From: a virus
IMG/VR virus record: IMGVR_UViG_3300021963_000080
Location: 22,562 to 86,561 of that record
DNA length: 64,000 nt
Reading direction: 5' to 3' (one strand)
Part shown: positions 1 to 64,000 of the stretch, in pieces
How the letters are laid out: each line of letters opens with the position of its first letter
Position numbering within the stretch: position 1 is the stretch's first letter
Program-made: the position numbers and the translations under genes
The notes under the pieces: model-generated
Database searches by the model: none
Told to the model about the DNA's origin: nothing
The model's input: only the letters and a program-made list of their open reading frames with translations

Positions 1-1
1 T

Positions 2-115
2 CCAAAGCTGAAAGACAGAATTATGGATGTTGCTGAAGCATTCAACTTCGACGTCAAATTCAAAACAACTCCAGGCAATATGTGGGGTGGTCCTGCATTC
101 ATCGTTAAACTGTAA
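2..115 (+). CDS. 3' end of an unidentified gene (partial)
   Basis: Only the last 37 codons are present; the reading frame is open from the window edge and stops with TAA at 113-115. The C-terminal sequence ends in GGPAFIVKL. Nothing diagnostic remains. It lies 8 bp upstream of the next gene and is probably in the same operon. Confidence 0.6.
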   Translation, partial: PKLKDRIMDVAEAFNFDVKFKTTPGNMWGGPAFIVKL

Positions 116-123
116 GGAATAAT

Positions 124-426
124 ATGCTGACTCAAATCGACGAGCAAATCGAAAAGCTGATGTGGGATTTCATCCACAACGATTGCAAAGTAGGCGATCG
201 CGAGAAGACTGGTTTGGATCCACGTGCGTTCATAGGGACGTTCTGGTATAATTATGATGCAATCATTATCGTGAAGGGTAATGAGCGAGTGCTTAATTAT
301 TATGGTGGTTTTGAATATATTGATGCTGATTATATTCGCGAGTATGGAAACTACGTCGTTTATTCAGCAGAAGCTGATCGTGTGCAAGAAGTGTTGGAAA
401 ATTTGATGGAGACGGAAGATGCCTAA
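124..426 (+). CDS. Small acidic phage protein, unknown function
   Basis: A 100-residue acidic protein, not recognised. It starts at ATG 124 behind an AAGGAA ribosome site. Many aromatic residues and alternating hydrophobic stretches suggest a small globular alpha/beta fold. No signal peptide or membrane segment is visible. Its stop overlaps the next start by 8 bp, so the two are translationally coupled. Typical early accessory gene of a large phage. Confidence 0.7.
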   Translation: MLTQIDEQIEKLMWDFIHNDCKVGDREKTGLDPRAFIGTFWYNYDAIIIVKGNERVLNYYGGFEYIDADYIREYGNYVVYSAEADRVQEVLENLMETEDA

Positions 427-916
427 TTGGTGTATGAATTCATTGCAGATCTCGGGGTCTGTAGAGCAGATTAAGGAAATCAACGAAAAGCTGGAAGCCT
501 GCAAGGGTGAAGACTTTTTCGATATCTTCATCAAGAACGCAAAAGAAGCGGGTAGGGATGAAGACTGGTATTCATACAATCACGAGCACTATGGTTGCAA
601 ATGGAACTGTACTGCTGCGAGCTGGGATGTAGACGGAGACGGAACAACAATCACTATCGCATTTGATAGTCCGTGGGCTCCTCCAATGCAAGTATTTGAA
701 ACGATTCAGAATACTCCAGGCCTCTCTGTATGCGCTCAATACTACGAACCAGGAATGGGATTCGTTGGAGAATATAATGATGGCAGTGACGACTACTATG
801 ATTATGGTGGTTGCACATCAGAAGACATCTATGACAACGTCCCTGCAGAGCTAGTCGATAGCTGGGGAATCTATGAGCAGATGGTAGAGTACGAACAAGA
901 AAATAGCGAAGAATAG
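419..916 (+). CDS. YubB/DUF1281-like ferredoxin-fold protein
   Basis: 165 residues. It begins MPNWCMN and carries a central YGCKWNC segment followed by a DSPWAPP motif. This layout matches the YubB/DUF1281 ferredoxin-like domain family of plasmids and phages, which have MPNWC starts, a Y..GTKW-type core and a W-P patch. The function of that family is unknown. The C-terminal third is very acidic (DGSDDYYDYGG). It overlaps the preceding gene and is last in its operon; a new promoter follows 5 bp after the stop. The family call rests on memory of motifs, not a search. Confidence 0.65.
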   Translation: MPNWCMNSLQISGSVEQIKEINEKLEACKGEDFFDIFIKNAKEAGRDEDWYSYNHEHYGCKWNCTAASWDVDGDGTTITIAFDSPWAPPMQVFETIQNTPGLSVCAQYYEPGMGFVGEYNDGSDDYYDYGGCTSEDIYDNVPAELVDSWGIYEQMVEYEQENSEE

Positions 917-921
917 CCTAG

Positions 922-950
922 TTGACCTTTTATTCGAAATAAAGGACAAT
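922..950 (+). promoter_or_regulatory. sigma70-type early promoter, cassette copy 1
   Basis: -35 TTGACC at 922-927, 17 bp spacer, -10 GACAAT at 945-950. The leader (TCATAA/GAAAAG/AAAGGGA-type) recurs downstream of the other copies. Drives the AAA+ gene at 982. Confidence 0.85.
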
Positions 951-981
951 GGATCCATAAGTTGAGAAAAGAAAGGGAAAT

Positions 982-1848
982 ATGGAAATTCGTTATGAGG
1001 GCGATCAGTTCGTCGCGGTTAATAATGGTGTTGTTGTAGCAAGCTCTAAGAACAAAGACTATCTCAAGCGCAAAGTTGCTGCGATGGTTGAGTCTATGCC
1101 TGCTAAGCCTAAGGCTGTCGAGCAGTTCGCAATCAATGATCGGTTCACATTCACTGATCAGTTGGTTAAGATGGTTGCTAAGGGGCAGACTGCGTCTTGT
1201 GTTATCACGGGCGAAGGCGGCCTTGGCAAATCATTCACTGTGATGAAGGCCTTGCGCGATGCTGGATTGAAAGATGTATCTGAGCTGCCAATTGGCGAAG
1301 TGATTCCTCCTCGTGGCTGCTTCCGTGTGGTTAAGGGGTTCTCTACAGCGAAGGGCCTGTATCGAATCCTATTTGAGAACCAGAATTCTATTATTGTATT
1401 CGATGATTGTGACTCTATTCTCAAAGATCCAGATGCATTGAACTTGCTGAAGGGTGCGTTGGATTCATATGACAAGCGTTACATCACATGGAATACTAGT
1501 ATTAATGATGATGGGCTGCCTCGTAGCTTTGAATTCAAGGGTGGAGTCGTGTTTGTATCGAATATGAGCTCGGATAAGATCAGCCAAGCTATACGTTCAC
1601 GTGCGATGAATGTCGATTTGTCTATGACTACCGACCAGAAGATCGAGCGTATGGAGACGATTATGCGTTCAGATGAGTTTATGTACGATGTTCCAATGCC
1701 TTTCAAGATTGAGAGCTTGGATTTGATTCGTCAAAACAAGGATACTGCATCGGAAATCTCGTTGAGAACGTTGATTAATGTGACGAAGATCCGCAATTCT
1801 GGCAACAGTAACTGGGCTTCCCTCGCAAAATACATGCTGGTTAACTGA
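982..1848 (+). CDS. AAA+ ATPase
   Basis: 288 residues with a clear P-loop: Walker A GEGGLGKS at residues 77-84 and Walker B IIVFDDCD at 137-144. A hydrophobic strand ending in a sensor-1-like Asn (VVFVSN, about 193-198) and an arginine-finger-like stretch (AIRSRAM) follow. The N-terminal 50 residues are a short lead-in containing a small predicted alpha/beta element. This fits a single-domain AAA+ ATPase of the kind phages use for DNA or protein remodelling; the substrate cannot be told. It has its own promoter and a monocistronic layout, since another promoter cassette begins 3 bp after its stop. Confidence 0.8.
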   Translation: MEIRYEGDQFVAVNNGVVVASSKNKDYLKRKVAAMVESMPAKPKAVEQFAINDRFTFTDQLVKMVAKGQTASCVITGEGGLGKSFTVMKALRDAGLKDVSELPIGEVIPPRGCFRVVKGFSTAKGLYRILFENQNSIIVFDDCDSILKDPDALNLLKGALDSYDKRYITWNTSINDDGLPRSFEFKGGVVFVSNMSSDKISQAIRSRAMNVDLSMTTDQKIERMETIMRSDEFMYDVPMPFKIESLDLIRQNKDTASEISLRTLINVTKIRNSGNSNWASLAKYMLVN

Positions 1849-1851
1849 TTG

Positions 1852-1880
1852 TTGACCTTTTGTTCGAAATAATGGACAAT
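1852..1880 (+). promoter_or_regulatory. sigma70-type early promoter, cassette copy 2
   Basis: TTGACC at 1852-1857, 17 bp spacer, GACAAT at 1875-1880. Its -10 box overlaps an in-frame ATG at 1879, which therefore cannot be the start of the next gene. Confidence 0.85.
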
Positions 1881-1905
1881 GGGTCATAGTGAAAAAGGAA
1901 TTATT

Positions 1906-2358
1906 ATGAAAACATATTCGAAAAGAACGGTTGTAAACGAGCGAGATGCCCGTAACACCGAGCTGACTGACCGTCTCAACCACTATAATGACTGGTTGAT
2001 GGACGAAAAACGTGAATTTCCTTCCGTTTATCCTGGATACCCCGGCGATAAAGGGAAGAAACCAACTACCGTGGTGGTAGAAAAGCCGAAATCGGCTCCT
2101 GTAAAACGTGAAAAAGGACGTAAATCTGTTATGAGTATTCAAACTGTAGGTATCAAAGTCGCTCGTTCGACTGTAAACAAGGCCCCTAAGGCCGGAACTA
2201 AGCAAGCTAAGGCGATTGAGATCGTTCGTAAGCTCGGTGTTGAGCAAAAAGCTCAGGCAATCGATGCTATTATGAGCGAATTGTCGATGTCTAAGGCTGG
2301 TGCGACGACTTATTTCCACAATAGCCGTCACACAATCGCGCGCGAAGCTTCTAAATGA
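1906..2358 (+). CDS. Basic, probably DNA-binding protein
   Basis: 150 residues from ATG 1906, preceded by AAAAAGGAA; the earlier in-frame ATG at 1879 lies inside the promoter -10 and is rejected. The middle (residues 50-100) is lysine-rich and probably flexible. The C-terminal about 50 residues (KQAKAIEIVRKLGVEQKAQA onward, then LSMSKAGATTYFHNSRH) look like a small helix-turn-helix domain in which SKAGATTYF would be the recognition helix. This suggests a DNA-binding regulator or nucleoid-type protein; no specific family is recognised. The stop overlaps the next start (ATGA). Confidence 0.65.
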   Translation: MKTYSKRTVVNERDARNTELTDRLNHYNDWLMDEKREFPSVYPGYPGDKGKKPTTVVVEKPKSAPVKREKGRKSVMSIQTVGIKVARSTVNKAPKAGTKQAKAIEIVRKLGVEQKAQAIDAIMSELSMSKAGATTYFHNSRHTIAREASK

Positions 2359-2570
2359 AGTACTGGCTGCTGATTGCCCTGTTCGATTATCAGGGGAATT
2401 TCGTCGGGAAGGTCCAGCAAGGACCATTCCCCGACAAGCCAGCGTGCATTGCTGCGTCTAAAATGACGGCTCCCGTGCTAGGCGATCCCCCTGCAAAGTC
2501 TCGCTGCTTCTCTGACGACCATGTCAAAGGGAAATCAATCGACAAAGGCCCCCCATTCTTGCAAGACTAA
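2355..2570 (+). CDS. Small phage protein, unknown
   Basis: 71 residues, start coupled to the preceding stop by ATGA overlap. The sequence MKYWLLIALF could be a short hydrophobic start, but there is no clear signal peptidase site. Two cysteines (ACIAAS and SRCFSD) lie in the second half. The pattern of a YW.LI.L start and a conserved Cys pair is seen in small phage proteins of unknown role. No function assigned. Confidence 0.6.
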   Translation: MKYWLLIALFDYQGNFVGKVQQGPFPDKPACIAASKMTAPVLGDPPAKSRCFSDDHVKGKSIDKGPPFLQD

Positions 2571-2586
2571 CATTAAGGACATTATA

Positions 2587-2859
2587 ATGTATACAGTATA
2601 TAAATTGACAAACCAGAAAAACCGATCACAGACGTATATCGGAACGACTGGCAACGTTGAAAAGCGAATGGAGTTGCACCAATCGCGAGCTCGAGGTGGT
2701 TTCGGATCGAATCTTCCAATCTCCAAAGCAATTAGCCGTGTGGGATTCAACAACTTCAAACTGACTTTGCTCGCCGAATTCCGCTCGCAGCACCAAGCAC
2801 GTGCGCACGAGCGAGAGTTGATTGACACTTTAGAGCCCACACTCAACGTAAACGCTTGA
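2587..2859 (+). CDS. GIY-YIG family nuclease, small
   Basis: 90 residues from ATG 2587 behind TAAGGACA. It carries the GIY-YIG elements in order: VYKLTNQ (first motif, Y at residue 5), TYIGTTGN (second motif), the conserved Arg in VEKRMELH, and the catalytic Glu in HERELIDT. The length is that of a free-standing minimal GIY-YIG domain with no DNA-binding extension such as NUMOD. It could be a homing-type endonuclease or a host DNA nicking enzyme. An upstream in-frame ATG at 2521 has no ribosome site and overlaps the preceding gene, so it is rejected. Confidence 0.8.
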   Translation: MYTVYKLTNQKNRSQTYIGTTGNVEKRMELHQSRARGGFGSNLPISKAISRVGFNNFKLTLLAEFRSQHQARAHERELIDTLEPTLNVNA

Positions 2860-2882
2860 TTTCCCAGGGTTTTATAAACCTG

Positions 2883-2911
2883 TTGACCTTTTTACAAAAT
2901 AAAAGGACAAT
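2883..2911 (+). promoter_or_regulatory. sigma70-type early promoter, cassette copy 3
   Basis: TTGACC at 2883-2888, 17 bp spacer, GACAAT at 2906-2911. Confidence 0.85.
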
Positions 2912-2941
2912 GGGGGTATGTTAAATGAGAAAGGGAATGAA

Positions 2942-3211
2942 ATGACGGAATTCGAAAGCAAGTGCTACGGTATCTCTGAAGCCACCATCCGCAAGGAATA
3001 CATGAACTCTTTCACTGGTCGGATGACTGGTGTGGAAATGGTTGCAATGGGTGTTTTGTCAGATGCTCAAGAGCTGATGACGTTTGGTCACGATCAAGCG
3101 CTTGATCAAGCTCGTAAGAATATTAACATCGCTAAGTTCATTCTTTCTGAAATGATGGATGATCGCTTGGCTGCTGATAATTCTAAGAAGATTCACAAGG
3201 TGGCCGCATGA
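2942..3211 (+). CDS. Small phage protein, unknown
   Basis: 89 residues from ATG 2942, preceded by GAGAAAGGGA. The in-frame ATG at 2918 sits at the expected transcription start and lacks a ribosome site. Predicted mainly helical (MTFGHDQALDQARKNINIAK). Not recognised. The stop overlaps an ATG at 3208, but the downstream gene more likely starts at 3235. Confidence 0.65.
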   Translation: MTEFESKCYGISEATIRKEYMNSFTGRMTGVEMVAMGVLSDAQELMTFGHDQALDQARKNINIAKFILSEMMDDRLAADNSKKIHKVAA

Positions 3212-3234
3212 GCGGTTGGAGGAAAAGACAAATT

Positions 3235-3414
3235 ATGAGTAAAATGTCAGAACTAGCAATCGAGATCGAGGAAGGTATCGAGCAAGGCCAATCAATCGAC
3301 GAATTGGTTGATGGTATTGTTGGATTCGGTCTCTCGAGATCGTATGCATTGAAGTTGGTTAATAACGTTGTTGATTTGTACTGCAAAGAAAAGGACGGCT
3401 ATGAAATTCAGTAA
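3235..3414 (+). CDS. Small helical phage protein, unknown
   Basis: 59 residues from ATG 3235, with GGAGG at 3218-3222. An alternative ATG at 3208 would add nine residues and overlap the preceding stop by 4 bp. Short helical protein with an acidic first half (EIEEGIEQGQSIDELVDGI). The end overlaps the next start by 14 bp. No function recognised. Confidence 0.6.
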   Translation: MSKMSELAIEIEEGIEQGQSIDELVDGIVGFGLSRSYALKLVNNVVDLYCKEKDGYEIQ

Positions 3415-3697
3415 AGATGCGTTGGTTAATGGAACGAGCTTTAAGGGTGACTTCTATGCTTACTACCACGAGATCGTAGAGGTCTTTGGTGAGCCAGATC
3501 ATGGCCCGAACAATTTTGAACATGATAAGGTCACATGCGAGTGGGATCTTGAATTCGAAGACGGCACGGTTGCTACGATCTATGATTGGAAGGAACCAGA
3601 AACGCCAATGGGTCGCTATTTGTGGCACATAGGTGGTAAGTCGTACGAGGCCGTAGATCGTGTGCTGGAAACAATGGGCCGGTCTATTGCGGTGTAA
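3401..3697 (+). CDS. Conserved phage protein (FEDGTVATIYDWK family)
   Basis: 98 residues from ATG 3401 with AAAGGACG upstream. It contains the order FGEPDHGP, then EWDLEFEDGTVATIYDWK, then LWHIGG, followed by a helix. This pattern recurs in small proteins of many large phages; as far as I know no function is established. The fold is probably a small beta-sheet with one C-terminal helix. Last gene of its operon; a new promoter lies 5 bp after the stop. Confidence 0.7.
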   Translation: MKFSKDALVNGTSFKGDFYAYYHEIVEVFGEPDHGPNNFEHDKVTCEWDLEFEDGTVATIYDWKEPETPMGRYLWHIGGKSYEAVDRVLETMGRSIAV

Positions 3698-3702
3698 AGC
3701 AG

Positions 3703-3731
3703 TTGACCTTTTTTCAAATAAACGGGATAAT
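3703..3731 (+). promoter_or_regulatory. sigma70-type early promoter, cassette copy 4
   Basis: TTGACC at 3703-3708, 17 bp spacer, GATAAT at 3726-3731. Confidence 0.85.
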
Positions 3732-3761
3732 GGATTCATAATTTGAAAAAGGGGAACGAAG

Positions 3762-3935
3762 ATGGTTTTTGATGAGATAACGATTGAAGAAGATCCACAG
3801 TACGAAGCATATCAGCTTCAGCTGGAATATCAGCAGTACTTGGAGTCAGATGAGTTCATTGATGAGATAAACGCAGAGTTGCAAATTATCTCTCAACAAG
3901 AAAAAGAACTCAACTCTGTTGACTTCATTGTTTAA
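3762..3935 (+). CDS. Very small acidic protein
   Basis: 57 codons from ATG 3762, which has AAAAAGGGGAACGAAG upstream and lies at the same distance from its promoter as the other cassette genes. Strongly acidic and glutamine-rich (EDPQYEAYQLQLEYQQYLES), predicted as one or two amphipathic helices. Acidic early proteins of this size are often inhibitors or DNA mimics in phages, but nothing here shows that directly. Confidence 0.6.
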   Translation: MVFDEITIEEDPQYEAYQLQLEYQQYLESDEFIDEINAELQIISQQEKELNSVDFIV

Positions 3936-3947
3936 TTCAGGGATAAT
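3919..3947 (+). promoter_or_regulatory. Possible sigma70 promoter
   Basis: TTGACT at 3919-3924, 17 bp spacer, GATAAT at 3942-3947, overlapping the end of the preceding gene. It lacks the conserved T-rich spacer and leader of the cassette promoters, so it is a weaker call. It would serve the gene at 3971 and possibly the downstream RNA. Confidence 0.5.
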
Positions 3948-3970
3948 CAACTTGTTGGAAAGGAAATAGT

Positions 3971-4120
3971 ATGCGATTCGAAGATATCGTTAAAGTGTTG
4001 ATGGGCGAAGCCCAAGCGGTTGTGGATGCAGTGGAAGCTGCGCTGCAGTCTGATGTGACACAGTCACGCGTCTATAATAAGGGCGTGTTGGCTATGCAGG
4101 TTGAGTTCCAACCAAAATGA
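3971..4120 (+). CDS. Very small protein, unknown
   Basis: 49 codons from ATG 3971 with GGAAATAGT before it. Starts MRFEDIVKVLMGEAQAVVDA; one amphipathic helix followed by a short beta-like stretch (GVLAMQVEFQPK). Codon use resembles its neighbours. It is the last open frame before the non-coding block. Confidence 0.5.
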   Translation: MRFEDIVKVLMGEAQAVVDAVEAALQSDVTQSRVYNKGVLAMQVEFQPK

Positions 4121-4557
4121 CGTAGAGCGAGCTCGTCAACTCGCAAAGCCTTAGCCTATCGGGAGATACGCGACAGGCACTATATTGAAGTGCTCTTGTA
4201 AAGCTAGATGCGTGCGCGCATATGTGGAGAGTATTTCAATATGGGTTACCAACTCCAGTAGGGAGTATGCTAGGTACAATGTGATCGACGGATCGCGCCT
4301 GAGCGTACTTCATGAAGCCACCCGACGGTGCTGGAACAAGTTGGCGCGTAATGTGGACCAAACCTAATCGCAAGACGATTGCGTGAGAAGCTGGATGGAG
4401 TTCCAGAACGGTTAGGCCACCCCGTATTGATTAATCCGCAAGGAGAGACCGGGATATCCGGCACCAGTGGGCAGACTGGTGAATTTACCACTTTTTCCCC
4501 CGCCTTGATTTGTCAAGGCCTTCTCAGCCCCCGCATTCGCGGGGGTCTTTTTTTGTG
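4121..4557 (+). ncRNA. Hairpin-rich non-coding RNA, unidentified
   Basis: About 430 bp without a credible gene, closing with an intrinsic terminator. Short helices readable directly: GCACT 4177/AGTGC 4189; ATGCG 4208/CGCAT 4217; ACTCC 4252/GGAGT 4262; CTGGA 4391/TCCAG 4402; CCGG 4449/CCGG 4458; CACCAGT 4462/ACTGGTG 4475; CCTTGA 4503/TCAAGG 4513. One multibranch unit is visible: GTGG 4353 and CCTAA 4363 pair with TTAGG 4412 and CCAC 4417, enclosing CGCAA 4369/TTGCG 4379 and the 4391/4402 hairpin. It lacks RNase P, group I intron, 6S and SRP signatures that I could recognise. The 5' end is uncertain. It could be a regulatory RNA, ribozyme remnant or origin structure. Confidence 0.55.
4528..4553 (+). 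terminator. Intrinsic terminator
   Basis: Perfect 7-bp stem CCCCCGC/GCGGGGG with loop ATTC (4528-4545), followed by a T-rich tract TCTTTTTTT. Ends the non-coding RNA; the next promoter starts 5 bp later. Confidence 0.9.
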
Positions 4558-4586
4558 TTGACCTTTTATCGGAAATAAAGGACAAT
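4558..4586 (+). promoter_or_regulatory. sigma70-type early promoter, cassette copy 5
   Basis: TTGACC at 4558-4563, 17 bp spacer, GACAAT at 4581-4586, placed directly after the terminator. Confidence 0.85.
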
Positions 4587-4617
4587 GGGGTCATAGTTTG
4601 AAAAAAGGGAGAAAATT

Positions 4618-4956
4618 ATGATGTTGGTTATTCGCACACAATTGATGGAAAACTACGGTGCTCACGACTGGGACGGTGAAGGCGAGTGCCCTCAGTACTG
4701 GAAGATGAAGGGTGGTTCAGAATTCAAGATCGCCAATGTTCCATTAAACATCGACCATGCAGTCGTTGTTGAGATGGCTGGTGTGGAGGAGTCCAACGAT
4801 CACTATCGTGTCTCAATCATCGATTGGTCTATCGAATCTAATGACTATCTCTCTTGGTTTGAGCAATCACAGCTTGACTACGAAGGATTCATTCAATGTA
4901 AAGAGCCCCGAATTGAATATTCGGAATTGCAAGCAAAGTACGCGGAGGCAGTATGA
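4618..4956 (+). CDS. Conserved phage protein, unknown (MLVIRTQ.MENYGAHDWDG type)
   Basis: 112 residues; AAAAAGGGAGAAAATT precedes ATG 4618. The N-terminal block MLVIRTQLMENYGAHDWDGE followed by CPQYWKMKGGSEF is a pattern I have seen in small proteins of many large phages, with no known function. Predicted alpha/beta fold, acidic C-terminal half. First gene of a three-gene operon with 4- to 10-bp overlaps (4953, 5150). Confidence 0.7.
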   Translation: MMLVIRTQLMENYGAHDWDGEGECPQYWKMKGGSEFKIANVPLNIDHAVVVEMAGVEESNDHYRVSIIDWSIESNDYLSWFEQSQLDYEGFIQCKEPRIEYSELQAKYAEAV

Positions 4957-5159
4957 GTTATTTTAAGATGGATCACGGCAGTCCATTTGATCGTGGCAAT
5001 GCAGACAGTTACTACGGAAGACCAAAGGATCCTCACAAGGGTGGCGTTGGTGGAGACTCTGGCCCTAGGGTAGTAGATCTCACTGCACAAGAGCTTTGGC
5101 AATACAATGCTGGGTACGATTACAACGAACTGTTTGGAGATAGAAAATCATGGGATTGA
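4953..5159 (+). CDS. Small phage protein, Gly/Asp-rich
   Basis: 68 residues, start overlapping the preceding stop by 4 bp (ATGA). The first half looks unstructured (HGSPFDRGNADSYYGR, DPHKGGVGG). The last part contains LTAQELWQYNAGYDYNE and is helical; a motif of this kind (QEIQEYWDGYN-like) occurs in short, apparently disordered proteins of large phages. Function unknown. Confidence 0.65.
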   Translation: MSYFKMDHGSPFDRGNADSYYGRPKDPHKGGVGGDSGPRVVDLTAQELWQYNAGYDYNELFGDRKSWD

Positions 5160-5389
5160 ATGACATTCAAATCGAGGGACTTAGTCCCGTGCAAATGGAG
5201 ATCGCGGACGTCCTATGGAAGTTCGATACACTCGATCAGATTGACTCGTGGATTGCCAAGATTCCTACCCGCAGAGGCCGTATTGACGCTCGCGTAGTGC
5301 AAAACATGATGGTCGCAGCGGTCCTAGATCAGCAAGATCCGGACGTAGAAGAAGCCGGCCACTATTTGCGGGCGATCCAAGGCCGTTGA
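5150..5389 (+). CDS. Small phage protein, unknown
   Basis: 79 residues, overlapping the previous gene by 10 bp. Predicted all-helical: LSPVQMEIADVLWKFDTLDQ, then an Arg-rich turn (PTRRGRIDARVVQN), then a C-terminal helix (DPDVEEAGHYLRAIQ). Its composition and the ..VLWKFDT..ID.WI pattern resemble small phage proteins without assigned function. The -35 box of the next promoter overlaps its stop codon. Confidence 0.6.
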   Translation: MGLNDIQIEGLSPVQMEIADVLWKFDTLDQIDSWIAKIPTRRGRIDARVVQNMMVAAVLDQQDPDVEEAGHYLRAIQGR

Positions 5390-5414
5390 CCTTTTTGTCA
5401 GAAAAGGGGATAAT
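5386..5414 (+). promoter_or_regulatory. sigma70-type early promoter, cassette copy 6
   Basis: TTGACC at 5386-5391, 17 bp spacer, GATAAT at 5409-5414; overlaps the preceding stop codon. Confidence 0.85.
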
Positions 5415-5443
5415 GGGATATATTAATTCGAAAGGGAAAGAAA

Positions 5444-5572
5444 ATGGATTACGTAGATTTCAGCAAAGACCGTAAATTGGACAAGATTCAAGAGTTCGGT
5501 TTTAAGGCAGTTGGTTATGTGTTGGCGTTTGGTGCCGGCTTTGTGTTTTGCATGTTGGCTTTTGGAGTTTAA
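5444..5572 (+). CDS. Single-pass membrane miniprotein
   Basis: 42 codons from ATG 5444 with GAAAGGGAAAGAAA upstream. The first 20 residues are charged (MDYVDFSKDRKLDKIQEFGF). The rest is one hydrophobic segment (VGYVLAFGAGFVFCMLAFGV) reaching the C-terminus. This arrangement implies an inner-membrane miniprotein with a cytoplasmic N-terminus. It may act on host membrane processes, but no family is recognised. First gene of a five-gene operon. Confidence 0.6.
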   Translation: MDYVDFSKDRKLDKIQEFGFKAVGYVLAFGAGFVFCMLAFGV

Positions 5573-5574
5573 TT

Positions 5575-5841
5575 ATGAATATCTCAAATTTGGAACAATA
5601 CGTCGAGCGTAAGAATTCATGGGGTCGTATTTTCAACAGCAAGCAGTTGTCTTTGTTGAATGCGAAGGATCGTCAGTCAATCGCAAATTCAATCGATGCG
5701 GACATGAGTCCTGAGAATTTGACATGCGATGGTGAGTTGCCTCGCAACCAAGTTCGTGCACGTGTCAAGTTCCTCTCTCGCTGTGCTGAGGAGTTGCTGT
5801 CAATCGATCCAAACGTCACTTTTTCTGAGATGGGAGTTTAA
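5575..5841 (+). CDS. Small phage protein, unknown
   Basis: 88 residues from ATG 5575, two bases after the preceding stop, with GGAGTTTAATT as ribosome site. Helical, with one CAEELL and one TCDGEL cysteine. The same GGAGTTTAATT start context is used by the next gene (5844), a small duplicated intergenic sequence. Function unknown. Confidence 0.6.
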   Translation: MNISNLEQYVERKNSWGRIFNSKQLSLLNAKDRQSIANSIDADMSPENLTCDGELPRNQVRARVKFLSRCAEELLSIDPNVTFSEMGV

Positions 5842-5843
5842 TT

Positions 5844-6041
5844 ATGTACAACGTCGTTGAAAATCCGATTCCCCGCAGTGGTTTGTTTGCAACTCCGACT
5901 CTGGATCAGATCGCAAACCAGATCGAGGGATTCCCTCCCGAGCAAAAAGCTCAGCTGTATTTGGTGATGCAATTGACACTCAATGCATGTCACCAGCTCG
6001 TGGAAGACAAGATCCTGTCGAAGGAAATCTTCGCATGCTGA
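5844..6041 (+). CDS. Small phage protein, unknown
   Basis: 65 residues with GGAGTTTAATT before ATG 5844. Predicted helices around TLDQIANQIEGFPPEQKAQL and VMQLTLNACHQLVEDKIL. The end overlaps the next gene by 7 bp. No family recognised. Confidence 0.55.
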   Translation: MYNVVENPIPRSGLFATPTLDQIANQIEGFPPEQKAQLYLVMQLTLNACHQLVEDKILSKEIFAC

Positions 6042-6334
6042 TGTTGGCTGAGCAGACTCAGTGGACTGACGGTCTTAAGAACGGCGTCTATTTGACAGAC
6101 GATTCGAAGTCCAAGATGCTGGGGTTTGCAAAGCACGGGAGTTCTGAATTCAAGATGTTCAAACACCCGATTCGGTTTGACATCAGGGGACGCAAGTTCC
6201 TCGAGCTGATGAGAGTGCCTGATGAACAAGAGGGCAGAAAAGTCGAGGGTTCTAAGGGGGCCGTATATTATGTGCTAGACAATAAGTGCACGTGCCCGGG
6301 TTTTAAATACAGAGGAGAATGCAAGCATGTTTAA
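6035..6334 (+). CDS. SWIM-type zinc finger protein
   Basis: 99 residues from ATG 6035 (GAAGGAAATC upstream). The C-terminus carries C-x-C-x9-C-x-H (CTCPGFKYRGECKHV), the SWIM zinc-binding pattern found in nucleic-acid or protein-binding domains. The N-terminal part contains a strand-rich region (GVYLTDDSKSKMLGFAKHGS). Small stand-alone SWIM proteins occur in phages; their partners are unknown. Overlaps both neighbours in a tight operon. Confidence 0.7.
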   Translation: MLMLAEQTQWTDGLKNGVYLTDDSKSKMLGFAKHGSSEFKMFKHPIRFDIRGRKFLELMRVPDEQEGRKVEGSKGAVYYVLDNKCTCPGFKYRGECKHV

Positions 6335-6590
6335 TACACAATCAACATCAAAGGCTAGACTGAAGAACGACACTCTCGGAGAAGACGCTCTGACAGGACT
6401 CTATGATGCATTCGTCAAGATGCCCGATGCGGAGTTCGAAGCTCTCTGCGTCTCAGTCGTACAGGCTGGCGGTGGCAAGCAACCACGCAAGGATGAGATC
6501 ATCGCTGCGATCTACGCTACGAACTCTAAGAGCAGTAAGCTGAAGAAGGCACAGGACTTCATCCTAGCAGGGATGGGACTAGGCGTCTGA
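6327..6590 (+). CDS. Small phage protein, unknown
   Basis: 87 residues, overlapping the SWIM gene by 8 bp and coupled to it. Basic central and C-terminal parts (GGGKQPRKDEIIAAIYATNS, KSSKLKKAQDFI). Predicted helical with an overall positive charge, so nucleic-acid contact is possible. Last gene before the 264-bp intergenic block. Confidence 0.6.
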   Translation: MFNTQSTSKARLKNDTLGEDALTGLYDAFVKMPDAEFEALCVSVVQAGGGKQPRKDEIIAAIYATNSKSSKLKKAQDFILAGMGLGV

Positions 6591-6595
6591 CGCTG

Positions 6596-6609
6596 GGGGC
6601 GAAAGCCCC
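6596..6609 (+). terminator. GNRA-capped hairpin after operon
   Basis: GGGGC-GAAA-GCCCC directly behind the stop of the preceding operon. It has no adjacent T-run; the nearest is TATTTT after seven G residues. It may be a weak terminator or a 3'-end stabiliser. Confidence 0.45.
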
Positions 6610-6689
6610 ATGGGGGGGTATTTTAGTTTCCGGATTTATATAACGGCCGTACGTATAATCAACGACCCCCCATTTCATTCCAAATCCGG
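6610..6689 (+). other. Possible H-type pseudoknot in non-coding block
   Basis: Two 8-bp complementary pairs interleave: ATGGGGGG at 6610-6617 with CCCCCCAT at 6666-6673, and CCGGATTT at 6630-6637 with AAATCCGG at 6682-6689. The order A-B-A'-B' is that of a pseudoknot. The connecting loop contains palindromes ACGGCCGT and TACGTA. It lies in the 264-bp stretch 6591-6854 that has no gene. Confidence 0.45.
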
Positions 6690-6709
6690 TTTCTAACTAA
6701 ATCGCAGTC

Positions 6710-6784
6710 TGAAATTTTTTTGCGGGGGGGCTGGTTCCAAATTGCGTTTTATATAAAAGCGCCGGTTGAAATTTTTTTGCGGGG
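6710..6784 (+). repeat. 18-bp direct repeat pair
   Basis: The sequence TGAAATTTTTTTGCGGGG occurs at 6710-6727 and again at 6767-6784, 57 bp apart. Both lie between the possible pseudoknot and the promoter at 6799. Confidence 0.8.
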
Positions 6785-6798
6785 AAAACCACGCAAAG

Positions 6799-6827
6799 TT
6801 GCCTTTTATAATGTTTTGCTGTATTGT
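6799..6827 (+). promoter_or_regulatory. sigma70-type promoter
   Basis: TTGCCT at 6799-6804, 17 bp spacer, TATTGT at 6822-6827. The -35 variant TTGCCT is shared with the promoter at 8026. Serves the operon beginning at 6855. Confidence 0.6.
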
Positions 6828-6854
6828 GAGTAAATTAACTAAGGAGAGTGTGTT

Positions 6855-7226
6855 ATGGGGATGTATGTCTACAGAGTAACAAAGGACCGTGTTGTGATTG
6901 ATGGTAGGAAATGTCAGATCGCTATATTTGCCTACAAACCTACTTACAGTGGATCTATGATCGGGGACAAGTATTTGTCTGCTGAACAGATTAATACAAA
7001 GTGGGCATTTAGGTCTGGGTGTATGGCTAAGACTAATATTACTACAGATTACATTGCTATTATGTCTAATGATAAAGTACACTGTACTGTATACGGGAAT
7101 CCTAATAGGCTAAGGACATTCTATGATGATGTTACAATGGGAACCGACAAAATGCCGTATATTGCAAGTTATGAGCTAAGGGAAGGCGTGTATCACTGTT
7201 CTGAGCCGGAGTTACAATATGCTTGA
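6855..7226 (+). CDS. Phage protein, unknown
   Basis: 123 residues; AAGGAG at 6841-6846 precedes ATG 6855. Mixed alpha/beta, with three cysteines (RKCQIA, SGCMAK, VYHCSE) and strand-forming segments (YVYRVTKDRVVI, DYIAIM). No family recognised. It overlaps the SGNH gene by 8 bp, so it may be functionally tied to it. A later in-frame ATG at 6861 is possible. Confidence 0.65.
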   Translation: MGMYVYRVTKDRVVIDGRKCQIAIFAYKPTYSGSMIGDKYLSAEQINTKWAFRSGCMAKTNITTDYIAIMSNDKVHCTVYGNPNRLRTFYDDVTMGTDKMPYIASYELREGVYHCSEPELQYA

Positions 7227-7617
7227 TTGCCTAATACTAGGAGATAGTATTGCAGCTGGGACGCTGAAAGCAAGGCCTGAATGTGTAGGATATGTTCAAA
7301 GCGGTATTAATAGCCATAATTGGTTGAATAAGTTTGTATCTGATTCTCCGTATGTTGCTGGAACTGTTATTATTAGCTTAGGGTCTAATGATTATAAAGA
7401 TATTAAGACCGAGAGTGAATTGAGAGCTATCAGACAATTGACAAAGGGAAATAGGGTATACTGGATTGTTCCTGCAAATAAGCAGAACATCAAAGATATT
7501 GTTTTCAAAATTGCAAACGACTACCATGACCGTGTTGTCAAGATTGCAGATCTCTCTACAGACGGTGTCCATCCTACTGCAAAAGGATATAAGATGATTG
7601 CGGAGCAAACGAAATGA
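7219..7617 (+). CDS. SGNH/GDSL-type hydrolase
   Basis: 132 residues, a minimal SGNH-hydrolase fold. Block I LILGDSIAAG places the nucleophile at Ser10; block III SLGSND gives Asn57; block V DGVHPTAKGY gives the Asp115/His118 pair. The usual block II Gly is less clear. SGNH enzymes hydrolyse esters (lipids, acylated sugars). In phages they may remove acyl groups from cell-surface polysaccharide, but this copy has no signal peptide and sits in an early-type operon, so an intracellular role is more likely. Confidence 0.8.
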   Translation: MLDCLILGDSIAAGTLKARPECVGYVQSGINSHNWLNKFVSDSPYVAGTVIISLGSNDYKDIKTESELRAIRQLTKGNRVYWIVPANKQNIKDIVFKIANDYHDRVVKIADLSTDGVHPTAKGYKMIAEQTK

Positions 7618-7829
7618 CATGGGAACAATATAAAGAAAATTGTACTACTGAGAATTTAGTACAAATAGCGAAAGAAGCTGGATTTGTTTGCCACTACGAT
7701 CCGTTGCATAAATTCCACTCGATTATCGGAAACGATGATGACCTTCGTCGGTTCTATCAACTAACAGCAGGACAGATCATCCTTGAGCAAATCGCGCAAG
7801 ACGCACAGCGTTTAGGACTATACGAATGA
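7614..7829 (+). CDS. Small phage protein, unknown
   Basis: 71 residues, ATGA overlap with the SGNH gene. Helical, acidic, with a YDPLHKFHSIIG segment in the middle. Not recognised. Coupled on both sides in a four-gene operon (6855-8011). Confidence 0.6.
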   Translation: MTWEQYKENCTTENLVQIAKEAGFVCHYDPLHKFHSIIGNDDDLRRFYQLTAGQIILEQIAQDAQRLGLYE

Positions 7830-8011
7830 GCAGCCGGATGCGAGACCAATTCATTGCGTCTGTCCATGTACTAAAAAATCGGCCTCCTTTGCTGAAGGAG
7901 TGCTTGAAGGCAGCGGAAGTGTGGAAAAAAATCGGGGATTTAACAGCAGAGGAATACGACCTTATTATTGCCGCTACTAAAACACCCGCGGTTTTACAGG
8001 GCGTGAAATAA
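7826..8011 (+). CDS. Small phage protein, unknown
   Basis: 61 residues, ATGA overlap with the preceding gene. Predicted three helices; the last contains LTAEEYDLIIAATK. Not recognised. Last gene of the operon; a promoter follows. Confidence 0.6.
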   Translation: MSSRMRDQFIASVHVLKNRPPLLKECLKAAEVWKKIGDLTAEEYDLIIAATKTPAVLQGVK

Positions 8012-8025
8012 TTATCAGAAAACTG

Positions 8026-8054
8026 TTGCCTTTTTATTAAAATAACGTTATAAT
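8026..8054 (+). promoter_or_regulatory. sigma70-type promoter
   Basis: TTGCCT at 8026-8031, 17 bp spacer, consensus TATAAT at 8049-8054, then a GAGTCATGGTGAGAAAA leader similar to the early cassettes. Confidence 0.85.
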
Positions 8055-8109
8055 AGAGTCATGGTGAGAAAAACACCTAATCTTATTAACTTGATGAAGG
8101 ATATTTAAA

Positions 8110-9060
8110 ATGGCTCATATGATCGAAACTATTGCATACGCTGGCGAAGTTCCTTGGCACGGTCTTGGCACTAAAGTACCGGCTGATTTGTCCCCTGCGC
8201 AGATGCTTGAGAAAGCAGGACTTGATTGGACAGTCGAGAAAACTCCCGCTTTTGCTAATATTGATGGCAAACAAGTATCAGTCGGCTGGTCCGCTCTGAC
8301 ACGTAGTTCTGATAATTCGATTCTCTCTGTTGTATCAAATGACTGGAATCCAGTCCAGAATCACGAAGCATTCGAATTCTTCGACGAGTATTGTCGCGTT
8401 GGTGATATGGAAATGCATACAGCTGGAAGTTTAAAGGACGGACAGATTGTATGGGGGTTGGCTAAAGTGAAAGACTCATTCGATCTGTTCAAAGGTGACC
8501 AAGTAGATTCATACTTGCTGTTTACTAACCCGCATAAGTTCGGACAGTGTATTGACGTTCGTTTCACTCCTATCCGCGTTGTCTGCAACAACACTCTGAC
8601 ACTTTCGCTTTCACAGAAATCTGACCGCGTTGTAAAGAAAAACCACCGGACAGAATTCAATGCGGCTGAAGTAAAACAAACTCTTGGTATCGCTACCGAG
8701 AAGCTCGCTAAGTATAAAGAGATGGCTGCATTCTTGGGTAGCAAGCGCTATACTGAAGAAACTGCTAAACAATACTTCAACGCCGTGTTCCCTGTTATTG
8801 CATACAACAAGGAAAAAGGACCACAACGCAAAGAGTTGTCCAAGTCTGCTACCCGTGCTTTGGAAGTACTCGGCACTCAACCCGGCGCTCGCTTTGCTGA
8901 GGGTTCGTGGTGGCAAGCATTCAACGCTGTGACATATTTGACCGACCACGAAATCGGTCGCTCACAAGATACTCGTCTACAGTCTGCTTGGTTTGGTGCT
9001 AATAAGAACCTAAAACTGAAAGCGCTCGAGACTGCAGTAGAGTTTGCTGAAGCAGCATAA
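8110..9060 (+). CDS. DUF932 / TIGR03299-type phage-plasmid protein
   Basis: 316 residues. The N-terminus MAHMIETIAYAGEVPWHGLG is the signature of the DUF932 (phage/plasmid-like TIGR03299) family. Further family-like blocks follow: VSNDWNPVQNHEAFEFFDEY and CIDVRFTPIRVVCNNTLTLS. Members are widespread on phages and plasmids and are often annotated only by domain; no biochemical role is established that I know of. It is monocistronic, with its own consensus promoter and a strong terminator, which suggests high expression. The start has AAGGATATTTAAA upstream. Confidence 0.85.
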   Translation: MAHMIETIAYAGEVPWHGLGTKVPADLSPAQMLEKAGLDWTVEKTPAFANIDGKQVSVGWSALTRSSDNSILSVVSNDWNPVQNHEAFEFFDEYCRVGDMEMHTAGSLKDGQIVWGLAKVKDSFDLFKGDQVDSYLLFTNPHKFGQCIDVRFTPIRVVCNNTLTLSLSQKSDRVVKKNHRTEFNAAEVKQTLGIATEKLAKYKEMAAFLGSKRYTEETAKQYFNAVFPVIAYNKEKGPQRKELSKSATRALEVLGTQPGARFAEGSWWQAFNAVTYLTDHEIGRSQDTRLQSAWFGANKNLKLKALETAVEFAEAA

Positions 9061-9079
9061 CTCAAACAAACGGTCAAGA

Positions 9080-9098
9080 GGGGGCGTTGCCCCCTTTT
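9080..9098 (+). terminator. Intrinsic terminator
   Basis: GGGGGC-GTT-GCCCCC stem-loop followed by TTTT and, after CG, TTTTT. Ends the DUF932 transcript. Confidence 0.9.
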
Positions 9099-9119
9099 CG
9101 TTTTTGTGGTATCATACTG

Positions 9120-9127
9120 GATAAATA
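9120..9127 (+). promoter_or_regulatory. Possible T4-like late promoter before the tmRNA
   Basis: GATAAATA, one mismatch from the T4 late promoter octamer TATAAATA, about a dozen bases upstream of the first RNA-like sequence of the tmRNA acceptor piece and after a terminator. No convincing sigma70 pair was seen here. Confidence 0.4.
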
Positions 9128-9132
9128 AAGAT

Positions 9133-9450
9133 ATTGTTGTAATCCCTTCAAAGCGAAGGAATTCTGGACGTGGGTTCGACTCCCACCAGGTCCACCAGAA
9201 AGAGTATTATAGTGGGTTCGCAAGTATGAGTCGCATTCTAAAGAGTGCCCTTGAACTGGATATAGTATTCTTCCTAATGGGCCTGCCATGGTTTCGACAG
9301 GGTTAGATAGCAGAGACGGCAACACGGTAGGCGATGACCGTAAATCAAGCAAAATTAATAACTGCAAACGATGAGTTATTCCTAGCAGCTGCTTAATTGC
9401 ACTGCATGAGTTTTGCTAGTTGAACTTGGAAACAGAATCAACTAGCCATT
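9133..9450 (+). ncRNA. ssrA: Circularly permuted (two-piece) tmRNA
   Basis: The 3' acceptor piece comes first (about 9133-9197) and ends in CAGGTCC-A-CCA. Its T-arm is GTGGG-TTCGACT-CCCAC (9170-9186), preceded by AGGAATTCTGGAC as in bacterial tmRNA. An 81-bp intervening segment (9198-9278) follows. The coding piece begins GGGCCTG (9279-9285) and continues GGTTTCGACAGGGTT, the conserved tmRNA D-loop-like block. GGGCCTG pairs fully with CAGGTCC and places G-U at pair 3-70, the alanine identity element. The tag frame GCA at 9364 to TAA at 9394-9396 encodes ANDELFLAAA. It is flanked by CTAGCA/TGCTAG (9382/9414) and a CTAGTTGA/TCAACTAG hairpin. Exact outer ends are uncertain. It would rescue stalled ribosomes and tag their products. 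Confidence 0.92.
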
Positions 9451-9478
9451 ATGTTTAATAACAAAAAAGGTATTTTTT

Positions 9479-9931
9479 ATGAAATTGAAATTAGCATTAG
9501 TTATTGCCTTGCTTACTACATCCGGCATTGCATCAGCAATCGAAGTAGGTATCAACGCAGGCCGCTCATTCACTGGTACTGATCGTAACAACACCGGTAT
9601 CACAATTGGCCAAAAGACTGGCGCAGTTGGAATTGAAGCTGGGTTTGATGCATTCCGTAGTGGTGTAGATCAAAACCGTTGGTCATTGATCGGCTCCTAT
9701 GATGTTACTAAAGTTGCTGGCACAACCGTTGCTGTTAAAGCCGGCGGTGCATGGCTAGACAACAAAGGTACGACAAGTGATGGCTACACCGCTCTTGTTG
9801 GTGCTGGTGCATCATACCCACTATCTAAACAATTAGCATTGACTGCTGACTATAAATATCAGATAGGTCAAAAGCGAGTAGATCAATTCAACGGTAGCAA
9901 CGTTACTGCTGGCTTGAAGTATTCGTTCTAA
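9479..9931 (+). CDS. Outer-membrane beta-barrel protein (Lom/Ail/porin-like)
   Basis: 150 residues. A classic signal peptide (MKLKLALVIALLTTSGIASA) is predicted to be cut before IEVGIN. The remainder is alternating amphipathic strands with Gly-rich turns, and the last residues GLKYSF end in Phe, the C-terminal signature of proteins folded by the Bam complex. Its size fits a barrel of about eight strands, like the Ail/OmpX/Lom group. Phages use such proteins to alter the host surface, for example to block further adsorption; that role here is inference. It lies just behind the tmRNA and has AAAAAAGG as ribosome site. Confidence 0.75.
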   Translation: MKLKLALVIALLTTSGIASAIEVGINAGRSFTGTDRNNTGITIGQKTGAVGIEAGFDAFRSGVDQNRWSLIGSYDVTKVAGTTVAVKAGGAWLDNKGTTSDGYTALVGAGASYPLSKQLALTADYKYQIGQKRVDQFNGSNVTAGLKYSF

Positions 9932-9945
9932 ATACATTGAGGAGT

Positions 9946-9973
9946 TGATGGATCTCAATAAAACCATCATTTT
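9946..9973 (+). terminator. Weak stem-loop with T-tract
   Basis: TGATGG at 9946-9951 pairs with CCATCA at 9964-9969, followed by TTTTAT. An alternative ATTGAG/CTCAAT pairing overlaps it. Possible attenuator between the outer-membrane gene and the next gene. Confidence 0.35.
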
Positions 9974-10001
9974 ATAAACACACACAAAAAGGAGACACAC
10001 A

Positions 10002-10217
10002 ATGTCTAAAACTCCATACGAGATTCGTCTCGATCTAATTAAGATGGCTCAAGACCAACTTAACCAAAGGTACTACAATCAGTTCGAAGTGGCAAGACAC
10101 AACGCACAGATTGCTAGCGCACCCTTGAACGAAGTGCCTGATTTTCCAAGCACTGAACAATTGTTACTAGAGGCTGAAAAGCTGAAACAATTCGTAGATA
10201 AAGCTGACAAAAGCTAA
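10002..10217 (+). CDS. Conserved small T4-type phage protein (TPYEIRLDLI family)
   Basis: 71 residues, AAGGAGACACACA before the ATG. Helical: TPYEIRLDLIKMAQDQLNQR, then a Pro-rich link, then a second helix ending LKQFVDK. Small proteins with this TPYEIRL..L.MAQ start are common in T4-like phages of marine and freshwater bacteria and have no known function. An intrinsic terminator follows immediately. Confidence 0.7.
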   Translation: MSKTPYEIRLDLIKMAQDQLNQRYYNQFEVARHNAQIASAPLNEVPDFPSTEQLLLEAEKLKQFVDKADKS

Positions 10218-10222
10218 ATCGG

Positions 10223-10241
10223 GGGGCGTCAAGCCCCTTTT
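10223..10241 (+). terminator. Intrinsic terminator
   Basis: GGGGC-GTCAA-GCCCC stem-loop followed by TTTTGT. Confidence 0.8.
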
Positions 10242-10242
10242 G

Positions 10243-10250
10243 TATAAATA
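10243..10250 (+). promoter_or_regulatory. T4-type late promoter octamer
   Basis: Exact TATAAATA directly after a terminator and only 5 bp before the ATG at 10256. By T4 geometry, transcription would start at or very near the start codon. Confidence 0.5.
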
Positions 10251-10255
10251 ACCTT

Positions 10256-10879
10256 ATGTTTACTGTAAATAAGCAAACAAAGGTATACGAAAATCCAACT
10301 TGTAGTAGGGCAATAGACGAACACAAGGTGTTCACCAAAAGCTCTCACTACTTTGATAAAGACGGATTTGAATTAACACACGTAGAAAGAGAATTCTACT
10401 ACGTTAATGGGTATACAATAACGGACATACTCAACCACACATGCTGTCAACAACCATGGATGACAGTTAAGTCCGATAATTTTTTATTGGACCATTGCAT
10501 CATACTCCATAGATGCAATTTCGAGGGAGCAGCAAAAGAGCAGCTTCTTTTTTACAAACACCAAGTCCCAACACTAAGCCAGTTGCTACAGTGTAAACAA
10601 AAATGGGGTTTGGATCTTGCACTCGACTACTTCGATGGAGAAGATATGTACGAAGTACTACACGTCGAACAAGATTTCAATACTTTACAGGAGTGTACTG
10701 CCTATAAGGAAAACATCGAGAAGTTTGTCTTTGCCATTGATTGGGAAGACGCAGCAAAGCGATTGATTGCAAGGAAGGACGAATGGTCTTCTTTAATCGG
10801 ATTTGCGCAGAACGATTGGAAAGCTAGATTTTTTGGCTTCCCTAAAGCAGAACTAACCCACAAAGCTCTAGTGTACTAA
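10256..10879 (+). CDS. Unidentified phage protein
   Basis: 207 residues, not recognised. Features: a Cys pair in HTCCQQPWM, a further Cys in HRCNFEG, and a GLDLALDYFDGEDMYEVLH segment rich in acidic residues. No membrane segment or signal peptide. No ribosome-binding site is visible before ATG 10256, and an exact TATAAATA lies 5 bp upstream, so a leaderless mRNA is possible. Stands alone between two terminator/promoter regions. Confidence 0.65.
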   Translation: MFTVNKQTKVYENPTCSRAIDEHKVFTKSSHYFDKDGFELTHVEREFYYVNGYTITDILNHTCCQQPWMTVKSDNFLLDHCIILHRCNFEGAAKEQLLFYKHQVPTLSQLLQCKQKWGLDLALDYFDGEDMYEVLHVEQDFNTLQECTAYKENIEKFVFAIDWEDAAKRLIARKDEWSSLIGFAQNDWKARFFGFPKAELTHKALVY

Positions 10880-10934
10880 CAGTACCAAACAAATTCCAAG
10901 TACATAGACACATACTAGGCAGAACATCTGCCAG

Positions 10935-10963
10935 TAGACTTTTGTGCCGTTTAATGGTACAAT
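10935..10963 (+). promoter_or_regulatory. Possible sigma70 promoter for the lysis-type operon
   Basis: TAGACT at 10935-10940, 17 bp spacer, TACAAT at 10958-10963, 31 bp ahead of the gene at 10994. Confidence 0.5.
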
Positions 10964-10993
10964 GATTGGAGCTTTTAAAATTAAGGAGGTATT

Positions 10994-11566
10994 ATGAATA
11001 GGACATCTTATGCGCCTATGCTTAAAAACTTCGAACTTATGTTCAAAGGATTTTTCTTCATCGTAGGTCTTTTAGTAGTCGCTATGTTACTTAACACAGC
11101 AGTCAACGTCAGAATGGACAACTACACTAAAATGACAGGCCTACCAGCTCATATGTCCGTCAAGGAGAAAGAGCAACAAATGCAATGCCTGACGCAGAAC
11201 ATTTATTGGGAAGCAGCATCAGAGCCTTTTGAAGGCAAGGTCGCTGTGGCACAAGTCACTATGAATAGAATGAATAGTGGCAAATTTCCAGAAACTGTTT
11301 GCGGTGTGGTACAACAACGAAATATATTCTACGATAAAGTCGTTTGCCAGTTTTCGTGGTTTTGTGAATCGACATATAAGACAAGACCAGTTCATCCTAA
11401 AATGTGGGATGAGAGTGAGGCTGTAGCAAAGAAAGTATTGTTCGAGGGGTTTAGACTCGATGGTTTGAAAGAGGCTCTATACTACCATGCGGATTACGTC
11501 AATCCAAAATGGAACAAAGAGCGAGTTACTAAAATAGGTCAACATATTTTTTATAAGGATAGATAA
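10994..11566 (+). CDS. Cell-wall hydrolase (SleB/CwlJ, Hydrolase_2 family), probable endolysin
   Basis: 190 residues; AAGGAGGT lies before the ATG. A hydrophobic segment at about residues 23-38 (FFFIVGLLVVAMLLNT) acts as signal anchor, as in SAR endolysins. The catalytic domain follows: CLTQNIYWEAASEPFEGKVA with the conserved Glu of the SleB/CwlJ family, VAQVTMNRM, then VCQFSWFC and a C-terminal ALYYHADYVNPKW. The domain cleaves peptidoglycan. Followed one base later by a small membrane protein, so the two may form a lysis pair. Confidence 0.82.
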   Translation: MNRTSYAPMLKNFELMFKGFFFIVGLLVVAMLLNTAVNVRMDNYTKMTGLPAHMSVKEKEQQMQCLTQNIYWEAASEPFEGKVAVAQVTMNRMNSGKFPETVCGVVQQRNIFYDKVVCQFSWFCESTYKTRPVHPKMWDESEAVAKKVLFEGFRLDGLKEALYYHADYVNPKWNKERVTKIGQHIFYKDR

Positions 11567-11878
11567 ATGGAAAAGTTCGATTTAATTCTAATGGCGTGTA
11601 AGAAGTTCGTAGCTGAAAAGTTCTCACATCTGTCATCGGAAGCTGTCGGGTGGCTAGCAATAGTGTTTATTCATTGTGCTACAATTCCATCGATCCTTTC
11701 ACTAATAATTGGTCTATCAGATAAGCTGCCATCTCTTGATGTTGTTATGTTTGCATGGGGTGGCTTGTTGTTGATGTTTATCAAATCTTTGATACAACGC
11801 GACATGCTTAATATTATTACAATTGGCGTTGGATTTTTTATCCAAGCGTTCTTACTAGCACTGGTCGTGTTTAAATGA
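11567..11878 (+). CDS. Small multi-pass membrane protein, possible holin
   Basis: 103 residues immediately after the cell-wall hydrolase stop. Three hydrophobic stretches are seen: VGWLAIVFIHCATIPSILSL, VVMFAWGGLLLMFI, and MLNIITIGVGFFIQAFLLAL. The length, three membrane segments and position next to a peptidoglycan hydrolase suggest a holin. It has no recognised holin family motif, so the call is inference. The end overlaps the gp33-like gene by 4 bp. Confidence 0.55.
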   Translation: MEKFDLILMACKKFVAEKFSHLSSEAVGWLAIVFIHCATIPSILSLIIGLSDKLPSLDVVMFAWGGLLLMFIKSLIQRDMLNIITIGVGFFIQAFLLALVVFK

Positions 11879-12117
11879 TTGAAGATCAAATTAATGAAAT
11901 TATAAACGTTCAAGACTTTCTCGTCACGATTGAAAAAATCGCTGAGGAAAAACGAATGGAATATCTTGACGCAGTATTATATTACTGTAGTCAGACTGGA
12001 CTTGAGATTGAAACAGCAGCCGACTTGATAAGACGTAATGCGAAGATGAAAGCGCGGGTACGTCTTGATGCTGAGGGTCTTGGGTATTTTCCTAAAACTG
12101 CAAAACTACCTATATGA
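11875..12117 (+). CDS. 33: gp33-like late transcription coactivator
   Basis: 80 residues. The helical body EKRMEYLDAVLYYCSQTGLE followed by IETAADLIRRNAKMKARVR and the end AEGLGYFPKTAKLPI matches the short gp33 proteins of T4-like phages, which bridge the sliding clamp to RNA polymerase and the late sigma factor gp55. Its position supports this: the order 33, then 59, then 32 is that of T4. Together with TATAAATA octamers in the window it implies clamp-dependent late transcription; gp55 itself is not in this window. Confidence 0.78.
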   Translation: MIEDQINEIINVQDFLVTIEKIAEEKRMEYLDAVLYYCSQTGLEIETAADLIRRNAKMKARVRLDAEGLGYFPKTAKLPI

Positions 12118-12569
12118 AACCTTTTACACCAAAGCCCGTAGTTGGGTTTACGTGTGGAGCTTTTGATCTTTTTCATGCTGGCCATGTGCTAATGCTGGAA
12201 GAAGCAAAGCAACACTGTGATTATTTAATTGTCGGATTGCAATCTGATCCTTCTATTGATAGAGCATCTAAGAATAAACCAGTACAGAGCATTGTCGAGA
12301 GACAAGTTCAGGTTAAAGGATGCCGTCATGTAGACGAAGTTGTAATTTACGATACTGAGAAAGACTTAGAAGACCTATTCAAAACATTGCCGATCGATGT
12401 TCGTGTGATTGGTTCTGATTATAAGGATAGAGAATTCACTGCAAAAGATTATTGCATTGACAATAATATTCAAATAGTGTATAATAAACGAACTCACTCA
12501 TTCTCCACAACGGACTTGAGACAAAGAGTGTTCCTAGCGGAATCCATTAAACAACACTTAGAGCGATAA
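12114..12569 (+). CDS. Cytidylyltransferase-family nucleotidyltransferase
   Basis: 151 residues. The class signature GAFDLFHAGHVLML contains the H-x-G-H ATP/CTP-binding motif near residues 22-25. Later blocks are LIVGLQSD, a KNKPVQSIVERQVQVKGCRH helix with the conserved R, and HSFSTTDLRQRV, the S-T/S-x-L-R phosphate loop. Relatives include glycerol-3-phosphate cytidylyltransferase and the nucleotidyltransferase domain of HldE. The substrate is unknown; it may prime a lipid- or sugar-phosphate. It sits between gp33 and gp59 in a coupled operon. Confidence 0.82.
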   Translation: MKPFTPKPVVGFTCGAFDLFHAGHVLMLEEAKQHCDYLIVGLQSDPSIDRASKNKPVQSIVERQVQVKGCRHVDEVVIYDTEKDLEDLFKTLPIDVRVIGSDYKDREFTAKDYCIDNNIQIVYNKRTHSFSTTDLRQRVFLAESIKQHLER

Positions 12570-12570
12570 T

Positions 12571-13158
12571 ATGACTGGTTATGAGGCATACAAACTGTAT
12601 GTCGCTTTGAAGAATCATTTTAATTCAGACACATACGATTACTTTCGTTATGGAGGAAAGACAAGGGCTAATGCCAAGTCTTTTGAAATGCGCCATGACA
12701 AATACTTCTTCAATAAACTAGCAAAGCACAAGGACACCGAAAGGTTTGTCCTTGCTAATATTGTTGAAGATAATCCTAATGTTTGGGTTGGTGATTTAGC
12801 AAACGAACAGCAAGCTGAGAACAATTACAAGACGTGGTTGAAGCGTCAGGAATCGTTGTCCTATGTGTTCACAAATGATCTTGACAATCTCAGCCCGAGT
12901 TACAACGATAACCTTGTAGTGGAAGGATCCAACCATCCTTTACTGCTTAAGTTATTGATGCAGAAAAAAGTGTCATTGGAAACTATTGTTATCCTTAATG
13001 ACCTTTGTGGTTTCTTTAGACATTGGAACAAGAAAATCGAAGAAGATGTTATTTGGCCAATGGTGTACAAGAAGTGCAAGAAGTACAGACCATTCCTTAA
13101 ATTTGATAAGGATAAACTAAAACAAATTGTTGTTGACAAATTCTCAACAATGAAGTAA
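12571..13158 (+). CDS. 59: gp59-like replicative helicase loader
   Basis: 195 residues, close to T4 gp59 (217). The N-terminal half matches in layout: YEAYKLYVALKNHFNSDTYD, then MRHDKYFFNKLAKH, then ANIVEDNPNVWVGDL, followed by an all-helical C-terminal half. gp59 loads the gp41 helicase on gp32-covered fork DNA and couples leading- and lagging-strand replication. Its place directly upstream of the gp32 homologue, as in T4, supports the assignment. Confidence 0.88.
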   Translation: MTGYEAYKLYVALKNHFNSDTYDYFRYGGKTRANAKSFEMRHDKYFFNKLAKHKDTERFVLANIVEDNPNVWVGDLANEQQAENNYKTWLKRQESLSYVFTNDLDNLSPSYNDNLVVEGSNHPLLLKLLMQKKVSLETIVILNDLCGFFRHWNKKIEEDVIWPMVYKKCKKYRPFLKFDKDKLKQIVVDKFSTMK

Positions 13159-13166
13159 GATAAATA
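13159..13166 (+). promoter_or_regulatory. Possible late-type octamer before gp32
   Basis: GATAAATA, one mismatch from TATAAATA, 70 bp upstream of the ssDNA-binding protein gene. Weak evidence. Confidence 0.3.
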
Positions 13167-13236
13167 CTTCTATATTATGCATAATGTGGATACGACGATT
13201 TAATACATTTTATACAACGCTTATACGGAGAAATAC

Positions 13237-14175
13237 ATGAGCTCATCATTTGCCTCACTCAAGAAAAACAGCAAGTCACAATTCGACAAGCTCGTTACAG
13301 AAGTTCAGAAACTGAACGCCCCCACCCAAGGTTCACAAGAAGATAATCGATTCTGGAAACCAGAAGTAGATAAAGCCGGTAATGGTTATGCCATCATCCG
13401 TTTCTTGCCTGCACCTGATGGTGAAGATAAACCATACGTACGTATTTGGGATCATGGATTCCAAGGTCCTGGTGGCTGGTATATCGAAAAGTCTCTTACC
13501 ACTCTCGGTGAGAAAGATCCAGTATCAGAATACAACTCTCAATTGTGGAACTCTGGTATTGAAGCGAACAAAGAATTGGTTCGCAAATACAAGCGCCGTC
13601 TCTCTTTCATCTCCAACATCTATGTTGTGAAAGATCCTGCCCATCCTGAAAACGAAGGCAAAGTAATGCTTTACAAGTATGGAAAGAAAATCTGGGACAA
13701 GATCGAACTCGCTATGAACCCAGAGTTTGAAGATGAACAGAAAATCAATCCATTTGACTTCTGGGAAGGTGCAAACTTCAAGTTGAAGATTCGTAATGTA
13801 GAAGGCTATCGCAATTACGATAAGTCTGAGTTTGAACCAGCAACAGCTCTATTCAATGACGATGAAGAGTTGGAAGCATTGTGGAAGCAAGAGCATTCGT
13901 TAGAATCTTTTGTTGCTCCTAAAGAGTTTAAGTCTTATGATGAGTTGAAAGCTCGTCTAAACAAAGCTCTTGGATTAGATGGTAATCCAGCTGCTGCTCG
14001 TACAACTGCTGCACAAGCTACTACCCCACCATGGGATGATGAGCCTGCAACAGCTGCTGCCCCTGTCGCTAAGACAATGGCACCAAAGCCTGCTCCTAAA
14101 AAGTCTCTAGATGAGTCGTTCGTAGAGGACGATGATAATATGGACTTCTTCAAGAAGCTCGCTGCTGAAGAGTAA
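13237..14175 (+). CDS. 32: gp32-like single-stranded DNA-binding protein
   Basis: 312 residues (T4 gp32 has 301). The N-terminal region is basic (LKKNSKSQFDKLVTEVQKL). The core contains the T4 family blocks DNRFWKPEVDKAGNGYAIIR and WDHGFQGPGGWYIEKSLTT, then VSEYNSQLW. The zinc-site Cys/His set of T4 gp32 is not obvious. The C-terminus is Ala/Pro-rich and ends in a strongly acidic tail (FVEDDDNMDFFKKLAAEE), the part that recruits partner proteins. Essential for replication and recombination. AAGGAG is absent; TACGGAG precedes the ATG. Confidence 0.95.
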   Translation: MSSSFASLKKNSKSQFDKLVTEVQKLNAPTQGSQEDNRFWKPEVDKAGNGYAIIRFLPAPDGEDKPYVRIWDHGFQGPGGWYIEKSLTTLGEKDPVSEYNSQLWNSGIEANKELVRKYKRRLSFISNIYVVKDPAHPENEGKVMLYKYGKKIWDKIELAMNPEFEDEQKINPFDFWEGANFKLKIRNVEGYRNYDKSEFEPATALFNDDEELEALWKQEHSLESFVAPKEFKSYDELKARLNKALGLDGNPAAARTTAAQATTPPWDDEPATAAAPVAKTMAPKPAPKKSLDESFVEDDDNMDFFKKLAAEE

Positions 14176-14180
14176 AAAGA

Positions 14181-14204
14181 AAGCCCCGAAAGGGGCTTTT
14201 TTAT
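14181..14204. terminator. Bidirectional intrinsic terminator between convergent genes
   Basis: AAGCCCC-GAAA-GGGGCTT stem-loop with TTTTTT on the plus side and a CTTTCTTTTT tract on the minus side. It separates gp32 from the minus-strand fibre genes. Confidence 0.9.
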
Positions 14205-14235
14205 TGGGAGATATGCTGGCTTAATACGACCTAGC

Positions 14236-15312
14236 CTATGAAGGTCCATAGGCAACACAGAAAAAGTTTTGGCTTGGAATATTAGTGGTGCGATTTACCC
14301 AAGCCGTACCGTCAGTTGTAGTTGCTACTTTTATGGTGGCGTTAAATCCTACGCATACGACAGTTCCAGCACCAGCGGCAGACATATACCATGGTCCTCC
14401 GCCTGTTGAAGTTGATGCGCTAGTCCACGATGTCCCATTGGTGCTCCAGTAACCAAGATTTGATCCTGATAATGCTATCCACCGGTTATATGTAGGATTA
14501 TAAACCATGTTAGCAATCACGTGACTGCTGAAAGGAGTCCCACTACCAGTAGTTGTCCAAGAACTTCCGTTACTACTGTAAGTTAACTTACCTTCACCAC
14601 TTGGCGCACCTGAAACATAAAGACCACCATTAGCTGTTCCCCAAGCAACCTGATTCCACGAGCTGTTAGTCGGGGGAGTACTTGATTGTGTCCAAGTAAC
14701 CCCAGTTGGGCTGGTGTAAGCAGCCGCTCTGCCCGAGTCTATCGCGACAAATTGACTTTGAGTGGCACTCCATACGACAGATGAGAAAGACGCACCGCCC
14801 GGAGGGTTATAACTGCTTGCTGTCCAATTGACACCATCGGTACTCGTTAATATGTTGTTGGTCGGACTTCCAGTAGCCAGGATAACCCAATAGCCGCCAC
14901 CATAAGCCGCACATCGCCAGTTGTTAGAAACCGGTAAGGTTGCTGAAGTCCATGTTTGTCCGTCAGAGCTGTATGCAGCCTGAGTGGTATTTTGTTTTGC
15001 TGCAAAAAACTTACCAGTGGAACCCCCACCCCAAGCTACAGCAAACCAGTTACCTGCACCGCCCGGAAGAGTTGTAGTATTCCAGTTAACTCCTGCATCT
15101 GTTGAATAGATGGCAGTGGCAGTACTGCCCAAAGCCACGAATACACTAAGACTACTCTTTCCATAACCATCACTCATTGATATAGCGCCACTACTTCTTC
15201 CGAATAGGGTACGAACGTTCGTATCGTTCATTGAGATTGTTGCTGTAGAAGATTGACCTAACTCAGTATTAACAGCGCTCAGACTTATTGCACCGGAAGA
15301 TGGTAACGCCAT
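14236..15312 (-). CDS. Tail fibre with seven BNR/Asp-box-like repeats (beta-propeller)
   Basis: 358 residues. The N-terminus MALPSSGAISLSAVNTELGQ is a recurring phage tail-fibre start, followed by ISMNDTNVRTLFG. The rest holds seven repeats of about 40 residues with the core S-x-(D/N)-G-x-x-W: STDAGVNW, SSDGQTW, STDGVNW, SPTGVTW, SSNGSSW, STNGTSW, TTDGTAW. This is the Asp-box pattern of sialidase-type propellers, and seven copies fit a seven-bladed propeller. No sialidase active-site arginine triad is apparent, so binding rather than cleavage of host glycans is likelier. Its start overlaps the preceding stop by one base (TAATG). Confidence 0.8.
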   Translation of the reverse strand: MALPSSGAISLSAVNTELGQSSTATISMNDTNVRTLFGRSSGAISMSDGYGKSSLSVFVALGSTATAIYSTDAGVNWNTTTLPGGAGNWFAVAWGGGSTGKFFAAKQNTTQAAYSSDGQTWTSATLPVSNNWRCAAYGGGYWVILATGSPTNNILTSTDGVNWTASSYNPPGGASFSSVVWSATQSQFVAIDSGRAAAYTSPTGVTWTQSSTPPTNSSWNQVAWGTANGGLYVSGAPSGEGKLTYSSNGSSWTTTGSGTPFSSHVIANMVYNPTYNRWIALSGSNLGYWSTNGTSWTSASTSTGGGPWYMSAAGAGTVVCVGFNATIKVATTTDGTAWVNRTTNIPSQNFFCVAYGPS

Positions 15313-16352
15313 TAACTGCTCTTATTAGATTCTAGTTGTTCAATACGAGCTAGTAGTTGTTCGATGGCTCCAAAGGATAGTATGGCCAGCTTTCCATAAT
15401 CAACGGCCAGGGATCCATCTGAACGAGTGCGTACCGCTTGTGGAAACACGCGTTTTACGTCTTGAGCAATAACGCCAAAGTCTGCTTTCTGTAGGAAGTA
15501 TTCATCTTCCCCTCCATGCTCATCTATGTAAGCATCTGTCCAGTTAAACGTTTTACTACCGATAGCAGTCACTATACCAAGTGGATCTATTACTGATTGG
15601 ACGTTCTCTTTAAAACGTTTATCGGAACTATAATAAGCAGTAATATTATTAGTAGCTCTAATCTCACCAGCAGTACCGGAAGGACTGGTTCCTACACCGA
15701 AGGATGTCGTTTGAACAGTGTTACTGAATGATGCTACACCAGCGATTGTTAAACCAGCTCCACCTTGGATAGTGGACGTTACATTTGCAAATCCGGTAAT
15801 AGTAGTATTACCAGCAGCCAACGTAGTAATGCCAGAAGCTGCACCAGCAATTGTTAGACTAGAACCCCCCTGGATCGTTGACGTGACATTAGCAAAGCCA
15901 GTAATAGTTGTGTTACCGACTCCTATTGTACGGGAAGATGTACTACCGCTCGCTAATGTTGCATCTAAGGTAATTGTAGGAGAAGCTATTGTCGACCAAT
16001 ATAAATTACCACTTGCTCCTCCTGACATAAGAACTTGGGAAGCTGCTCCAACTGAACCGTTGGCAGTGATTGTATTAGATTGTACATTAGTTGCAGTTAT
16101 TACACTTGCAGCAATAATGTTTCCTGTTAAAGAATTTGATACTGTTATGTTCTGGAAAGATGCAATGCCAGTAAACTCAGGAGACGCAGTAAAGCTCGAT
16201 ACAATGTTGTTTAATATTTCAACATCTGTAGAAGAAGAGCCGGTTGGGGCTATTTCCTGACTTACTTGTATGGGTTCAGCAACTCCTCCTAGCTCACTAA
16301 TACGGTCGCGGAGAGTTTGTCTGAAATTGGTAACGTTTTGTTGAACTGACAT
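15312..16352 (-). CDS. Tail fibre with C-terminal S74 intramolecular chaperone
   Basis: 346 residues. The N-terminus is helical. The middle is built from repeats (GNTTITGFANVTSTIQGG occurs twice) typical of trimeric fibre shafts. The C-terminal 110 residues carry the peptidase S74 motif SSDKRFKEN (Ser243 and Lys248 as likely catalytic pair) and FGVIAQDVKRVFPQAV, followed by a coiled coil. S74 domains help trimer folding and then cut themselves off. Its shaft modules recur in plus-strand fibres at 54.4-58.6 kb and 63.5 kb. Confidence 0.88.
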   Translation of the reverse strand: MSVQQNVTNFRQTLRDRISELGGVAEPIQVSQEIAPTGSSSTDVEILNNIVSSFTASPEFTGIASFQNITVSNSLTGNIIAASVITATNVQSNTITANGSVGAASQVLMSGGASGNLYWSTIASPTITLDATLASGSTSSRTIGVGNTTITGFANVTSTIQGGSSLTIAGAASGITTLAAGNTTITGFANVTSTIQGGAGLTIAGVASFSNTVQTTSFGVGTSPSGTAGEIRATNNITAYYSSDKRFKENVQSVIDPLGIVTAIGSKTFNWTDAYIDEHGGEDEYFLQKADFGVIAQDVKRVFPQAVRTRSDGSLAVDYGKLAILSFGAIEQLLARIEQLESNKSS

Positions 16353-16364
16353 TATGGATATTGG

Positions 16365-18743
16365 CTAAGCTGCATAGTATGATTGGGGAGTATTGTTATA
16401 GTGCATCCACAAGAAATCTTTTTCTTTGGATTGCGTCTCAGCAGTTTTCTGTATTGGAGCTGGAGGCGCGCTTGGCTGAGTAGGAGCTCTACTTTGTTGA
16501 GCTTGATTCACCTTACCTATTGCATCAGCAATCATAGCTGATCCTCCACCCATTTCCTTCTGTAATGCGTTGAGCTTTGCAATCTGGTCCCCTGTCATAG
16601 TCTTCGATAGGTCAACGCCCATCCTTGAAGGATCGAATCCAAAAGCAGACGCAAACGTACTTCCTAAATCTCCTGATCCAGGGGCAGCGTTTTGAGTCCC
16701 ACTAACATTGACCGCTCCTTTTCCTGGAATAGTTTTTAAACTACCCTCCGGATTAGCTCCATTGTCGGTACCGCTGTAGGCTGGCAATCCCTGTATATAA
16801 TCTCTTGGATTAACAAAGTCGCCAGCTTGGTTCTTCATTTCTATATGAAGATGGGGGCCTTCAGAAGCTCCTGTACTACCAACTTTTCCAATATTCTGAC
16901 CTTTTTTAAGTTTGTCTCCTTGCTTAACATCAATTGACGACATATGACCATATGTGCTGGTCATTCCGTTGGGATGTCTTATTGTAACAAACTTTCCTAG
17001 GCCACCCTTACCTTGATCTCCTGTAGCAATTACTTCGCCTTCCCCAGCCGTCAATATAGGAGCTCCCAGCTCTGCAGATAAATCAACTCCGCTATGCAAA
17101 TGATCACTACGTTGCTCGCCAAATCTACCTTTCGATCTAGTGGCGCTTGGAAGAGGATTAGTAAAATCACTGCCAGCTGCTTGATTACCATTTGATTGAT
17201 CTGCTGTTGCTCCTCCCTGATTGCCGCGGCCAGCTCCAGCTCCTGTTGCAGGGAGAGATCCGGCTGGCGTTTGAGCTGGTGTGGTTGTTGATGAAGATGG
17301 TGATGCATCGGCGGCTGGATTTTCTTCCAACTCTTTATCGAGATCGCTTAATAAACTATACAATTCGTATATTGTCAACCCGACAGTTAATGCTGTTGTA
17401 ATAAACCCAACTGGTCCTGCAGCAAATCCTGCTGCTCCTATTGCAGCCGCTGCAGCAAACCTTGCAGCAATGTATGCGGCGACGCGTTGCATGCCTATTT
17501 TTGCAACTAGCTTACGGAGTAATTGTAATGTCTTGGAGAAACTAGCCTTGGATTTTTCAAGTAATGTCTTATTCTTAGCCATCTCTCTGTTTTCCCCAAC
17601 AGATCCAAATTGGGTTAGAGGTTTGCCCTCCATTACTTTGGGACTTGGGGGAGCAGAAGAAGGGGTGCCTGTAACCCCAGGAGCAGCTGTGGGAGTTACT
17701 GCAGCTGCCTTAGTATTTTTAATAACTTTAGAGATGCCATATGCTGAAGCAGCTACTCCAGCTCCGACGCCAAGCTTTTGTAGAGTATCAATTGCCTCTT
17801 TATCGCCCGCTGCAGCTTTTCTTTGTAAGTCAGCTAGTTCTTCTCCTCCTAGCTCAACTCCTGTATATCCTGCAATTCCGCCAAGCGTTCCTCCAACTAC
17901 CTTACCAAGAAGACCTCCCGGAGTATATCTAAGACCCGCATACATTCCAGCGAGAGCGCCGACTGGTTTAGCAGCTTTGGTTACATTTGTCGTTACGCCA
18001 GCTGCGTTTCCTGCTTTTAAGTCCTCCCAGGCCATCTGGAGGTCTTTTTTCATGCTGTTGTATAAATTAGGTAACCCAGTAAGGATTGCATTTTTGATCG
18101 TATCACTAATCAACGTCGCTATACCTGATACAGCAGCTTTCGTTCCTTCTTTTAGAGCTTTAGTAAGCCCCGAGTCGTCCATGAAACGTTTTATGTCTTT
18201 TGCATTTGCAAGAGCTAGTAACCCCATCAAGCTACCTGCAATTAACGGATTGTTTCCAAGAAACCCTAACGCGCTACCAATCAATCCTTCTTTTTTATTA
18301 GGATCTTGTGTGCCGGATATGGACGCTCTTGATCCTTTTTGTTCTAAAGCACTTTCCGTACTAAGATAATCGGAACGATCCCCAAACTTCTTATTAAGGG
18401 TTGCGCGCTGCAAGTTTAGTTGAGCTAAAGATATTTTTCTAATATCGCTCATAATGGAAGTCAAAGCACTCAACTGACTAGCCATGTTCTTTTGGTTGAC
18501 TACGTTTTCTTTTGCAAACCCAAGACTGGCTTTAGCACTTTTTGCATCCCCAGTACTGCCACCAGTATCTTGTCCATAAGACTGTACTGTATTACGAATA
18601 AACGGCCCGATACCCATTCCGAGGTTGTAGAATGATTTAGCGGAAGGAACATCACGTGTAGCACGTCGAGCTGTTCCTTTGGCTGCGTCAGCGGTAGTTT
18701 TACCCAGACCCTTGCCGATTGCGTTTATTAGTCGTTTTGCCAT
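16365..18743 (-). CDS. Tape-measure-like tail protein with M23 peptidase domain
   Basis: 792 residues. Helical, Ala/Gly-rich body with hydrophobic segments (NNPLIAGSLMGLLALANA; RFAAAAAIGAAGFAAGPVGF), typical of tape-measure proteins that run inside the tail tube and enter the membrane. From about residue 530 there is a LytM/M23 domain: zinc ligands H550-x3-D554 (HSGVD) and H631-L-H633 (GPHLHIEM). It would cut peptidoglycan cross-bridges during DNA entry. Its role may replace the lysozyme domain that the gp5-like spike here lacks. The start follows directly after the stop of the gp26 frameshift extension. Confidence 0.8.
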   Translation of the reverse strand: MAKRLINAIGKGLGKTTADAAKGTARRATRDVPSAKSFYNLGMGIGPFIRNTVQSYGQDTGGSTGDAKSAKASLGFAKENVVNQKNMASQLSALTSIMSDIRKISLAQLNLQRATLNKKFGDRSDYLSTESALEQKGSRASISGTQDPNKKEGLIGSALGFLGNNPLIAGSLMGLLALANAKDIKRFMDDSGLTKALKEGTKAAVSGIATLISDTIKNAILTGLPNLYNSMKKDLQMAWEDLKAGNAAGVTTNVTKAAKPVGALAGMYAGLRYTPGGLLGKVVGGTLGGIAGYTGVELGGEELADLQRKAAAGDKEAIDTLQKLGVGAGVAASAYGISKVIKNTKAAAVTPTAAPGVTGTPSSAPPSPKVMEGKPLTQFGSVGENREMAKNKTLLEKSKASFSKTLQLLRKLVAKIGMQRVAAYIAARFAAAAAIGAAGFAAGPVGFITTALTVGLTIYELYSLLSDLDKELEENPAADASPSSSTTTPAQTPAGSLPATGAGAGRGNQGGATADQSNGNQAAGSDFTNPLPSATRSKGRFGEQRSDHLHSGVDLSAELGAPILTAGEGEVIATGDQGKGGLGKFVTIRHPNGMTSTYGHMSSIDVKQGDKLKKGQNIGKVGSTGASEGPHLHIEMKNQAGDFVNPRDYIQGLPAYSGTDNGANPEGSLKTIPGKGAVNVSGTQNAAPGSGDLGSTFASAFGFDPSRMGVDLSKTMTGDQIAKLNALQKEMGGGSAMIADAIGKVNQAQQSRAPTQPSAPPAPIQKTAETQSKEKDFLWMHYNNTPQSYYAA

Positions 18744-18923
18744 TTATCGTTGCTGTTGTTTTTCTGATTCTTGTTCTAAGTAATTCTTTAGTAAGTCGAT
18801 ATAGATGTCTCTTTCGAAAGGTAACATATCTTCTATTTCACTTATTGAGTAGTGGTGGTGCTGAGCCATACTGAACATTGTCTGGTAATAGTTTGATATA
18901 CTATTATGACTCAGCCCAACATA
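18744..18923 (-). CDS. C-terminal extension of gp26 in the -1 frame (probable programmed frameshift product)
   Basis: The -1 frame is open from the T7 run in gp26 (18923-18929) to a TAA at 18744-18746. It adds 59 residues, beginning YVGLSHNSISNYYQTM and continuing HHHYSISEIEDMLPFERDIY, then LLKNYLEQESEK. The HYS..E...M.PFER.IY pattern resembles the short C-terminal parts made by frameshift in tail assembly chaperones of other phages. Independent start at ATG 18878 (44 residues) is possible, but no ribosome site is seen. A homopolymer sequencing error would also explain it. Confidence 0.65.
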   Translation of the reverse strand, partial: YVGLSHNSISNYYQTMFSMAQHHHYSISEIEDMLPFERDIYIDLLKNYLEQESEKQQQR

Positions 18924-19618
18924 AAAAAATCGTTAAGATTTTGTAACACCACCTTCTTCTCGTTTCCTAAACTGTTTGTATAAGTTGTCTCATACTTTAG
19001 TTTTGGCATAGTTTCTAAAAACTTTTGTACCTCTTTAAACGATGATACGTCTAATGTAGCAAGGAATTCATCCAACTCTTCTTCTGTATAATCCCTTACA
19101 TTGTATATGTTGTCAGCATCATATATTTTTTCAATGGAGTACTTAACAACTTCAAAATACAAATCTACCTCAGACTTAGCTTCGGCCAACTTATTCATCA
19201 TATCCGTTCTTGGATAGCACAGAATCAATCCTAAGTTCTCATTAATCTTGACGTTGTTGTTGTGATCTGGATTTTTAGAGATCTCAATCAAATCTAGATC
19301 TACTTCTAACTTATACTGTTGTCCATCTTCATCATCTTTGTAGAACACATCAATTTTATTATTAACTGATTTTGCTCTTAGTTTAATAAACAAATACTCT
19401 AGATCAAACGTTGTTAATGTATTGACATCAACATTATCAATAATACAATTATTAACCACTTGTGTAATTGATAATACAATATCTTGAGAATTGCCAGTTG
19501 TCTGAGCCATTAGAAGAATCTTTTCTTCTTTGACCAAGAACGGGCGCATCTTAATTTTTTGACCCGTCGATGGGATCACTACATCAAATAGTGGATAATT
19601 AATTTTAGGAAGACTCAT
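18911..19618 (-). CDS. 26: gp26-like baseplate hub / tail assembly protein
   Basis: 235 residues in frame 0. The N-terminal block PLFDVVIPSTGQKIKMRPFL VKEEK and the central YLFIKLRAKSVNNK are typical of the T4 gp26 family (T4 gp26 has 208 residues), which is needed for assembly of the central baseplate hub. The last codons include a run of seven T residues (codons GAT TTT TTT), after which the 0 frame ends within five codons. A -1 slip there gives a protein of about 290 residues. Located between the tape-measure-like gene and the gp54-like gene. Confidence 0.85.
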   Translation of the reverse strand: MSLPKINYPLFDVVIPSTGQKIKMRPFLVKEEKILLMAQTTGNSQDIVLSITQVVNNCIIDNVDVNTLTTFDLEYLFIKLRAKSVNNKIDVFYKDDEDGQQYKLEVDLDLIEISKNPDHNNNVKINENLGLILCYPRTDMMNKLAEAKSEVDLYFEVVKYSIEKIYDADNIYNVRDYTEEELDEFLATLDVSSFKEVQKFLETMPKLKYETTYTNSLGNEKKVVLQNLNDFFMLG

Positions 19619-19654
19619 TTCATTTCACCTTTCAGGATATAAATTCAAATATAA

Positions 19655-20605
19655 TTATTCGCCGCTACCATAATACCAATTATTATAGTAATCGCTGTAA
19701 CTATCCTCCACTTTCGGAGGAAATAATGTTTTCAACAATGTTGTACCGCTATTGACAACGTTTAGAATATCATTGACATTTTGTGGTCTCTTTGTTGAAG
19801 AGATTGTTTGCAATACAGATGCATACTTCAATATAGATTGTCCTAATTGTAAGTTTTTGCTTGCTGTATTGTTGTTGTATGCTTTAGGATCTAGTGTACT
19901 TGGTATATCTTCATATTGCCAATTGCTGTAAGTAAATGTTACTGGAAATCTTACTAACTGGTTTGTATCATTCCAACCACGCTGCACGTCCCCTAGAAAA
20001 ATTGGATAAGCATTGTGCAACTTTAATACGCCGACTTTACTTTGCGCTTCATTGTACACGTATATGTCAATTGTTGTTTTGTACTGATCTTTATACTCAA
20101 CCTCGAAAGGGAGCTTACCAAAAAGATCGTTAGAAGAGTTACCACGCGGCAACTCATCAAATCCAACAATGCCATTCATCCACAGATAAAAAAACTTATG
20201 GATCAAACCATCGCTATCATTAATGAAGGAAAATTGTTGATCGGTGAATATAGGGAGATATGGCTTGCGCTCAATGGGCCCGATGCCGTATCTTTTTATT
20301 TCCGTTGTAGCCATACTCACGCCAGGCTGGGTAAATGTGTCAGCTCTATATGTTGCAAGAGATGCTATTTTTGCAGCTCCCGCCACCTTAAAAGAAGTAC
20401 CAAAGATCTTTGGGGGCGTGAATACGATATGAGCCATCGAGGTTTTTTGTATTCCGTGCTTACGAATGTTTGCTCGAACGGAATCGGAAAAACTCTTATA
20501 TTCTTGCTGACTGTAATTTAGTTCCTTCGGAGTACTTCTATTAAGCACGCCAAGAAGGCTGGTGTATCCAATTACTTGTTGTAGGGTTTTATTGAAATCT
20601 GCCAT
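19655..20605 (-). CDS. 54: gp54-like baseplate tail-tube initiator
   Basis: 316 residues, close to T4 gp54 (320). A tube-fold pattern is seen: MAHIVFTPPKIF near the start, then ATYRADTFTQPGVSMATTEI and YGIGPIERKPYLP, and the late strand RFPVTFTYSNWQYED, as in gp19/gp54 tube proteins. gp54 sits on gp48 and starts polymerisation of the tail tube. The alternative would be the gp19 tube itself, but length and position next to gp26 favour the initiator. Confidence 0.72.
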   Translation of the reverse strand: MADFNKTLQQVIGYTSLLGVLNRSTPKELNYSQQEYKSFSDSVRANIRKHGIQKTSMAHIVFTPPKIFGTSFKVAGAAKIASLATYRADTFTQPGVSMATTEIKRYGIGPIERKPYLPIFTDQQFSFINDSDGLIHKFFYLWMNGIVGFDELPRGNSSNDLFGKLPFEVEYKDQYKTTIDIYVYNEAQSKVGVLKLHNAYPIFLGDVQRGWNDTNQLVRFPVTFTYSNWQYEDIPSTLDPKAYNNNTASKNLQLGQSILKYASVLQTISSTKRPQNVNDILNVVNSGTTLLKTLFPPKVEDSYSDYYNNWYYGSGE

Positions 20606-20607
20606 TT

Positions 20608-21201
20608 TTATCTTTGAATAATCGCCATTCGACTATCAGCATGAACTCGAGTTTTCGAGGCTTTAGTAAAACGCTCAAGCGGTAGGAATAATGCTATATC
20701 CCATAAACTCGCTGGCACCTGTGCCATATCTGTCTGTACTTGACTATTTAGGTAGTGTTTAACGCATGGCTTGAAGAATCTTAGTTTCGATGCACTACTA
20801 AGCGTTTGATATGTCATTTTCAATCTAACGTTTTTGTCGTATTTGTTTTCTATCACATAATCATACAACCCGTCCATCAAAGCCGCTCTCATAGGCAAAG
20901 GCAAGTAATGCATGTTGATTCCATAAAAACCATCTGGGGTTTTGGCAAACGGAAATACTAAAGGGAATCTATCGTAGTATGGCAGTTTGTTGGCGTGCTT
21001 TGGTAAATAACCAAACAAAAACATTTTACCAATAGCAGAGTTGGAAGATGTAGATGGAGAATCTTGGATAATCGTTGCGGGATTGGCTCGTTTGACTGAA
21101 GAGGCTTCATTCCGAAACCATTGTTTCGCTTCTTCTGTCTTTGTGGATGTAATCCCTTGTTTAGCTGCTTTGTCTAACAAAGTAGCAAATATATTAGCCA
21201 T
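20608..21201 (-). CDS. Conserved T4-type structural protein, role uncertain
   Basis: 197 residues. Core pattern: GKMFLFGYLPKHANKLPYYD, RFPLVFPFAKTPDGFYGINM, then HYLPLPMRAALMDGL. It appears to belong to a family found beside gp4 in T4-like phages of aquatic bacteria. In T4 the gene next to 4 is gene 2 (DNA end protector), so that is a possible role, but I cannot align it to T4 gp2 by eye. It overlaps the gp4 gene by 8 bp and lies 2 bp before the gp54-like gene. Confidence 0.65.
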   Translation of the reverse strand: MANIFATLLDKAAKQGITSTKTEEAKQWFRNEASSVKRANPATIIQDSPSTSSNSAIGKMFLFGYLPKHANKLPYYDRFPLVFPFAKTPDGFYGINMHYLPLPMRAALMDGLYDYVIENKYDKNVRLKMTYQTLSSASKLRFFKPCVKHYLNSQVQTDMAQVPASLWDIALFLPLERFTKASKTRVHADSRMAIIQR

Positions 21202-21640
21202 TGAGTGATATTCCTAAATGATTTTCGGTAAATATGGCAAATTTCCAGTTCTTGCTTTCGCAGAACTTTTTAGCTGCTTGCCACTTAGCATTATTTACAC
21301 CCCAAGTCATAACCTCATTGATATATTTTTTGGTTTTTCTTTTCTGAGGTTCTGGTGGCATTGTTTGCTTTTTGGGCTTTATTTCAACGACTACTGTTTC
21401 AATGGTACCGTCAGGTTTACGTTGTTTTAACCAAAAATCCGGAAAATAGCGATGCACCGCTCCGTCAACGGGAGAGCGGTATGGAATACAAAATTCCTCG
21501 CTGGACCAAGTAATGACGTCTTGGTGGGCGTCTAAATAGTTCATAAACTTCAATTCCCATGAAGACCTGAACACAATGTTTGACGCGTCACCTTTATACT
21601 TGTTCGGATGCTTGGGCTTAAAAAAACCTTTATAACTCAT
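21194..21640 (-). CDS. 4: gp4 (gp50/65) head completion protein
   Basis: 148 residues from ATG 21640, equal to T4 gp4 (150). It matches the T4 layout closely: GFFKPKHPNKYKGDASNIVF, then RSSWELKFMNYLDAHQDVI, EEFCIPYRSPVDGAVHRYFP, DFWLK, EIKPKKQTMPP, and KKYINEVMTWGVNNAKWQAA. The D-x-n-E-x-K arrangement (PDF..., VVEIKPK) is that of PD-(D/E)XK nucleases. The protein finishes the filled head so that tails can join. An upstream TTG (21673) would overlap the divergent gene and is rejected. The start of the divergent baseplate operon lies 12 bp away. Confidence 0.92.
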   Translation of the reverse strand: MSYKGFFKPKHPNKYKGDASNIVFRSSWELKFMNYLDAHQDVITWSSEEFCIPYRSPVDGAVHRYFPDFWLKQRKPDGTIETVVVEIKPKKQTMPPEPQKRKTKKYINEVMTWGVNNAKWQAAKKFCESKNWKFAIFTENHLGISLNG

Positions 21641-21652
21641 ATCAATATTTAG

Positions 21653-22963
21653 ATGGCAAACAAATACGTTCAATATGGAGCAGTCGTTGCAACCGGTGTC
21701 GGTGTAGCTGCTGTGACAAAAGGCATTTCTACGGCTCTCTCAACGGGAGGAACGGTAGCTGGCGGTATTGATGCAGCTACATCTACAGCAACCGGAGCTG
21801 TCTCCAATCCAGCTTTCTTAACCGGAGTTGGCTTGGGATTGGCTGCTGTGGCATTAGGTTCTGGATCCAAGCGACCATCGCTAAGTTTTCCTAACTTAGC
21901 AGCAACAGCGGCCGTAGCGTTAAATGTTTCCAATCTTATCCAACAAGGTAAGGCTGCTGCTGCATCTCTTGCGCAAGGTAAGGCAGGTCAAGATATATCA
22001 AGTAAAATTGGACCTCCTGTAGCACTACGTTCTCCGTATGTTGAAGATCCTAGTGTTATGACGTCTACTAAACGACAAGCAAGGCAAACGCATAGGCTTG
22101 TATATCCAGACGACCTTACTACAAATTATTATATTAGGTTTGGTCTCTATCGCTACGAGCGTCTGGATAAAGCTAACAAAACTCTTAGCCAATCATCTCC
22201 TCATACAACGATTCGGCTACCGCTCCCTGCAAATTTAATTGATGCTATTAGTCTAGCATATCAAGATGTTGGGTTAGGCATGTTCGGGGGAGCAGCGTTT
22301 GAAAATTTGATGACTAGAATGGGTCCAGGGGGACAGCAAGCTTCTGGAAATGGCCAAGGAGAGATTATGAGACACGCAACTGCTGCGGTCGGAAGTCTCA
22401 TTGACTTGACAAACGATCCTAATTTTATGACTGCTGTAGCAAGGCGTCTTGCAGCAAACGTAGATCCGGGTTTGGGAGCTGCTTTTGATTTAGCGACTGG
22501 TACTGCTCCTAATCCTCATATGACGGTATCTTTCCAAGGTGTGGCGTTGAAAAAATACCAATTCAATTGGAGACTATCGCCAAACAACGAAAAAGAAAGT
22601 AAAATCCTTGAACAAGTTGTCCGTAATTTACAAGCAAGCGCTTTACCAGAAAAAAATGGTAAGTTTTTGCTAACGTTCCCTGATGTTGTAAAAATTGAAA
22701 TGATGCCTAGCAACTTGTTTATATTTAAACCAATGATGATAGATAACGTATCTGTTAATTATGCTCCGTCCGGTTCTCCTTCTTTCTTTAGAGGAGGAGA
22801 TGATTCATTTGATAGGTATCCAACTGAAATTGAGTTGAGCATATCATTACGAGAAATTGATATCCACACAGCATCAGATTCTGACTATCAGACTATTCGT
22901 AATCTTCAAAACTTTTCTGATCCTGCTAATCTACCTTCAACTCAAGGCACAACAAACCGCTAA
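21653..22963 (+). CDS. 48: gp48-like baseplate tail-tube cap protein
   Basis: 436 residues (T4 gp48 has 364). The first 130 residues are Ala/Gly-rich with low complexity. The C-terminal half contains HMTVSFQGVALKKYQFNWRL, SPNNEKES and a late TEIELSISLREIDIHT strand, matching the tail-tube cap gp48. gp48 caps the hub and, with gp54, nucleates the tube. First gene of the plus-strand baseplate operon, divergent from gp4. Confidence 0.8.
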   Translation: MANKYVQYGAVVATGVGVAAVTKGISTALSTGGTVAGGIDAATSTATGAVSNPAFLTGVGLGLAAVALGSGSKRPSLSFPNLAATAAVALNVSNLIQQGKAAAASLAQGKAGQDISSKIGPPVALRSPYVEDPSVMTSTKRQARQTHRLVYPDDLTTNYYIRFGLYRYERLDKANKTLSQSSPHTTIRLPLPANLIDAISLAYQDVGLGMFGGAAFENLMTRMGPGGQQASGNGQGEIMRHATAAVGSLIDLTNDPNFMTAVARRLAANVDPGLGAAFDLATGTAPNPHMTVSFQGVALKKYQFNWRLSPNNEKESKILEQVVRNLQASALPEKNGKFLLTFPDVVKIEMMPSNLFIFKPMMIDNVSVNYAPSGSPSFFRGGDDSFDRYPTEIELSISLREIDIHTASDSDYQTIRNLQNFSDPANLPSTQGTTNR

Positions 22964-22966
22964 TAT

Positions 22967-23842
22967 ATGGCAAACTATTTTGAAACCTTTGCTCTTCAAC
23001 AATATGGAGAGAATAAAGAAGTCAGTCGTACGTTGACTACTCGCGCAAATATTGCGCAAAGTGTTTTAAAGCAATCAACTGCTTTCTATCCCTACACTCT
23101 GAAAGAAGGGGAAAGACCTGATACGCTATCGTTCTTGTATTATTCGAAGCCGGAATTGGAGTGGCTTGTATTTTTTGCTAACGATATTATTGATCCTTAT
23201 TATGATTGGTATCTGAGTAGCGAACAATTTAATAACTACATTACCAGCAAGTATGGTTCAATTGCTATAGCTCAAACTCGCACTCACCATTACGAAACCC
23301 TTTGGCTTGGAGACGATACACGAATCAGTCCTGATACGTATAGTTTACTAACTGCTAATACTACTGTGAATTTAAAGAAGTATTGGGAGCCAATTGTTGA
23401 TGAGTATGATAGAGCTATTTCGTATGGTCGTAAAAATTTATCCTTAACCACAACAACAAACCAAGTAATTAGTTTAAAGATAAACAATACTAATGGTACG
23501 TTTACTGAAGGAGAAGACATATATCAACAAGACAATGGTATTATAACATCTTCTGCTTCTTTGATAACGGCTAACTCTACTTACATGACGGCACAGCACG
23601 TTAGTGGCTCGTTTGTTACTACACGAAGCATTCTAGGCGCTGATTCAATTGCTAATACAACTCTTACTGATACCCCAATTGTATTAAAACAGAACATTCC
23701 AACAGAAGAGTTAATATACTGGCAGGCTGTGTCTTATTATGATTATGAAAATCAAATAAACGAGAGCAAGAAACACGTTAAGTTGGTTGGGGCTGAGTAT
23801 GCGCCGCTAGCAGAAAATAACCTAGCTGAGTTAATGGGATAA
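22967..23842 (+). CDS. 53: gp53-like baseplate wedge protein
   Basis: 291 residues; T4 gp53 has 196, so this has an extra about 90-residue C-terminal part. The N-terminal half keeps the family core: YPYTLKEGERPDTLSFLYY, ELEWLVFFANDIIDPYYDWY, LSSEQFNNYITSKYGS. This is the T4 gp53 LysM-like fold, which fastens neighbouring wedges to each other around the hub. The C-terminal extension (FTEGEDIYQQDN) resembles the GxF-x2-GE repeats of the gp7 and gp8 genes downstream. Confidence 0.88.
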   Translation: MANYFETFALQQYGENKEVSRTLTTRANIAQSVLKQSTAFYPYTLKEGERPDTLSFLYYSKPELEWLVFFANDIIDPYYDWYLSSEQFNNYITSKYGSIAIAQTRTHHYETLWLGDDTRISPDTYSLLTANTTVNLKKYWEPIVDEYDRAISYGRKNLSLTTTTNQVISLKINNTNGTFTEGEDIYQQDNGIITSSASLITANSTYMTAQHVSGSFVTTRSILGADSIANTTLTDTPIVLKQNIPTEELIYWQAVSYYDYENQINESKKHVKLVGAEYAPLAENNLAELMG

Positions 23843-23843
23843 T

Positions 23844-25145
23844 ATGGCGCTTAATGATTTTCCAGGCAAGGTTGTAATACAGCGCGCTGAAGTATACAAC
23901 AGTCTTGGTACGAATTCAATTGTTAACAATCTATTATCAATTGATATATTTGAAGACATATACACACCTTATGTGTACTGTGAGTTGTTAATTATCGATT
24001 ACAATAAACTGGCCTCTTCTTTGCCACTTGTAGGAGAAGAGTTTTTGTTAATAGATTTTAAAACTGAAGACGGTCAGATTATTAGTTATCAGTTTTATTT
24101 GTACCAGCAAGATAATGGCGCAATTATAACTAATAATAAGTCGCAAGGATACTCGTTGCACGGAGTAACGCTCGAGCGAGCTTTTGATACAGCTAAAACT
24201 GTTTCGAGGTCCTACAAAGGAACATATGCTAGCATTGCTGGCCAAATTTACGACGACTTTATTAAAAAAGATACAGGAAAAGAATTCAACTACGAAGGGT
24301 CAAAGAGTGTAGCTCGATATATTGTACCTCAGATATCTCCTTTAAAAGCTATAGAGTATTGCAAGAAAAGAGCTGTGCCAGCCGGTAACGTTTTTAGCCC
24401 GTATACGTTCTTTAGAAATTCTCGTGGATATAATTTTATATCATTTAACAGTTTATTTCAGCTAGCAGGCAACTCAAGCGAAAATGTTATCCACACGTTT
24501 GGTTCTCCTTCACCCAATCCCACTGCTGATGATAATGATACTGTTGGGGGTAGAAATATTCGCAATGATATAATATCATTCGAGCCTCAAAATAAGTACA
24601 ACTCTGTTAATAAAATTGATAGAGGAACGTACAGCACAACGAGTTATAGTTTTGATTTGACTACAAAACAATTCACATTAAGAAAACAATTCAACCTGAG
24701 TGAAAATAAATCAAAATTTCAATTAGGAAGTGTTGGGGAGTTTAACACAGATGGGTTTTTGCAAGACTTCAATAATAGTCGTTGTTATGTAGAATACAGG
24801 CCAACTGATTTCAGTGTAGAATTAGAAGGTACTCAAACAGATTTCTTACCGGATGCTGTTGGAGAGATGAATGCTTACTTGGGATTATTTGGACAACAAG
24901 AAGTGCGGATGTTGTTGTATGGGGATTCTAATTTAACGTCCGGTCAAACATTAACCGTGACAATATATAAGCCTACGGATGAGATGAAGATACCTGAGGT
25001 AGACAATACACTTTCAGGAACATATTTAATATCGCGTATAAGACATAATATTATATTCGGAACGCAGAATACGTACCAATGCCATATTACAGGCATTAAA
25101 GGTGCTATGAATGATACATTGAGAGGGTTGCAAAAAAATGGCTGA
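23844..25145 (+). CDS. 27: gp27-like baseplate hub protein
   Basis: 433 residues (T4 gp27 has 391). The N-terminal IDIFEDIYTPYVYCELLIID and the block KSQGYSLHGVTLERAF fit the hub family (gp27/VgrG-like ring domains), and KAIEYCKKRAV is a further conserved helix. A trimer of this protein is the central ring from which the spike projects. It overlaps the gp5-like gene by 8 bp, as expected for partners produced together. Confidence 0.8.
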   Translation: MALNDFPGKVVIQRAEVYNSLGTNSIVNNLLSIDIFEDIYTPYVYCELLIIDYNKLASSLPLVGEEFLLIDFKTEDGQIISYQFYLYQQDNGAIITNNKSQGYSLHGVTLERAFDTAKTVSRSYKGTYASIAGQIYDDFIKKDTGKEFNYEGSKSVARYIVPQISPLKAIEYCKKRAVPAGNVFSPYTFFRNSRGYNFISFNSLFQLAGNSSENVIHTFGSPSPNPTADDNDTVGGRNIRNDIISFEPQNKYNSVNKIDRGTYSTTSYSFDLTTKQFTLRKQFNLSENKSKFQLGSVGEFNTDGFLQDFNNSRCYVEYRPTDFSVELEGTQTDFLPDAVGEMNAYLGLFGQQEVRMLLYGDSNLTSGQTLTVTIYKPTDEMKIPEVDNTLSGTYLISRIRHNIIFGTQNTYQCHITGIKGAMNDTLRGLQKNG

Positions 25146-26049
25146 AATGGGTAAACAAGGTTTTGTTTGGTTTTTTGGTATTGTAGAGGATGTTATGGAC
25201 CCCCTACAAGTAGGACGTGTCCGAGTTAGATGTCATAACTTTCACAATATAAGCGATACGGTTTTGCCTACAAATGAACTGCCGTGGGCCCATGTTGTTC
25301 TTCCTACAACATCTGCTAGTTATCAGGGAAAAGGAATATCTCCTACATTCATGCGAGAAGGAACGACTGTTGTGGGTTTCTTTGCTGATGGGGAAAGTGC
25401 TCAAATGCCAGTTGTGTTTGGTACGCTGCCAGGAATTCCACAACCTAGTCCTGATTTTGTGGATTCGGAAAATATATCTCTTGAAAGTCACGATGTTAAT
25501 AAATTGGCTCGAGGAATAAACAAGCTATCCCAAGCTAAATTAGAAGTAGGGATTGACGAGAACGTAGAGGCTCCTCCAGGGGCTTTCTTTGGAGCTCAAT
25601 ATCCATTCAATAAAGTATTTGAGTCGGAGCGCGGCCATGTAATTGAAGTTGATGATACGCCAGGAGCGGAGAGAATACACATTTACCATAATGCTGGTCA
25701 TTATACGGAAATGGTTCCAGGATTAAGAACAGATAAAGTTAATGGAGATCATATTGAGATTTCTATGCAAGCTCGATACATTAAGGTTCGAGGAGATATG
25801 GCAATTATCGTTGACGGCACCACTAGTATTTTATCCGATGGGGCTATTACGATGGAGTCTAAAAAGCAAATAACAATGTCTGCCCCCTTGATAAATATAT
25901 CAGGAACATTGGGAACAACAATAAACGGGGGATTGGTTACTATTTCTGGAACTACTACCACCACAATCTCTGGTTTGTTGGGATTATATCTCAATCCTGG
26001 ATCTTCGAGTAGTTCTGTTGACGTGGCCACAGCTGGTGGTAATCTCTAA
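25138..26049 (+). CDS. 5: gp5-like central spike, without lysozyme domain
   Basis: 303 residues. The N-terminal OB-fold is close to T4 gp5: FGIVEDVMDPLQVGRVRVRC and LPWAHVVLPTTSAS. T4 gp5 then has a lysozyme domain; here it is missing, and the chain goes via a short linker to ERGHVIEVDDTPGAERIHIY, the start of the beta-helix. The helix is much shorter than in T4 (SKKQITMSAPLINISGTLGT). It pierces the outer membrane. The absent lysozyme function may be supplied by the M23 domain at 16365-18743. Confidence 0.88.
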   Translation: MAEMGKQGFVWFFGIVEDVMDPLQVGRVRVRCHNFHNISDTVLPTNELPWAHVVLPTTSASYQGKGISPTFMREGTTVVGFFADGESAQMPVVFGTLPGIPQPSPDFVDSENISLESHDVNKLARGINKLSQAKLEVGIDENVEAPPGAFFGAQYPFNKVFESERGHVIEVDDTPGAERIHIYHNAGHYTEMVPGLRTDKVNGDHIEISMQARYIKVRGDMAIIVDGTTSILSDGAITMESKKQITMSAPLINISGTLGTTINGGLVTISGTTTTTISGLLGLYLNPGSSSSSVDVATAGGNL

Positions 26050-26058
26050 GGACAATAT

Positions 26059-26325
26059 ATGCCAAAAAGTGTAGGCCGTGTAGGATTAGATACAGCAGGG
26101 GGGTTATTGAATACTCCTTTAGTTCCTAATGTATTTGTGAATGGATTACCCATTGCTGTGGTTGGAACAATTGTAGCTTATCATGGCAAAACTCCTCACG
26201 ATGCTGTCAAGATGGCTATAGGTAGTGGTAATGTATTTGCAGGAGGATTGCCTGTATGTGGAGCTGGAGATGCTGCTACGTGCGGCCACCTACTTGTTTC
26301 AACTTCTAACGTATTTGTAAATTAA
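26059..26325 (+). CDS. PAAR-repeat spike tip protein
   Basis: 88 residues. Regularly spaced GxN/VxVNGxP turns (NVFVNGLPIAVVG, NVFAGGLPVCGAG) with histidines and cysteines (HGKTPH, CGAGDAATCGH) fit a PAAR protein, which forms the metal-stabilised conical point at the end of the spike (T4 gp5.4). Placement right after the gp5-like gene supports this. TAAGGACA is its ribosome site. Confidence 0.82.
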   Translation: MPKSVGRVGLDTAGGLLNTPLVPNVFVNGLPIAVVGTIVAYHGKTPHDAVKMAIGSGNVFAGGLPVCGAGDAATCGHLLVSTSNVFVN

Positions 26326-26754
26326 ATGACCACAATAACCACAGCTGAAAAATACACTACTACCTCTTTAAAAGCAGAGCTGTATAGTGACTTTTTTGTT
26401 GGATTGGATATCCATCCTGGTAAGAAAGATTTGGCGCGGGCCACAAACGAAGTTGCTATTAAAAGAGCTATAACTAACTTACTTCTCACTGATTTTGACG
26501 AGCGCTTATATCAACCAAACTTAGGGGCTAATTTAAAATACTTGCTGTTTGAACCAGCTGACGGGGAAACGTTGTCTATCATGCGTGAGCATATAGAGAA
26601 TTGTCTTACAAAGTTCGAACCAAGGATCAGAATATTATCTTTGAATATAGGAGCCTCAGCTGATGAGCAGCGTATTAATGTTACGTTGATTTTCTCAACT
26701 GTTAACATACCCAAACCAATAACAATTAACCTAATTCTTAATAGAGTTCGATAA
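26326..26754 (+). CDS. 25: gp25-like baseplate wedge protein
   Basis: 142 residues (T4 gp25 has 132). Typical features of the gp25/W family: early FVGLDIHPGKKDLA, then EVAIKRAITNLLLTDFDERL followed by YQPNLGANLKYLLFEP, the E-P-R/LF-E pattern that contacts gp6. gp25 nucleates sheath assembly at the wedge. It directly follows the PAAR gene and shares its last A with the gp6 start. Confidence 0.92.
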   Translation: MTTITTAEKYTTTSLKAELYSDFFVGLDIHPGKKDLARATNEVAIKRAITNLLLTDFDERLYQPNLGANLKYLLFEPADGETLSIMREHIENCLTKFEPRIRILSLNIGASADEQRINVTLIFSTVNIPKPITINLILNRVR

Positions 26755-28550
26755 TGGCAAACGAATCAATCAACTTAGTAAATTTAGACTTTAATGCATT
26801 AAAGTCATCTCTTAAAACTCATCTCTCAGGCCAAGCTGCTTTTCAAGATTATGATTTTGATGGTTCGAACATGGCCGTGTTGTTGGATCTATTGGCTTAC
26901 AACACATACATCAATTCTTTCTATCTCAATATGGTAGCAAGTGAGATGTTTTTAGATTCAGCTCAGTTAAGAGATAGCGTTATATCCCATGCCAAGACAT
27001 TAAACTATACTCCTCGCTCTTTCAGATCAGCTACAGCTAGAATTAACATTGCGGTCACGCCTTCTGTTTCTTCCAACACAACGACGGTGACAATTCCACG
27101 TGGCACATCGTTCACGTCTAAGGTTGGTTCAAACACATATACATTCACATTACCAGACAACCACGTTATAACTGGATCGAGTAATGGTGTGTTTAGCGTA
27201 TCAAACGTTGAAATAAAAGAAGGCGTATTGATGACTGATACGTTCATATACAACCAAACAAGCAGCGATCAGCGTTTTATTATTTCTAATCCAACTGTTG
27301 ATACAACCACGCTGAGAGTATATGTTACAGAAAATAATGGCTCTAACGTTTTATCTTATACACAAGCCAATTCATATTTAAACATTGATTCAACTTCTCA
27401 AGTATTCTTCTTACAATCAGCAGAGAACGATTTGTATGAAGTTGTTTTTGGTAACGGTACACAAGGACGTCCTCCTTCTCATGGCGCCGCAGTTTCTGTT
27501 GTATATGGAGTAGGTAACGGAGAGCTTCCAAACGGATGTGCTCTGTTTAGTTCCGATGATGCAATTGATGGCCACAATAATGTTGCTATTACAACTGTCT
27601 CCGTGGCTACTGGCGGTCTCGTACATGAAACAACACAATCGATTCGTAAGAACGCGCCTCGCTATTTTCAAACCCAAGAGCGTGCAGTTAATGCAGCTGA
27701 TTACAAAACGTTATTACAATTAGCTTACCCAGAAATTAATGCCATTCACGTTTATGGGGGTGAGGAAGAAGATCCACCTCGCTACGGCAAAGTCGTTGTC
27801 TCTTTAGATATTGTAGACTCAGATGGAGTTTCAGAAAGCAATAAAACTGTATATCAGAAATTTCTAAAAGAGCGTTGCCCGCTTACCATCGATCCGGTAT
27901 TCATCGATCCGGAATACTTAAACTTAGAAGTGTATAGTGTTGTAACTTATAACATTAACACAATAACTGTTTCCGAAAACGATCTATTATCCACGGTTAA
28001 ATCTAAAGTACGTGTTTTCAACGAACAAAATTTAAACGACTTCAATACTACATTCAGATATTCCAAATTAGTGGAAAGCATTGATAGTGTTAGTACTAGT
28101 GTTTTAAGTAATGGCACAGAGGTAGTACCATATAAAGCTCTCAATCCTGTATTGAATAGCCCTTCACCATTTACCGTACGGTTCAATAATAAACTAAAGA
28201 TCTTGAACTCTGCTTACATTCATCCGTACGTGTCTAACCACGCCGTGACCTCTACATACTTTACATATAATGGGGTTTTATGTAGAATGGAAGATGATGG
28301 TAATGGAGTAATGCGTCTTGTTTCATTAGAAACCCAAGACGGTCAGCATGTCACTGTAATTAATATCGGTACTGTAGATTATGATACCGGTACAGTATTC
28401 ATTAACGGTTTAAATATATCTTCCTATGAGGGACCATATATTAAAATGAGAGCCGTAACTGATTTGCATGATATTGATGCTATGTTAAATAACATTATCC
28501 GAATAAAAGATGAGGATATTTTTGTAACGGCTAATGGTATAAGACGATGA
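26754..28550 (+). CDS. 6: gp6-like baseplate wedge protein (J family)
   Basis: 598 residues (T4 gp6 has 660). N-terminal block DYDFDGSNMAVLLDLLAYNT followed by YINSFYLNMVASEMFLDSAQ and LRDSVISHAKTLNYTPRS is the hallmark of gp6. Later blocks are FGNGTQGRPPSHG and TQERAVNAADYKTLLQLAYP. gp6 dimers make the iris ring that drives baseplate opening. Overlaps gp25 and gp7 by 1 and 4 bp. Confidence 0.93.
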   Translation: MANESINLVNLDFNALKSSLKTHLSGQAAFQDYDFDGSNMAVLLDLLAYNTYINSFYLNMVASEMFLDSAQLRDSVISHAKTLNYTPRSFRSATARINIAVTPSVSSNTTTVTIPRGTSFTSKVGSNTYTFTLPDNHVITGSSNGVFSVSNVEIKEGVLMTDTFIYNQTSSDQRFIISNPTVDTTTLRVYVTENNGSNVLSYTQANSYLNIDSTSQVFFLQSAENDLYEVVFGNGTQGRPPSHGAAVSVVYGVGNGELPNGCALFSSDDAIDGHNNVAITTVSVATGGLVHETTQSIRKNAPRYFQTQERAVNAADYKTLLQLAYPEINAIHVYGGEEEDPPRYGKVVVSLDIVDSDGVSESNKTVYQKFLKERCPLTIDPVFIDPEYLNLEVYSVVTYNINTITVSENDLLSTVKSKVRVFNEQNLNDFNTTFRYSKLVESIDSVSTSVLSNGTEVVPYKALNPVLNSPSPFTVRFNNKLKILNSAYIHPYVSNHAVTSTYFTYNGVLCRMEDDGNGVMRLVSLETQDGQHVTVINIGTVDYDTGTVFINGLNISSYEGPYIKMRAVTDLHDIDAMLNNIIRIKDEDIFVTANGIRR

Positions 28551-31500
28551 AGTACACGTATGGAAAAATTTCTCCTTTAGTAGAAACACAGTTTCCTGCT
28601 TTCTATAGAGAAGAAGGTCCTCTATTTGTATCGTTTGTAAAAGCCTACTATGAATGGCTAGAATCAAGCGGGAACCCTCTTTATTACTCAAGAAACCTTT
28701 TATCGTTTAAGGATATAGACACAACCCTTGATCAATTTCTTCCTCATTTCCAAACAATGTATTTGGATGGAGTGTCTCTTACTGGTGTAGAACAAAAACG
28801 CGATGTTATAAAACACGCATTAGATATTCACAGAACAAAAGGAACGATTCAAGCTCTACGTCTTGTATTTCGTTTGCTTTTTGATGAAGCGGTAAACGTT
28901 TATTATCCTGGTAATGATATTCTGAGAACATCAGACGGCAAATGGACTGTACCAATTTATTTGGAATTGTCTATCAGCAGTAAGACAGTTGGGTTTGTAG
29001 GAAAAGATATAACCGGTACTGTATCGGGAGCAAGAGCTTTTGTAGAAAGTGTGGTACGACGCAATCACAACGGTAACGTCATTGATGTTGCATATCTATC
29101 TAATGTTCGCGGTCAATTTATTACCGATGAATTAGTGAGTAGCGATAATGTCGTTGAAGGCAGTCCTAGAATCGTAGGATCATTAACGTCAATAGAAGTA
29201 ACAACAGCTGGTAGCGATTTTGAAATCGGTCAAATATTGAATGTTACGTCAGATCGAACAGGCCGTTTAGGAAAAGTCCGCGTTACAGACGTTGGTGTTA
29301 GAACTGGTGAAGTTAACTACAGACTTCAAGATGGTGGATTTGGATATACTCTGAATGCTAATGTGTTCGGCGACACTCAGAAAGTATATGTGTCAGCAAA
29401 CGTTCTTTCAATAACCTCGTTCACAACCAGTAACACTTCTATAACAAACTACAGTGAATTTAGTACCGTAAGACAGCCCCTCGTAAACGTAGCTTTCTCA
29501 AGTGCTAACGTTACTTTTGCCAATGGTAGTTTAGTGTATGGAGTCAATTCCACAGGGGGCTACGTTGCTGGGGGATTCATTCTTGGGGCAAACCAAGTAA
29601 CGACAACAGGCTGGTTGCTGATATCTCCACATAGTGTTGCTAATGTCGGTTTAGATACAATAACGAGCGCAAACACTTTATCTGGATCATTCGTTGTAGG
29701 CGAGATGGTATATCAAGCAAATGCTTCAGGTAATGCTGCTGTCGGTGTTGTGGTATATGCTAACAGCTCTGCTGCAACACTAGACCAACGCTTTGGTCCT
29801 TTTACTACCAATACTTTGCTAGTTGGCAAAACGTCACATTGTACTGCTAACGTCACTACTGTTAGTACTCTAGCATTTGATAATACAAACTTCAGTAATG
29901 CGTCTATCACAAAAATATATGCAAACGCCACAACAAACGGAGCTGTCAAATCTACAGCTACGGATATAACAGCAGTTGGTACTGTTGTTGGAAGTAATTC
30001 CCAAGCAGTAGGCGTTTACAGCATCACAAATGCGTTTGTTGCTGATGCTTCAAACCGCAATTACATCTACGATACATCGACAGGAGCACAAGCAGTTGTT
30101 ACCATCATAAGTTCTGGTAGCCCTGGCGGATTTAAAATTGGTGGTATTTCAAATACAGAAATTGTTTTCATAGGAGCAGATAGGCTTAACGGAAATAATA
30201 GCGGTAACGTATCTTTTATGTCCATTAATTTGAATGCTAATAATTCTAATGCTGCGTCAAATACTGGCTATGGGTTTGCCCGCCTTCCTGCTGCAAATAG
30301 TTCTTCCGTAATAGGAACAGCTCTTACTAAAATACCATTAACAATCGGTTCTATTATTTCATTGACAGAACGTAATCCTGGTAACGATAATACAGCTCAG
30401 CCTTTTGTTGTGGAAATAGAGAAAGCGATTGCTGCTTATGGCAAGCGAGAAATAATTAATTTAAACATTACCAATCAAACGGCTGGATTTAGAGACGGAG
30501 AACTCGCAACTCAATCAATCATAAGTCCAGGAATTTCTGCAAACGTTGGTAGTGTTTCTGGTACGTTCGATACTGCTGGTAGAGAAGTTGTCACTCAAGT
30601 TCGCTCCGATGGTAATACAGTCTATGGTGAGATTTACTCCGCTGCTGTAATTGGAGCGAATGGATCTTTACGTATCCTCGTATCAAATACAGCAAATACG
30701 TTCGATGTATCCAATACCATTGTGGGAACATATTCGGGAGCAGTTGCTACGCCAAATGCAATTGTGGCAAACAATCTTACTATTAGTGCTAAAGGTATAA
30801 TTGAATCTTCAAACAGCAGTTTAGTTACACTACGAAGAATATCGTTTGTTAATTTCATTACAGGAACAGTTCTTGTTGGAGCGGAATCTGGCTCGACGGC
30901 CAATGTTGTTTATATTACGGAAGATGCGTCAGCAAATGTTCTTGGCAATAATGCTGTCGTAGAAGCCGCGGCCGGTATTACAAACGGAACACTCCGATCT
31001 GTAGAAGTAGTCGATTCGGGATTCTCTTATCAGAGCGGCGAATACATCACACTATATGCCGACAATAATCCAATCGAGGGTGCTGGATTGGTTACTCTTG
31101 GTACGCAAGGTTCAAGCGAAGGGTATTGGAAGGGTCAGGACGGCTTCTTGGACAGCAATAAGTATATCCAGGACAATCATTACTACCAAGAATACTCATA
31201 TGAGATTCAATCTGGTATCGATCAGAATAAATATAATGATTTTGTTAAAAACACTGTGCACGTTGCTGGCACAAGGATGTTTGGATCATTCTATAAAGAT
31301 TTAGTAGGACAAAACGCTCCGGTACGTGTAGAGGCCACATACCCAAAAATCACTACGCTAAGTTTAGGTAGTATTGTGGGAGACTTTACTGCAGGAGAAT
31401 TGGTCAATCAATCCAACGGTACATCAAATACAGCAAACGGTTATGTATTATCGTTTAGTAACACCCTAAATACCTTACAACTTATAAACACTGTAGGGAC

Positions 31501-31582
31501 ATTTGTAACGTCCAACGTTGTTACAGGAGCAAACTCTTCTGCTCAAGGTAACACAACAACCATAGAGATTACTATTTCTTAA
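28547..31582 (+). CDS. 7: gp7-like baseplate wedge protein
   Basis: 1011 residues (T4 gp7 has 1032). The N-terminal part PLVETQFPAFYREEGPLFVS, VKAYYEWLESSGNPLYYSRN, and RTKGTIQALRLVFRLLFDEA is typical of the gp7 family in T4-like phages. The large centre is rich in Asn/Thr/Ser and built from beta repeats of the form GxF-x2-GExVxQ. The C-terminal domain (GYWKGQDGFLDSNKYIQDNH) is aromatic and conserved-looking. gp7 spans the wedge from hub to periphery and binds gp10-type proteins. Confidence 0.82.
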   Translation: MKYTYGKISPLVETQFPAFYREEGPLFVSFVKAYYEWLESSGNPLYYSRNLLSFKDIDTTLDQFLPHFQTMYLDGVSLTGVEQKRDVIKHALDIHRTKGTIQALRLVFRLLFDEAVNVYYPGNDILRTSDGKWTVPIYLELSISSKTVGFVGKDITGTVSGARAFVESVVRRNHNGNVIDVAYLSNVRGQFITDELVSSDNVVEGSPRIVGSLTSIEVTTAGSDFEIGQILNVTSDRTGRLGKVRVTDVGVRTGEVNYRLQDGGFGYTLNANVFGDTQKVYVSANVLSITSFTTSNTSITNYSEFSTVRQPLVNVAFSSANVTFANGSLVYGVNSTGGYVAGGFILGANQVTTTGWLLISPHSVANVGLDTITSANTLSGSFVVGEMVYQANASGNAAVGVVVYANSSAATLDQRFGPFTTNTLLVGKTSHCTANVTTVSTLAFDNTNFSNASITKIYANATTNGAVKSTATDITAVGTVVGSNSQAVGVYSITNAFVADASNRNYIYDTSTGAQAVVTIISSGSPGGFKIGGISNTEIVFIGADRLNGNNSGNVSFMSINLNANNSNAASNTGYGFARLPAANSSSVIGTALTKIPLTIGSIISLTERNPGNDNTAQPFVVEIEKAIAAYGKREIINLNITNQTAGFRDGELATQSIISPGISANVGSVSGTFDTAGREVVTQVRSDGNTVYGEIYSAAVIGANGSLRILVSNTANTFDVSNTIVGTYSGAVATPNAIVANNLTISAKGIIESSNSSLVTLRRISFVNFITGTVLVGAESGSTANVVYITEDASANVLGNNAVVEAAAGITNGTLRSVEVVDSGFSYQSGEYITLYADNNPIEGAGLVTLGTQGSSEGYWKGQDGFLDSNKYIQDNHYYQEYSYEIQSGIDQNKYNDFVKNTVHVAGTRMFGSFYKDLVGQNAPVRVEATYPKITTLSLGSIVGDFTAGELVNQSNGTSNTANGYVLSFSNTLNTLQLINTVGTFVTSNVVTGANSSAQGNTTTIEITIS

Positions 31583-31583
31583 T

Positions 31584-33353
31584 ATGTCAAAGATTTTCAC
31601 GAATCGTTTTAAAATTAATGCAATTAATGCATTAGTTGCATCTCAGCCTGCGTATTTTATTTTTGTTGGCCGTCATACGCCTTATGATAACGAATCTATA
31701 CCTCCTACCCTCGTCGATAACATTCAGACAACATACGTTGACGTCTACGACCAAATGCTCTTTGCTAAAGCCGTCGAACAAACGGATGTATCATTCATGG
31801 TACCGAGAGTAGATTGGACATACGGTACCGTTTATAACCAATATGACCACCAATCGACTGCTCTATATGATACATCGTTTTATGTAAGCGTTGACTCTGG
31901 TAGTGGATATGATGTATTCAAATGTTTGAGTAATGCAGGAGGGATTCCTTCTACTATTGCTCCTGATTTGGCCCAAACGTCTGCTAGCGATGACATATAC
32001 GAAACATCGGACGGGTACCAATGGAAGTATATGTACTCTATTACTAATGCCCAGTTTGATAAATTTGCCACAGCAGATTTTATTCCTGTTATAACTAATG
32101 CAAACGTTGTAGCAAATGCTGTACATGGTTCTATAGATTATATTGATGTGTCATATGAGGGATCTAACTATGATTCGTACACTAATGGAGCTTTCCAGTC
32201 TGTCACAGTAGCTGGTAATACTCAAGTTTTTTATATTCAATCAACCGCTTCTGCTAATTCTAATTTTTATAACGGATGTGCAATCAAAGTAACGTCGGGA
32301 ACAGGGACCGGTCAGCAGCGTACTGTAGAAAGCTACACAGTAAGTGGTTCGACAAGACAGATTGTTATCAATACAGCTTTTGATGTCAATCCTACTACTT
32401 CCTCAACGTATGAAATAACTCCAAATGCAGTCGTTGTAGGAGATGGTTCTGGCTTTATTGGAAGAGCAATAGTAAACTCTACATCTAACTCAATATATAA
32501 AGTTGAGATTACTGATCGGGGTACAGACTATACATTTGGATCGCTAACATTTACAGGAAATACAGGTGGCATTTCCAACACAGCAGTTGGTAGAGTTATT
32601 ATCAGTCCTCCCGGAGGACATGGTAGCGATGCTACAGAAGAGCTTGGGGCTCATTATATGGGGCTAAGCGTTAAGTTCGATACATCTGAAGCAATCGCAA
32701 ATGGTAAAGTATTTGATGTTAATGATTTTAGAGTGATAGGGGTTCTAAGTAGTCCTCTACTCGCAAACTTAGAGCTTACATACACTGGGTCAATTGGAAC
32801 GTTTGAAGTTGGTGAGCAAATAACTCAATCAAACACAGGCGCGAGTGGATATGTTACATTTGCAAACACTACAGTATTGAGAATGGCAAATGTTAGCTCT
32901 AGCAATAACTGGTTTGTACCGGGAAATTCAATATACGGAGTAATAACTGGGGGAAACACCGCCACGACTGCTCAGGTAGTTTCGGTTAGAAACAACGGTA
33001 GTGCCAATCTATCAGCAAACCTTGCTTACATCAACCAAACAACAACTTTAAATGTATCCGCTGTGACGGGGACATTTACTGAAGATGAAATTGTTACTGG
33101 AACAGGAAATACAGCAACATCGAATGCTGTATTATATAAAGCCAATAGTTCCGTAATACACATTACAAACGTTAAGGGTACTTTCGGGGGTACATTAACA
33201 GGCGCCGATAGCGGTGCAACTGCAACAATAACAACAACTCGTCCCGGAGACTTTGTTGTTGGTAGCGGAGATGTTGTCTATATAGAGAATATTACCGCGA
33301 TAAATAAAAATGCAGGCCAAACAGAAAAAATTAAAGCAGTTATCGAGTTCTAA
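31584..33353 (+). CDS. 8: gp8-like baseplate wedge protein with extended C-terminus
   Basis: 589 residues; T4 gp8 has 334. The first about 330 residues match: NRFKINAINALVASQPAYFI, FVGRHTPY, EQTDVSFMVPRVDWTYGTVY, QYDHQSTALYDTSFYV, and SDGYQWKYMYSITNAQ. The extra C-terminal about 250 residues consist of GxF-x2-GExIT-type repeats (IGTFEVGEQITQSNTGASGY; TGTFTEDEIVTGTGNT) also seen in the gp7-like protein. gp8 links gp7 to the outer wedge. Confidence 0.85.
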   Translation: MSKIFTNRFKINAINALVASQPAYFIFVGRHTPYDNESIPPTLVDNIQTTYVDVYDQMLFAKAVEQTDVSFMVPRVDWTYGTVYNQYDHQSTALYDTSFYVSVDSGSGYDVFKCLSNAGGIPSTIAPDLAQTSASDDIYETSDGYQWKYMYSITNAQFDKFATADFIPVITNANVVANAVHGSIDYIDVSYEGSNYDSYTNGAFQSVTVAGNTQVFYIQSTASANSNFYNGCAIKVTSGTGTGQQRTVESYTVSGSTRQIVINTAFDVNPTTSSTYEITPNAVVVGDGSGFIGRAIVNSTSNSIYKVEITDRGTDYTFGSLTFTGNTGGISNTAVGRVIISPPGGHGSDATEELGAHYMGLSVKFDTSEAIANGKVFDVNDFRVIGVLSSPLLANLELTYTGSIGTFEVGEQITQSNTGASGYVTFANTTVLRMANVSSSNNWFVPGNSIYGVITGGNTATTAQVVSVRNNGSANLSANLAYINQTTTLNVSAVTGTFTEDEIVTGTGNTATSNAVLYKANSSVIHITNVKGTFGGTLTGADSGATATITTTRPGDFVVGSGDVVYIENITAINKNAGQTEKIKAVIEF

Positions 33354-33362
33354 GAGGAAGTC

Positions 33363-36300
33363 ATGCCACTTGACAAGCAAACAACAACATTAGCCCAGAC
33401 ACCATACTTTGACGATTATGATGAGACGAAGAACTATCACAGAGTTCTTTTCAAACCTTCCGTCGCCGTACAAGCACGTGAGCTAACTCAACTTCAAACA
33501 ATATTACAAAACCAGATTGAAAGATTTGGGGATAATATTTTTAGAACTGGTACCATTATTAAAGGTTGTTCTTTAACGACTGATGATCAATATTACTATG
33601 TTAAATTGTTTGATACTCAAATCAACGGCAATTCATATACTCTATCTGCACTTACTAATACCTACGTAACAGAATCGTCTTCTAACCTAACCGCTGTATC
33701 AGTAAATTATAAAACTGGCGGACAGCAAACGGATCCTGATTTAAATACACTGTATATTAAGTATTTGAATACCGGTACTGGTGGCCAGAAAGCTTTCAGT
33801 AATGGTGCAACATTAACAATATACAATCGTAATTACCGCGTCGAGACTATTGCTATCAATAGTGGCGGTACCCTATACTCAAACAGTGACACTATTGCAT
33901 TCAGTGGTGGCGGTGGTGCTGGCGCAGTTGCTGGTGTTACTACTTACGCTAACGGTACGCTTAAGTCAATTGAGATTACAGATAATGGTAGTGGATATAC
34001 TACTTCTCCAACAGTCACAGTAACAACAAGCACAGGCTCTGGGGCTAATTTAACATCGTTCAACTATCTCGCTCAGATCGCTGTTGCTAATAGCCTGTAC
34101 ACAGCACCAACAGGACGTGGTTATGCAGTTAAAACGTCCGAGGGGGTTATCTATCAAAAGGGCCACTTTATTCGTGTTGGCTCGCATGAGGAAGTTGTAT
34201 CCAAGTATAACACATCACCAAATAACGTCGTAATTGGCTTCCATACAACAGAGGCAGTTGTTAACAGCAACTCCGATCAGACATTGCTGGATAATGCTAA
34301 TAACTCTACTAACTACACAGCTCCTGGTGCTGATCGTCTAAAACTTACTGCTAACCTAGTTGTTCTTTCGACTGCTAACGCTGCATCTAATAATGACTTC
34401 CTTGCATTGTATGAGTTTGAAAACGGAAGAATTATTAAGGACAGAACCACTACACAATTTAATTCGATCAACAAAGAACTCTCTAAGAGAACATTTGAAG
34501 AGTCAGGTAATTATGTTGTGGATCCGATTCCGATGTACACTGAATCGATTAGCGGAAACACAACCCATTTGAATTTGGTGATTGGTGCTGGTTTAGCATA
34601 CGTGGAAGGCAATCGCGTTCAAATTTACAATAATACTAAGATTCCTCTACGTAAGTCAACTAATACGATTACTAACGATGCGCAAACAATATCTACCAAC
34701 TATGGTGGCTACGTTTATGTTAAAGAATTGCTTGGTAACTTTGATATTAAGTTAGGAACGACTGTCACGCTACGTAGTACAGCAGGAACAGACTTATCAG
34801 ATAATGCCGGAGGCTCTCCTACGACTCCTGGTACCCAGATTGGTACAGCTCAAGTACGTTCATTGGTATTTGATGCCGGCACTCCAGGTACTCCTGATTG
34901 CCAATATAGACTTTACATTTATGATGTGAAGATGAGCTCAGGGTTCTCGTTCAAAGATGTAAGATCTATTGCAGTTGCTGGCGTCGGTGTCGCGGACGTT
35001 GTATTGAACGCTGATAATTTAGCTGTAATAAACGACATCCAGTATGATTCGTTGATTTTTAATACTGGTACGTTTGGTGTTCAAACTCTTACAAACGAAA
35101 CGTTCATTAGTAGATCACAGACTAACGCTGCATTTGCGGTTGGGGGAACCTTAAGCACATCATTCTCTGGTGGTAATACTCTTCCATATTCTGCTGGATC
35201 GACATTGAATAGCGTACAAGAACGCGACTTCATTGTTATCCCTCAGACAACTCTTGTTTCTTCAACAAACAAGACTGGAACTGTTGCTACAACAAGCGGT
35301 GCAAATACTGTAACTGGTACAAGTACATTATTCACTTCCGAATATTCTGTTGGTCAGTTTATTAAAGTTGGTACACAAGATCCATTACGTATTGTTAAGA
35401 TTTCAAGCAATACATCTATTCAAGTGGCTAACAACTTTGCTGCTTCTTTGTCTGCAAACGTTCATACTATTGCTTATCCAGCAAACGTTCCAATCGATTT
35501 CCAGAACCAAGCAGGAAAATCAATTGCTATTGATGGAACACAAACAACACTGACGTTGAATCTTGGCCACGGTCTAACAGGAACTGGTACAGTTTCTATC
35601 TACCATGATATTCAAAATGAAAGCCCAGCTGTTAAAGTTAAGACAGTTAAAAGCCCAGTGTTTGTTAAGCTGTCCACAGCTGCTACAACAACATCTACAA
35701 CCGGACCATGGTGCTTAGGTATTCCTGATGCATATGAAGTAACTGGAGTATACGTCGGCTCTGCTAACACATATAGCAACACAACAACAAACTACGTAAA
35801 CGAATTCTTCTTAGATAGCGGTCAGAACGACAACTATTATGGTTTGTCATATTTGAAGAAGCGTCCAGGCTCAACGCTAGCAATTGCTAATACAAACTGC
35901 TTGTTAGTATCGTTGAAAGCATTCACACATGGTGTTGGCAAATACATCTCTACAGAATCATACGCTTCAGCGATCGATGATGCTACAGAGCCATTACCAT
36001 CTAATAAGATTCGTACGCAAGACGTTCCTGTTTACACATCTCCAAAAACTGGTAAAGCATATGACTTGCGTGATGTAATTGACTTTAGACCTATTTGCTC
36101 TAATACGGCAAACGTAAATGCAACTGCAGTTGCAGGAGCTACAATCGATCCATCTACGACAATTACATTTGCTTCCGCAGAGAAATATTTTCCTTCTCCT
36201 ACAAGAGAATTTACCGCTAGCGTAAACTCATATCTGGCAAGACAAGATAGAGTAGTAATTGACACATACGGTGGTATTACTGTAACAGAAGGCATTCCTG

Positions 36301-39300
36301 CAAACAACCCTTCTGGTCCTTCAGAGCCTAAAGGCACAATGACAATTGGTATGGTCAATGTAGCACCGTATCCTAGCTTATCTGCTAAAGATGCAGCTGA
36401 TTCGAGCCGTACTGATCTCGGTGTTTATATTAACCCGATGCAAAACAAACGCTATACGATGAAGGATATTTCCGACATCGAGCGTCGTATTAATAGACTA
36501 GAGTATTATGCTCTACTGAATACTCTAGAGCAAAATACTAAGCAACTTGTGTTGCCTGGAGAAGCAAATAGCTCAATCGAAAGATTTAAAAACGGCTTCT
36601 TTGTTGATCCATTGACAGATTACAACGTATCCAATCTTAACGATGCTGAGTATAGTGTTATTATTGACACAAACAAAGGAGTTGCTAGACCAAACTTCAG
36701 CGATGTAAAAATTGATTTAGTTTACGATTCGGCTAATAGCACAAATACTACCAAGACGGGAGATATTGTAACGCTAAGTTTTACAGAGAAAAATCTCGTA
36801 CAACAACCGATAGCAAATAAGATTCGTACTCTTGTTGATCAGTTCTGGAAGTATAAAGCAAACGTTAGTTTGTATCCTCCTTATGACAACTACTATGATA
36901 TTACACGCAAGGGTGTATCTATTACTGTTGATATTGCCACTCCGTTGAATGCATTGGCTAGAGCAACAAGTAGTGCGCTTTCCCAACTTAACGTGTCTAC
37001 CAACTTAGACAGCGTGGCTAACGTTGGTAATGCAATATTTGTTGGTATGAATGGTACGAACCGTGTATTTGAGCAAGACGTTCTTAAAACGTTTACAGAT
37101 ACAAAAGTCAAAATCAATCCTGGTCAAGAGTTAATTACTCAACAGAACCTCGGGGATTATGTTACTGACTTTACGTTGAGACCTTACATACGGGAACAAA
37201 GAATATACTTCTTTACAGCTGGATTACGTCCAGGAGCAACCCACTACGTGTTCTTCGATAACGTCAACGTATCGAGCTACGTCACACCAGCCAGCATAAC
37301 TGTCTTTACAAATGTTACGGAAAATTCATTTACTGTAACTGGAGCGAAGGGGGCTGCATTAGTAGCGGGCGATAATGGTCAGTTAGCTGGTTATATCGAC
37401 CTTCCTGGCGGTACATTCTTTGTTGGTGAGCGTAATGTTGTTATTATGGACGTCGATGCTACAGCTTCGGAGACATCAGCTACATCTAAAGCCGTTGGTT
37501 CATTTGTAGCGTACGCTTATGGTGTTAACAAAACAAACCTATCACTCTCTACGAAGACTATTGATGTAACGTATGATAATTCGTTTGGAGTAGCTAACTA
37601 TACAAACACCTATGTTGTTTCTGATAAAGTAAGATTTGAACGTCCGGACCCTCTATCACAAACGTTTAGAGTGCAACGTCAATTGGCTGATACTGATGGC
37701 GTATTCATTACTGGCATTGATGTATTCTTTAGGGCGAAGGATGCAACGCAAGGCGTTACCTTAGAATTACGCGAAACAAATAATGGTGTACCTTCACATA
37801 TTATTGTTCCTTTCTCTCGTACACGACTGTCCCCTGCAAACGTTAGCGTAAGCGAGACAGCTTCAAATGCAACTTCATTTACGTTTGCTTCTCCTGTATA
37901 TCTGAAAACAGAAACGGACTATGCAATCGTCATTTACCCTGATGCTAACTCTCCTGAATATACGATTTGGACGGCTGAGACAGGCGTTAAAGACGTAGCC
38001 AACACTTCGTTGATCAGTAACCAGAACTGGGGACTGGGAACGATGTTCTATTCAACTTCTGGTACAGCTTGGACGCCAGTACAAGACGAGGACTTGAAGT
38101 TTACAGTCAAGCGCGCTCTGTTTAATAATCTAAGTGGTACAGCAAAAGTACACAACGGAGATTATGAGTTCCTAACACTAGCAAATACAGAAGGATACTT
38201 TACTGGGGGCGAAACTGTTGCGCAATTAAGTAACACATATTTGAGTGGTACTTTTACGACTAATGTAGCGAACGTTGTTGTAGGTACAAGCTCAAGTCAA
38301 GCGGCTGCTCTATCAGTTGGCGATAATGTATTGTTTGTGTATTCTAATAATGCTGCTATAGGTACTGGTAATGTTAATGTAACGACTGTTACTGTTTCTA
38401 ATGGCGGCGGTCAAACAACAGACTTCGTTACAGAATATTCCGCTGGGGATTTCATCCGCATTGGTAGCGATATCAGACAAGTTGTTGCTGTCACTAACTC
38501 AACATCGATAACAATTGACTCTGCGTTGAGCACTAGTGCTTCTAACTCAACTCATTACCGTATGGATCCTGTGTTTGATGTTAGCCGCGTAACTGCAGCC
38601 AACTCTTCCACAATTACTATTAATAAGGTACCTAAGTTAACAAGCAATGCTTCTATTATTGTTAATGGTCAAAAAGTAGTTCGTGGTGTTGTGAGTGCTT
38701 ACGATTATGGTAATACAAAGATCTATATCAGTTCTTCAACGTCTGCTAATGATACGTTCAAGATTCAAACATCTAACTCTGCTTATAGAGGTACGATCGT
38801 TGGAGATACAAGTCAAGCGCTTGGTGTTGTAAGTACAGTCGATAACATAAAAGCTAATATCTTTAGACCATTAATTAATACATTACAAATACCTGGTACA
38901 ACTGTTTCGTTGGTTGGAACACTAACAACCAATGCTGGTTCTACAGACACTAAATCTTACTTCTTAACTGCTTCAAGCAGATTGGATCTGGGAGATGATG
39001 CTATCATTAAGAGTAAGTCTAATGAGATTGTAGGATCTACAATTACAAAATCATTCACTGCTGACTTGCAAATGTCAGGAGCAACTACTGACATATCTCC
39101 ATTAGTGGATATGAACCCATCAAGTGTTGTTCTGACAAGAAACTTAGTCAATAACGATTATACTAATGAGACCGGTCGTTTTGGTAGTGCTACATCTAAG
39201 TATGTCTCCAAGCGTATTGCGCTAGCTGACGGTTTAGATGCGGAGGATGCTAAAATATTCATTACAGCATATAAGCCAAGCGGTACTACAATTCAAGTGT

Positions 39301-39860
39301 ATGCTAAGATCCTTAACTTCACGGATGGAGAGGCATTTGAGGATAAAGACTGGACATTGATGGATCAAGTGACATCTGGTGCCATATACAGTGATTCATT
39401 GAATGAGGAAGACTATAGAGAATATGAGTACACATTCCCTAAAACTCCTCCATCAACATTATTGTCTGGGGTCGTTACAACATACTCGAACACTACTATT
39501 ACAGGCGTAGATACTACATTCTCTACAACAGTTGTTGCTGGGGATTTGGTCAAGATTGTTAAATCCAACACATTAACAGACTATGATTTGTTCCCTGTTG
39601 TATCTGTAGCGAATAATACGTCACTACAAGTAACATCTAACACATCGTTTACTGGGACTGGTAACACGATTGAGCTTGTAACCCAGAAGAAGGCTGCGTT
39701 CAAATATACACGTAACAATTATATTACTCGCTACCACGATTCAAACAATGCTGCATTTGATACATACAAATACATGGCAGTAAAGATTGTATTGTTATCT
39801 CCATACAATTACTTGGTGCCAACATTGAATGATGTTCGAGTGTTAGCGGTATCAGTATAA
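33363..39860 (+). CDS. Giant DUF4815-type baseplate/fibre protein
   Basis: 2165 residues, the largest gene here. The N-terminus TLAQTPYFDDYDETKNYHRV, LFKPSVAVQARELTQLQTIL, NQIERFGDNIF is the DUF4815 signature found in T4-like phages of aquatic bacteria, where it follows gp8 and seems to take the place of the gp10/gp9/long-fibre attachment genes. The central part has an elongated beta-rich architecture; a C-terminal lectin-like region includes VTLELRETNNGVPSHIIVPF and TDYAIVIYPDANSPEYTIW. Likely the outer baseplate plate or fibre network. An unusually long single chain for this position. Confidence 0.8.
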   Translation: MPLDKQTTTLAQTPYFDDYDETKNYHRVLFKPSVAVQARELTQLQTILQNQIERFGDNIFRTGTIIKGCSLTTDDQYYYVKLFDTQINGNSYTLSALTNTYVTESSSNLTAVSVNYKTGGQQTDPDLNTLYIKYLNTGTGGQKAFSNGATLTIYNRNYRVETIAINSGGTLYSNSDTIAFSGGGGAGAVAGVTTYANGTLKSIEITDNGSGYTTSPTVTVTTSTGSGANLTSFNYLAQIAVANSLYTAPTGRGYAVKTSEGVIYQKGHFIRVGSHEEVVSKYNTSPNNVVIGFHTTEAVVNSNSDQTLLDNANNSTNYTAPGADRLKLTANLVVLSTANAASNNDFLALYEFENGRIIKDRTTTQFNSINKELSKRTFEESGNYVVDPIPMYTESISGNTTHLNLVIGAGLAYVEGNRVQIYNNTKIPLRKSTNTITNDAQTISTNYGGYVYVKELLGNFDIKLGTTVTLRSTAGTDLSDNAGGSPTTPGTQIGTAQVRSLVFDAGTPGTPDCQYRLYIYDVKMSSGFSFKDVRSIAVAGVGVADVVLNADNLAVINDIQYDSLIFNTGTFGVQTLTNETFISRSQTNAAFAVGGTLSTSFSGGNTLPYSAGSTLNSVQERDFIVIPQTTLVSSTNKTGTVATTSGANTVTGTSTLFTSEYSVGQFIKVGTQDPLRIVKISSNTSIQVANNFAASLSANVHTIAYPANVPIDFQNQAGKSIAIDGTQTTLTLNLGHGLTGTGTVSIYHDIQNESPAVKVKTVKSPVFVKLSTAATTTSTTGPWCLGIPDAYEVTGVYVGSANTYSNTTTNYVNEFFLDSGQNDNYYGLSYLKKRPGSTLAIANTNCLLVSLKAFTHGVGKYISTESYASAIDDATEPLPSNKIRTQDVPVYTSPKTGKAYDLRDVIDFRPICSNTANVNATAVAGATIDPSTTITFASAEKYFPSPTREFTASVNSYLARQDRVVIDTYGGITVTEGIPANNPSGPSEPKGTMTIGMVNVAPYPSLSAKDAADSSRTDLGVYINPMQNKRYTMKDISDIERRINRLEYYALLNTLEQNTKQLVLPGEANSSIERFKNGFFVDPLTDYNVSNLNDAEYSVIIDTNKGVARPNFSDVKIDLVYDSANSTNTTKTGDIVTLSFTEKNLVQQPIANKIRTLVDQFWKYKANVSLYPPYDNYYDITRKGVSITVDIATPLNALARATSSALSQLNVSTNLDSVANVGNAIFVGMNGTNRVFEQDVLKTFTDTKVKINPGQELITQQNLGDYVTDFTLRPYIREQRIYFFTAGLRPGATHYVFFDNVNVSSYVTPASITVFTNVTENSFTVTGAKGAALVAGDNGQLAGYIDLPGGTFFVGERNVVIMDVDATASETSATSKAVGSFVAYAYGVNKTNLSLSTKTIDVTYDNSFGVANYTNTYVVSDKVRFERPDPLSQTFRVQRQLADTDGVFITGIDVFFRAKDATQGVTLELRETNNGVPSHIIVPFSRTRLSPANVSVSETASNATSFTFASPVYLKTETDYAIVIYPDANSPEYTIWTAETGVKDVANTSLISNQNWGLGTMFYSTSGTAWTPVQDEDLKFTVKRALFNNLSGTAKVHNGDYEFLTLANTEGYFTGGETVAQLSNTYLSGTFTTNVANVVVGTSSSQAAALSVGDNVLFVYSNNAAIGTGNVNVTTVTVSNGGGQTTDFVTEYSAGDFIRIGSDIRQVVAVTNSTSITIDSALSTSASNSTHYRMDPVFDVSRVTAANSSTITINKVPKLTSNASIIVNGQKVVRGVVSAYDYGNTKIYISSSTSANDTFKIQTSNSAYRGTIVGDTSQALGVVSTVDNIKANIFRPLINTLQIPGTTVSLVGTLTTNAGSTDTKSYFLTASSRLDLGDDAIIKSKSNEIVGSTITKSFTADLQMSGATTDISPLVDMNPSSVVLTRNLVNNDYTNETGRFGSATSKYVSKRIALADGLDAEDAKIFITAYKPSGTTIQVYAKILNFTDGEAFEDKDWTLMDQVTSGAIYSDSLNEEDYREYEYTFPKTPPSTLLSGVVTTYSNTTITGVDTTFSTTVVAGDLVKIVKSNTLTDYDLFPVVSVANNTSLQVTSNTSFTGTGNTIELVTQKKAAFKYTRNNYITRYHDSNNAAFDTYKYMAVKIVLLSPYNYLVPTLNDVRVLAVSV

Positions 39861-39868
39861 GGTGAGGG

Positions 39869-40087
39869 ATGCTTATCAAAACAAACGACGCCAGTTTTAT
39901 GCGCGATGAGGATACTACCGCGCTGATAAATACAAATAAGACAGCATATGATTTGTATAAACAGCAACGCAACACCATTGTAAGCAACCAAACATTAAAG
40001 GCTGAAGTTGATATGTTAAAACAAGACCTCAGCGATATTAAACAACTTTTAGGACAGATAGCACAAAATGTCGGTATCAATCGCTAA
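39869..40087 (+). CDS. Small coiled-coil structural protein
   Basis: 72 residues. The last two-thirds are a heptad-like coiled coil (NQTLKAEVDMLKQDLSDIKQ, LLGQIAQNVG). Small coiled-coil proteins in this position occur between DUF4815 and fibre genes in related phages, suggesting a bridging or chaperone role. It overlaps the next start by 20 bp. A second coiled-coil protein of similar size is at 54127. Confidence 0.65.
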   Translation: MLIKTNDASFMRDEDTTALINTNKTAYDLYKQQRNTIVSNQTLKAEVDMLKQDLSDIKQLLGQIAQNVGINR

Positions 40088-41543
40088 CGTAAATTTATCT
40101 ACAGATACATTCCAAAACTGGTTGGATAAAACCAATCAAGTATTGGATAAGGTATCTACCGTCGTTGTCACTACCGCTGCTAATACTGCTGGCGGGTTGA
40201 CGGCTGGTAACGCAAGTGTTAATGGAATATTTTCTGCTAACGTAATTGCTGTGGGGGAAAGTCTACGTGGCGGTACTGTAACAACCGCAGCCAACCTTGC
40301 AATTACATCTAACGTTGTATTCTCAGGAGCAAACGTTGGTGGATCTGTTACAAACTTCAACTTATCGTCTTCTAACGTTGTTATTGATTCTGCTGTTACA
40401 ACAATTAGCGGTGGTACTCTTACTGTTACCTCAAATGCTAACTTCAAGAGCAATACAATCTTTATTAATACGGCAGGTCGTTTAGGGGTTAATACTGGAT
40501 CGCCTGACGCAACATTGTCTGTAGTTGGTACTGCAAACGTTTCTGGTAATGCTAAGTTTTCTGGTGTTGTTACTCTTGGCGCTAACGTCAACATCCAAGC
40601 AAATACAACTCTAACTCTATCGAGTGTTCCCAATAGCGGTTATTTGTTCTTTGGTAATACAAACTTACGCTACCTCGGATACGATGCTTCCCAATATGTG
40701 TTTGCTGTTGCAAACGTTGCTGTACAAGGCACGTTAATAGCAAACGCAATTACTGCAGCTGCAAACGTTACACTAGGAGCCGGGGTGGGCAGTGGGGTTT
40801 ATATTGTAGGGGACGTCACTGGCAATGCTAATACTTTATCAAGATCAGTAACTGCTGGTTCGTATATGTCTGGTGGTGGAACATTATCGACAAACATCAC
40901 ATTGAATGCTAATGCTTCAGCAGCTGCCACAGCAAGCGTTCTTGTAGCACGAGATGCTAATGGTAGTTTCTCTGCTAACGTTGTAACTGTCAACAACATT
41001 ACAATATCTTCTGGCACTCTAACATCAAACGTTAGTGGTACAATTACTCAATCTAATAATATCTTATTTGGCGGAACTGCATATCCTGGAGCCCTAACTT
41101 CTATTGGAAGTACGGTAGCATTAAGAGATAGTAGTGGAAATATTACTACCAACTTGTTTGTTGGTACAGCAACCGCAGCTCGATATGCTGACTTGGCTGA
41201 GATGTATTTGGCTGATCAAGATTATCCAGTAGGAACAGTTGTTAAAGTTGGCGGCTCAAAAGAAGTTACTGCATATACGGCTATTGACTACATTCGCGCT
41301 TTAGGTACAATATCTGATAAACCGGCTTATCTAATGAATAAAGACTTAGAAGGTGGCGTTCCAGTTGCATTAAAAGGTCGTGTGCCTGTTCGTGTGCTTG
41401 GATTAGTTAAAAAAGGCCAAGGATTAGCTGCAAGTGCTATTCCGGGCGTCGCAGCAATGAGTGCAATTAACTACTTTGCTATTGCACTAGAAGATTATGA
41501 AGACTTTACAAAAGAAGGGCTGATTGAGGCTGTAATTTTATGA
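40068..41543 (+). CDS. Tail fibre/structural protein with conserved C-terminal head
   Basis: 491 residues. The N-terminus VNLSTDTFQNWLDKTNQVLD is a short helix typical of phage fibre attachment ends. The shaft consists of Asn/Thr/Val-rich beta repeats (ITSNVVFSGANVGGSVTNFN). The C-terminal about 130 residues form a distinct globular domain (RYADLAEMYLADQDYPVGTV, VKVGGSKEVTAYT, VPVALKGRVPVRVLGLVKKG). This resembles a C-terminal module recurrent in phage fibres. It stops one base before the first radical SAM gene. Confidence 0.75.
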   Translation: MSVSIANVNLSTDTFQNWLDKTNQVLDKVSTVVVTTAANTAGGLTAGNASVNGIFSANVIAVGESLRGGTVTTAANLAITSNVVFSGANVGGSVTNFNLSSSNVVIDSAVTTISGGTLTVTSNANFKSNTIFINTAGRLGVNTGSPDATLSVVGTANVSGNAKFSGVVTLGANVNIQANTTLTLSSVPNSGYLFFGNTNLRYLGYDASQYVFAVANVAVQGTLIANAITAAANVTLGAGVGSGVYIVGDVTGNANTLSRSVTAGSYMSGGGTLSTNITLNANASAAATASVLVARDANGSFSANVVTVNNITISSGTLTSNVSGTITQSNNILFGGTAYPGALTSIGSTVALRDSSGNITTNLFVGTATAARYADLAEMYLADQDYPVGTVVKVGGSKEVTAYTAIDYIRALGTISDKPAYLMNKDLEGGVPVALKGRVPVRVLGLVKKGQGLAASAIPGVAAMSAINYFAIALEDYEDFTKEGLIEAVIL

Positions 41544-41544
41544 T

Positions 41545-43596
41545 ATGAAAATACAATTTGTGAATTATTCCATGGCCGCAGAGGTTCTTGGAATTGATTA
41601 TGCTTGGTTAACTCTCAAATCGTACTTCGAAGAAAACAATAAACACAAGACTCAGTGGGAATGGTTAGATCCAATCACTGAGTCTTATGCTTTTCACGTA
41701 GACGATCTCGTTAATGAAATTATAGAACGTAAACCTGATGTTCTAGGATTCTCTCTTTACGTTTGGAACGTTGGACTATCTCTACAGATAGCAAAACAAG
41801 TAAAGAACAAACTCCCTAATTGCAAGATTATTGTAGGGGGTCCTCACATAACATACAAAGAAGATATTAATTACTTTAAAGTAAATAATTTTATCGATGC
41901 TGTATGTAAAGAAGATGGTTATGGTGAGGTATTCCTTACGGAGTACTTGTACCAACTCGAACAACCGACTCCTGATCTTACCCAAGTCCCATACTGCATA
42001 TATCCGCACAACGGAATGTGGAAAGAATCATTTGCAAGTTTCTACAAACGAGATTTTAAATGGCCTGTTCGAATTTACAAACACAACAAGGCCTACATCG
42101 ATCGTCGTATAGAAAAATCAATTAAAGAAAATAAAAAACTCTACGTAGCTTATGAGACGTCGCGAGGATGTCCATTTGGTTGCACTTATTGTGAGTGGGG
42201 TGGGGGGATCAATTCTAAGGTCACTTTCAAACCAACTGAGTTAATTATAGAAGATATAGATTTTATACTTGGTTATGTAAAGCCATTTTTCTTTTCATTT
42301 ACAGACGCCAATTTCGGAATTATTGACCGAGATGTTGACATTATTAAACATATATGTGCATGGAGAAAACGTGCTTCGGTTCCTAGTATTATGTACTTCT
42401 TTGGCCCGTCAAAAGTCAACAAACACAACGTATATGAGATTGAATCTCTGACAGCAGAATATGGAATGCTTTCCGACTACAAAGTCCCTGTACAAGATCT
42501 AAACAGAGATGTGTTGAAGAATATTGACAGAACAGATGAAGATTGGAAATTGCAATTAGAAAACTATATTAAGATTAGAGAAAAGCATGGTGGCAAAATC
42601 CGACTCGAGATGATTCTTGGCTTGCCAGGTGCTACTTTAGATAGTTACTACGAAGCCTTAGATTACTCGTGTACAATGGATACGTTTGGCAAGAGGTATG
42701 TTTGGCACTTGCTACCTACAACGCCAGCATCAAAAGCAGAGTATCGAGAAAAATTTAAAATACAAACTCTGAAAACAAGCTTTGGTATGAGAAGTACGAA
42801 CGATGGTACCTTTACAATTTTAAAAAAGCATTTTGTTGAAAATTTAAATGTTGCTCGAGATCTTGTAGTTGATCCGGAATGGATGTGTCCTACAGAAATT
42901 GTAATTGAGACGATGTCTTATTCTAAAGAAGAATGGCTGACAATGTTTTTAATGGACTATGTTGTTCACCAAGCAGAAGTTGGAGAGTTACTTTCTTCTA
43001 TTACAAAATACATGGCTAGTACCGGTATTCCTCATAGCGTATTTTATAGAAAGTTGTGGGATTCTTTTCTTTTTGCAGAAGGAAATGGCCTTACACCTAC
43101 TCAGAATATCTTGCTTCAATCTATGTGGCAGCAGGGTTTAGAAAAAATACAAAAAGACGAAGCTGTTGATTTTGAATACTTCGATGTTCCGGAAAACTTC
43201 CCATTCCAAGTTCGCTGCTTGGCTGGCCCATTGTTTAACATTATGCTGTATAGTAATATTAAAGCGTTTTATATTGCACTTGCTAGATGGTGTAACATGC
43301 AGTTTGGTGAAGATCCGATTCGGGATGATTTAATTGTATATACTTCTTCTATGATTAAAAATATAAACTACACCCCTAATCAATATACTTTTTCTACTGA
43401 ATATGATTGGTCAAAATACAGGACCAATGGCGTTTTTGTTAAACGACCAACAACATACCAACCAAACGACTTAGTGCTTTGGGGTGAAATGACAGATATA
43501 AATACACGAATAAAACAACATTTTTTATCTATTTGTTCGAATATGAATGGGACAAAACTTTTTGAAAAAATAAAAGTGTCATATCCAAAAAAATAG
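41545..43596 (+). CDS. Radical SAM protein with B12-binding-like N-terminal domain
   Basis: 683 residues. Residues 50-150 look like the Rossmann-type B12-binding domain (ERKPDVLGFSLYVWNVGLSL, CKIIVGGPH), but the D-x-H-x-x-G cobalamin motif is not seen. The radical SAM core has the 4Fe-4S motif C209-PFG-C213-TY-C216 (SRGCPFGCTYCEWGG), followed by FSFTDANFGI and a GLPGAT glycine turn. The C-terminal about 250 residues are unassigned. Such enzymes transfer methyl groups or make C-C/C-S bonds. It starts with a poor ribosome site, 1 bp after a fibre gene, and heads the radical-SAM cassette. Confidence 0.85.
   Translation: MKIQFVNYSMAAEVLGIDYAWLTLKSYFEENNKHKTQWEWLDPITESYAFHVDDLVNEIIERKPDVLGFSLYVWNVGLSLQIAKQVKNKLPNCKIIVGGPHITYKEDINYFKVNNFIDAVCKEDGYGEVFLTEYLYQLEQPTPDLTQVPYCIYPHNGMWKESFASFYKRDFKWPVRIYKHNKAYIDRRIEKSIKENKKLYVAYETSRGCPFGCTYCEWGGGINSKVTFKPTELIIEDIDFILGYVKPFFFSFTDANFGIIDRDVDIIKHICAWRKRASVPSIMYFFGPSKVNKHNVYEIESLTAEYGMLSDYKVPVQDLNRDVLKNIDRTDEDWKLQLENYIKIREKHGGKIRLEMILGLPGATLDSYYEALDYSCTMDTFGKRYVWHLLPTTPASKAEYREKFKIQTLKTSFGMRSTNDGTFTILKKHFVENLNVARDLVVDPEWMCPTEIVIETMSYSKEEWLTMFLMDYVVHQAEVGELLSSITKYMASTGIPHSVFYRKLWDSFLFAEGNGLTPTQNILLQSMWQQGLEKIQKDEAVDFEYFDVPENFPFQVRCLAGPLFNIMLYSNIKAFYIALARWCNMQFGEDPIRDDLIVYTSSMIKNINYTPNQYTFSTEYDWSKYRTNGVFVKRPTTYQPNDLVLWGEMTDINTRIKQHFLSICSNMNGTKLFEKIKVSYPKK
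43497..43504 (+). promoter_or_regulatory. Exact TATAAATA octamer inside the end of the radical SAM gene
   Basis: A T4-type late promoter octamer 116 bp ahead of the gene at 43620. It lies in coding sequence, so it may be chance. Confidence 0.3.
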
Positions 43597-43619
43597 ATAA
43601 AATAATAAAAGGTAAAAAC

Positions 43620-44216
43620 ATGGTTATTTTATTATCTCATACATTAGAATCCCAAACAGCTTTCAATGTACAGCAAGTCGTTAATACTTCTGAGCAGAAT
43701 TCTTTTATCGAATCGCTTCATCAGCGCAGAGCTCTTTTTCAAGGCGATACTTCTCGTGAGATAAAAGATCGTTTAATAGACGTCGCCAGACAACATCCAG
43801 AAATATACGGACAAGGTGCAGGAGACCAATGGCAGCAAGGAAATTTTGCTACGACCATATTACAAGCAGCTGAAGATGGAACATTGCAATCAAAATTTAT
43901 CTTTTGTTTTGAAAAAATATTCGATCAATTATTTCCATATGTTATTCAACAACTTCCTGCAGATCAAAAGACGTTATTGGTATATCCTGCCGTGAGTTAC
44001 AAGCCCAAAGGCGTTGATCATTTTATTGGTTGGGCTGTCAATCCCCAAGATTTTGGAATAGAGCATATGGAAGAGCACGAGCGAATTGCAAAAGAAGCAG
44101 CGCTGCATTTATCTGAAGCTCATAATAGCTGGATGAGAGAAAATCAACAACAATATGATAAATTTTTTGATGGAGCTACTTCTCAAGAAGTAATTCAATA
44201 TATTAAGGGATTATGA
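43620..44216 (+). CDS. Unknown protein of the radical SAM cassette
   Basis: 198 residues, not recognised. AAAAGG precedes the ATG. Gln/His-rich helical protein with DVARQHPEIYGQGAGDQWQQ in the first half, YPAVSYKPKGVDHFIGWAVN in the centre and EEHERIAKEAALHLSEAHNS near the end. No enzymatic signature or signal peptide. Tight coupling (4-bp overlap with the next gene) and its place in the cassette suggest a partner or peptide-chaperone role, by inference. Confidence 0.65.
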   Translation: MVILLSHTLESQTAFNVQQVVNTSEQNSFIESLHQRRALFQGDTSREIKDRLIDVARQHPEIYGQGAGDQWQQGNFATTILQAAEDGTLQSKFIFCFEKIFDQLFPYVIQQLPADQKTLLVYPAVSYKPKGVDHFIGWAVNPQDFGIEHMEEHERIAKEAALHLSEAHNSWMRENQQQYDKFFDGATSQEVIQYIKGL

Positions 44217-45181
44217 AGCATTGGCTTTTTACACGTGCCCAAAGTAGACCTCCTGATTGGGAACGTATAGCGGATAGTGTGAATCTTACTCCGATTGTGG
44301 TAAAATCAGAAACGGAGGAAAGATATTATACCGTTCCTGTTAATAAAACACTTGTTCCTGAATCAAAACATCATTATATAAAACAATGGCATCACGGTCA
44401 AACGCTAATGCAGTTTGATAAAGATGTAACGTCTCTTGCTGTTGTAAAACATAAAGATGGTGCAACAATTACGCAATCATATATTCCGGAAGTATTGCGA
44501 GATGAGTATAATAGTAGAATAATAGATTTAGATTTTCTCGAGCGCACTTTAGATAAAAAAGGATGGTGTGCTTTGGGAATGTTAGTTGAAGGAGATGAAC
44601 CAGTCACCCAAACTGCTCTCTTACGAGACTCACGTTATATTGTTAGAGACGATCAATATAGATTGTTGTTTGCTGATACAAATGAACTGTGTGGATTGGA
44701 TAGTCCTGTTAAGTCCCTGTTGTTATTTGTCGCTTTTAAATTGGGAAGAACAAACGCTTACATCCTTGTTGTGAATCCTAATATTGTTAGTTTACATGGA
44801 GAACTTGGAAGCGTTAATGAGCAACGAAGTGTAGCAGCTTGTGCTAGTTTTTCTAATATTGTACCGTGGTTTGCTTTTGCTCCCAGACTAAACTGCAATC
44901 TTATTAATAATAATACTATTGTTGTAAATAGGGGAGAACTGGAGCTTGCTATTGGAGGGGCGTCCATAATACAATATACAACTCTCCGTGGTGTTGAGAA
45001 TTTAGATTTTACAGTAGAATGTTCATGGGAATATAATGTGGTTGATAACGTTATTAGAGTTAAAAGACAGCCCGGTGTTGGTTATATAAAAATTATAACC
45101 CCTTGTATTGATATGACAAAACAATATGTAACAGCAGAAGATAGAAAAATAACATTAGAATATATTCTTTTAGGAGTATGA
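44213..45181 (+). CDS. Unknown protein of the radical SAM cassette
   Basis: 322 residues, not recognised. N-terminal MKHWLFTRAQSRPPDWERIA, a mixed alpha/beta first half (HHYIKQWHHGQTLMQF) and a beta-rich C-terminal part (IVVNRGELELAIGGASIIQY; YVTAEDRKITLEYILLGV) that may be an immunoglobulin- or jelly-roll-like domain, suggesting a virion-associated or binding protein. It ends one base before the small Cys-tail protein. An AGGAG near its 3' end serves the next gene. Confidence 0.6.
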   Translation: MKHWLFTRAQSRPPDWERIADSVNLTPIVVKSETEERYYTVPVNKTLVPESKHHYIKQWHHGQTLMQFDKDVTSLAVVKHKDGATITQSYIPEVLRDEYNSRIIDLDFLERTLDKKGWCALGMLVEGDEPVTQTALLRDSRYIVRDDQYRLLFADTNELCGLDSPVKSLLLFVAFKLGRTNAYILVVNPNIVSLHGELGSVNEQRSVAACASFSNIVPWFAFAPRLNCNLINNNTIVVNRGELELAIGGASIIQYTTLRGVENLDFTVECSWEYNVVDNVIRVKRQPGVGYIKIITPCIDMTKQYVTAEDRKITLEYILLGV

Positions 45182-45182
45182 A

Positions 45183-45377
45183 ATGACAGCAGATACAACA
45201 TCGACATTTACGTCAGGGACCGGCGCCCAAGGTACCAAGACAACCGTAGATACGATCACGGCTGCCCACTTCACCCAAATGTTGGATATTGTAGATTCGT
45301 TGGTCAGTCATGGCCATACATTCTATGATGATTATTCAACTAATTGTGAGTGTCAGTGTGGACGCGGTTCGCTATAG
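45183..45377 (+). CDS. Small H-x-H protein with C-x-C-x-C tail; candidate modification substrate
   Basis: 64 residues with a strong ribosome site (TAGGAGTATGAA) before ATG 45183. Thr/Gly-rich leader, then the block TITAAHFTQMLDIVDSLVSH, then HGHTFYDDY, and a C-terminal tail CECQCGRGSL with an earlier N. The H-x-H and following D-x-Y pattern recurs in the 130-residue protein at 49221. The size, Cys-rich C-terminus and position directly upstream of four radical-SAM-type genes are those expected of a RiPP-like precursor or a small virion protein matured by these enzymes. The thioether or metal-site outcome is speculation. Confidence 0.7.
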   Translation: MTADTTSTFTSGTGAQGTKTTVDTITAAHFTQMLDIVDSLVSHGHTFYDDYSTNCECQCGRGSL

Positions 45378-45393
45378 ATGAATCGATTATAAC

Positions 45394-47040
45394 ATGAGTC
45401 AAGTGAACGTAGTAAAAATATACAGAACATTAAATGATGCTCAAAAAGAACGTATTGCCAATCATGCTGCAACAGTAGTTCAGCTGGAAGATGGTACGTT
45501 GAAGACAACCGTCGATACAATTATTACCCCTGCCGGTTTAGAAAAACAAAATAAACTAATAACTATTGTTCCGTCGGAAGAGGAACAAGTAAAGAGTTTT
45601 GATCAAGCAAAGCATCTATTCAGTAATTTAATTCATATGAATTTGTTGCTGACAAATGCTTGTAACTTGAGCTGTAGCTATTGTTACGAACAGCATAAAA
45701 AAGATTATGGTAGATTCACGGTTGAATCTGTAAAGCAATCATACGACTGGCTCAGCAATATTAACAAACAGCCGTTAAAGATTCTCCAGTTCTTCGGAGG
45801 CGAGCCACTAATACACAAACCACTAATTCAAGACTTCATTAAGACGTATGATGAAGAGTTGAACGCTAATTGGAATAATTATATTGGTACAGGGATCTCT
45901 ATTTGTACGAATGGGTTGTTACTAGATGATGATTTTATTGATATGTACTTTAACAAAAAGTACACGTATATGTTGATTAGCCTCGATACAATGGATCTCA
46001 AAAAAGACTACAGAGAGATCACACAAAAGCAATTAGATACAATCCTTCACAATGTTGAACGTATCACTAAGATACCGAACGTCGGAGCAAGACTGACAAT
46101 CCGCTGTACATTATCTGAAGAGACTGCTGATAGTCTACACGAATTTATAGAATCAATTTACTCAAAGGGAGTTAAGCGTTTAATTATTCACCCTTTAGTT
46201 CTCGACTCAAAACGCGGGTATATTAAATGGAGTAAGGATAATTGGAGTATGATGCGCGAGGCAATACTCGGATGTTTAGACAAGTATCAAGACTTGACCG
46301 TGTTGTTTAGTGAGGGAGTAGGAGAGAAGCAAGATAACAACTGTATGGTTGGTTCTGATATGATTGCTATTGATGGTAGTGGAGACTTCTCAGGTTGTTA
46401 TTTCTTTACAAACCAAAAAGCTGCTGCTCACGAAACTATCCTCGGTAACATATTACAAGATAGAGTGTATGTAGACCGTTACATAAAGTTTCAGAAAATC
46501 TACAACGAGATGTTTGAAGTAGAAGAGCAATGCAAGGCTTGTGATTATCAAAGTATGTGTTACCAATGTCCGGCTGGTAATATTGATACTGGTCCACGTA
46601 TGTTCAGACCAGATGATATGTGTCAAGAGATTGTAAAGTTATATCTTGATCTACAAGCAGATGTCGCAAAGAAACAATTTCGTCGTTTGTTTGAAATTAG
46701 ACTCCAACAACTACAACTTGAAGGTGAGCAGCAAACAATAGCAGCTGGAGCTGACTATATGTTGGAGTACTTGAAGACTGGCCATAGAGTAATGTTCGAT
46801 CCTTCTAAAGATAAACAATATAAACCATATAAGCAAATTTTATTAGATATTTGGTCGCACATAAGTGGAGAATCGAACGATAGTGGTGAGATGGAAGCAG
46901 TTGAGTTGTATAGATCGTTAGCCAAAAGAACTGGTATGTTACCAAAAGTTGTTGATGGAGATACGCCTGAGATAAGAGTATTTTATTTGCAATTGATTTC
47001 CACTATGATATTTAATGAGAAGAACCATGGATTTAACTAA
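45394..47040 (+). CDS. Radical SAM/SPASM maturase
   Basis: 548 residues. Radical SAM motif C90-NLS-C94-SY-C97 (TNACNLSCSYCYE), then FFGGEPLIH (GGEP SAM-binding turn) and a typical half-barrel. An auxiliary iron-sulfur (SPASM) region follows with C380-x2-C383-x5-C389-x2-C392 (EEQCKACDYQSMCYQCPAG). SPASM enzymes modify peptides or proteins, as in sactipeptide or quinohemoprotein maturation and sulfatase activation. N-terminal about 80 residues could hold a peptide-binding element. No ribosome site is visible, in contrast to the small gene just upstream. Confidence 0.9.
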   Translation: MSQVNVVKIYRTLNDAQKERIANHAATVVQLEDGTLKTTVDTIITPAGLEKQNKLITIVPSEEEQVKSFDQAKHLFSNLIHMNLLLTNACNLSCSYCYEQHKKDYGRFTVESVKQSYDWLSNINKQPLKILQFFGGEPLIHKPLIQDFIKTYDEELNANWNNYIGTGISICTNGLLLDDDFIDMYFNKKYTYMLISLDTMDLKKDYREITQKQLDTILHNVERITKIPNVGARLTIRCTLSEETADSLHEFIESIYSKGVKRLIIHPLVLDSKRGYIKWSKDNWSMMREAILGCLDKYQDLTVLFSEGVGEKQDNNCMVGSDMIAIDGSGDFSGCYFFTNQKAAAHETILGNILQDRVYVDRYIKFQKIYNEMFEVEEQCKACDYQSMCYQCPAGNIDTGPRMFRPDDMCQEIVKLYLDLQADVAKKQFRRLFEIRLQQLQLEGEQQTIAAGADYMLEYLKTGHRVMFDPSKDKQYKPYKQILLDIWSHISGESNDSGEMEAVELYRSLAKRTGMLPKVVDGDTPEIRVFYLQLISTMIFNEKNHGFN

Positions 47041-48091
47041 CATTAAAAGTGTAGTAATCTATCTTGGCGATACGTGTAACTTTGATTGCGTGTATTGTGA
47101 TAGAGCATTCATAAGAGAAGATGTTGGTTCTCAGAATATGAAGAGTACAGCTGTTAATGATATTGTTGCTTTTATGGATGCAGTTGTTGAGAGCGAGCAT
47201 CCGCTTCAATATGTGAGCTTCCATGGCGGCGAGCCAATGCTATATGTTAAGAAGATGGATCACATACTTGACAAGATAGCTCCCCACTTGGAAAAGATTG
47301 GTTGTAAGTTCGCAATGACTACCAACGGTTCGTTGATTGCAGAGAATGCTTGGTTTTTTGAAAAGTGGGCCGGTAAATGTCAGATTACTTTCAGCTACGA
47401 TTTCAACTATCAAGATATTAATAGAGCCCCGGTTGATTTAGAAGCTGTTGCTAAGGTATTGCATGGCACTCGAACAAACTGCTTGTTCCAATTTGTTGTT
47501 CCCATCTCTACGCCCGGAGCATTAGACTTAGAAACTTCTACAGCAATAGTTAATGCTTGTAAACTCCTTCGTTGTAATGTTGTTAACTTGATTCCTCTTA
47601 GACATTATCGCGGTAAACAGAAGTTCAAAGTTCTACTAGATGATTTAAATCTCGATAGATTCATGTATGACTTTTCTAAGATGTTACATACTTTATATGT
47701 AAACGGTGTTGTATGTTATATTGACGGAAACTATACGGATATTGACAAACAATATTTGGACAACCATGGAAAGCTAATACTTGGACCGGACGGATATCTA
47801 TATCCTGAATTTGATTTCCTCGAATATAAGCGAGATGAATTTAGAGTCGGTAAATGGAGAAACGGAATTGAATTGTATAGACAAGGAAATGAAGAGTCTC
47901 TAATTAGACCGGGTTGCACTAATTGCATCTCTCGTCAGTATTGCGGTTTGAAGTATCTCTATAAAATGTTTGACGAAGAGCCAAAAGGAAACTGCGTTAA
48001 GTTTTATCAAACCATCAACGTGCTTGTTAAGCATATGAACAAATTAAACCAGAAACCTTCATTATTACATTGGGTAGGAATAGATGAGTGA
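47027..48091 (+). CDS. Radical SAM/SPASM-type protein
   Basis: 354 residues from ATG 47027 (ATG 47015 is an alternative; both overlap the preceding gene). Motif C17-NFD-C21-VY-C24 (GDTCNFDCVYCDRAF), FHGGEP turn and a C-terminal Cys set C-x2-C-x5-C (PGCTNCISRQYCGLKY) ending DEEPKGNC, consistent with a SPASM/twitch auxiliary cluster. The radical SAM motif lies unusually close to the N-terminus, so there is no precursor-binding extension. Likely acts on the same target as its neighbours. Confidence 0.85.
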   Translation: MDLTNIKSVVIYLGDTCNFDCVYCDRAFIREDVGSQNMKSTAVNDIVAFMDAVVESEHPLQYVSFHGGEPMLYVKKMDHILDKIAPHLEKIGCKFAMTTNGSLIAENAWFFEKWAGKCQITFSYDFNYQDINRAPVDLEAVAKVLHGTRTNCLFQFVVPISTPGALDLETSTAIVNACKLLRCNVVNLIPLRHYRGKQKFKVLLDDLNLDRFMYDFSKMLHTLYVNGVVCYIDGNYTDIDKQYLDNHGKLILGPDGYLYPEFDFLEYKRDEFRVGKWRNGIELYRQGNEESLIRPGCTNCISRQYCGLKYLYKMFDEEPKGNCVKFYQTINVLVKHMNKLNQKPSLLHWVGIDE

Positions 48092-49205
48092 ATATGTCGG
48101 AGAAGACTTTGAGCAATACCAAGATCATACTACGTACTTTCTCAGAGAAGACTCTTTAAGTCCTCTAACGTTTGATCTTTACTTTACTCCAACATACAAA
48201 TATACTTGTCATGCTGGATGTCAGATTTGTTATATTAAGGATAAGTTAAAACAAGGGTTCTCTACGTTTCCTCAGAACGTTCCTTCTATCATATCAACAA
48301 AAGATGAGCAGCGCTGGTATGATGTGTTCGATCACTTCTACGTAATTCGTACAAACGATGATCTAACGTACCTCCGTCTCAATTATCCATACATATTTGA
48401 GTGGTACAAATCACACGGAGAGATATTTGAATATGGTATGACTGATAATGCTGTATTAACTCATCGTAAGACGCTGATGGATAATATTACAATGAAGGGT
48501 ATGGCGGATATCAGTCTCAGCGACCACTTCCTTGTAAAGACAAATAAAAACAAACAGATTATAGAAGTGTTGAATGATTATGCTTCCAAATACAACATTG
48601 CTAAAATAAAGATTATACGAACAACAGACGGACCTGCTCCTCCTCAAGTAGAGGAGATTGTCAATTGGATGAATGAGCGGGGATTGTATAACTGCTTACA
48701 ACACGATCTTAGAGATGATGCCAACGCAAGATATGATTTAGAAGGTAAGTATGATTACCAAAATACATACGTTCTAAGTCACAATAATAAAACATACCAA
48801 ATATACAGAGAAGCAATCCACTTGTACAACGATCGCTTCTTTTATAGTATTGATGATGCTACCGATATTGATTGGGATCCGTTTTTCATATTTGATAAAG
48901 ATCAAGACTTCAATCCTACTGAACTAATGTATGAGATGTTGAGCGGCAAGAAAAAGCTATACGGTAAATTTGCTAATGAAATCAAACCAACAAATAAAGT
49001 TGAGCAAAAGTTTGTCGATTACTTCAACGAAGTTCAGAAGTTTAAATTTAATCCTGATTTTAACTTTGTCCCTGAGTTTATGTTAAAATCTAATTGTAAG
49101 TTCTACCACAAATTAATACAGAGTGGGTTTAAAAGCTTCCAATACGGGTTAATTAAACCAAATTCCGGCGCTAAGACGATCCCGATTATTCAGTGGGATA
49201 AATAG
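48084..49205 (+). CDS. Divergent radical-SAM-type protein
   Basis: 373 residues. A C42-HAG-C46-QI-C49 motif (YTCHAGCQICYIKDKL) has the C-x3-C-x2-C spacing of radical SAM enzymes and a following tyrosine in place of the usual aromatic pair. The typical GGEP turn is not seen, nor SPASM cysteines; the only further Cys are YNCLQH and SNCKFYHK. It might be a reduced radical SAM protein acting as partner subunit of the two enzymes upstream. It overlaps the preceding gene by 8 bp. Confidence 0.7.
   Translation: MSEYVGEDFEQYQDHTTYFLREDSLSPLTFDLYFTPTYKYTCHAGCQICYIKDKLKQGFSTFPQNVPSIISTKDEQRWYDVFDHFYVIRTNDDLTYLRLNYPYIFEWYKSHGEIFEYGMTDNAVLTHRKTLMDNITMKGMADISLSDHFLVKTNKNKQIIEVLNDYASKYNIAKIKIIRTTDGPAPPQVEEIVNWMNERGLYNCLQHDLRDDANARYDLEGKYDYQNTYVLSHNNKTYQIYREAIHLYNDRFFYSIDDATDIDWDPFFIFDKDQDFNPTELMYEMLSGKKKLYGKFANEIKPTNKVEQKFVDYFNEVQKFKFNPDFNFVPEFMLKSNCKFYHKLIQSGFKSFQYGLIKPNSGAKTIPIIQWDK
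49197..49204 (+). promoter_or_regulatory. Late-type octamer overlapping a stop codon
   Basis: GATAAATA, one mismatch from TATAAATA, covering the end of the preceding gene and 17 bp ahead of the strong start at 49221. Could provide extra transcription of the small H-x-H protein; weak evidence. Confidence 0.25.
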
Positions 49206-49220
49206 CTTTAGGAGGGGAAT

Positions 49221-49613
49221 ATGGCTCAATCAGAAAGAAGTCAACAAGCTGGATATCCAAAAAATAACGACACAGGTAACGAACTTAGCACGGAACAATC
49301 GAGCATAAGAAGCAACCTGAGGTCTCGCTTCGTCACAAACAACACTGTTTTAGCAAGCGATGTGAATAACTTGCGCACGTTGATGAATGCTTTTCAGAGA
49401 CATTATCACAGATACACTGATTACGATAGAATTCAAACATACGGTAATAATGGTAGCACCGGATCAAGAGATGTAGACACTTCTATACTAGGAGGATATT
49501 CTGATCCAGGTACTGTTTCTGCGGGAGATGTGATTACAACATCTTATATCAATGGTCACGTTAATGCAGCAAATGTATTACGAAGCCACAACCACGCTAT
49601 CGACGACGCATAA
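49221..49613 (+). CDS. Small H-x-H repeat protein; candidate modification substrate or fibre component
   Basis: 130 residues. The ribosome site TTTAGGAGGGGAAT is one of the strongest of the window. Two related blocks: VLASDVNNLRTLMNAFQRHY ending HYHRYTDYD, and VSAGDVITTSYINGHVNAAN ending SHNHAIDDA. Each is a helix followed by H-x-H, the same pattern as in the 64-residue protein at 45183. Between them is a Gly/Ser/Thr-rich stretch. It fits a structural virion protein, and lies between radical SAM genes, so it could be a target. H-x-H pairs can also bind metal, as in the T4 gp37 tip. Confidence 0.65.
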   Translation: MAQSERSQQAGYPKNNDTGNELSTEQSSIRSNLRSRFVTNNTVLASDVNNLRTLMNAFQRHYHRYTDYDRIQTYGNNGSTGSRDVDTSILGGYSDPGTVSAGDVITTSYINGHVNAANVLRSHNHAIDDA

Positions 49614-49630
49614 CCCAATACACTTATATT

Positions 49631-50941
49631 ATGTCTTTTGCTAAATTTGAGATTAAACAAACCGGTCAAACATTCTATTATAACAACGATAGAAACTCCA
49701 TTGTAAACGCGGAAGGACAGTCGTTATCCGCTTCACCGATCCACTCCGAAGAATGGTATGCTGAGCAAGCAGCTCAAAACGGTGTTATAACAAAAACTAA
49801 TAAGCCTGTTGGGCTTCGCATTCTATTAGGACACGCTTGCAATTATTCTTGTTCCTACTGTATGCAGAAGGATATTGGAGATCCGAGTGAGCGACCAGAG
49901 AATTTCTGGACTCCTGATTTCCTTGAATCGGTAGAAAAGTATCTTGATACGTCTCTGCTAACTCGTATTGAATTGTGGGGTGGAGAACCATTTTTGTATT
50001 GGAATGATATGGTCAAAATAATGACCCATTTTGATAGTGAGAAAATATCGTGGTATATTTCCACTAACGGAAGTGCTCTACGACAGAAGCATGTTGATTT
50101 CTTCAAGCAATTGAAGTCGCCAGTTGCAATGGGAATAAGTCACGATGGACCAGGTCAGGAATCATTGCGGGGCGAGGATATATTCCAACGTCCGCAAGTT
50201 GTAGATGTATTAAAGCAACTAGATTTATTGTACCCAAAATTTCAATATAGTTTTAATCCTGTAGTAAGTAATACAAACTTTAATCTATTTGATATAAATG
50301 ATTATTTTTATAAGCTGGCTGTTGATAACCAGTTGAAGAATTGTAAGATTAGTTTTACGCTCGGTAGAACATATGATGATACAGACTCCAAGAATAGTTT
50401 TGAGCATGTAATACATGGTGAAAATTTGAAAGCATTTAAAATAATAACAGAAGATTACATGAATGCCGCAATAGAGCAGTTGAAGAAGCACGGAAGATCT
50501 AAAACTTTACCTATATTACAATCTAATATTTTTGATGGGGATACTGGTGCAATTAAGTTTGCGCAATCTGTGAAGAATGAGCTTCCAATAACAATTACAA
50601 CTAATTGCGGAGCTGATGCAAAAGATATATTGAGTGTGGATTTGAGGGGAAACGCTAGATTATGTCCTCACACACACGAAAAATACAATGGTGGCCATAT
50701 ATCTAATATCAAAGGGATAAAGATAGTATCGCTTGCTTTGGATAGAAAAAAGACACACTGTTCTGATTGTCAAGTTCGCCGGTTATGTAAGAGTTCATGT
50801 CCGATTGATTTTCCGACTGATGTATTTCTGAAGAATTGCCGTGTTGAAAAAATATGGTATGGAAGCGTACAGAATGCAGGATTCAAGATGTTATTTGGTT
50901 CAGATGTAGAATTGAAGGAAACGGGAATTGCAAGTGTATGA
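49631..50941 (+). CDS. Radical SAM/SPASM maturase
   Basis: 436 residues. Motif C70-NYS-C74-SY-C77 (GHACNYSCSYCMQKD), ELWGGEPFLY turn, then STNGSALR and a C-terminal SPASM set: NCGADAKD, LCPHTHE, C-x2-C-x5-C-x3-C (HCSDCQVRRLCKSSCP) and LKNC. Complete architecture of the peptide-modifying radical SAM/SPASM group. Its first 60 residues (TGQTFYYNNDRNSIVNAEGQ) may be a substrate-recognition part. No clear ribosome site. It overlaps the DUF3050 gene by 4 bp. Confidence 0.9.
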   Translation: MSFAKFEIKQTGQTFYYNNDRNSIVNAEGQSLSASPIHSEEWYAEQAAQNGVITKTNKPVGLRILLGHACNYSCSYCMQKDIGDPSERPENFWTPDFLESVEKYLDTSLLTRIELWGGEPFLYWNDMVKIMTHFDSEKISWYISTNGSALRQKHVDFFKQLKSPVAMGISHDGPGQESLRGEDIFQRPQVVDVLKQLDLLYPKFQYSFNPVVSNTNFNLFDINDYFYKLAVDNQLKNCKISFTLGRTYDDTDSKNSFEHVIHGENLKAFKIITEDYMNAAIEQLKKHGRSKTLPILQSNIFDGDTGAIKFAQSVKNELPITITTNCGADAKDILSVDLRGNARLCPHTHEKYNGGHISNIKGIKIVSLALDRKKTHCSDCQVRRLCKSSCPIDFPTDVFLKNCRVEKIWYGSVQNAGFKMLFGSDVELKETGIASV

Positions 50942-51669
50942 TCGACACATCCCGTATTATTGCTAAACAGCAATCTTTATCTAATCACTCATTATTAGTC
51001 ACAAACTCAATCCAAACAATCGACGATTTGCGGATATTCATGGAACACCATGTATTTGCAGTTTGGGATTTTATGAGTTTGATCAAGTCGTTACAGCATA
51101 GTGCGTGTCCGTCTACTAATTTTTGGGTACCAACAACTGGTACTCGTAGCTCAATAGCAAGAACGATTAACGAGATTGTATTATGCGAAGAGTCTGATTT
51201 GACTCCTGATGGTAAATCTTCAATAAGCCATTTTGATTTATATCTCCAAGCAATGGAAGAAGTTGGAGCAAATACAGAAGCAATTGTTCGGTTTTTGGAA
51301 GCAAAAGACTTTGCAGTTATTCCGGAACCGTCCCGTGCATTTGTTGAAACAACATTCCATACAATAGATCAAGGACCCCATTGCGTTGCAGCTTCGTTTT
51401 GCTATGGGAGAGAAACAATAATCCCAGCAATGTTTAAGCGAATCCTTAGACAGCTCAATATTTCTAGCCTCGATGCTCCTAAGTTTTACTATTACTTGGA
51501 ACGTCATATCGAGGTCGATGGTGATGATCACGGCCCAAAAGCTCAGATGCTAGTTGAATATTTTTGCAAGAATGATCCGTTCAAGGCTCTTTGGGCAGAA
51601 AAAGCAGCGATTGAGGCTATAAATGCCAGGATAAAACTATTTGATCATATTGAATCTCTGGTCTTATAA
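50938..51669 (+). CDS. DUF3050 protein (heme-oxygenase-like diiron fold)
   Basis: 243 residues from ATG 50938 (ATGA overlap). Family blocks: FMEHHVFAVWDFMSLIKSLQ, EIVLCEESD, SHFDLYLQAMEE, SFCYGRETIIPAMF, and FYYYLERHIEVDGDDHGPKA. The E/H residues in EHH, EESD, H-F-D, R-H-I-E and DDHGP are positioned as metal ligands in heme-oxygenase-like diiron oxygenases, to which DUF3050 belongs. Such enzymes oxidise or cleave C-H, C-N or C-C bonds in amino acids and peptides. As the last gene of the cassette it could use a product of the radical SAM steps; this is inference. Confidence 0.82.
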   Translation: MIDTSRIIAKQQSLSNHSLLVTNSIQTIDDLRIFMEHHVFAVWDFMSLIKSLQHSACPSTNFWVPTTGTRSSIARTINEIVLCEESDLTPDGKSSISHFDLYLQAMEEVGANTEAIVRFLEAKDFAVIPEPSRAFVETTFHTIDQGPHCVAASFCYGRETIIPAMFKRILRQLNISSLDAPKFYYYLERHIEVDGDDHGPKAQMLVEYFCKNDPFKALWAEKAAIEAINARIKLFDHIESLVL

Positions 51670-51672
51670 ATA
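51665..51672 (+). promoter_or_regulatory. T4-type late promoter octamer
   Basis: Exact TATAAATA, 30 bp upstream of the gene at 51703 and overlapping the DUF3050 stop. Geometry (start of transcription about 25 bp before the ATG) fits a late promoter for the fibre genes. Confidence 0.55.
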
Positions 51673-51702
51673 CACTTAGAATCCTATTTACACGGTTAAA
51701 CC

Positions 51703-52032
51703 ATGGCTATCAAAGCAAATCTAATAATTGATCAAGGCGCGACCTACGCAACCAAGCTAAACATTACAGATGCAAATGGAAGTGCTGTGGATTTGACGGG
51801 GTATTCAGCTGCCGCTCAAATAAGAAAGCATTACACTTCATCCAATTCAACCTCGTTCTCAGTCAGTCTTACACCGGCGACTGGGGCTGTTGTCCTGTCT
51901 CTTTCGTCTAATGCCACTGCTAATTTGATTGCTGGACGTTATGTTTATGATGTTGAGTTGATAGATGGTGCTGGTAGAATTTCCAGAATCATCGAGGGTA
52001 CAGTTACAATAACACCAAATGTAACGAGATAA
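51703..52032 (+). CDS. Small beta-sandwich structural protein
   Basis: 109 residues. IIDQGATYATKLNITDANGS and the block VDLTGYSAAAQIRKHYTSSN, ending with YVYDVELIDGAGRISRIIEG, form an immunoglobulin-like beta-sandwich pattern recurrent in T4-like phages of aquatic bacteria, next to fibre genes (related to the BppU N-terminal-type fold). Probably a small tail or head decoration or fibre-assembly protein. No typical ribosome site; GGTTAAACC precedes the ATG. Confidence 0.7.
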   Translation: MAIKANLIIDQGATYATKLNITDANGSAVDLTGYSAAAQIRKHYTSSNSTSFSVSLTPATGAVVLSLSSNATANLIAGRYVYDVELIDGAGRISRIIEGTVTITPNVTR

Positions 52033-52036
52033 AGCA

Positions 52037-52267
52037 ATGGCAATTGATACAACGAATCAAATAACTGTTGAATTTACACCAGTTGATACGTTCCAATCTA
52101 CTGATATTTTAACAATATCAGGAACTACTGCAGTTCTTAATAGATTGGATGGTCTTGACGATGTTGTGGAAGGCGTATCGGTCGCTAATAACATGACTTT
52201 AGTGTACAATTCAGCAACAGATAAATACGTAGTACAAGAACTAAATTTGGACGGGGGAACGTTCTAG
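52037..52267 (+). CDS. Small structural protein ending LDGGTF
   Basis: 76 residues, beta-rich. The C-terminus LNLDGGTF is shared with the end (FGTLDGGTF) of the large fibre encoded next (52269). ATDKYVVQE is also typical of fibre-type repeats. Function unknown; the common tail suggests a shared attachment or processing signal. Confidence 0.65.
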   Translation: MAIDTTNQITVEFTPVDTFQSTDILTISGTTAVLNRLDGLDDVVEGVSVANNMTLVYNSATDKYVVQELNLDGGTF

Positions 52268-52268
52268 A

Positions 52269-54092
52269 ATGTCAAACTTAATACAGATTAAACGCAGTAG
52301 CTCAACTACTGCGCCAGCGTCGCTAGCGAACGGCGAATTCGCCTACTCGTTTGCGACATCATCCAACACATTGTGGATCGGCGATCCACGCAATGTAGTA
52401 CCAGGTACTCCGTTACGAATTGCTGGTGGTAAATACGCTTTCCTACATCAGGCGGGTCTTCAGGCCGGCACCGATGAAGGTGGTAAACTAACTGCCAACG
52501 CCGTTGTAATCACTAACGCTAATAACTTCCTAGATCAGTTTAAAACCAATACTATTGTAATTGGTCCTGATGGCACCACAAATGCAGCTGCGACGTTAGT
52601 TGTTTCAGGCACAGCAAATATTTCCGGTAATACAACCATTGGTGGAAATCTTTCAATCGTTGGCGGAACTACAATTGGTGGAAACGTAGCATTTGATACA
52701 GATACGCTGTTTATTGATTCGGTCAATAATCGTGTTGGTATTCTAACTACGACTCCTGATGCTCCATTACAAGTAAACGGAGCTGCTAACGTTGCTGGGG
52801 CTGTTAAGCTAGGTAGCACGCTAACTGTTACTGGTCTAACAACTCTAAACGGCGATCTTAATACCACAACAGCAAATGCTACAACCGGTATTAACGTTGG
52901 TGCAAACGTTAACGTTTCTACATCAAAGATCACTGTTGGTAATTCGTCTGTTAATACAACGATTACTTCAACAGCAATCAACACTCAAGGAACATTGGAT
53001 GTTCTAAGAGCAACAACTTTATCAAACACGATTGCCGTTACTGGCAATGCTACTTTCAGCAATACTATTGCTGTTACTGGCCAGGCAACATTTACAGCAA
53101 ACGTTGTTGTTGATACGAGCACATTCTATGTTGATACAACAAACCATCGCGTTGGTGTTCTAACAACTACCCCTGACTCAGGATTCCAAGTAAACGGAAC
53201 TGCAAATGTTGTTGGTAATACTACAATCGTTGGTAAGTTATTACAAGTTGCAAATGCTTCATTCAGTAATACAATAGCTGTTACTGGCAATGCAACATTC
53301 TCAAATACAATTGCTGTTACTGGTGCTGCTACATTCAGCAATACAATTACTATCGCAGCTAACGTTGCTGTTGATACAAACGTATTGTTTGTTGATACTC
53401 TCAACAACCGGGTTGGTATTAACGATGCAACTCCAGCGGTAGCTTTAGCAATCACTGGTAGTTCTACAGTATCTGCCAACTTAACAGCAAACAACTTATT
53501 GATCAATGCTGATGCAACGATCAACGGTAACTTATCTGTTAATGGTACACTTACAACAATTGATACAGTTAACTTAGTTGTTGAAGATCCATTATTCAAG
53601 TTAGCTAAAAACAATAACGTAGCAAACAGCGCTGGTGATACAGTAGACTCTGGTTTCTATGGCATGTATGCAAATACTACCACAGATATGTTTAGCGGTA
53701 TGTTCCGCGATGCGTCTGATGGTAAGTATAAGTTATTTACTGGATTAACTGCTGAGCCAACAACTACTGTTGATACATCAGCTCCTTCATTCAGTTATGC
53801 AACTCTGAATGCATTCTTGGAGATGAGTGGCTTTAATGCTAATACTACTCAATTCAACGTCACTGCAAACTCAACATATCAAGTTGCTTTAGTTGCAAAT
53901 ACATTAACGTTAGCGACTCAGCTTGCAGTTGGTAGTGGTGGTACAGGAGCAACCTCGTTTACATTGAACGGTGTTCTGTATGGAAACTCAACAAGTGCTG
54001 TTCAAGCAACAGCAGCTGGTGCAAACGGCGATGTGTTACAAGTCGTGAGCAACGTTCCAGCGTTCGGAACTCTTGATGGAGGCACGTTCTAA
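52269..54092 (+). CDS. Large modular tail fibre
   Basis: 607 residues. The start IQIKRSSSTTAPASLANGEF followed by TLWIGDP is a common N-terminal fibre domain (also in the gene at 54410). The shaft carries repeats of the form SNTIAVTGNATF and VDTNVLFVDTLNNRVGIND. Near the C-terminus lies the module NLVVEDPLFKLAKNN with DSGFYGMYANTTTDMFSGMF, then SGGTGATSFTLNGVLYG. It ends in LDGGTF. Likely part of the adsorption apparatus. Confidence 0.82.
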   Translation: MSNLIQIKRSSSTTAPASLANGEFAYSFATSSNTLWIGDPRNVVPGTPLRIAGGKYAFLHQAGLQAGTDEGGKLTANAVVITNANNFLDQFKTNTIVIGPDGTTNAAATLVVSGTANISGNTTIGGNLSIVGGTTIGGNVAFDTDTLFIDSVNNRVGILTTTPDAPLQVNGAANVAGAVKLGSTLTVTGLTTLNGDLNTTTANATTGINVGANVNVSTSKITVGNSSVNTTITSTAINTQGTLDVLRATTLSNTIAVTGNATFSNTIAVTGQATFTANVVVDTSTFYVDTTNHRVGVLTTTPDSGFQVNGTANVVGNTTIVGKLLQVANASFSNTIAVTGNATFSNTIAVTGAATFSNTITIAANVAVDTNVLFVDTLNNRVGINDATPAVALAITGSSTVSANLTANNLLINADATINGNLSVNGTLTTIDTVNLVVEDPLFKLAKNNNVANSAGDTVDSGFYGMYANTTTDMFSGMFRDASDGKYKLFTGLTAEPTTTVDTSAPSFSYATLNAFLEMSGFNANTTQFNVTANSTYQVALVANTLTLATQLAVGSGGTGATSFTLNGVLYGNSTSAVQATAAGANGDVLQVVSNVPAFGTLDGGTF

Positions 54093-54126
54093 ATAGTACG
54101 GGCTTTTTAACTTTATTATAGGATAA

Positions 54127-54366
54127 GTGATGGATCAACAAGAATTTCTTAATGCATATATTCAACGTATGTTGGCACTCAATAGTGAACTAACAAACAA
54201 GAATGTAATGATTGAAACACGGTTTATGTTGCTAGAAAAAAAGTATACAGAACTAGTGGAGAAGTATAATGCGATGGTGTTAAAGTACGAGCCTCCTATC
54301 AATACAGAGGGCGACCGTGCAGTACCACTAGAGCAACCGAAGTCCTCTAAAGACGAACAATTTTGA
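54127..54366 (+). CDS. Small coiled-coil protein
   Basis: 79 residues. The first 55 form a coiled coil (YIQRMLALNSELTNKNVMIE, LLEKKYTELVEKYNAMV); the tail is charged and flexible. Similar small coiled-coil proteins accompany fibre genes in related phages, and one is at 39869. A bridging or chaperone role for fibres is likely but unproven. Confidence 0.65.
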   Translation: MMDQQEFLNAYIQRMLALNSELTNKNVMIETRFMLLEKKYTELVEKYNAMVLKYEPPINTEGDRAVPLEQPKSSKDEQF

Positions 54367-54373
54367 ACTTCAG

Positions 54374-54393
54374 GCTGCTCTATAGCAGCTTTT
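54374..54393 (+). terminator. Probable intrinsic terminator
   Basis: GCTGC-TCTATA-GCAGC stem-loop followed by TTTT, between the coiled-coil gene and the next fibre gene. Confidence 0.5.
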
Positions 54394-54409
54394 AACTCTA
54401 GATAGAGAC

Positions 54410-57400
54410 ATGGCTGGGAATAAAATTCAATTAAAACGCACTAGTGTAACTAGTCGCGTACCTTCGAATACTGACATCGACGTCGGCGAGTTAGCAATTA
54501 ACTTAGCTGACAATCGGCTATTCACAAAGAACGGCTCTAATGCCGTTATCGACGTCCACGGTCAAAGTCTCAACACAACAGCAGCAGTTCAGTTTGCAAA
54601 CGTTACAGCAAATAACGTTCTCGCTACTACGATCACTGGTAATTTAGCATGGACGTATATTACAAACGTTCCGTATGCAAATTCAACAGCAAATGGCGTT
54701 GTTACTCTCATTGATAGCGTTAGCAATACATCTGCTACAATTGCAGCTGCAGCAAACTCTGTAAAGACAGCATATGATGCCGCTACTGCTGCATATGCAA
54801 ACGCAATTGCTTATAGTAGCTCAATTAACATTCCAGACGGCATTACTCAACTCGCGGTAACTAATAGCGGATCGTCGGGATATCTTTTAGATCAATATAC
54901 TGGCAGCAATCCAACAATATATGTTGGTGGTGGCGAGACGATATCATTTAGTCTAGCAGTACCTGGTCACCCATTTTTAATCCGCGTATCAAGCGGAGGC
55001 GCTAATACTACTGATGGTTTAACTCATGTATCTAATACTGGCGTAGTAACAACCGGATCAAGCGCGCAAGGGCAAGTTGATGGTACTTTATATTGGAAGG
55101 TGCCGTTTTCCCTTGTTGGTAGCACATATGTTTATCAATGCAGCATTCATGGAGGAATGGTTGGAAACATCGTTATTACTCCTCCATCAAGCTATTTTGC
55201 CAATGCGAGCAATATAACATCTGGTACACTTGATACAGCACGGCTACCGGCTACTGCCAATATATCCACTGCGGTAAACGTTGGAGCCAACGTTAATTTA
55301 ACTACATCTGGTATCAGTGTAGGAAACTCGTCAGCCAACGTTCAGATTACCGGTAGTGGTATTAACACAAATGGTACAGTAGCTGTAACAAACACACTAG
55401 CAGCCGGCAACACGACAATCACTGGTTTTGCCAATGTAAGCTCTACTCTTTCCGTTACAGGAGTTGCAACATTCGGTAATAATGTTGTTGTTTCTGGTAA
55501 CTTAGTCGTTACAGGATCAACGACATATGTCAACACTAACATATTCCAAGTTAGTGATAATATTATTACGCTTAATGCTGATGCAGCTGGCTCTCCTACG
55601 GATAACGTAGGGTTTGAGGTCAACAGAGGATCAAGCGCATACACATATTTGTTATGGGATGAGGGAATTGATAAGTGGACGTTTACTAATGATGGCACCA
55701 CTTATTTTAACATTGCTTCTAATACAGATGTAAGTACAGCATACTCTAATGCTACTTCTTATGCAGATACCAAAGCTGCAACTGCTTATTCAAATGCTAC
55801 TTCTTATGCGGATACCAAAGCTGCAACTGCATACTCTAATGCCGTTGCTTATGCAGCAGCAAACACATATGTAAACACAACATTTGCTCCACTAGCCGGG
55901 GCCACATTCACTGGACCTGTTTCTGGCATTACTACATTAGCAGCCGGCAATACTACAATTACTGGTTTTGCTAATGTATCTTCTACTCTACAAGTAGGAG
56001 CAAATGTTATATTAGGTACAACTACAATCTCCGCAAATGGAGGGGTAGGATCCGCAGGCCAGGTTTTAACATCTGGTGCTGGTGGAAACGTTTATTGGTC
56101 TACTATTGCGACTGGTGGATTTACTAATGGCCAGTCTATATCTGTTGCTAATCTTGTTGTAACAAACATAGCAACACTCAATGCGGTATCTGCTAACGGT
56201 GGATTAGGCTCTGCAGGGCAAGTACTAACAACAAATGGATCTAATGTATATTGGTCTACTGTTAGTGGTGGTGGCGGATCATCTAATACGTTTGCTACAA
56301 TCTCTGTATCTGGTCAAACGGATGTTGTTGCCGATAGTACAACAGATACTCTAACGCTTGTTGCTGGTAACAACGTAACGATTACAACTGATGTTAGTAC
56401 AGATACAATTACATTTGTTGCAAACAATACATTATTCACACTAACAACAGTTTCCAATACTTCTTCTGCTAACATTTCGTTAACAGGAACCGGACTAACG
56501 GCAAACACAGTTAAAGTTATTGGAGCTGGAGGCGTCAATGTCAATTCTAATGGTTCAGTTATTACCATTGATGGTACTGGAGTATCAGGTGGCGGTGGTG
56601 GATCAAGCAATTCGTTTGGCACTATTACCGTTTCAGGTCAGTCAGATGTTATTGCAGACCAAGCCAACGATGTCTTAACGCTTGTTGCCGGCAGTGGTAT
56701 GACAATTACCACAAGCCCAGCTGGCGATACAATTACATTCTCATCTTCTGGGGGCGGATCTGGTACTGGCACAGGAACAGCATTCATTGCTGCTCGTGAT
56801 AACTTTACTGCAAACGGTACACAGACAGTATTCTCATTATCAGTAAACGCAACTGCCAATAGCATCTTGGTTGCTGTTGATGGTCTAATTCAATTCCACC
56901 CAGAAGATTATAGTGTAAGCGGAACTACTCTCACTTTCGTTACCGCTCCGGCCAATAACGAAGTATTGGAAGTGTTGCATATTAGTGGAGCAACAAACTA
57001 TTTGTTCCAGCAGTATGCTGCTATTGATTCGTTTAGTGGTAATGGATCAAACACCGCATTTACACTTACTCGTTCTGCTAATACAAATACAGCTCAAGTT
57101 TATTTGGACGGTTTGTTACAAGATCCAAATAACGATTATACATTCAGCGGTTCAACGCTAACATTTACTACAGCTCCGTTATCTGCTGAAGCAATCCTCG
57201 TTTACCATACAGAGTCTTCTTCTGGTAATCCACATTTAACATCGATCTCTGGCGTTGATACGTTTGCTGGTGATGGAACAACAACAGGATTCACGTTAAC
57301 CGGAACAGCAAACAGCTCGACATCTTTTGTTACTGTTAACGGCTTAGTCCAGCGTTATACCACGGACTACTCGCTGTCCGGAACGACGTTAACATTTGTT

Positions 57401-57802
57401 GATGCACCTCCAAATGGATCAGCTGTCCAAGCATGGCGCTTGACTGGTTCATTGGGCGTAACGTATAAGACAATCCAAGTTTCGGGACAATCTGATATTG
57501 TTGCTGACCAAGCAGATGATATTTTGACATTTGCAAATGGCGCTGGTATTACAATCACAACAAATGCATCAACAGATACGTTGACCATTGCTCAATCAGC
57601 AATTACAAAACAAAGCTTGACTGGTAATGGATCAAACACAATCTTTACGCTAAGCACAAGCACAACGGAAGATGATATTCTTGTTTTTGTTGATGGTACT
57701 TACTTCCATCCAACAGATGATTATACTGTGTCCGGAACAACAATTACATTTGCGTCTGCTCCGATAAATAGTGCAGAGATCAGAATTAGGTACATGAGAT
57801 AA
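54410..57802 (+). CDS. Very large modular tail fibre with cupredoxin-like domain
   Basis: 1130 residues. Order of parts: N-terminal IQLKRTSVTSRVPSNTDIDV/GELAINLADNRLFTKNG; a cupredoxin-like domain (about residues 140-262) with candidate copper ligands H187 (GHPFLI), C244, H247, M250 (YQCSIHGGMVGNIVI); a DNIITLNADAAGS/EVNRGSSAY module; repeats YSNATSYADTKAATA; NTTITGFANVSSTL twice; SAGQVLTSGAGGNVYWST; three VSGQ(T/S)D(V/I)xAD blocks; and four about 65-residue C-terminal repeats ending xFVTAPANNEVLEVLH-type. Likely a host-binding fibre. A typical ribosome site is absent. Confidence 0.85.
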   Translation: MAGNKIQLKRTSVTSRVPSNTDIDVGELAINLADNRLFTKNGSNAVIDVHGQSLNTTAAVQFANVTANNVLATTITGNLAWTYITNVPYANSTANGVVTLIDSVSNTSATIAAAANSVKTAYDAATAAYANAIAYSSSINIPDGITQLAVTNSGSSGYLLDQYTGSNPTIYVGGGETISFSLAVPGHPFLIRVSSGGANTTDGLTHVSNTGVVTTGSSAQGQVDGTLYWKVPFSLVGSTYVYQCSIHGGMVGNIVITPPSSYFANASNITSGTLDTARLPATANISTAVNVGANVNLTTSGISVGNSSANVQITGSGINTNGTVAVTNTLAAGNTTITGFANVSSTLSVTGVATFGNNVVVSGNLVVTGSTTYVNTNIFQVSDNIITLNADAAGSPTDNVGFEVNRGSSAYTYLLWDEGIDKWTFTNDGTTYFNIASNTDVSTAYSNATSYADTKAATAYSNATSYADTKAATAYSNAVAYAAANTYVNTTFAPLAGATFTGPVSGITTLAAGNTTITGFANVSSTLQVGANVILGTTTISANGGVGSAGQVLTSGAGGNVYWSTIATGGFTNGQSISVANLVVTNIATLNAVSANGGLGSAGQVLTTNGSNVYWSTVSGGGGSSNTFATISVSGQTDVVADSTTDTLTLVAGNNVTITTDVSTDTITFVANNTLFTLTTVSNTSSANISLTGTGLTANTVKVIGAGGVNVNSNGSVITIDGTGVSGGGGGSSNSFGTITVSGQSDVIADQANDVLTLVAGSGMTITTSPAGDTITFSSSGGGSGTGTGTAFIAARDNFTANGTQTVFSLSVNATANSILVAVDGLIQFHPEDYSVSGTTLTFVTAPANNEVLEVLHISGATNYLFQQYAAIDSFSGNGSNTAFTLTRSANTNTAQVYLDGLLQDPNNDYTFSGSTLTFTTAPLSAEAILVYHTESSSGNPHLTSISGVDTFAGDGTTTGFTLTGTANSSTSFVTVNGLVQRYTTDYSLSGTTLTFVDAPPNGSAVQAWRLTGSLGVTYKTIQVSGQSDIVADQADDILTFANGAGITITTNASTDTLTIAQSAITKQSLTGNGSNTIFTLSTSTTEDDILVFVDGTYFHPTDDYTVSGTTITFASAPINSAEIRIRYMR

Positions 57803-58647
57803 TGGGAATAAGAACTAGAACAATTGCTGCCCAAGTTGCAAATTCGTTTTCGAATGCAACTAATACTCAGACGTTGACACCAACAGCTAACGTTACATTT
57901 GAGAAGTTAACATCAAACACTTCTATTATCACGACCGCCAACGCAACGACAATTAATGCTGGAAGCATTGGGGTGAGCGGTAACTTAGCTGTCAATAGTG
58001 CTGTAACAACTAATACGATGGAGGTTGGTGGTGTTGGTGGATATGGTACTGTAACTACAACACAATTTTCTAGTGTGTTTGCTAAAGCCAATGGATTCAA
58101 TGCCACTTCGCTAATGCAGGTCAAGGGCAACGACGGCACGGTTGGTATGGGTATGCGAGCCGTCACGGGTGGCACCAGCCTAATTTATTCGAACGGGCAG
58201 ATAGACTTTAGAGTTGGTTCAACTATTAGAGATTTGGATACCCCAACAGGTGGCACCACCTACATGACACTAGGTACCACTGGAGTATTAACATTATCAG
58301 CAAACGTCGTACTAGGCACAACAACAATTACAGCAAATGGTGGCGTTGGTACTGCAGGCCAAGTATTGACTTCAGGTGCAACCGGTAACGTATATTGGTC
58401 TACTGTTGCTACGACATTAGATGCTGTATTAGGAATTGGTAACACAACAACAAAAGCATTAACTACTGGTACGTTAACTGTTAATGGTGCAATCAGAACA
58501 ACAACAGCATTTATTGAAAATGCAACGGCAGTAACAGCAGATTATACAATAACTGCAAATACCAATGCAATGACTGCTGGTCCAATATCAATTGCAAATA
58601 CAGCAACAGTAACAATACCTTCTGATTCTAATTGGATTATTCTATGA
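57802..58647 (+). CDS. Tail fibre
   Basis: 281 residues, overlapping the preceding stop (TAATG). Starts MGIRTRTIAAQVANSF. The shaft contains the shared module GGVGTAGQVLTSGATGNVYW also found at 54410 and in the minus-strand fibre. The C-terminal stretch TANTNAMTAGPISIANTATV, ending TIPSDSNWIIL, is a common end of phage tail fibres. Coupled by ATGA to the following gene. Confidence 0.78.
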   Translation: MGIRTRTIAAQVANSFSNATNTQTLTPTANVTFEKLTSNTSIITTANATTINAGSIGVSGNLAVNSAVTTNTMEVGGVGGYGTVTTTQFSSVFAKANGFNATSLMQVKGNDGTVGMGMRAVTGGTSLIYSNGQIDFRVGSTIRDLDTPTGGTTYMTLGTTGVLTLSANVVLGTTTITANGGVGTAGQVLTSGATGNVYWSTVATTLDAVLGIGNTTTKALTTGTLTVNGAIRTTTAFIENATAVTADYTITANTNAMTAGPISIANTATVTIPSDSNWIIL

Positions 58648-59201
58648 CAGTTACTATTAGCGGAAACGGAGCATTTAGCGGTGCTAGTTTTGTATCAAAC
58701 AATATTTCTGATTACGCTATAACAACAGCTCATTTAGCCAATAGTTCTGTTACTATTCCTAAGATAGGATATGCTGGAGCTTTATTACAAGTAGTTAGTG
58801 GTGGGGGAGGTAGTGTAACGGTAACGACAGCATATAATAACGCATCTTTGTCGCCAATACATCAGCTATCCATTACAGCAGTATCATCGACTTCTAAATT
58901 CTTAGTAACATGGACTGCTCAATGCGGTCAGCTTGGACCATATAGAAGTCAATTGTTGTTATCAAAGAACTGGGTTAACGGTACAGCTGCCATTGATGGT
59001 AATTACATATGGTATGATCACTATGGCATGTATATCGATACCTCTATGACATCAAGACATCCAGGAGGGTTTACGTATCTAGATACAGGATCCTTGACTG
59101 CTGGAACATCTAGAACGTACTATGTATTTGGAGGAACTATTGGTGGGGGAAGTCAGACGTTCACTACCCAAAATTTAACTATTATGGAAATTGCTGGATA
59201 A
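58644..59201 (+). CDS. Short tail fibre, paralogue of the gene at 59524
   Basis: 185 residues from ATG 58644 (ATGA overlap; an earlier TTG at 58632 is rejected). The end is NLTIMEIAG, shared with the protein from 59524. It contains GALLQVVSGGGGSVTV, comparable to the GSILQI region of its paralogue, and a jelly-roll-like C-terminal domain (YLDTGSLTAGTSRTYYVFGG). First member of a fibre/small-protein pair with the gene at 59209. Confidence 0.72.
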   Translation: MTVTISGNGAFSGASFVSNNISDYAITTAHLANSSVTIPKIGYAGALLQVVSGGGGSVTVTTAYNNASLSPIHQLSITAVSSTSKFLVTWTAQCGQLGPYRSQLLLSKNWVNGTAAIDGNYIWYDHYGMYIDTSMTSRHPGGFTYLDTGSLTAGTSRTYYVFGGTIGGGSQTFTTQNLTIMEIAG

Positions 59202-59208
59202 TATTAAA

Positions 59209-59520
59209 ATGGATCTTACAAAAGCTATTTTATCTTTAAGACCTGGAGCTCAGTGGATGCTACGGGATGAACATTATGCTGGTCTTGAGTGGACAGATAC
59301 TGAACAAACAAAGCCAACTGAAGCTGAGGTTACTGCTGAGGTGGCTCGCCTTCAAGCTGAATATGATGCTAACGAATATCAACGTCTTCGTAAACCAGAA
59401 TATCCACCATTAGCAGATCTTGCTGATGCAATATATTGGGCAGCCAAAGGCGACAATACTAAGCTAGATAATTATTATGCTGCTTGTGAAGCAGTGAAAT
59501 TAAAATACCCAAAGAGTTGA
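59209..59520 (+). CDS. Small fibre-assembly-type protein (YPPLADLADAIYW family)
   Basis: 103 residues from ATG 59209 (TTG 59191 rejected). Contains RKPEYPPLADLADAIYWAAK, the P-x-Y-x-x-(L/Q)-x-(D/E) patch typical of short phage proteins placed after fibre genes (XkdW/gp38-like region). The C-terminus EAVKLKYPKS resembles QAIKDKYPKN of the gene at 60090. Probably a fibre chaperone or a cap; not proven. Confidence 0.68.
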   Translation: MDLTKAILSLRPGAQWMLRDEHYAGLEWTDTEQTKPTEAEVTAEVARLQAEYDANEYQRLRKPEYPPLADLADAIYWAAKGDNTKLDNYYAACEAVKLKYPKS

Positions 59521-59523
59521 TAA

Positions 59524-60093
59524 ATGCCAGTTAAATTAAATTCAAGCGGAGGCGGTTCAGTAACGATAGATGTGCCAAGCACAGCTAGTGCATATACTTT
59601 GACTGCTCCTGCTGCTACAGCAACATTGATTACAACAGGGTCAAGTGGTCAGATTATACCTAAGGCTGCCTTACCGACAGGCTCTATTTTGCAAATTACG
59701 CAAGGAACGTATCAGGGGGCAACGTCAACTACGTCTGCTAGTTTCCAAACAACAAACCTAACTGGAAGCATTACTCCTCTTTATTCAACAAGCAGAATAT
59801 ATGTTATAGCTACTGGAGCTGCCAAAGTTCAATCAGGCACAACCAATTGTATTACTCTTTACAGAAATGGCTCAAACGTCGTACCTCAGCACCTTTTACA
59901 ACATTCAGCTGCAGGGGATTATATTCCAATAACACTACAATATTTGGACAGTCCAGGAAGTACGTCTGCTGTAACATACACTGTTTATTTTAGATCTGCA
60001 GCAGGCAGTGCTTCTTACACATCAGCATTTGGGGGAGATAGTTACAGCGCTTACCCTCTTATGATAATTACTATGATGGAGATTGCGGGATGA
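59524..60093 (+). CDS. Short tail fibre, paralogue of the gene at 58644
   Basis: 189 residues. N-terminal MPVKLNSSGGGSVTIDVPST is a phage fibre start (also found with TLPPATATLI-type variants). The C-terminal domain ends TMMEIAG, shared with the 58644 protein. Beta-rich, predicted jelly roll. Overlaps the next gene by 4 bp, forming the second fibre/small-protein pair. Confidence 0.75.
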   Translation: MPVKLNSSGGGSVTIDVPSTASAYTLTAPAATATLITTGSSGQIIPKAALPTGSILQITQGTYQGATSTTSASFQTTNLTGSITPLYSTSRIYVIATGAAKVQSGTTNCITLYRNGSNVVPQHLLQHSAAGDYIPITLQYLDSPGSTSAVTYTVYFRSAAGSASYTSAFGGDSYSAYPLMIITMMEIAG

Positions 60094-60350
60094 ACAAACA
60101 CGAAGCAATTTATAAAACTAATCCTACTGTTGTCACTATCCGTGGCGATGAAGCATTTGACGTTAATGACAACGCAGTCGTTTATGACAAGGCGACAGTC
60201 CAAGCATACATGGATTCGCATGCTTACAAACAACAACGAGCAGCTGAGTATCCTTCCTATGCTGATCAGTTCGATACAATATTTCACCAAGGGCTTGACG
60301 TATGGAAAGCTCAAATTCAAGCAATCAAAGACAAGTATCCTAAAAATTAA
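60090..60350 (+). CDS. Small fibre-assembly-type protein
   Basis: 86 residues, start overlapping the preceding stop. N-terminal half IYKTNPTVVTIRGDEAFDVN; the C-terminal half QRAAEYPSYADQFDTIFHQG carries the EYPxxADxxD patch and ends IKDKYPKN, like the 59209 product. The same pattern is frequent in T4-like phages behind fibre genes. Likely chaperone or accessory of the 59524 fibre. Confidence 0.7.
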   Translation: MNKHEAIYKTNPTVVTIRGDEAFDVNDNAVVYDKATVQAYMDSHAYKQQRAAEYPSYADQFDTIFHQGLDVWKAQIQAIKDKYPKN

Positions 60351-60352
60351 TT

Positions 60353-61495
60353 ATGCCAATATCAGTTAACGGTGCAAACGGCATCACATTCGCAGACGGT
60401 AGTATCCAGAACACTGGAGCATCGGGCTTTGGGTTTAAGAATCGTATTATTAATGGTGCAATGGTAATTGACCAGCGTAATGCTGGTGCTAGTACAAACA
60501 ATGCTGGCAGTGCTACAACATATTCATTAGATAGATGGGCTTATTATGGTCCTAGTTCTTCTAAATTTTCTATTCAACAATCTTCTACTGCTCCTGTTGA
60601 TTTTGTTAATTCTTTGCTAATAACTTCTTTAGCTGCTACAAGCATGTCAGCAAGCACTCAATATCTTTTGAGGCAAGCTATTGAAGGTTATAACATAGCT
60701 GATCTGAACTGGGGTTCAGCTAACGCTAAGAATGTAACATTGTCTTTCTGGGTTCGCTCAAGTTTAACAGGGGCATTTGGCGGTTCTATTACTAATGGCG
60801 ATGTAAATCGCTCTTACCCTTTTAGTTACACCATTTCTTCAGCAAATACATGGGAGCAAAAATCAGTAACTATTACTGGTCCTACTAGTGGAACTTGGAA
60901 TACAGCGAACGGGACAGGGTTACGGTTGTATTTTGCTTTAGGTGCAGGCTCAGATTATAACGGAACTGCTGGCGCATGGGCTACTGTTAGCGATGTTACA
61001 TACCCAACTGGCTCGACAAATATTCTTGGAACAAACGGGGCCACATTCTACATTACTGGCGTCCAGTTAGAAAAAGGTTCTACAGCAACAGCTTTCGATT
61101 ATAGAGATTTTGGTCGTGAGTTCATAATGTGTCAAAGGTACTATCAAAGATGTTGGGACTATGGGACTGCAACGGGGACAGTTGTTGCAGGACCTGTCGG
61201 AGGGACTTGGCAATATAACCAATATTCTTTTTTCTTAGGAACTGGAAATTATGGAATAAACTGCGGTACGCCGTTTCCAACAGTTATGAGGGCAACTCCA
61301 ACTATAACAATATATTCTGCTGCGAACGGAACAGCAGGAAGTGTTACTCCTTGGAATAGTAGTGATTATTCTATTACTAGCAATGGTGGGTTTGTAAACG
61401 CAAGCACGACTAGAATCACTGGGGCATCATATAACAACGGAACTACAGCAGGACTGGTATATGCTTTCTATTGGACTGCTGCAGCGGAGCTATAA
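60353..61495 (+). CDS. Tail fibre with RIINGAMVIDQRN module
   Basis: 380 residues. Starts MPISVNGANGITFADGSIQN, then FGFKNRIINGAMVIDQRNAG, a domain common in tail fibres of many phages. The following carbohydrate-binding-like region (WVRSSLTGAFGGSITNGDVN; ITGVQLEKGSTATAFDYRDF) and FGREFIMCQRYYQRCWDYG are typical of phage receptor-binding proteins. Third member of the fibre/small-protein pairs; next gene starts right after the stop. Confidence 0.85.
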   Translation: MPISVNGANGITFADGSIQNTGASGFGFKNRIINGAMVIDQRNAGASTNNAGSATTYSLDRWAYYGPSSSKFSIQQSSTAPVDFVNSLLITSLAATSMSASTQYLLRQAIEGYNIADLNWGSANAKNVTLSFWVRSSLTGAFGGSITNGDVNRSYPFSYTISSANTWEQKSVTITGPTSGTWNTANGTGLRLYFALGAGSDYNGTAGAWATVSDVTYPTGSTNILGTNGATFYITGVQLEKGSTATAFDYRDFGREFIMCQRYYQRCWDYGTATGTVVAGPVGGTWQYNQYSFFLGTGNYGINCGTPFPTVMRATPTITIYSAANGTAGSVTPWNSSDYSITSNGGFVNASTTRITGASYNNGTTAGLVYAFYWTAAAEL

Positions 61496-61657
61496 ATGTA
61501 TAAATTAACTTACGATAAAGAATTAAATAAAGTAGCCAATGTAGTTATTCGTATTGAAGATCAAGCATTTATTCCGTTTGACCCCGACAACACAGACTAC
61601 CAACAATACCTAAAATGGCTTGCTGAAGGCAACGAGCCATTACCAGCGGACGAATAA
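61496..61657 (+). CDS. Very small fibre-accessory protein
   Basis: 53 codons; ATG 61496 follows the preceding stop directly. Sequence MYKLTYDKELNKVANVVIRI then FIPFDPDNTDYQQYLKWLAE, a pattern typical of small phage proteins behind fibres (FDPxNxDYQxYLxWL, seen in tail-assembly accessory proteins). It completes the third pair. Confidence 0.7.
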   Translation: MYKLTYDKELNKVANVVIRIEDQAFIPFDPDNTDYQQYLKWLAEGNEPLPADE

Positions 61658-61667
61658 ATAAAAAGAC

Positions 61668-62453
61668 ATGACACTCCAAGTAAATCTTAAACAATTAAAA
61701 GCTGATGGAGCTTCTAATAACTACGTTTTAACGTGGAGTAATACGTCCAACTCTTGGGTTACATCAAACGTATCTTCTGTTATTGTTTCTGGTAACTCTT
61801 CAGTTGCTGGTACGTTACAAATTGTTGATACAACATCGAACACATCAGCAACAATTGCTGCATCAGCAAATTCAGTTAAGTCTGCATACGATACGGCAGT
61901 CACAGCTCAGAACATGGCTGCAAATGCATATACAAATGCTGCTTCTGTTGCTGCAACTGCATATTCAAACGCTGTAACATATGCTGGTACAATTGCTGCG
62001 ACTGCTTACACGAATGCTGTTGCTTATGCGGCTGCAAACACATATGTAAACACGCAACTTGGTTTGAAGGCTGATTTAGCATCACCAACATTTACCGGAA
62101 CAATATCGGGGGTAAACCTATCGTTAACAGGAAACTTAACAGTATCCGGAACAACAACGTATCTTAACACAACTACGTTAAATATTGGCGATAATATTAT
62201 CACTTTAAATGCAGATCTAGGAGCAGTAGCACCTTCTGAGAATGCTGGTTTAGAAGTGATGCGTGGCACATCTGCAAATGTATCGTTTGTGTGGAATGAG
62301 ACAACAGATTATTGGAACATAGGTAATACAGCGATTACAGGACAATTACAAGCCAACACTGGTTTATTGTCAGCAAACACAATTCAATTTAATGATGGAT
62401 CTCAACAATCAACTTACATAGATCCCATTGCGATGTCTATAGCCTTGGGGTGA
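61668..62453 (+). CDS. Tail fibre
   Basis: 261 residues. It starts MTLQVNLKQLKADGASNNYV, then repeats YTNAASVAATAYSNAVTYAG and the fibre module LNIGDNIITLNADLGAVAPS / ENAGLEVMRGTSANVSFVWN, which also occurs in the fibre at 54410. Ends in NDGSQQSTYIDPIAMSIALG. Its end is followed 2 bp later by the homing endonuclease gene, whose C-terminus also reads IALG. Confidence 0.78.
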   Translation: MTLQVNLKQLKADGASNNYVLTWSNTSNSWVTSNVSSVIVSGNSSVAGTLQIVDTTSNTSATIAASANSVKSAYDTAVTAQNMAANAYTNAASVAATAYSNAVTYAGTIAATAYTNAVAYAAANTYVNTQLGLKADLASPTFTGTISGVNLSLTGNLTVSGTTTYLNTTTLNIGDNIITLNADLGAVAPSENAGLEVMRGTSANVSFVWNETTDYWNIGNTAITGQLQANTGLLSANTIQFNDGSQQSTYIDPIAMSIALG

Positions 62454-62455
62454 TT

Positions 62456-63121
62456 ATGAAACGCAGCGGAATATATTCAATCACCAACAAGCTAACTGGT
62501 AAAACTTATATCGGTCAGTCTAACGATATCGATTATCGATTTAAGCGTCATAAAGATGTTGTTTTAAAGAATAAAAAACAATATTGTTATCATGTGCATA
62601 ATGCAATGCGCAAGCATGGAATAGATAATTTTGAATTTAAAGTTTTAGTGTTGGTTGAAGGCAAGGAAATGCTTAATTTATTAGAGACGCGTATTATTGC
62701 TGGATTTGGCACGCTAGCTCCAAAAGGTTATAATTTGGATACAGGTGGTTCAGTTAATCGCAAATACTCAGAATATAAAAGAAAAAAAATGGGTAAGTGG
62801 GTCAACCCTAATAAAGGTCAGAAGGTAGAAATTACTGAAGAAGAGCGTATTCGACGTCGTGAAAATATGATCAAGCAAAACAAATTGCGCGCTGGCGAAA
62901 AACGTACCGAAGAGCAAAAGCGTGCTCATTCGGAAAAAATGAAAGGTCGTGCTGCTTGGAATAAGGGAATGCCTTTATCAGAAGAGCAAAAAGCTAAGTT
63001 ACGGGCTACCGACAAATCATATAAACAAACAGAAGAATTTCAAACTAAACATAAAGCCGGCGTTGCTAAGTATTGGGAAAATTACCACAAGCAAAAACAG
63101 GCTGCTATAGCATTAGGATAA
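62456..63121 (+). CDS. GIY-YIG homing endonuclease with NUMOD3-like motifs
   Basis: 221 residues from ATG 62456 (GTG 62450 would overlap the preceding stop). GIY-YIG domain: GIYSITNKLTGKTYIGQSND, conserved Arg in DIDYRFKRHK and Glu in NLLETRII. From about residue 100 the chain is very basic, with the NUMOD3-type repeats (KMKGRAAWNKGMPLSEEQKA) used for DNA binding. Inserted between two fibre genes; its base composition is more A-rich than its neighbours. The last residues AAIALG resemble the end of the preceding fibre (MSIALG). Confidence 0.88.
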   Translation: MKRSGIYSITNKLTGKTYIGQSNDIDYRFKRHKDVVLKNKKQYCYHVHNAMRKHGIDNFEFKVLVLVEGKEMLNLLETRIIAGFGTLAPKGYNLDTGGSVNRKYSEYKRKKMGKWVNPNKGQKVEITEEERIRRRENMIKQNKLRAGEKRTEEQKRAHSEKMKGRAAWNKGMPLSEEQKAKLRATDKSYKQTEEFQTKHKAGVAKYWENYHKQKQAAIALG

Positions 63122-63128
63122 ATAACAC

Positions 63129-63455
63129 ATGGCTTCTACATTCAAATCCTCAGTTGCAAAATCAGTCGGAACAAGTGCTAACTCAATCTACACTGTCCCG
63201 TCAGTTACTACGACTACCGTAATTGGTTGGAACCTTTGCAACACAACAACTAACCCAGTAACAGTTGATCTATACTTTACTCGTAGCTCTGTTGATTATT
63301 ATATCCTAAAAGGTTCTACTGTTCCTGTCGGCGGTGCGTTAGTTCCAGTTGGCGGAGAACAAAAATTAGTATTGCAAGCAGCTGATGTATTGAAAGTATT
63401 ATCAAGTGCTGCTACTTCAATCGATGCTACTGTATCTTATCTTGAGACGACGTAA
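63129..63455 (+). CDS. Small beta-rich structural protein
   Basis: 108 residues. TFKSSVAKSVGTSANSIYTV followed by TVIGWNLCNTTTNPVTVDLY, PVGGALVPVGGEQKLVLQAA and DVLKVLSSAATSIDATVSYL. This matches the small beta-sandwich proteins that occur near tail-fibre genes in T4-like phages of aquatic bacteria. The last base of its stop is the first base of the next ATG. Confidence 0.75.
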   Translation: MASTFKSSVAKSVGTSANSIYTVPSVTTTTVIGWNLCNTTTNPVTVDLYFTRSSVDYYILKGSTVPVGGALVPVGGEQKLVLQAADVLKVLSSAATSIDATVSYLETT

Positions 63456-64000
63456 TGGCATACGTAGGCAATAGTCCAACCCAACAAAGTTTTACTGGAG
63501 GTGTTGACCAATATAATGGCAACAACTCTAATACTGTCTTTGGGTTAACAAGAACAATTAACACAGTATACGATATTGATGCTTATGTAGAGAACGTTTG
63601 GCAAAGACCAACGACTGGTTATACAGTATCTGCTAATACAATCACGTTTACTTCTGCTCCTCCTGCTGGATCAAATAACGTTGTAGTTGTTTATAGAAAC
63701 TTCTCTGCAACATCTATTATTCCTCAGCAAGGATCTGTTACTCATACAGCATTTGCTGCTAATGCAATTCCAGCTGCTCTAGGATACACTCCAGCAAACA
63801 AAGCCGGAGACACGTTTAGTGGAGCAGTGTCTGGTATTACTACATTAGCATCTGGTAACACTACAATAACTGGCTTCGCCAATGTATCTTCTACACTACA
63901 AGTTACAGGTAACACCACATTCTCGGATACTGTAACTGTTACCTCTTCCGGAACAACAAACGTTGCTATTACATCCACCAATGGTACTGGCAAGAAGTGG
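63455..64000 (+). CDS. Tail fibre (3' end outside window)
   Basis: 182 codons visible. Starts MAYVGNSPTQQSFTGGVDQY; the first 90 residues are one copy of the repeat found four times at the C-terminus of the 54410 fibre (GNNSNTVFGLTRTI, YTVSANTITFTSAPPAG). It continues with the shared shaft modules ALGYTPANKAGDTFSGAV and GNTTITGFANVSSTLQVTGN. Runs off the window. Confidence 0.8.
   Translation, partial: MAYVGNSPTQQSFTGGVDQYNGNNSNTVFGLTRTINTVYDIDAYVENVWQRPTTGYTVSANTITFTSAPPAGSNNVVVVYRNFSATSIIPQQGSVTHTAFAANAIPAALGYTPANKAGDTFSGAVSGITTLASGNTTITGFANVSSTLQVTGNTTFSDTVTVTSSGTTNVAITSTNGTGKKW

Follow-up and report, generated by a model that had tools for sequence, protein, structure and literature searches.

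Iron-binding HxH motifs are described in phage tail fibres, including T4 gp37 and Alteromonas phage R22Y, and are accompanied by a receptor-directed proposal for tail iron, the Ferrojan or Trojan Horse idea (PMC11705849); iron in these tail-fibre motifs is the nearest published idea to the domain described here. Phages can also code for a plastocyanin, PetE, whose gene is treated as a separate photosynthesis gene in the accessible part of a cyanophage genome study that also reports virion proteomics, and that part makes no mention of a cupredoxin in tails (PMC3037559). A search of the open-access literature returned nothing on a cupredoxin or copper domain in phage tails, with subscription papers and InterPro lying outside its scope, and an earlier notice is possible. 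The tail cupredoxin domain is overlooked, and the proteins that contain it are annotated as "baseplate wedge tail fibre connector" or "hypothetical."

A cupredoxin-like domain in a tail-fibre-like protein

The window (the whole 64,000-nucleotide stretch of DNA analyzed here, taken from an 86.5-kb virus record) contains an open reading frame (ORF) at positions 54410 to 57802 on the plus strand that codes for a tail-fibre-like structural protein of 1130 amino acids with a single cysteine. The assignment draws on matches to PHROG tail families 677 and 18673 and to Pfam Phage_fiber_2, which are just below cut-off, and on the T4-like baseplate wedge genes located upstream. Residues 145 to 257, from the first to the last predicted strand (54842 to 55180, plus strand), almost certainly form a cupredoxin with an intact metal-site signature, as judged from an AlphaFold model, a Foldseek search of the PDB, and a profile comparison with PDB sequences.

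The first-pass annotation had placed H187 and C244-x2-H247-x2-M250 in this 1130-residue fibre and read them as the ligand pattern of amicyanin. The residues are exactly so in the translated ORF, which contains AVPGHPFLIRV...YVYQCSIHGGMVGNIVI, and the set is complete, with C-x2-H-x2-M spacing and all four positions aligning with the ligands of amicyanin. His187, the predicted first type-1 ligand, is in a GHPF motif (codon at 54968 to 54970, plus strand), aligns with the amicyanin ligand His, and elsewhere is lost jointly with the cysteine and the second histidine. Cys244, the predicted thiolate ligand and sole cysteine of the protein (codon at 55139 to 55141), His247, the second His ligand (55148 to 55150), and Met250, the axial ligand, which is retained in most ligand-less copies too (55157 to 55159), all on the plus strand, are assigned from their positions, the amicyanin alignment, and the census of copies described below. 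A His followed after 25 to 85 residues by C-x2-H-x2-M was produced by 0 of 20,000 shuffles of the 1130-residue protein, and the four residues are invariant across both 24-sequence alignments; occurrence of the motif by chance is ruled out by the shuffles together with this deep conservation. H206 (in GLTHV) was considered as an additional ligand and rejected, since it is conserved in the nearest relatives only and is missing from most cyanophage copies.

Single-sequence matches to known families are weak (Pfam Copper-bind, E = 0.11, below cut-off; PDB pseudoazurin, E = 0.67), and the window copy does not match NCBIfam amicyanin (TIGR02657) at E ≤ 1, whereas 17 relatives do, the best at 2.3e-5. 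AlphaFold, supplied with fibre residues 130 to 265 and 24 sequences, returned an all-beta model with a pLDDT of 93 to 98 through the core and a cupredoxin-like topology, in which the first His immediately precedes a strand, the Cys ends the penultimate strand, and the Met immediately precedes the last. Foldseek matched this model to 54 PDB entries at E ≤ 1e-3, and the 50 of these that are listed are all copper proteins or same-fold relatives; they include nitrite reductases, rusticyanin, amicyanin, plastocyanin, pseudoazurin, CuA domains, laccases, and other multicopper proteins, as well as ceruloplasmin and coagulation factor VIII, which have the same fold. TM-scores are modest (0.4 to 0.5), and the relation to PDB copper proteins is thus at the superfamily level. 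A profile of 24 members (A2), composed of window, cyanophage, other phage, and bacterial copies, gave 100 matches to PDB sequences at E ≤ 1, with a best E value of 1.8e-6; the best 60 of the 100 are all copper proteins, and the first His, Cys, second His, and Met all coincide in the alignment with amicyanin. Among the 24 members, 17 match NCBIfam amicyanin, and 13 match Pfam Copper-bind at E ≤ 1. The cupredoxin-like assignment of the first-pass annotation is therefore upheld by the model, Foldseek, and the profile, and the structure prediction that it had suggested as a check gave a confident cupredoxin, with amicyanin and plastocyanin among the Foldseek matches listed. Co-location of the four ligands, which the first-pass annotation had named as the refuting check, is indicated indirectly, by the topology of the model and by homology. 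No experimentally solved structure of the domain from a phage turned up.

Five members of the profile also match PF25489 (best E, 2.7e-4), a domain of the plant At5g54830-like type and perhaps an unrecognized relative of the phage domain. BFVD matches include similar folds in Pithovirus and Marseillevirus "beta-sandwich proteins" and in a Fadolivirus "Blue type 1 copper protein."

Upstream in the tail-gene region, from 41545 to 51669, the window contains a group of radical-SAM enzymes, with a radical-SAM match within an ORF at 41545-43596, an enzyme with a SPASM-like end at 45394-47040, and two others at 47015-48091 and 49631-50941, together with an ORF containing CHAGCQIC (CX3CX2C) without a Pfam match (48084-49205) and a DUF3050/haem-oxygenase-like gene (50854-51669). 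The cluster could modify a tail peptide. A link between these genes and the cupredoxin domain was set aside, since a Pfam radical-SAM match is present in only 1 of 10 related contigs. A phage-borne tmRNA of betaproteobacterial type (9090-9487; tag, ANDELFLAAA) gives a weak hint that the host of the window phage is not a cyanobacterium, which counts, weakly, against plastocyanin mimicry.

Distribution and placement in phage tail proteins

A fibre with a blue-copper-like site had been thought unusual, but the domain is present in hundreds of aquatic phages, with tblastn detecting it in 249 of 50,697 phage records when the window copy is the query and in at least 335 of 50,697 when the query is the P-SSM4 copy. 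Nearly all of these are Synechococcus or Prochlorococcus phages, and the records also include Prochlorococcus podovirus P-SCSP2, a Pelagibacter phage, and an Actinomycetia phage. Hundreds of stretches of uncultivated viral contigs have the domain (518 in one search and 537 in another), and in marine Flavobacteriaceae (Bacteroidetes) it is present in other proteins. Cyanophage myoviruses usually have the domain at the end of the "baseplate wedge tail fibre connector" (PHROG 677), where it accounts for the final ∼115 residues, as in the six isolates P-TIM40, P-SSM4, S-WAM1, syn9, S-SSM7, and P-RSM6. Placement along the proteins varies among the N terminus, middle, and C terminus, in fibres as well as connectors, and the domain is thus a mobile module. 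It occupies 12 to 23% of the length of the window fibre (residues 140 to 262 of 1130), in the N-terminal quarter, and the earlier suggestion that it is at the tip is therefore abandoned for this fibre.

Cyanophage-type connector genes are also present in bacterial or archaeal assemblies (L129 5001-5300, Nonlabens xiamenensis; L150; and L130); the L129 connector is almost identical to that of P-TIM40, and these genes are probably phage DNA within the assemblies. A second subtype, HP[LM]RFS ... YYYC-x2-H-x2-M-G/S, is found in L220 (residues 111 to 235), L227, L228, and L150, and is part of the very large fibres of syn9, P-SSM4, and P-HM1, where His and C-x2-H-x2-M are also present.

The most frequent location of the domain leads us to favor a metal-rigidified docking role, and we infer this role together with copper as the metal and its occupancy in the virion. 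Residues 145 to 257 would constitute a cupredoxin with a complete type-1-type site of His187, Cys244, His247, and a weak axial Met250, made as apoprotein in the reducing host cytosol and probably loaded with copper after lysis, with the virion in oxic water. The metal would pin the His loop to the Cys/His/Met loop and rigidify the sandwich, and it may also shape an exposed His edge that meets a partner, either a fibre subunit or the host surface. Aquatic, mostly T4-like phages would use this mobile module in fibres and, in cyanophages, usually at the connector C terminus, and in both it would be a non-catalytic docking module. Copper is the likely metal of the site, and a cupredoxin with a copper site in the window fibre is fairly likely; a docking or stabilizing role, if copper is bound, is an even bet, and the full combination of cupredoxin, copper, and docking is advanced tentatively. 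The varied placement along proteins makes a single docking role for all copies a guess.

Placement also bears on a receptor-directed use of copper, in which the loaded domain would be recognized by, or would take copper at, a host outer-membrane copper receptor. There is a published parallel with iron in tail fibres (PMC11705849), and the domain is found in fibres besides connectors; however, its commonest place is the connector end, which is not a known receptor-binding tip, and the window fibre has the domain in its N-terminal quarter and no HxH motif in its 1130 residues. We consider this use of copper distinctly unlikely.

Joint change of the ligand residues and identity of the metal

A census of all copies at E ≤ 1e-2 contains 220 distinct sequences spanning the four ligand positions (214 at E ≤ 1e-3), the unit being distinct sequences and not independent events. 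His, Cys, and His are all present in 186 of the 220 and all absent from 34, and a partial set occurs in 0 of 220; the intact class has H, C, H, and M in 186 of 220. The 34 ligand-less copies read FATM (17), FAVM (11), QSSM (2), and FAIM, FSTM, YSFM, and TSNQ (1 each), and the axial Met is retained in all but one census copy. Nearly invariant in both classes are the Pro and Phe that follow the first His, a Tyr two residues before the Cys, and a Gly two after the Met. By eye, a degenerate copy (L093) has also lost H, C, and H; it is gapped in the alignment, and the census counts exclude it. A search with this copy as query recovered itself only. Because patterns containing the ligands were used in part to find copies, the search was repeated with two ligand-less copies, of which the QSSM query recovered 56 HCHM copies (55 via ligand-neutral patterns), one YSFM, and one further QSSM, and the FAVM query recovered its own clade and one HCHM copy.

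On a tree built with the ligand columns left out, the ligand state requires five changes, of which three are forced by well-supported branches, suggesting that the state changed at least three times and probably five; the shortness of the domain leaves many of the forks unresolved, and loss and gain are not told apart by the tree alone. Synechococcus phage RB11-B has a baseplate-region copy with an intact site (L223) and a second copy, in a different tail fibre, that matches the ligand-less S-B05 copy exactly. Modeling of the largest ligand-less clade still gives a cupredoxin (pLDDT, 78), with rusticyanin and nitrite reductase as the best PDB matches, although a profile of ligand-less copies (A3) finds no copper protein by sequence.

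The existence of ligand-less copies that continue to model as cupredoxins implies that the scaffold alone is useful, and is the evidence for a metal-free relic, a sturdy sandwich in which the ligands are retained for packing. Packing predicts partial replacements, however, and 0 of 220 distinct copies show one, the joint change of H, C, and H having taken place at least three and probably five times. Joint change at three separated residues, on a fold that is retained, is what a metal centre would be expected to leave behind and is not readily explained by packing, and we regard a relic as very unlikely.

The main competitor of copper is another metal, most likely zinc, stabilizing the cupredoxin sandwich. 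Cys-His-His sites are good zinc binders and copper is scarce in the host cytosol, such that both the site itself and assembly in a copper-poor compartment suit zinc, but the ligand spacing is that of copper proteins and only one of 214 copies lacks the weak axial Met. The Met is kept in ligand-less copies too and is thus not specific evidence against zinc, which we consider an unlikely occupant of the site.

The full type-1 ligand set is also the electron-transfer set of amicyanin and plastocyanin, as would befit a redox sensor or trigger in which a Cu(I)/Cu(II) switch at the host surface helps tail contraction or fibre release. Such a trigger is highly improbable, however, in a protein without an electron-transfer partner, and some fibre copies persist despite a lost site. 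Receptor-directed copper and a redox trigger are both possible and are less likely than a docking module.

If copper is bound, then a tail protein of many of the best-studied ocean phages is a copper protein, phage adsorption is tied to copper chemistry, with clean tests possible in laboratory cyanophages, and copper becomes part of the metal-binding colloid role proposed for phage tails. The natural ligand-less copies are ready-made apo controls. As a tentative generalization, type-1 copper might be bound at one site per connector or fibre chain in many T4-like phages of aquatic habitats, a large share of the sequenced cyanophages among them. The virion would then be a copper protein, with site occupancy influencing how fibres attach or how the phage adsorbs to its host, and would add to natural waters a copper-binding colloid that has gone uncounted.

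Comparison with known copper and metal-binding proteins

The HxH iron fibres likewise place a metal in a tail fibre, but the fold, the ligands, and presumably the metal differ from those of the phage domain described here. The connectors of PHROG 677 (annotated as gp9 or gp10-like) end in the same domain, ∼115 residues long and with identical ligands, whereas in the window protein, a long fibre, the domain is close to the N-terminal end and the rest of PHROG 677 is unmatched; this fibre matches only positions 255 to 410 of the 412-position PHROG 677 profile, and the two therefore share a domain and are not the same protein. PetE, a cyanophage auxiliary photosynthesis gene product, is a viral cupredoxin too, but it is coded by a separate small ORF of 116 to 134 codons, has a longer Cys-His-Met loop, and is not among the virion proteins considered. 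A captured phage plastocyanin as the origin of the domain is ruled out, since each candidate petE gene stands alone as a small ORF and codes for a different loop.

Multicopper oxidases have a T1 ligand His that is followed by Pro-Phe, in an HPFHLH motif, and this His-Pro-Phe is common to the phage domain, with laccases among the Foldseek matches; the phage protein differs in having a single domain without type-2 and type-3 copper ligands. In plastocyanin, azurin, and amicyanin, an Asn directly follows the first ligand His, in contrast to the Pro of the phage domain, a point that tells against the favored reading. The plastocyanin loop is C-x2-H-x4-M, compared to C-x2-H-x2-M in the phage domain, and aligning the two takes an insertion of 2 residues; on loop length, the phage domain is not classed as a plastocyanin. 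Nor is it classed as an amicyanin, given its tail-protein setting and the lack of a curated match for the window copy. Amicyanin (TIGR02657), like other type-1 cupredoxins, does have the fold, ligand order, C-x2-H-x2-M loop, and first-His alignment in common with the phage domain, which has the Greek-key beta-sandwich of the cupredoxin superfamily (in the model and Foldseek matches), a profile relation to it, and the type-1 ligands His, Cys, His, and axial Met in order and aligned. Amicyanin, however, is a secreted electron carrier, whereas the phage domain is part of a tail protein in which copper is predicted.
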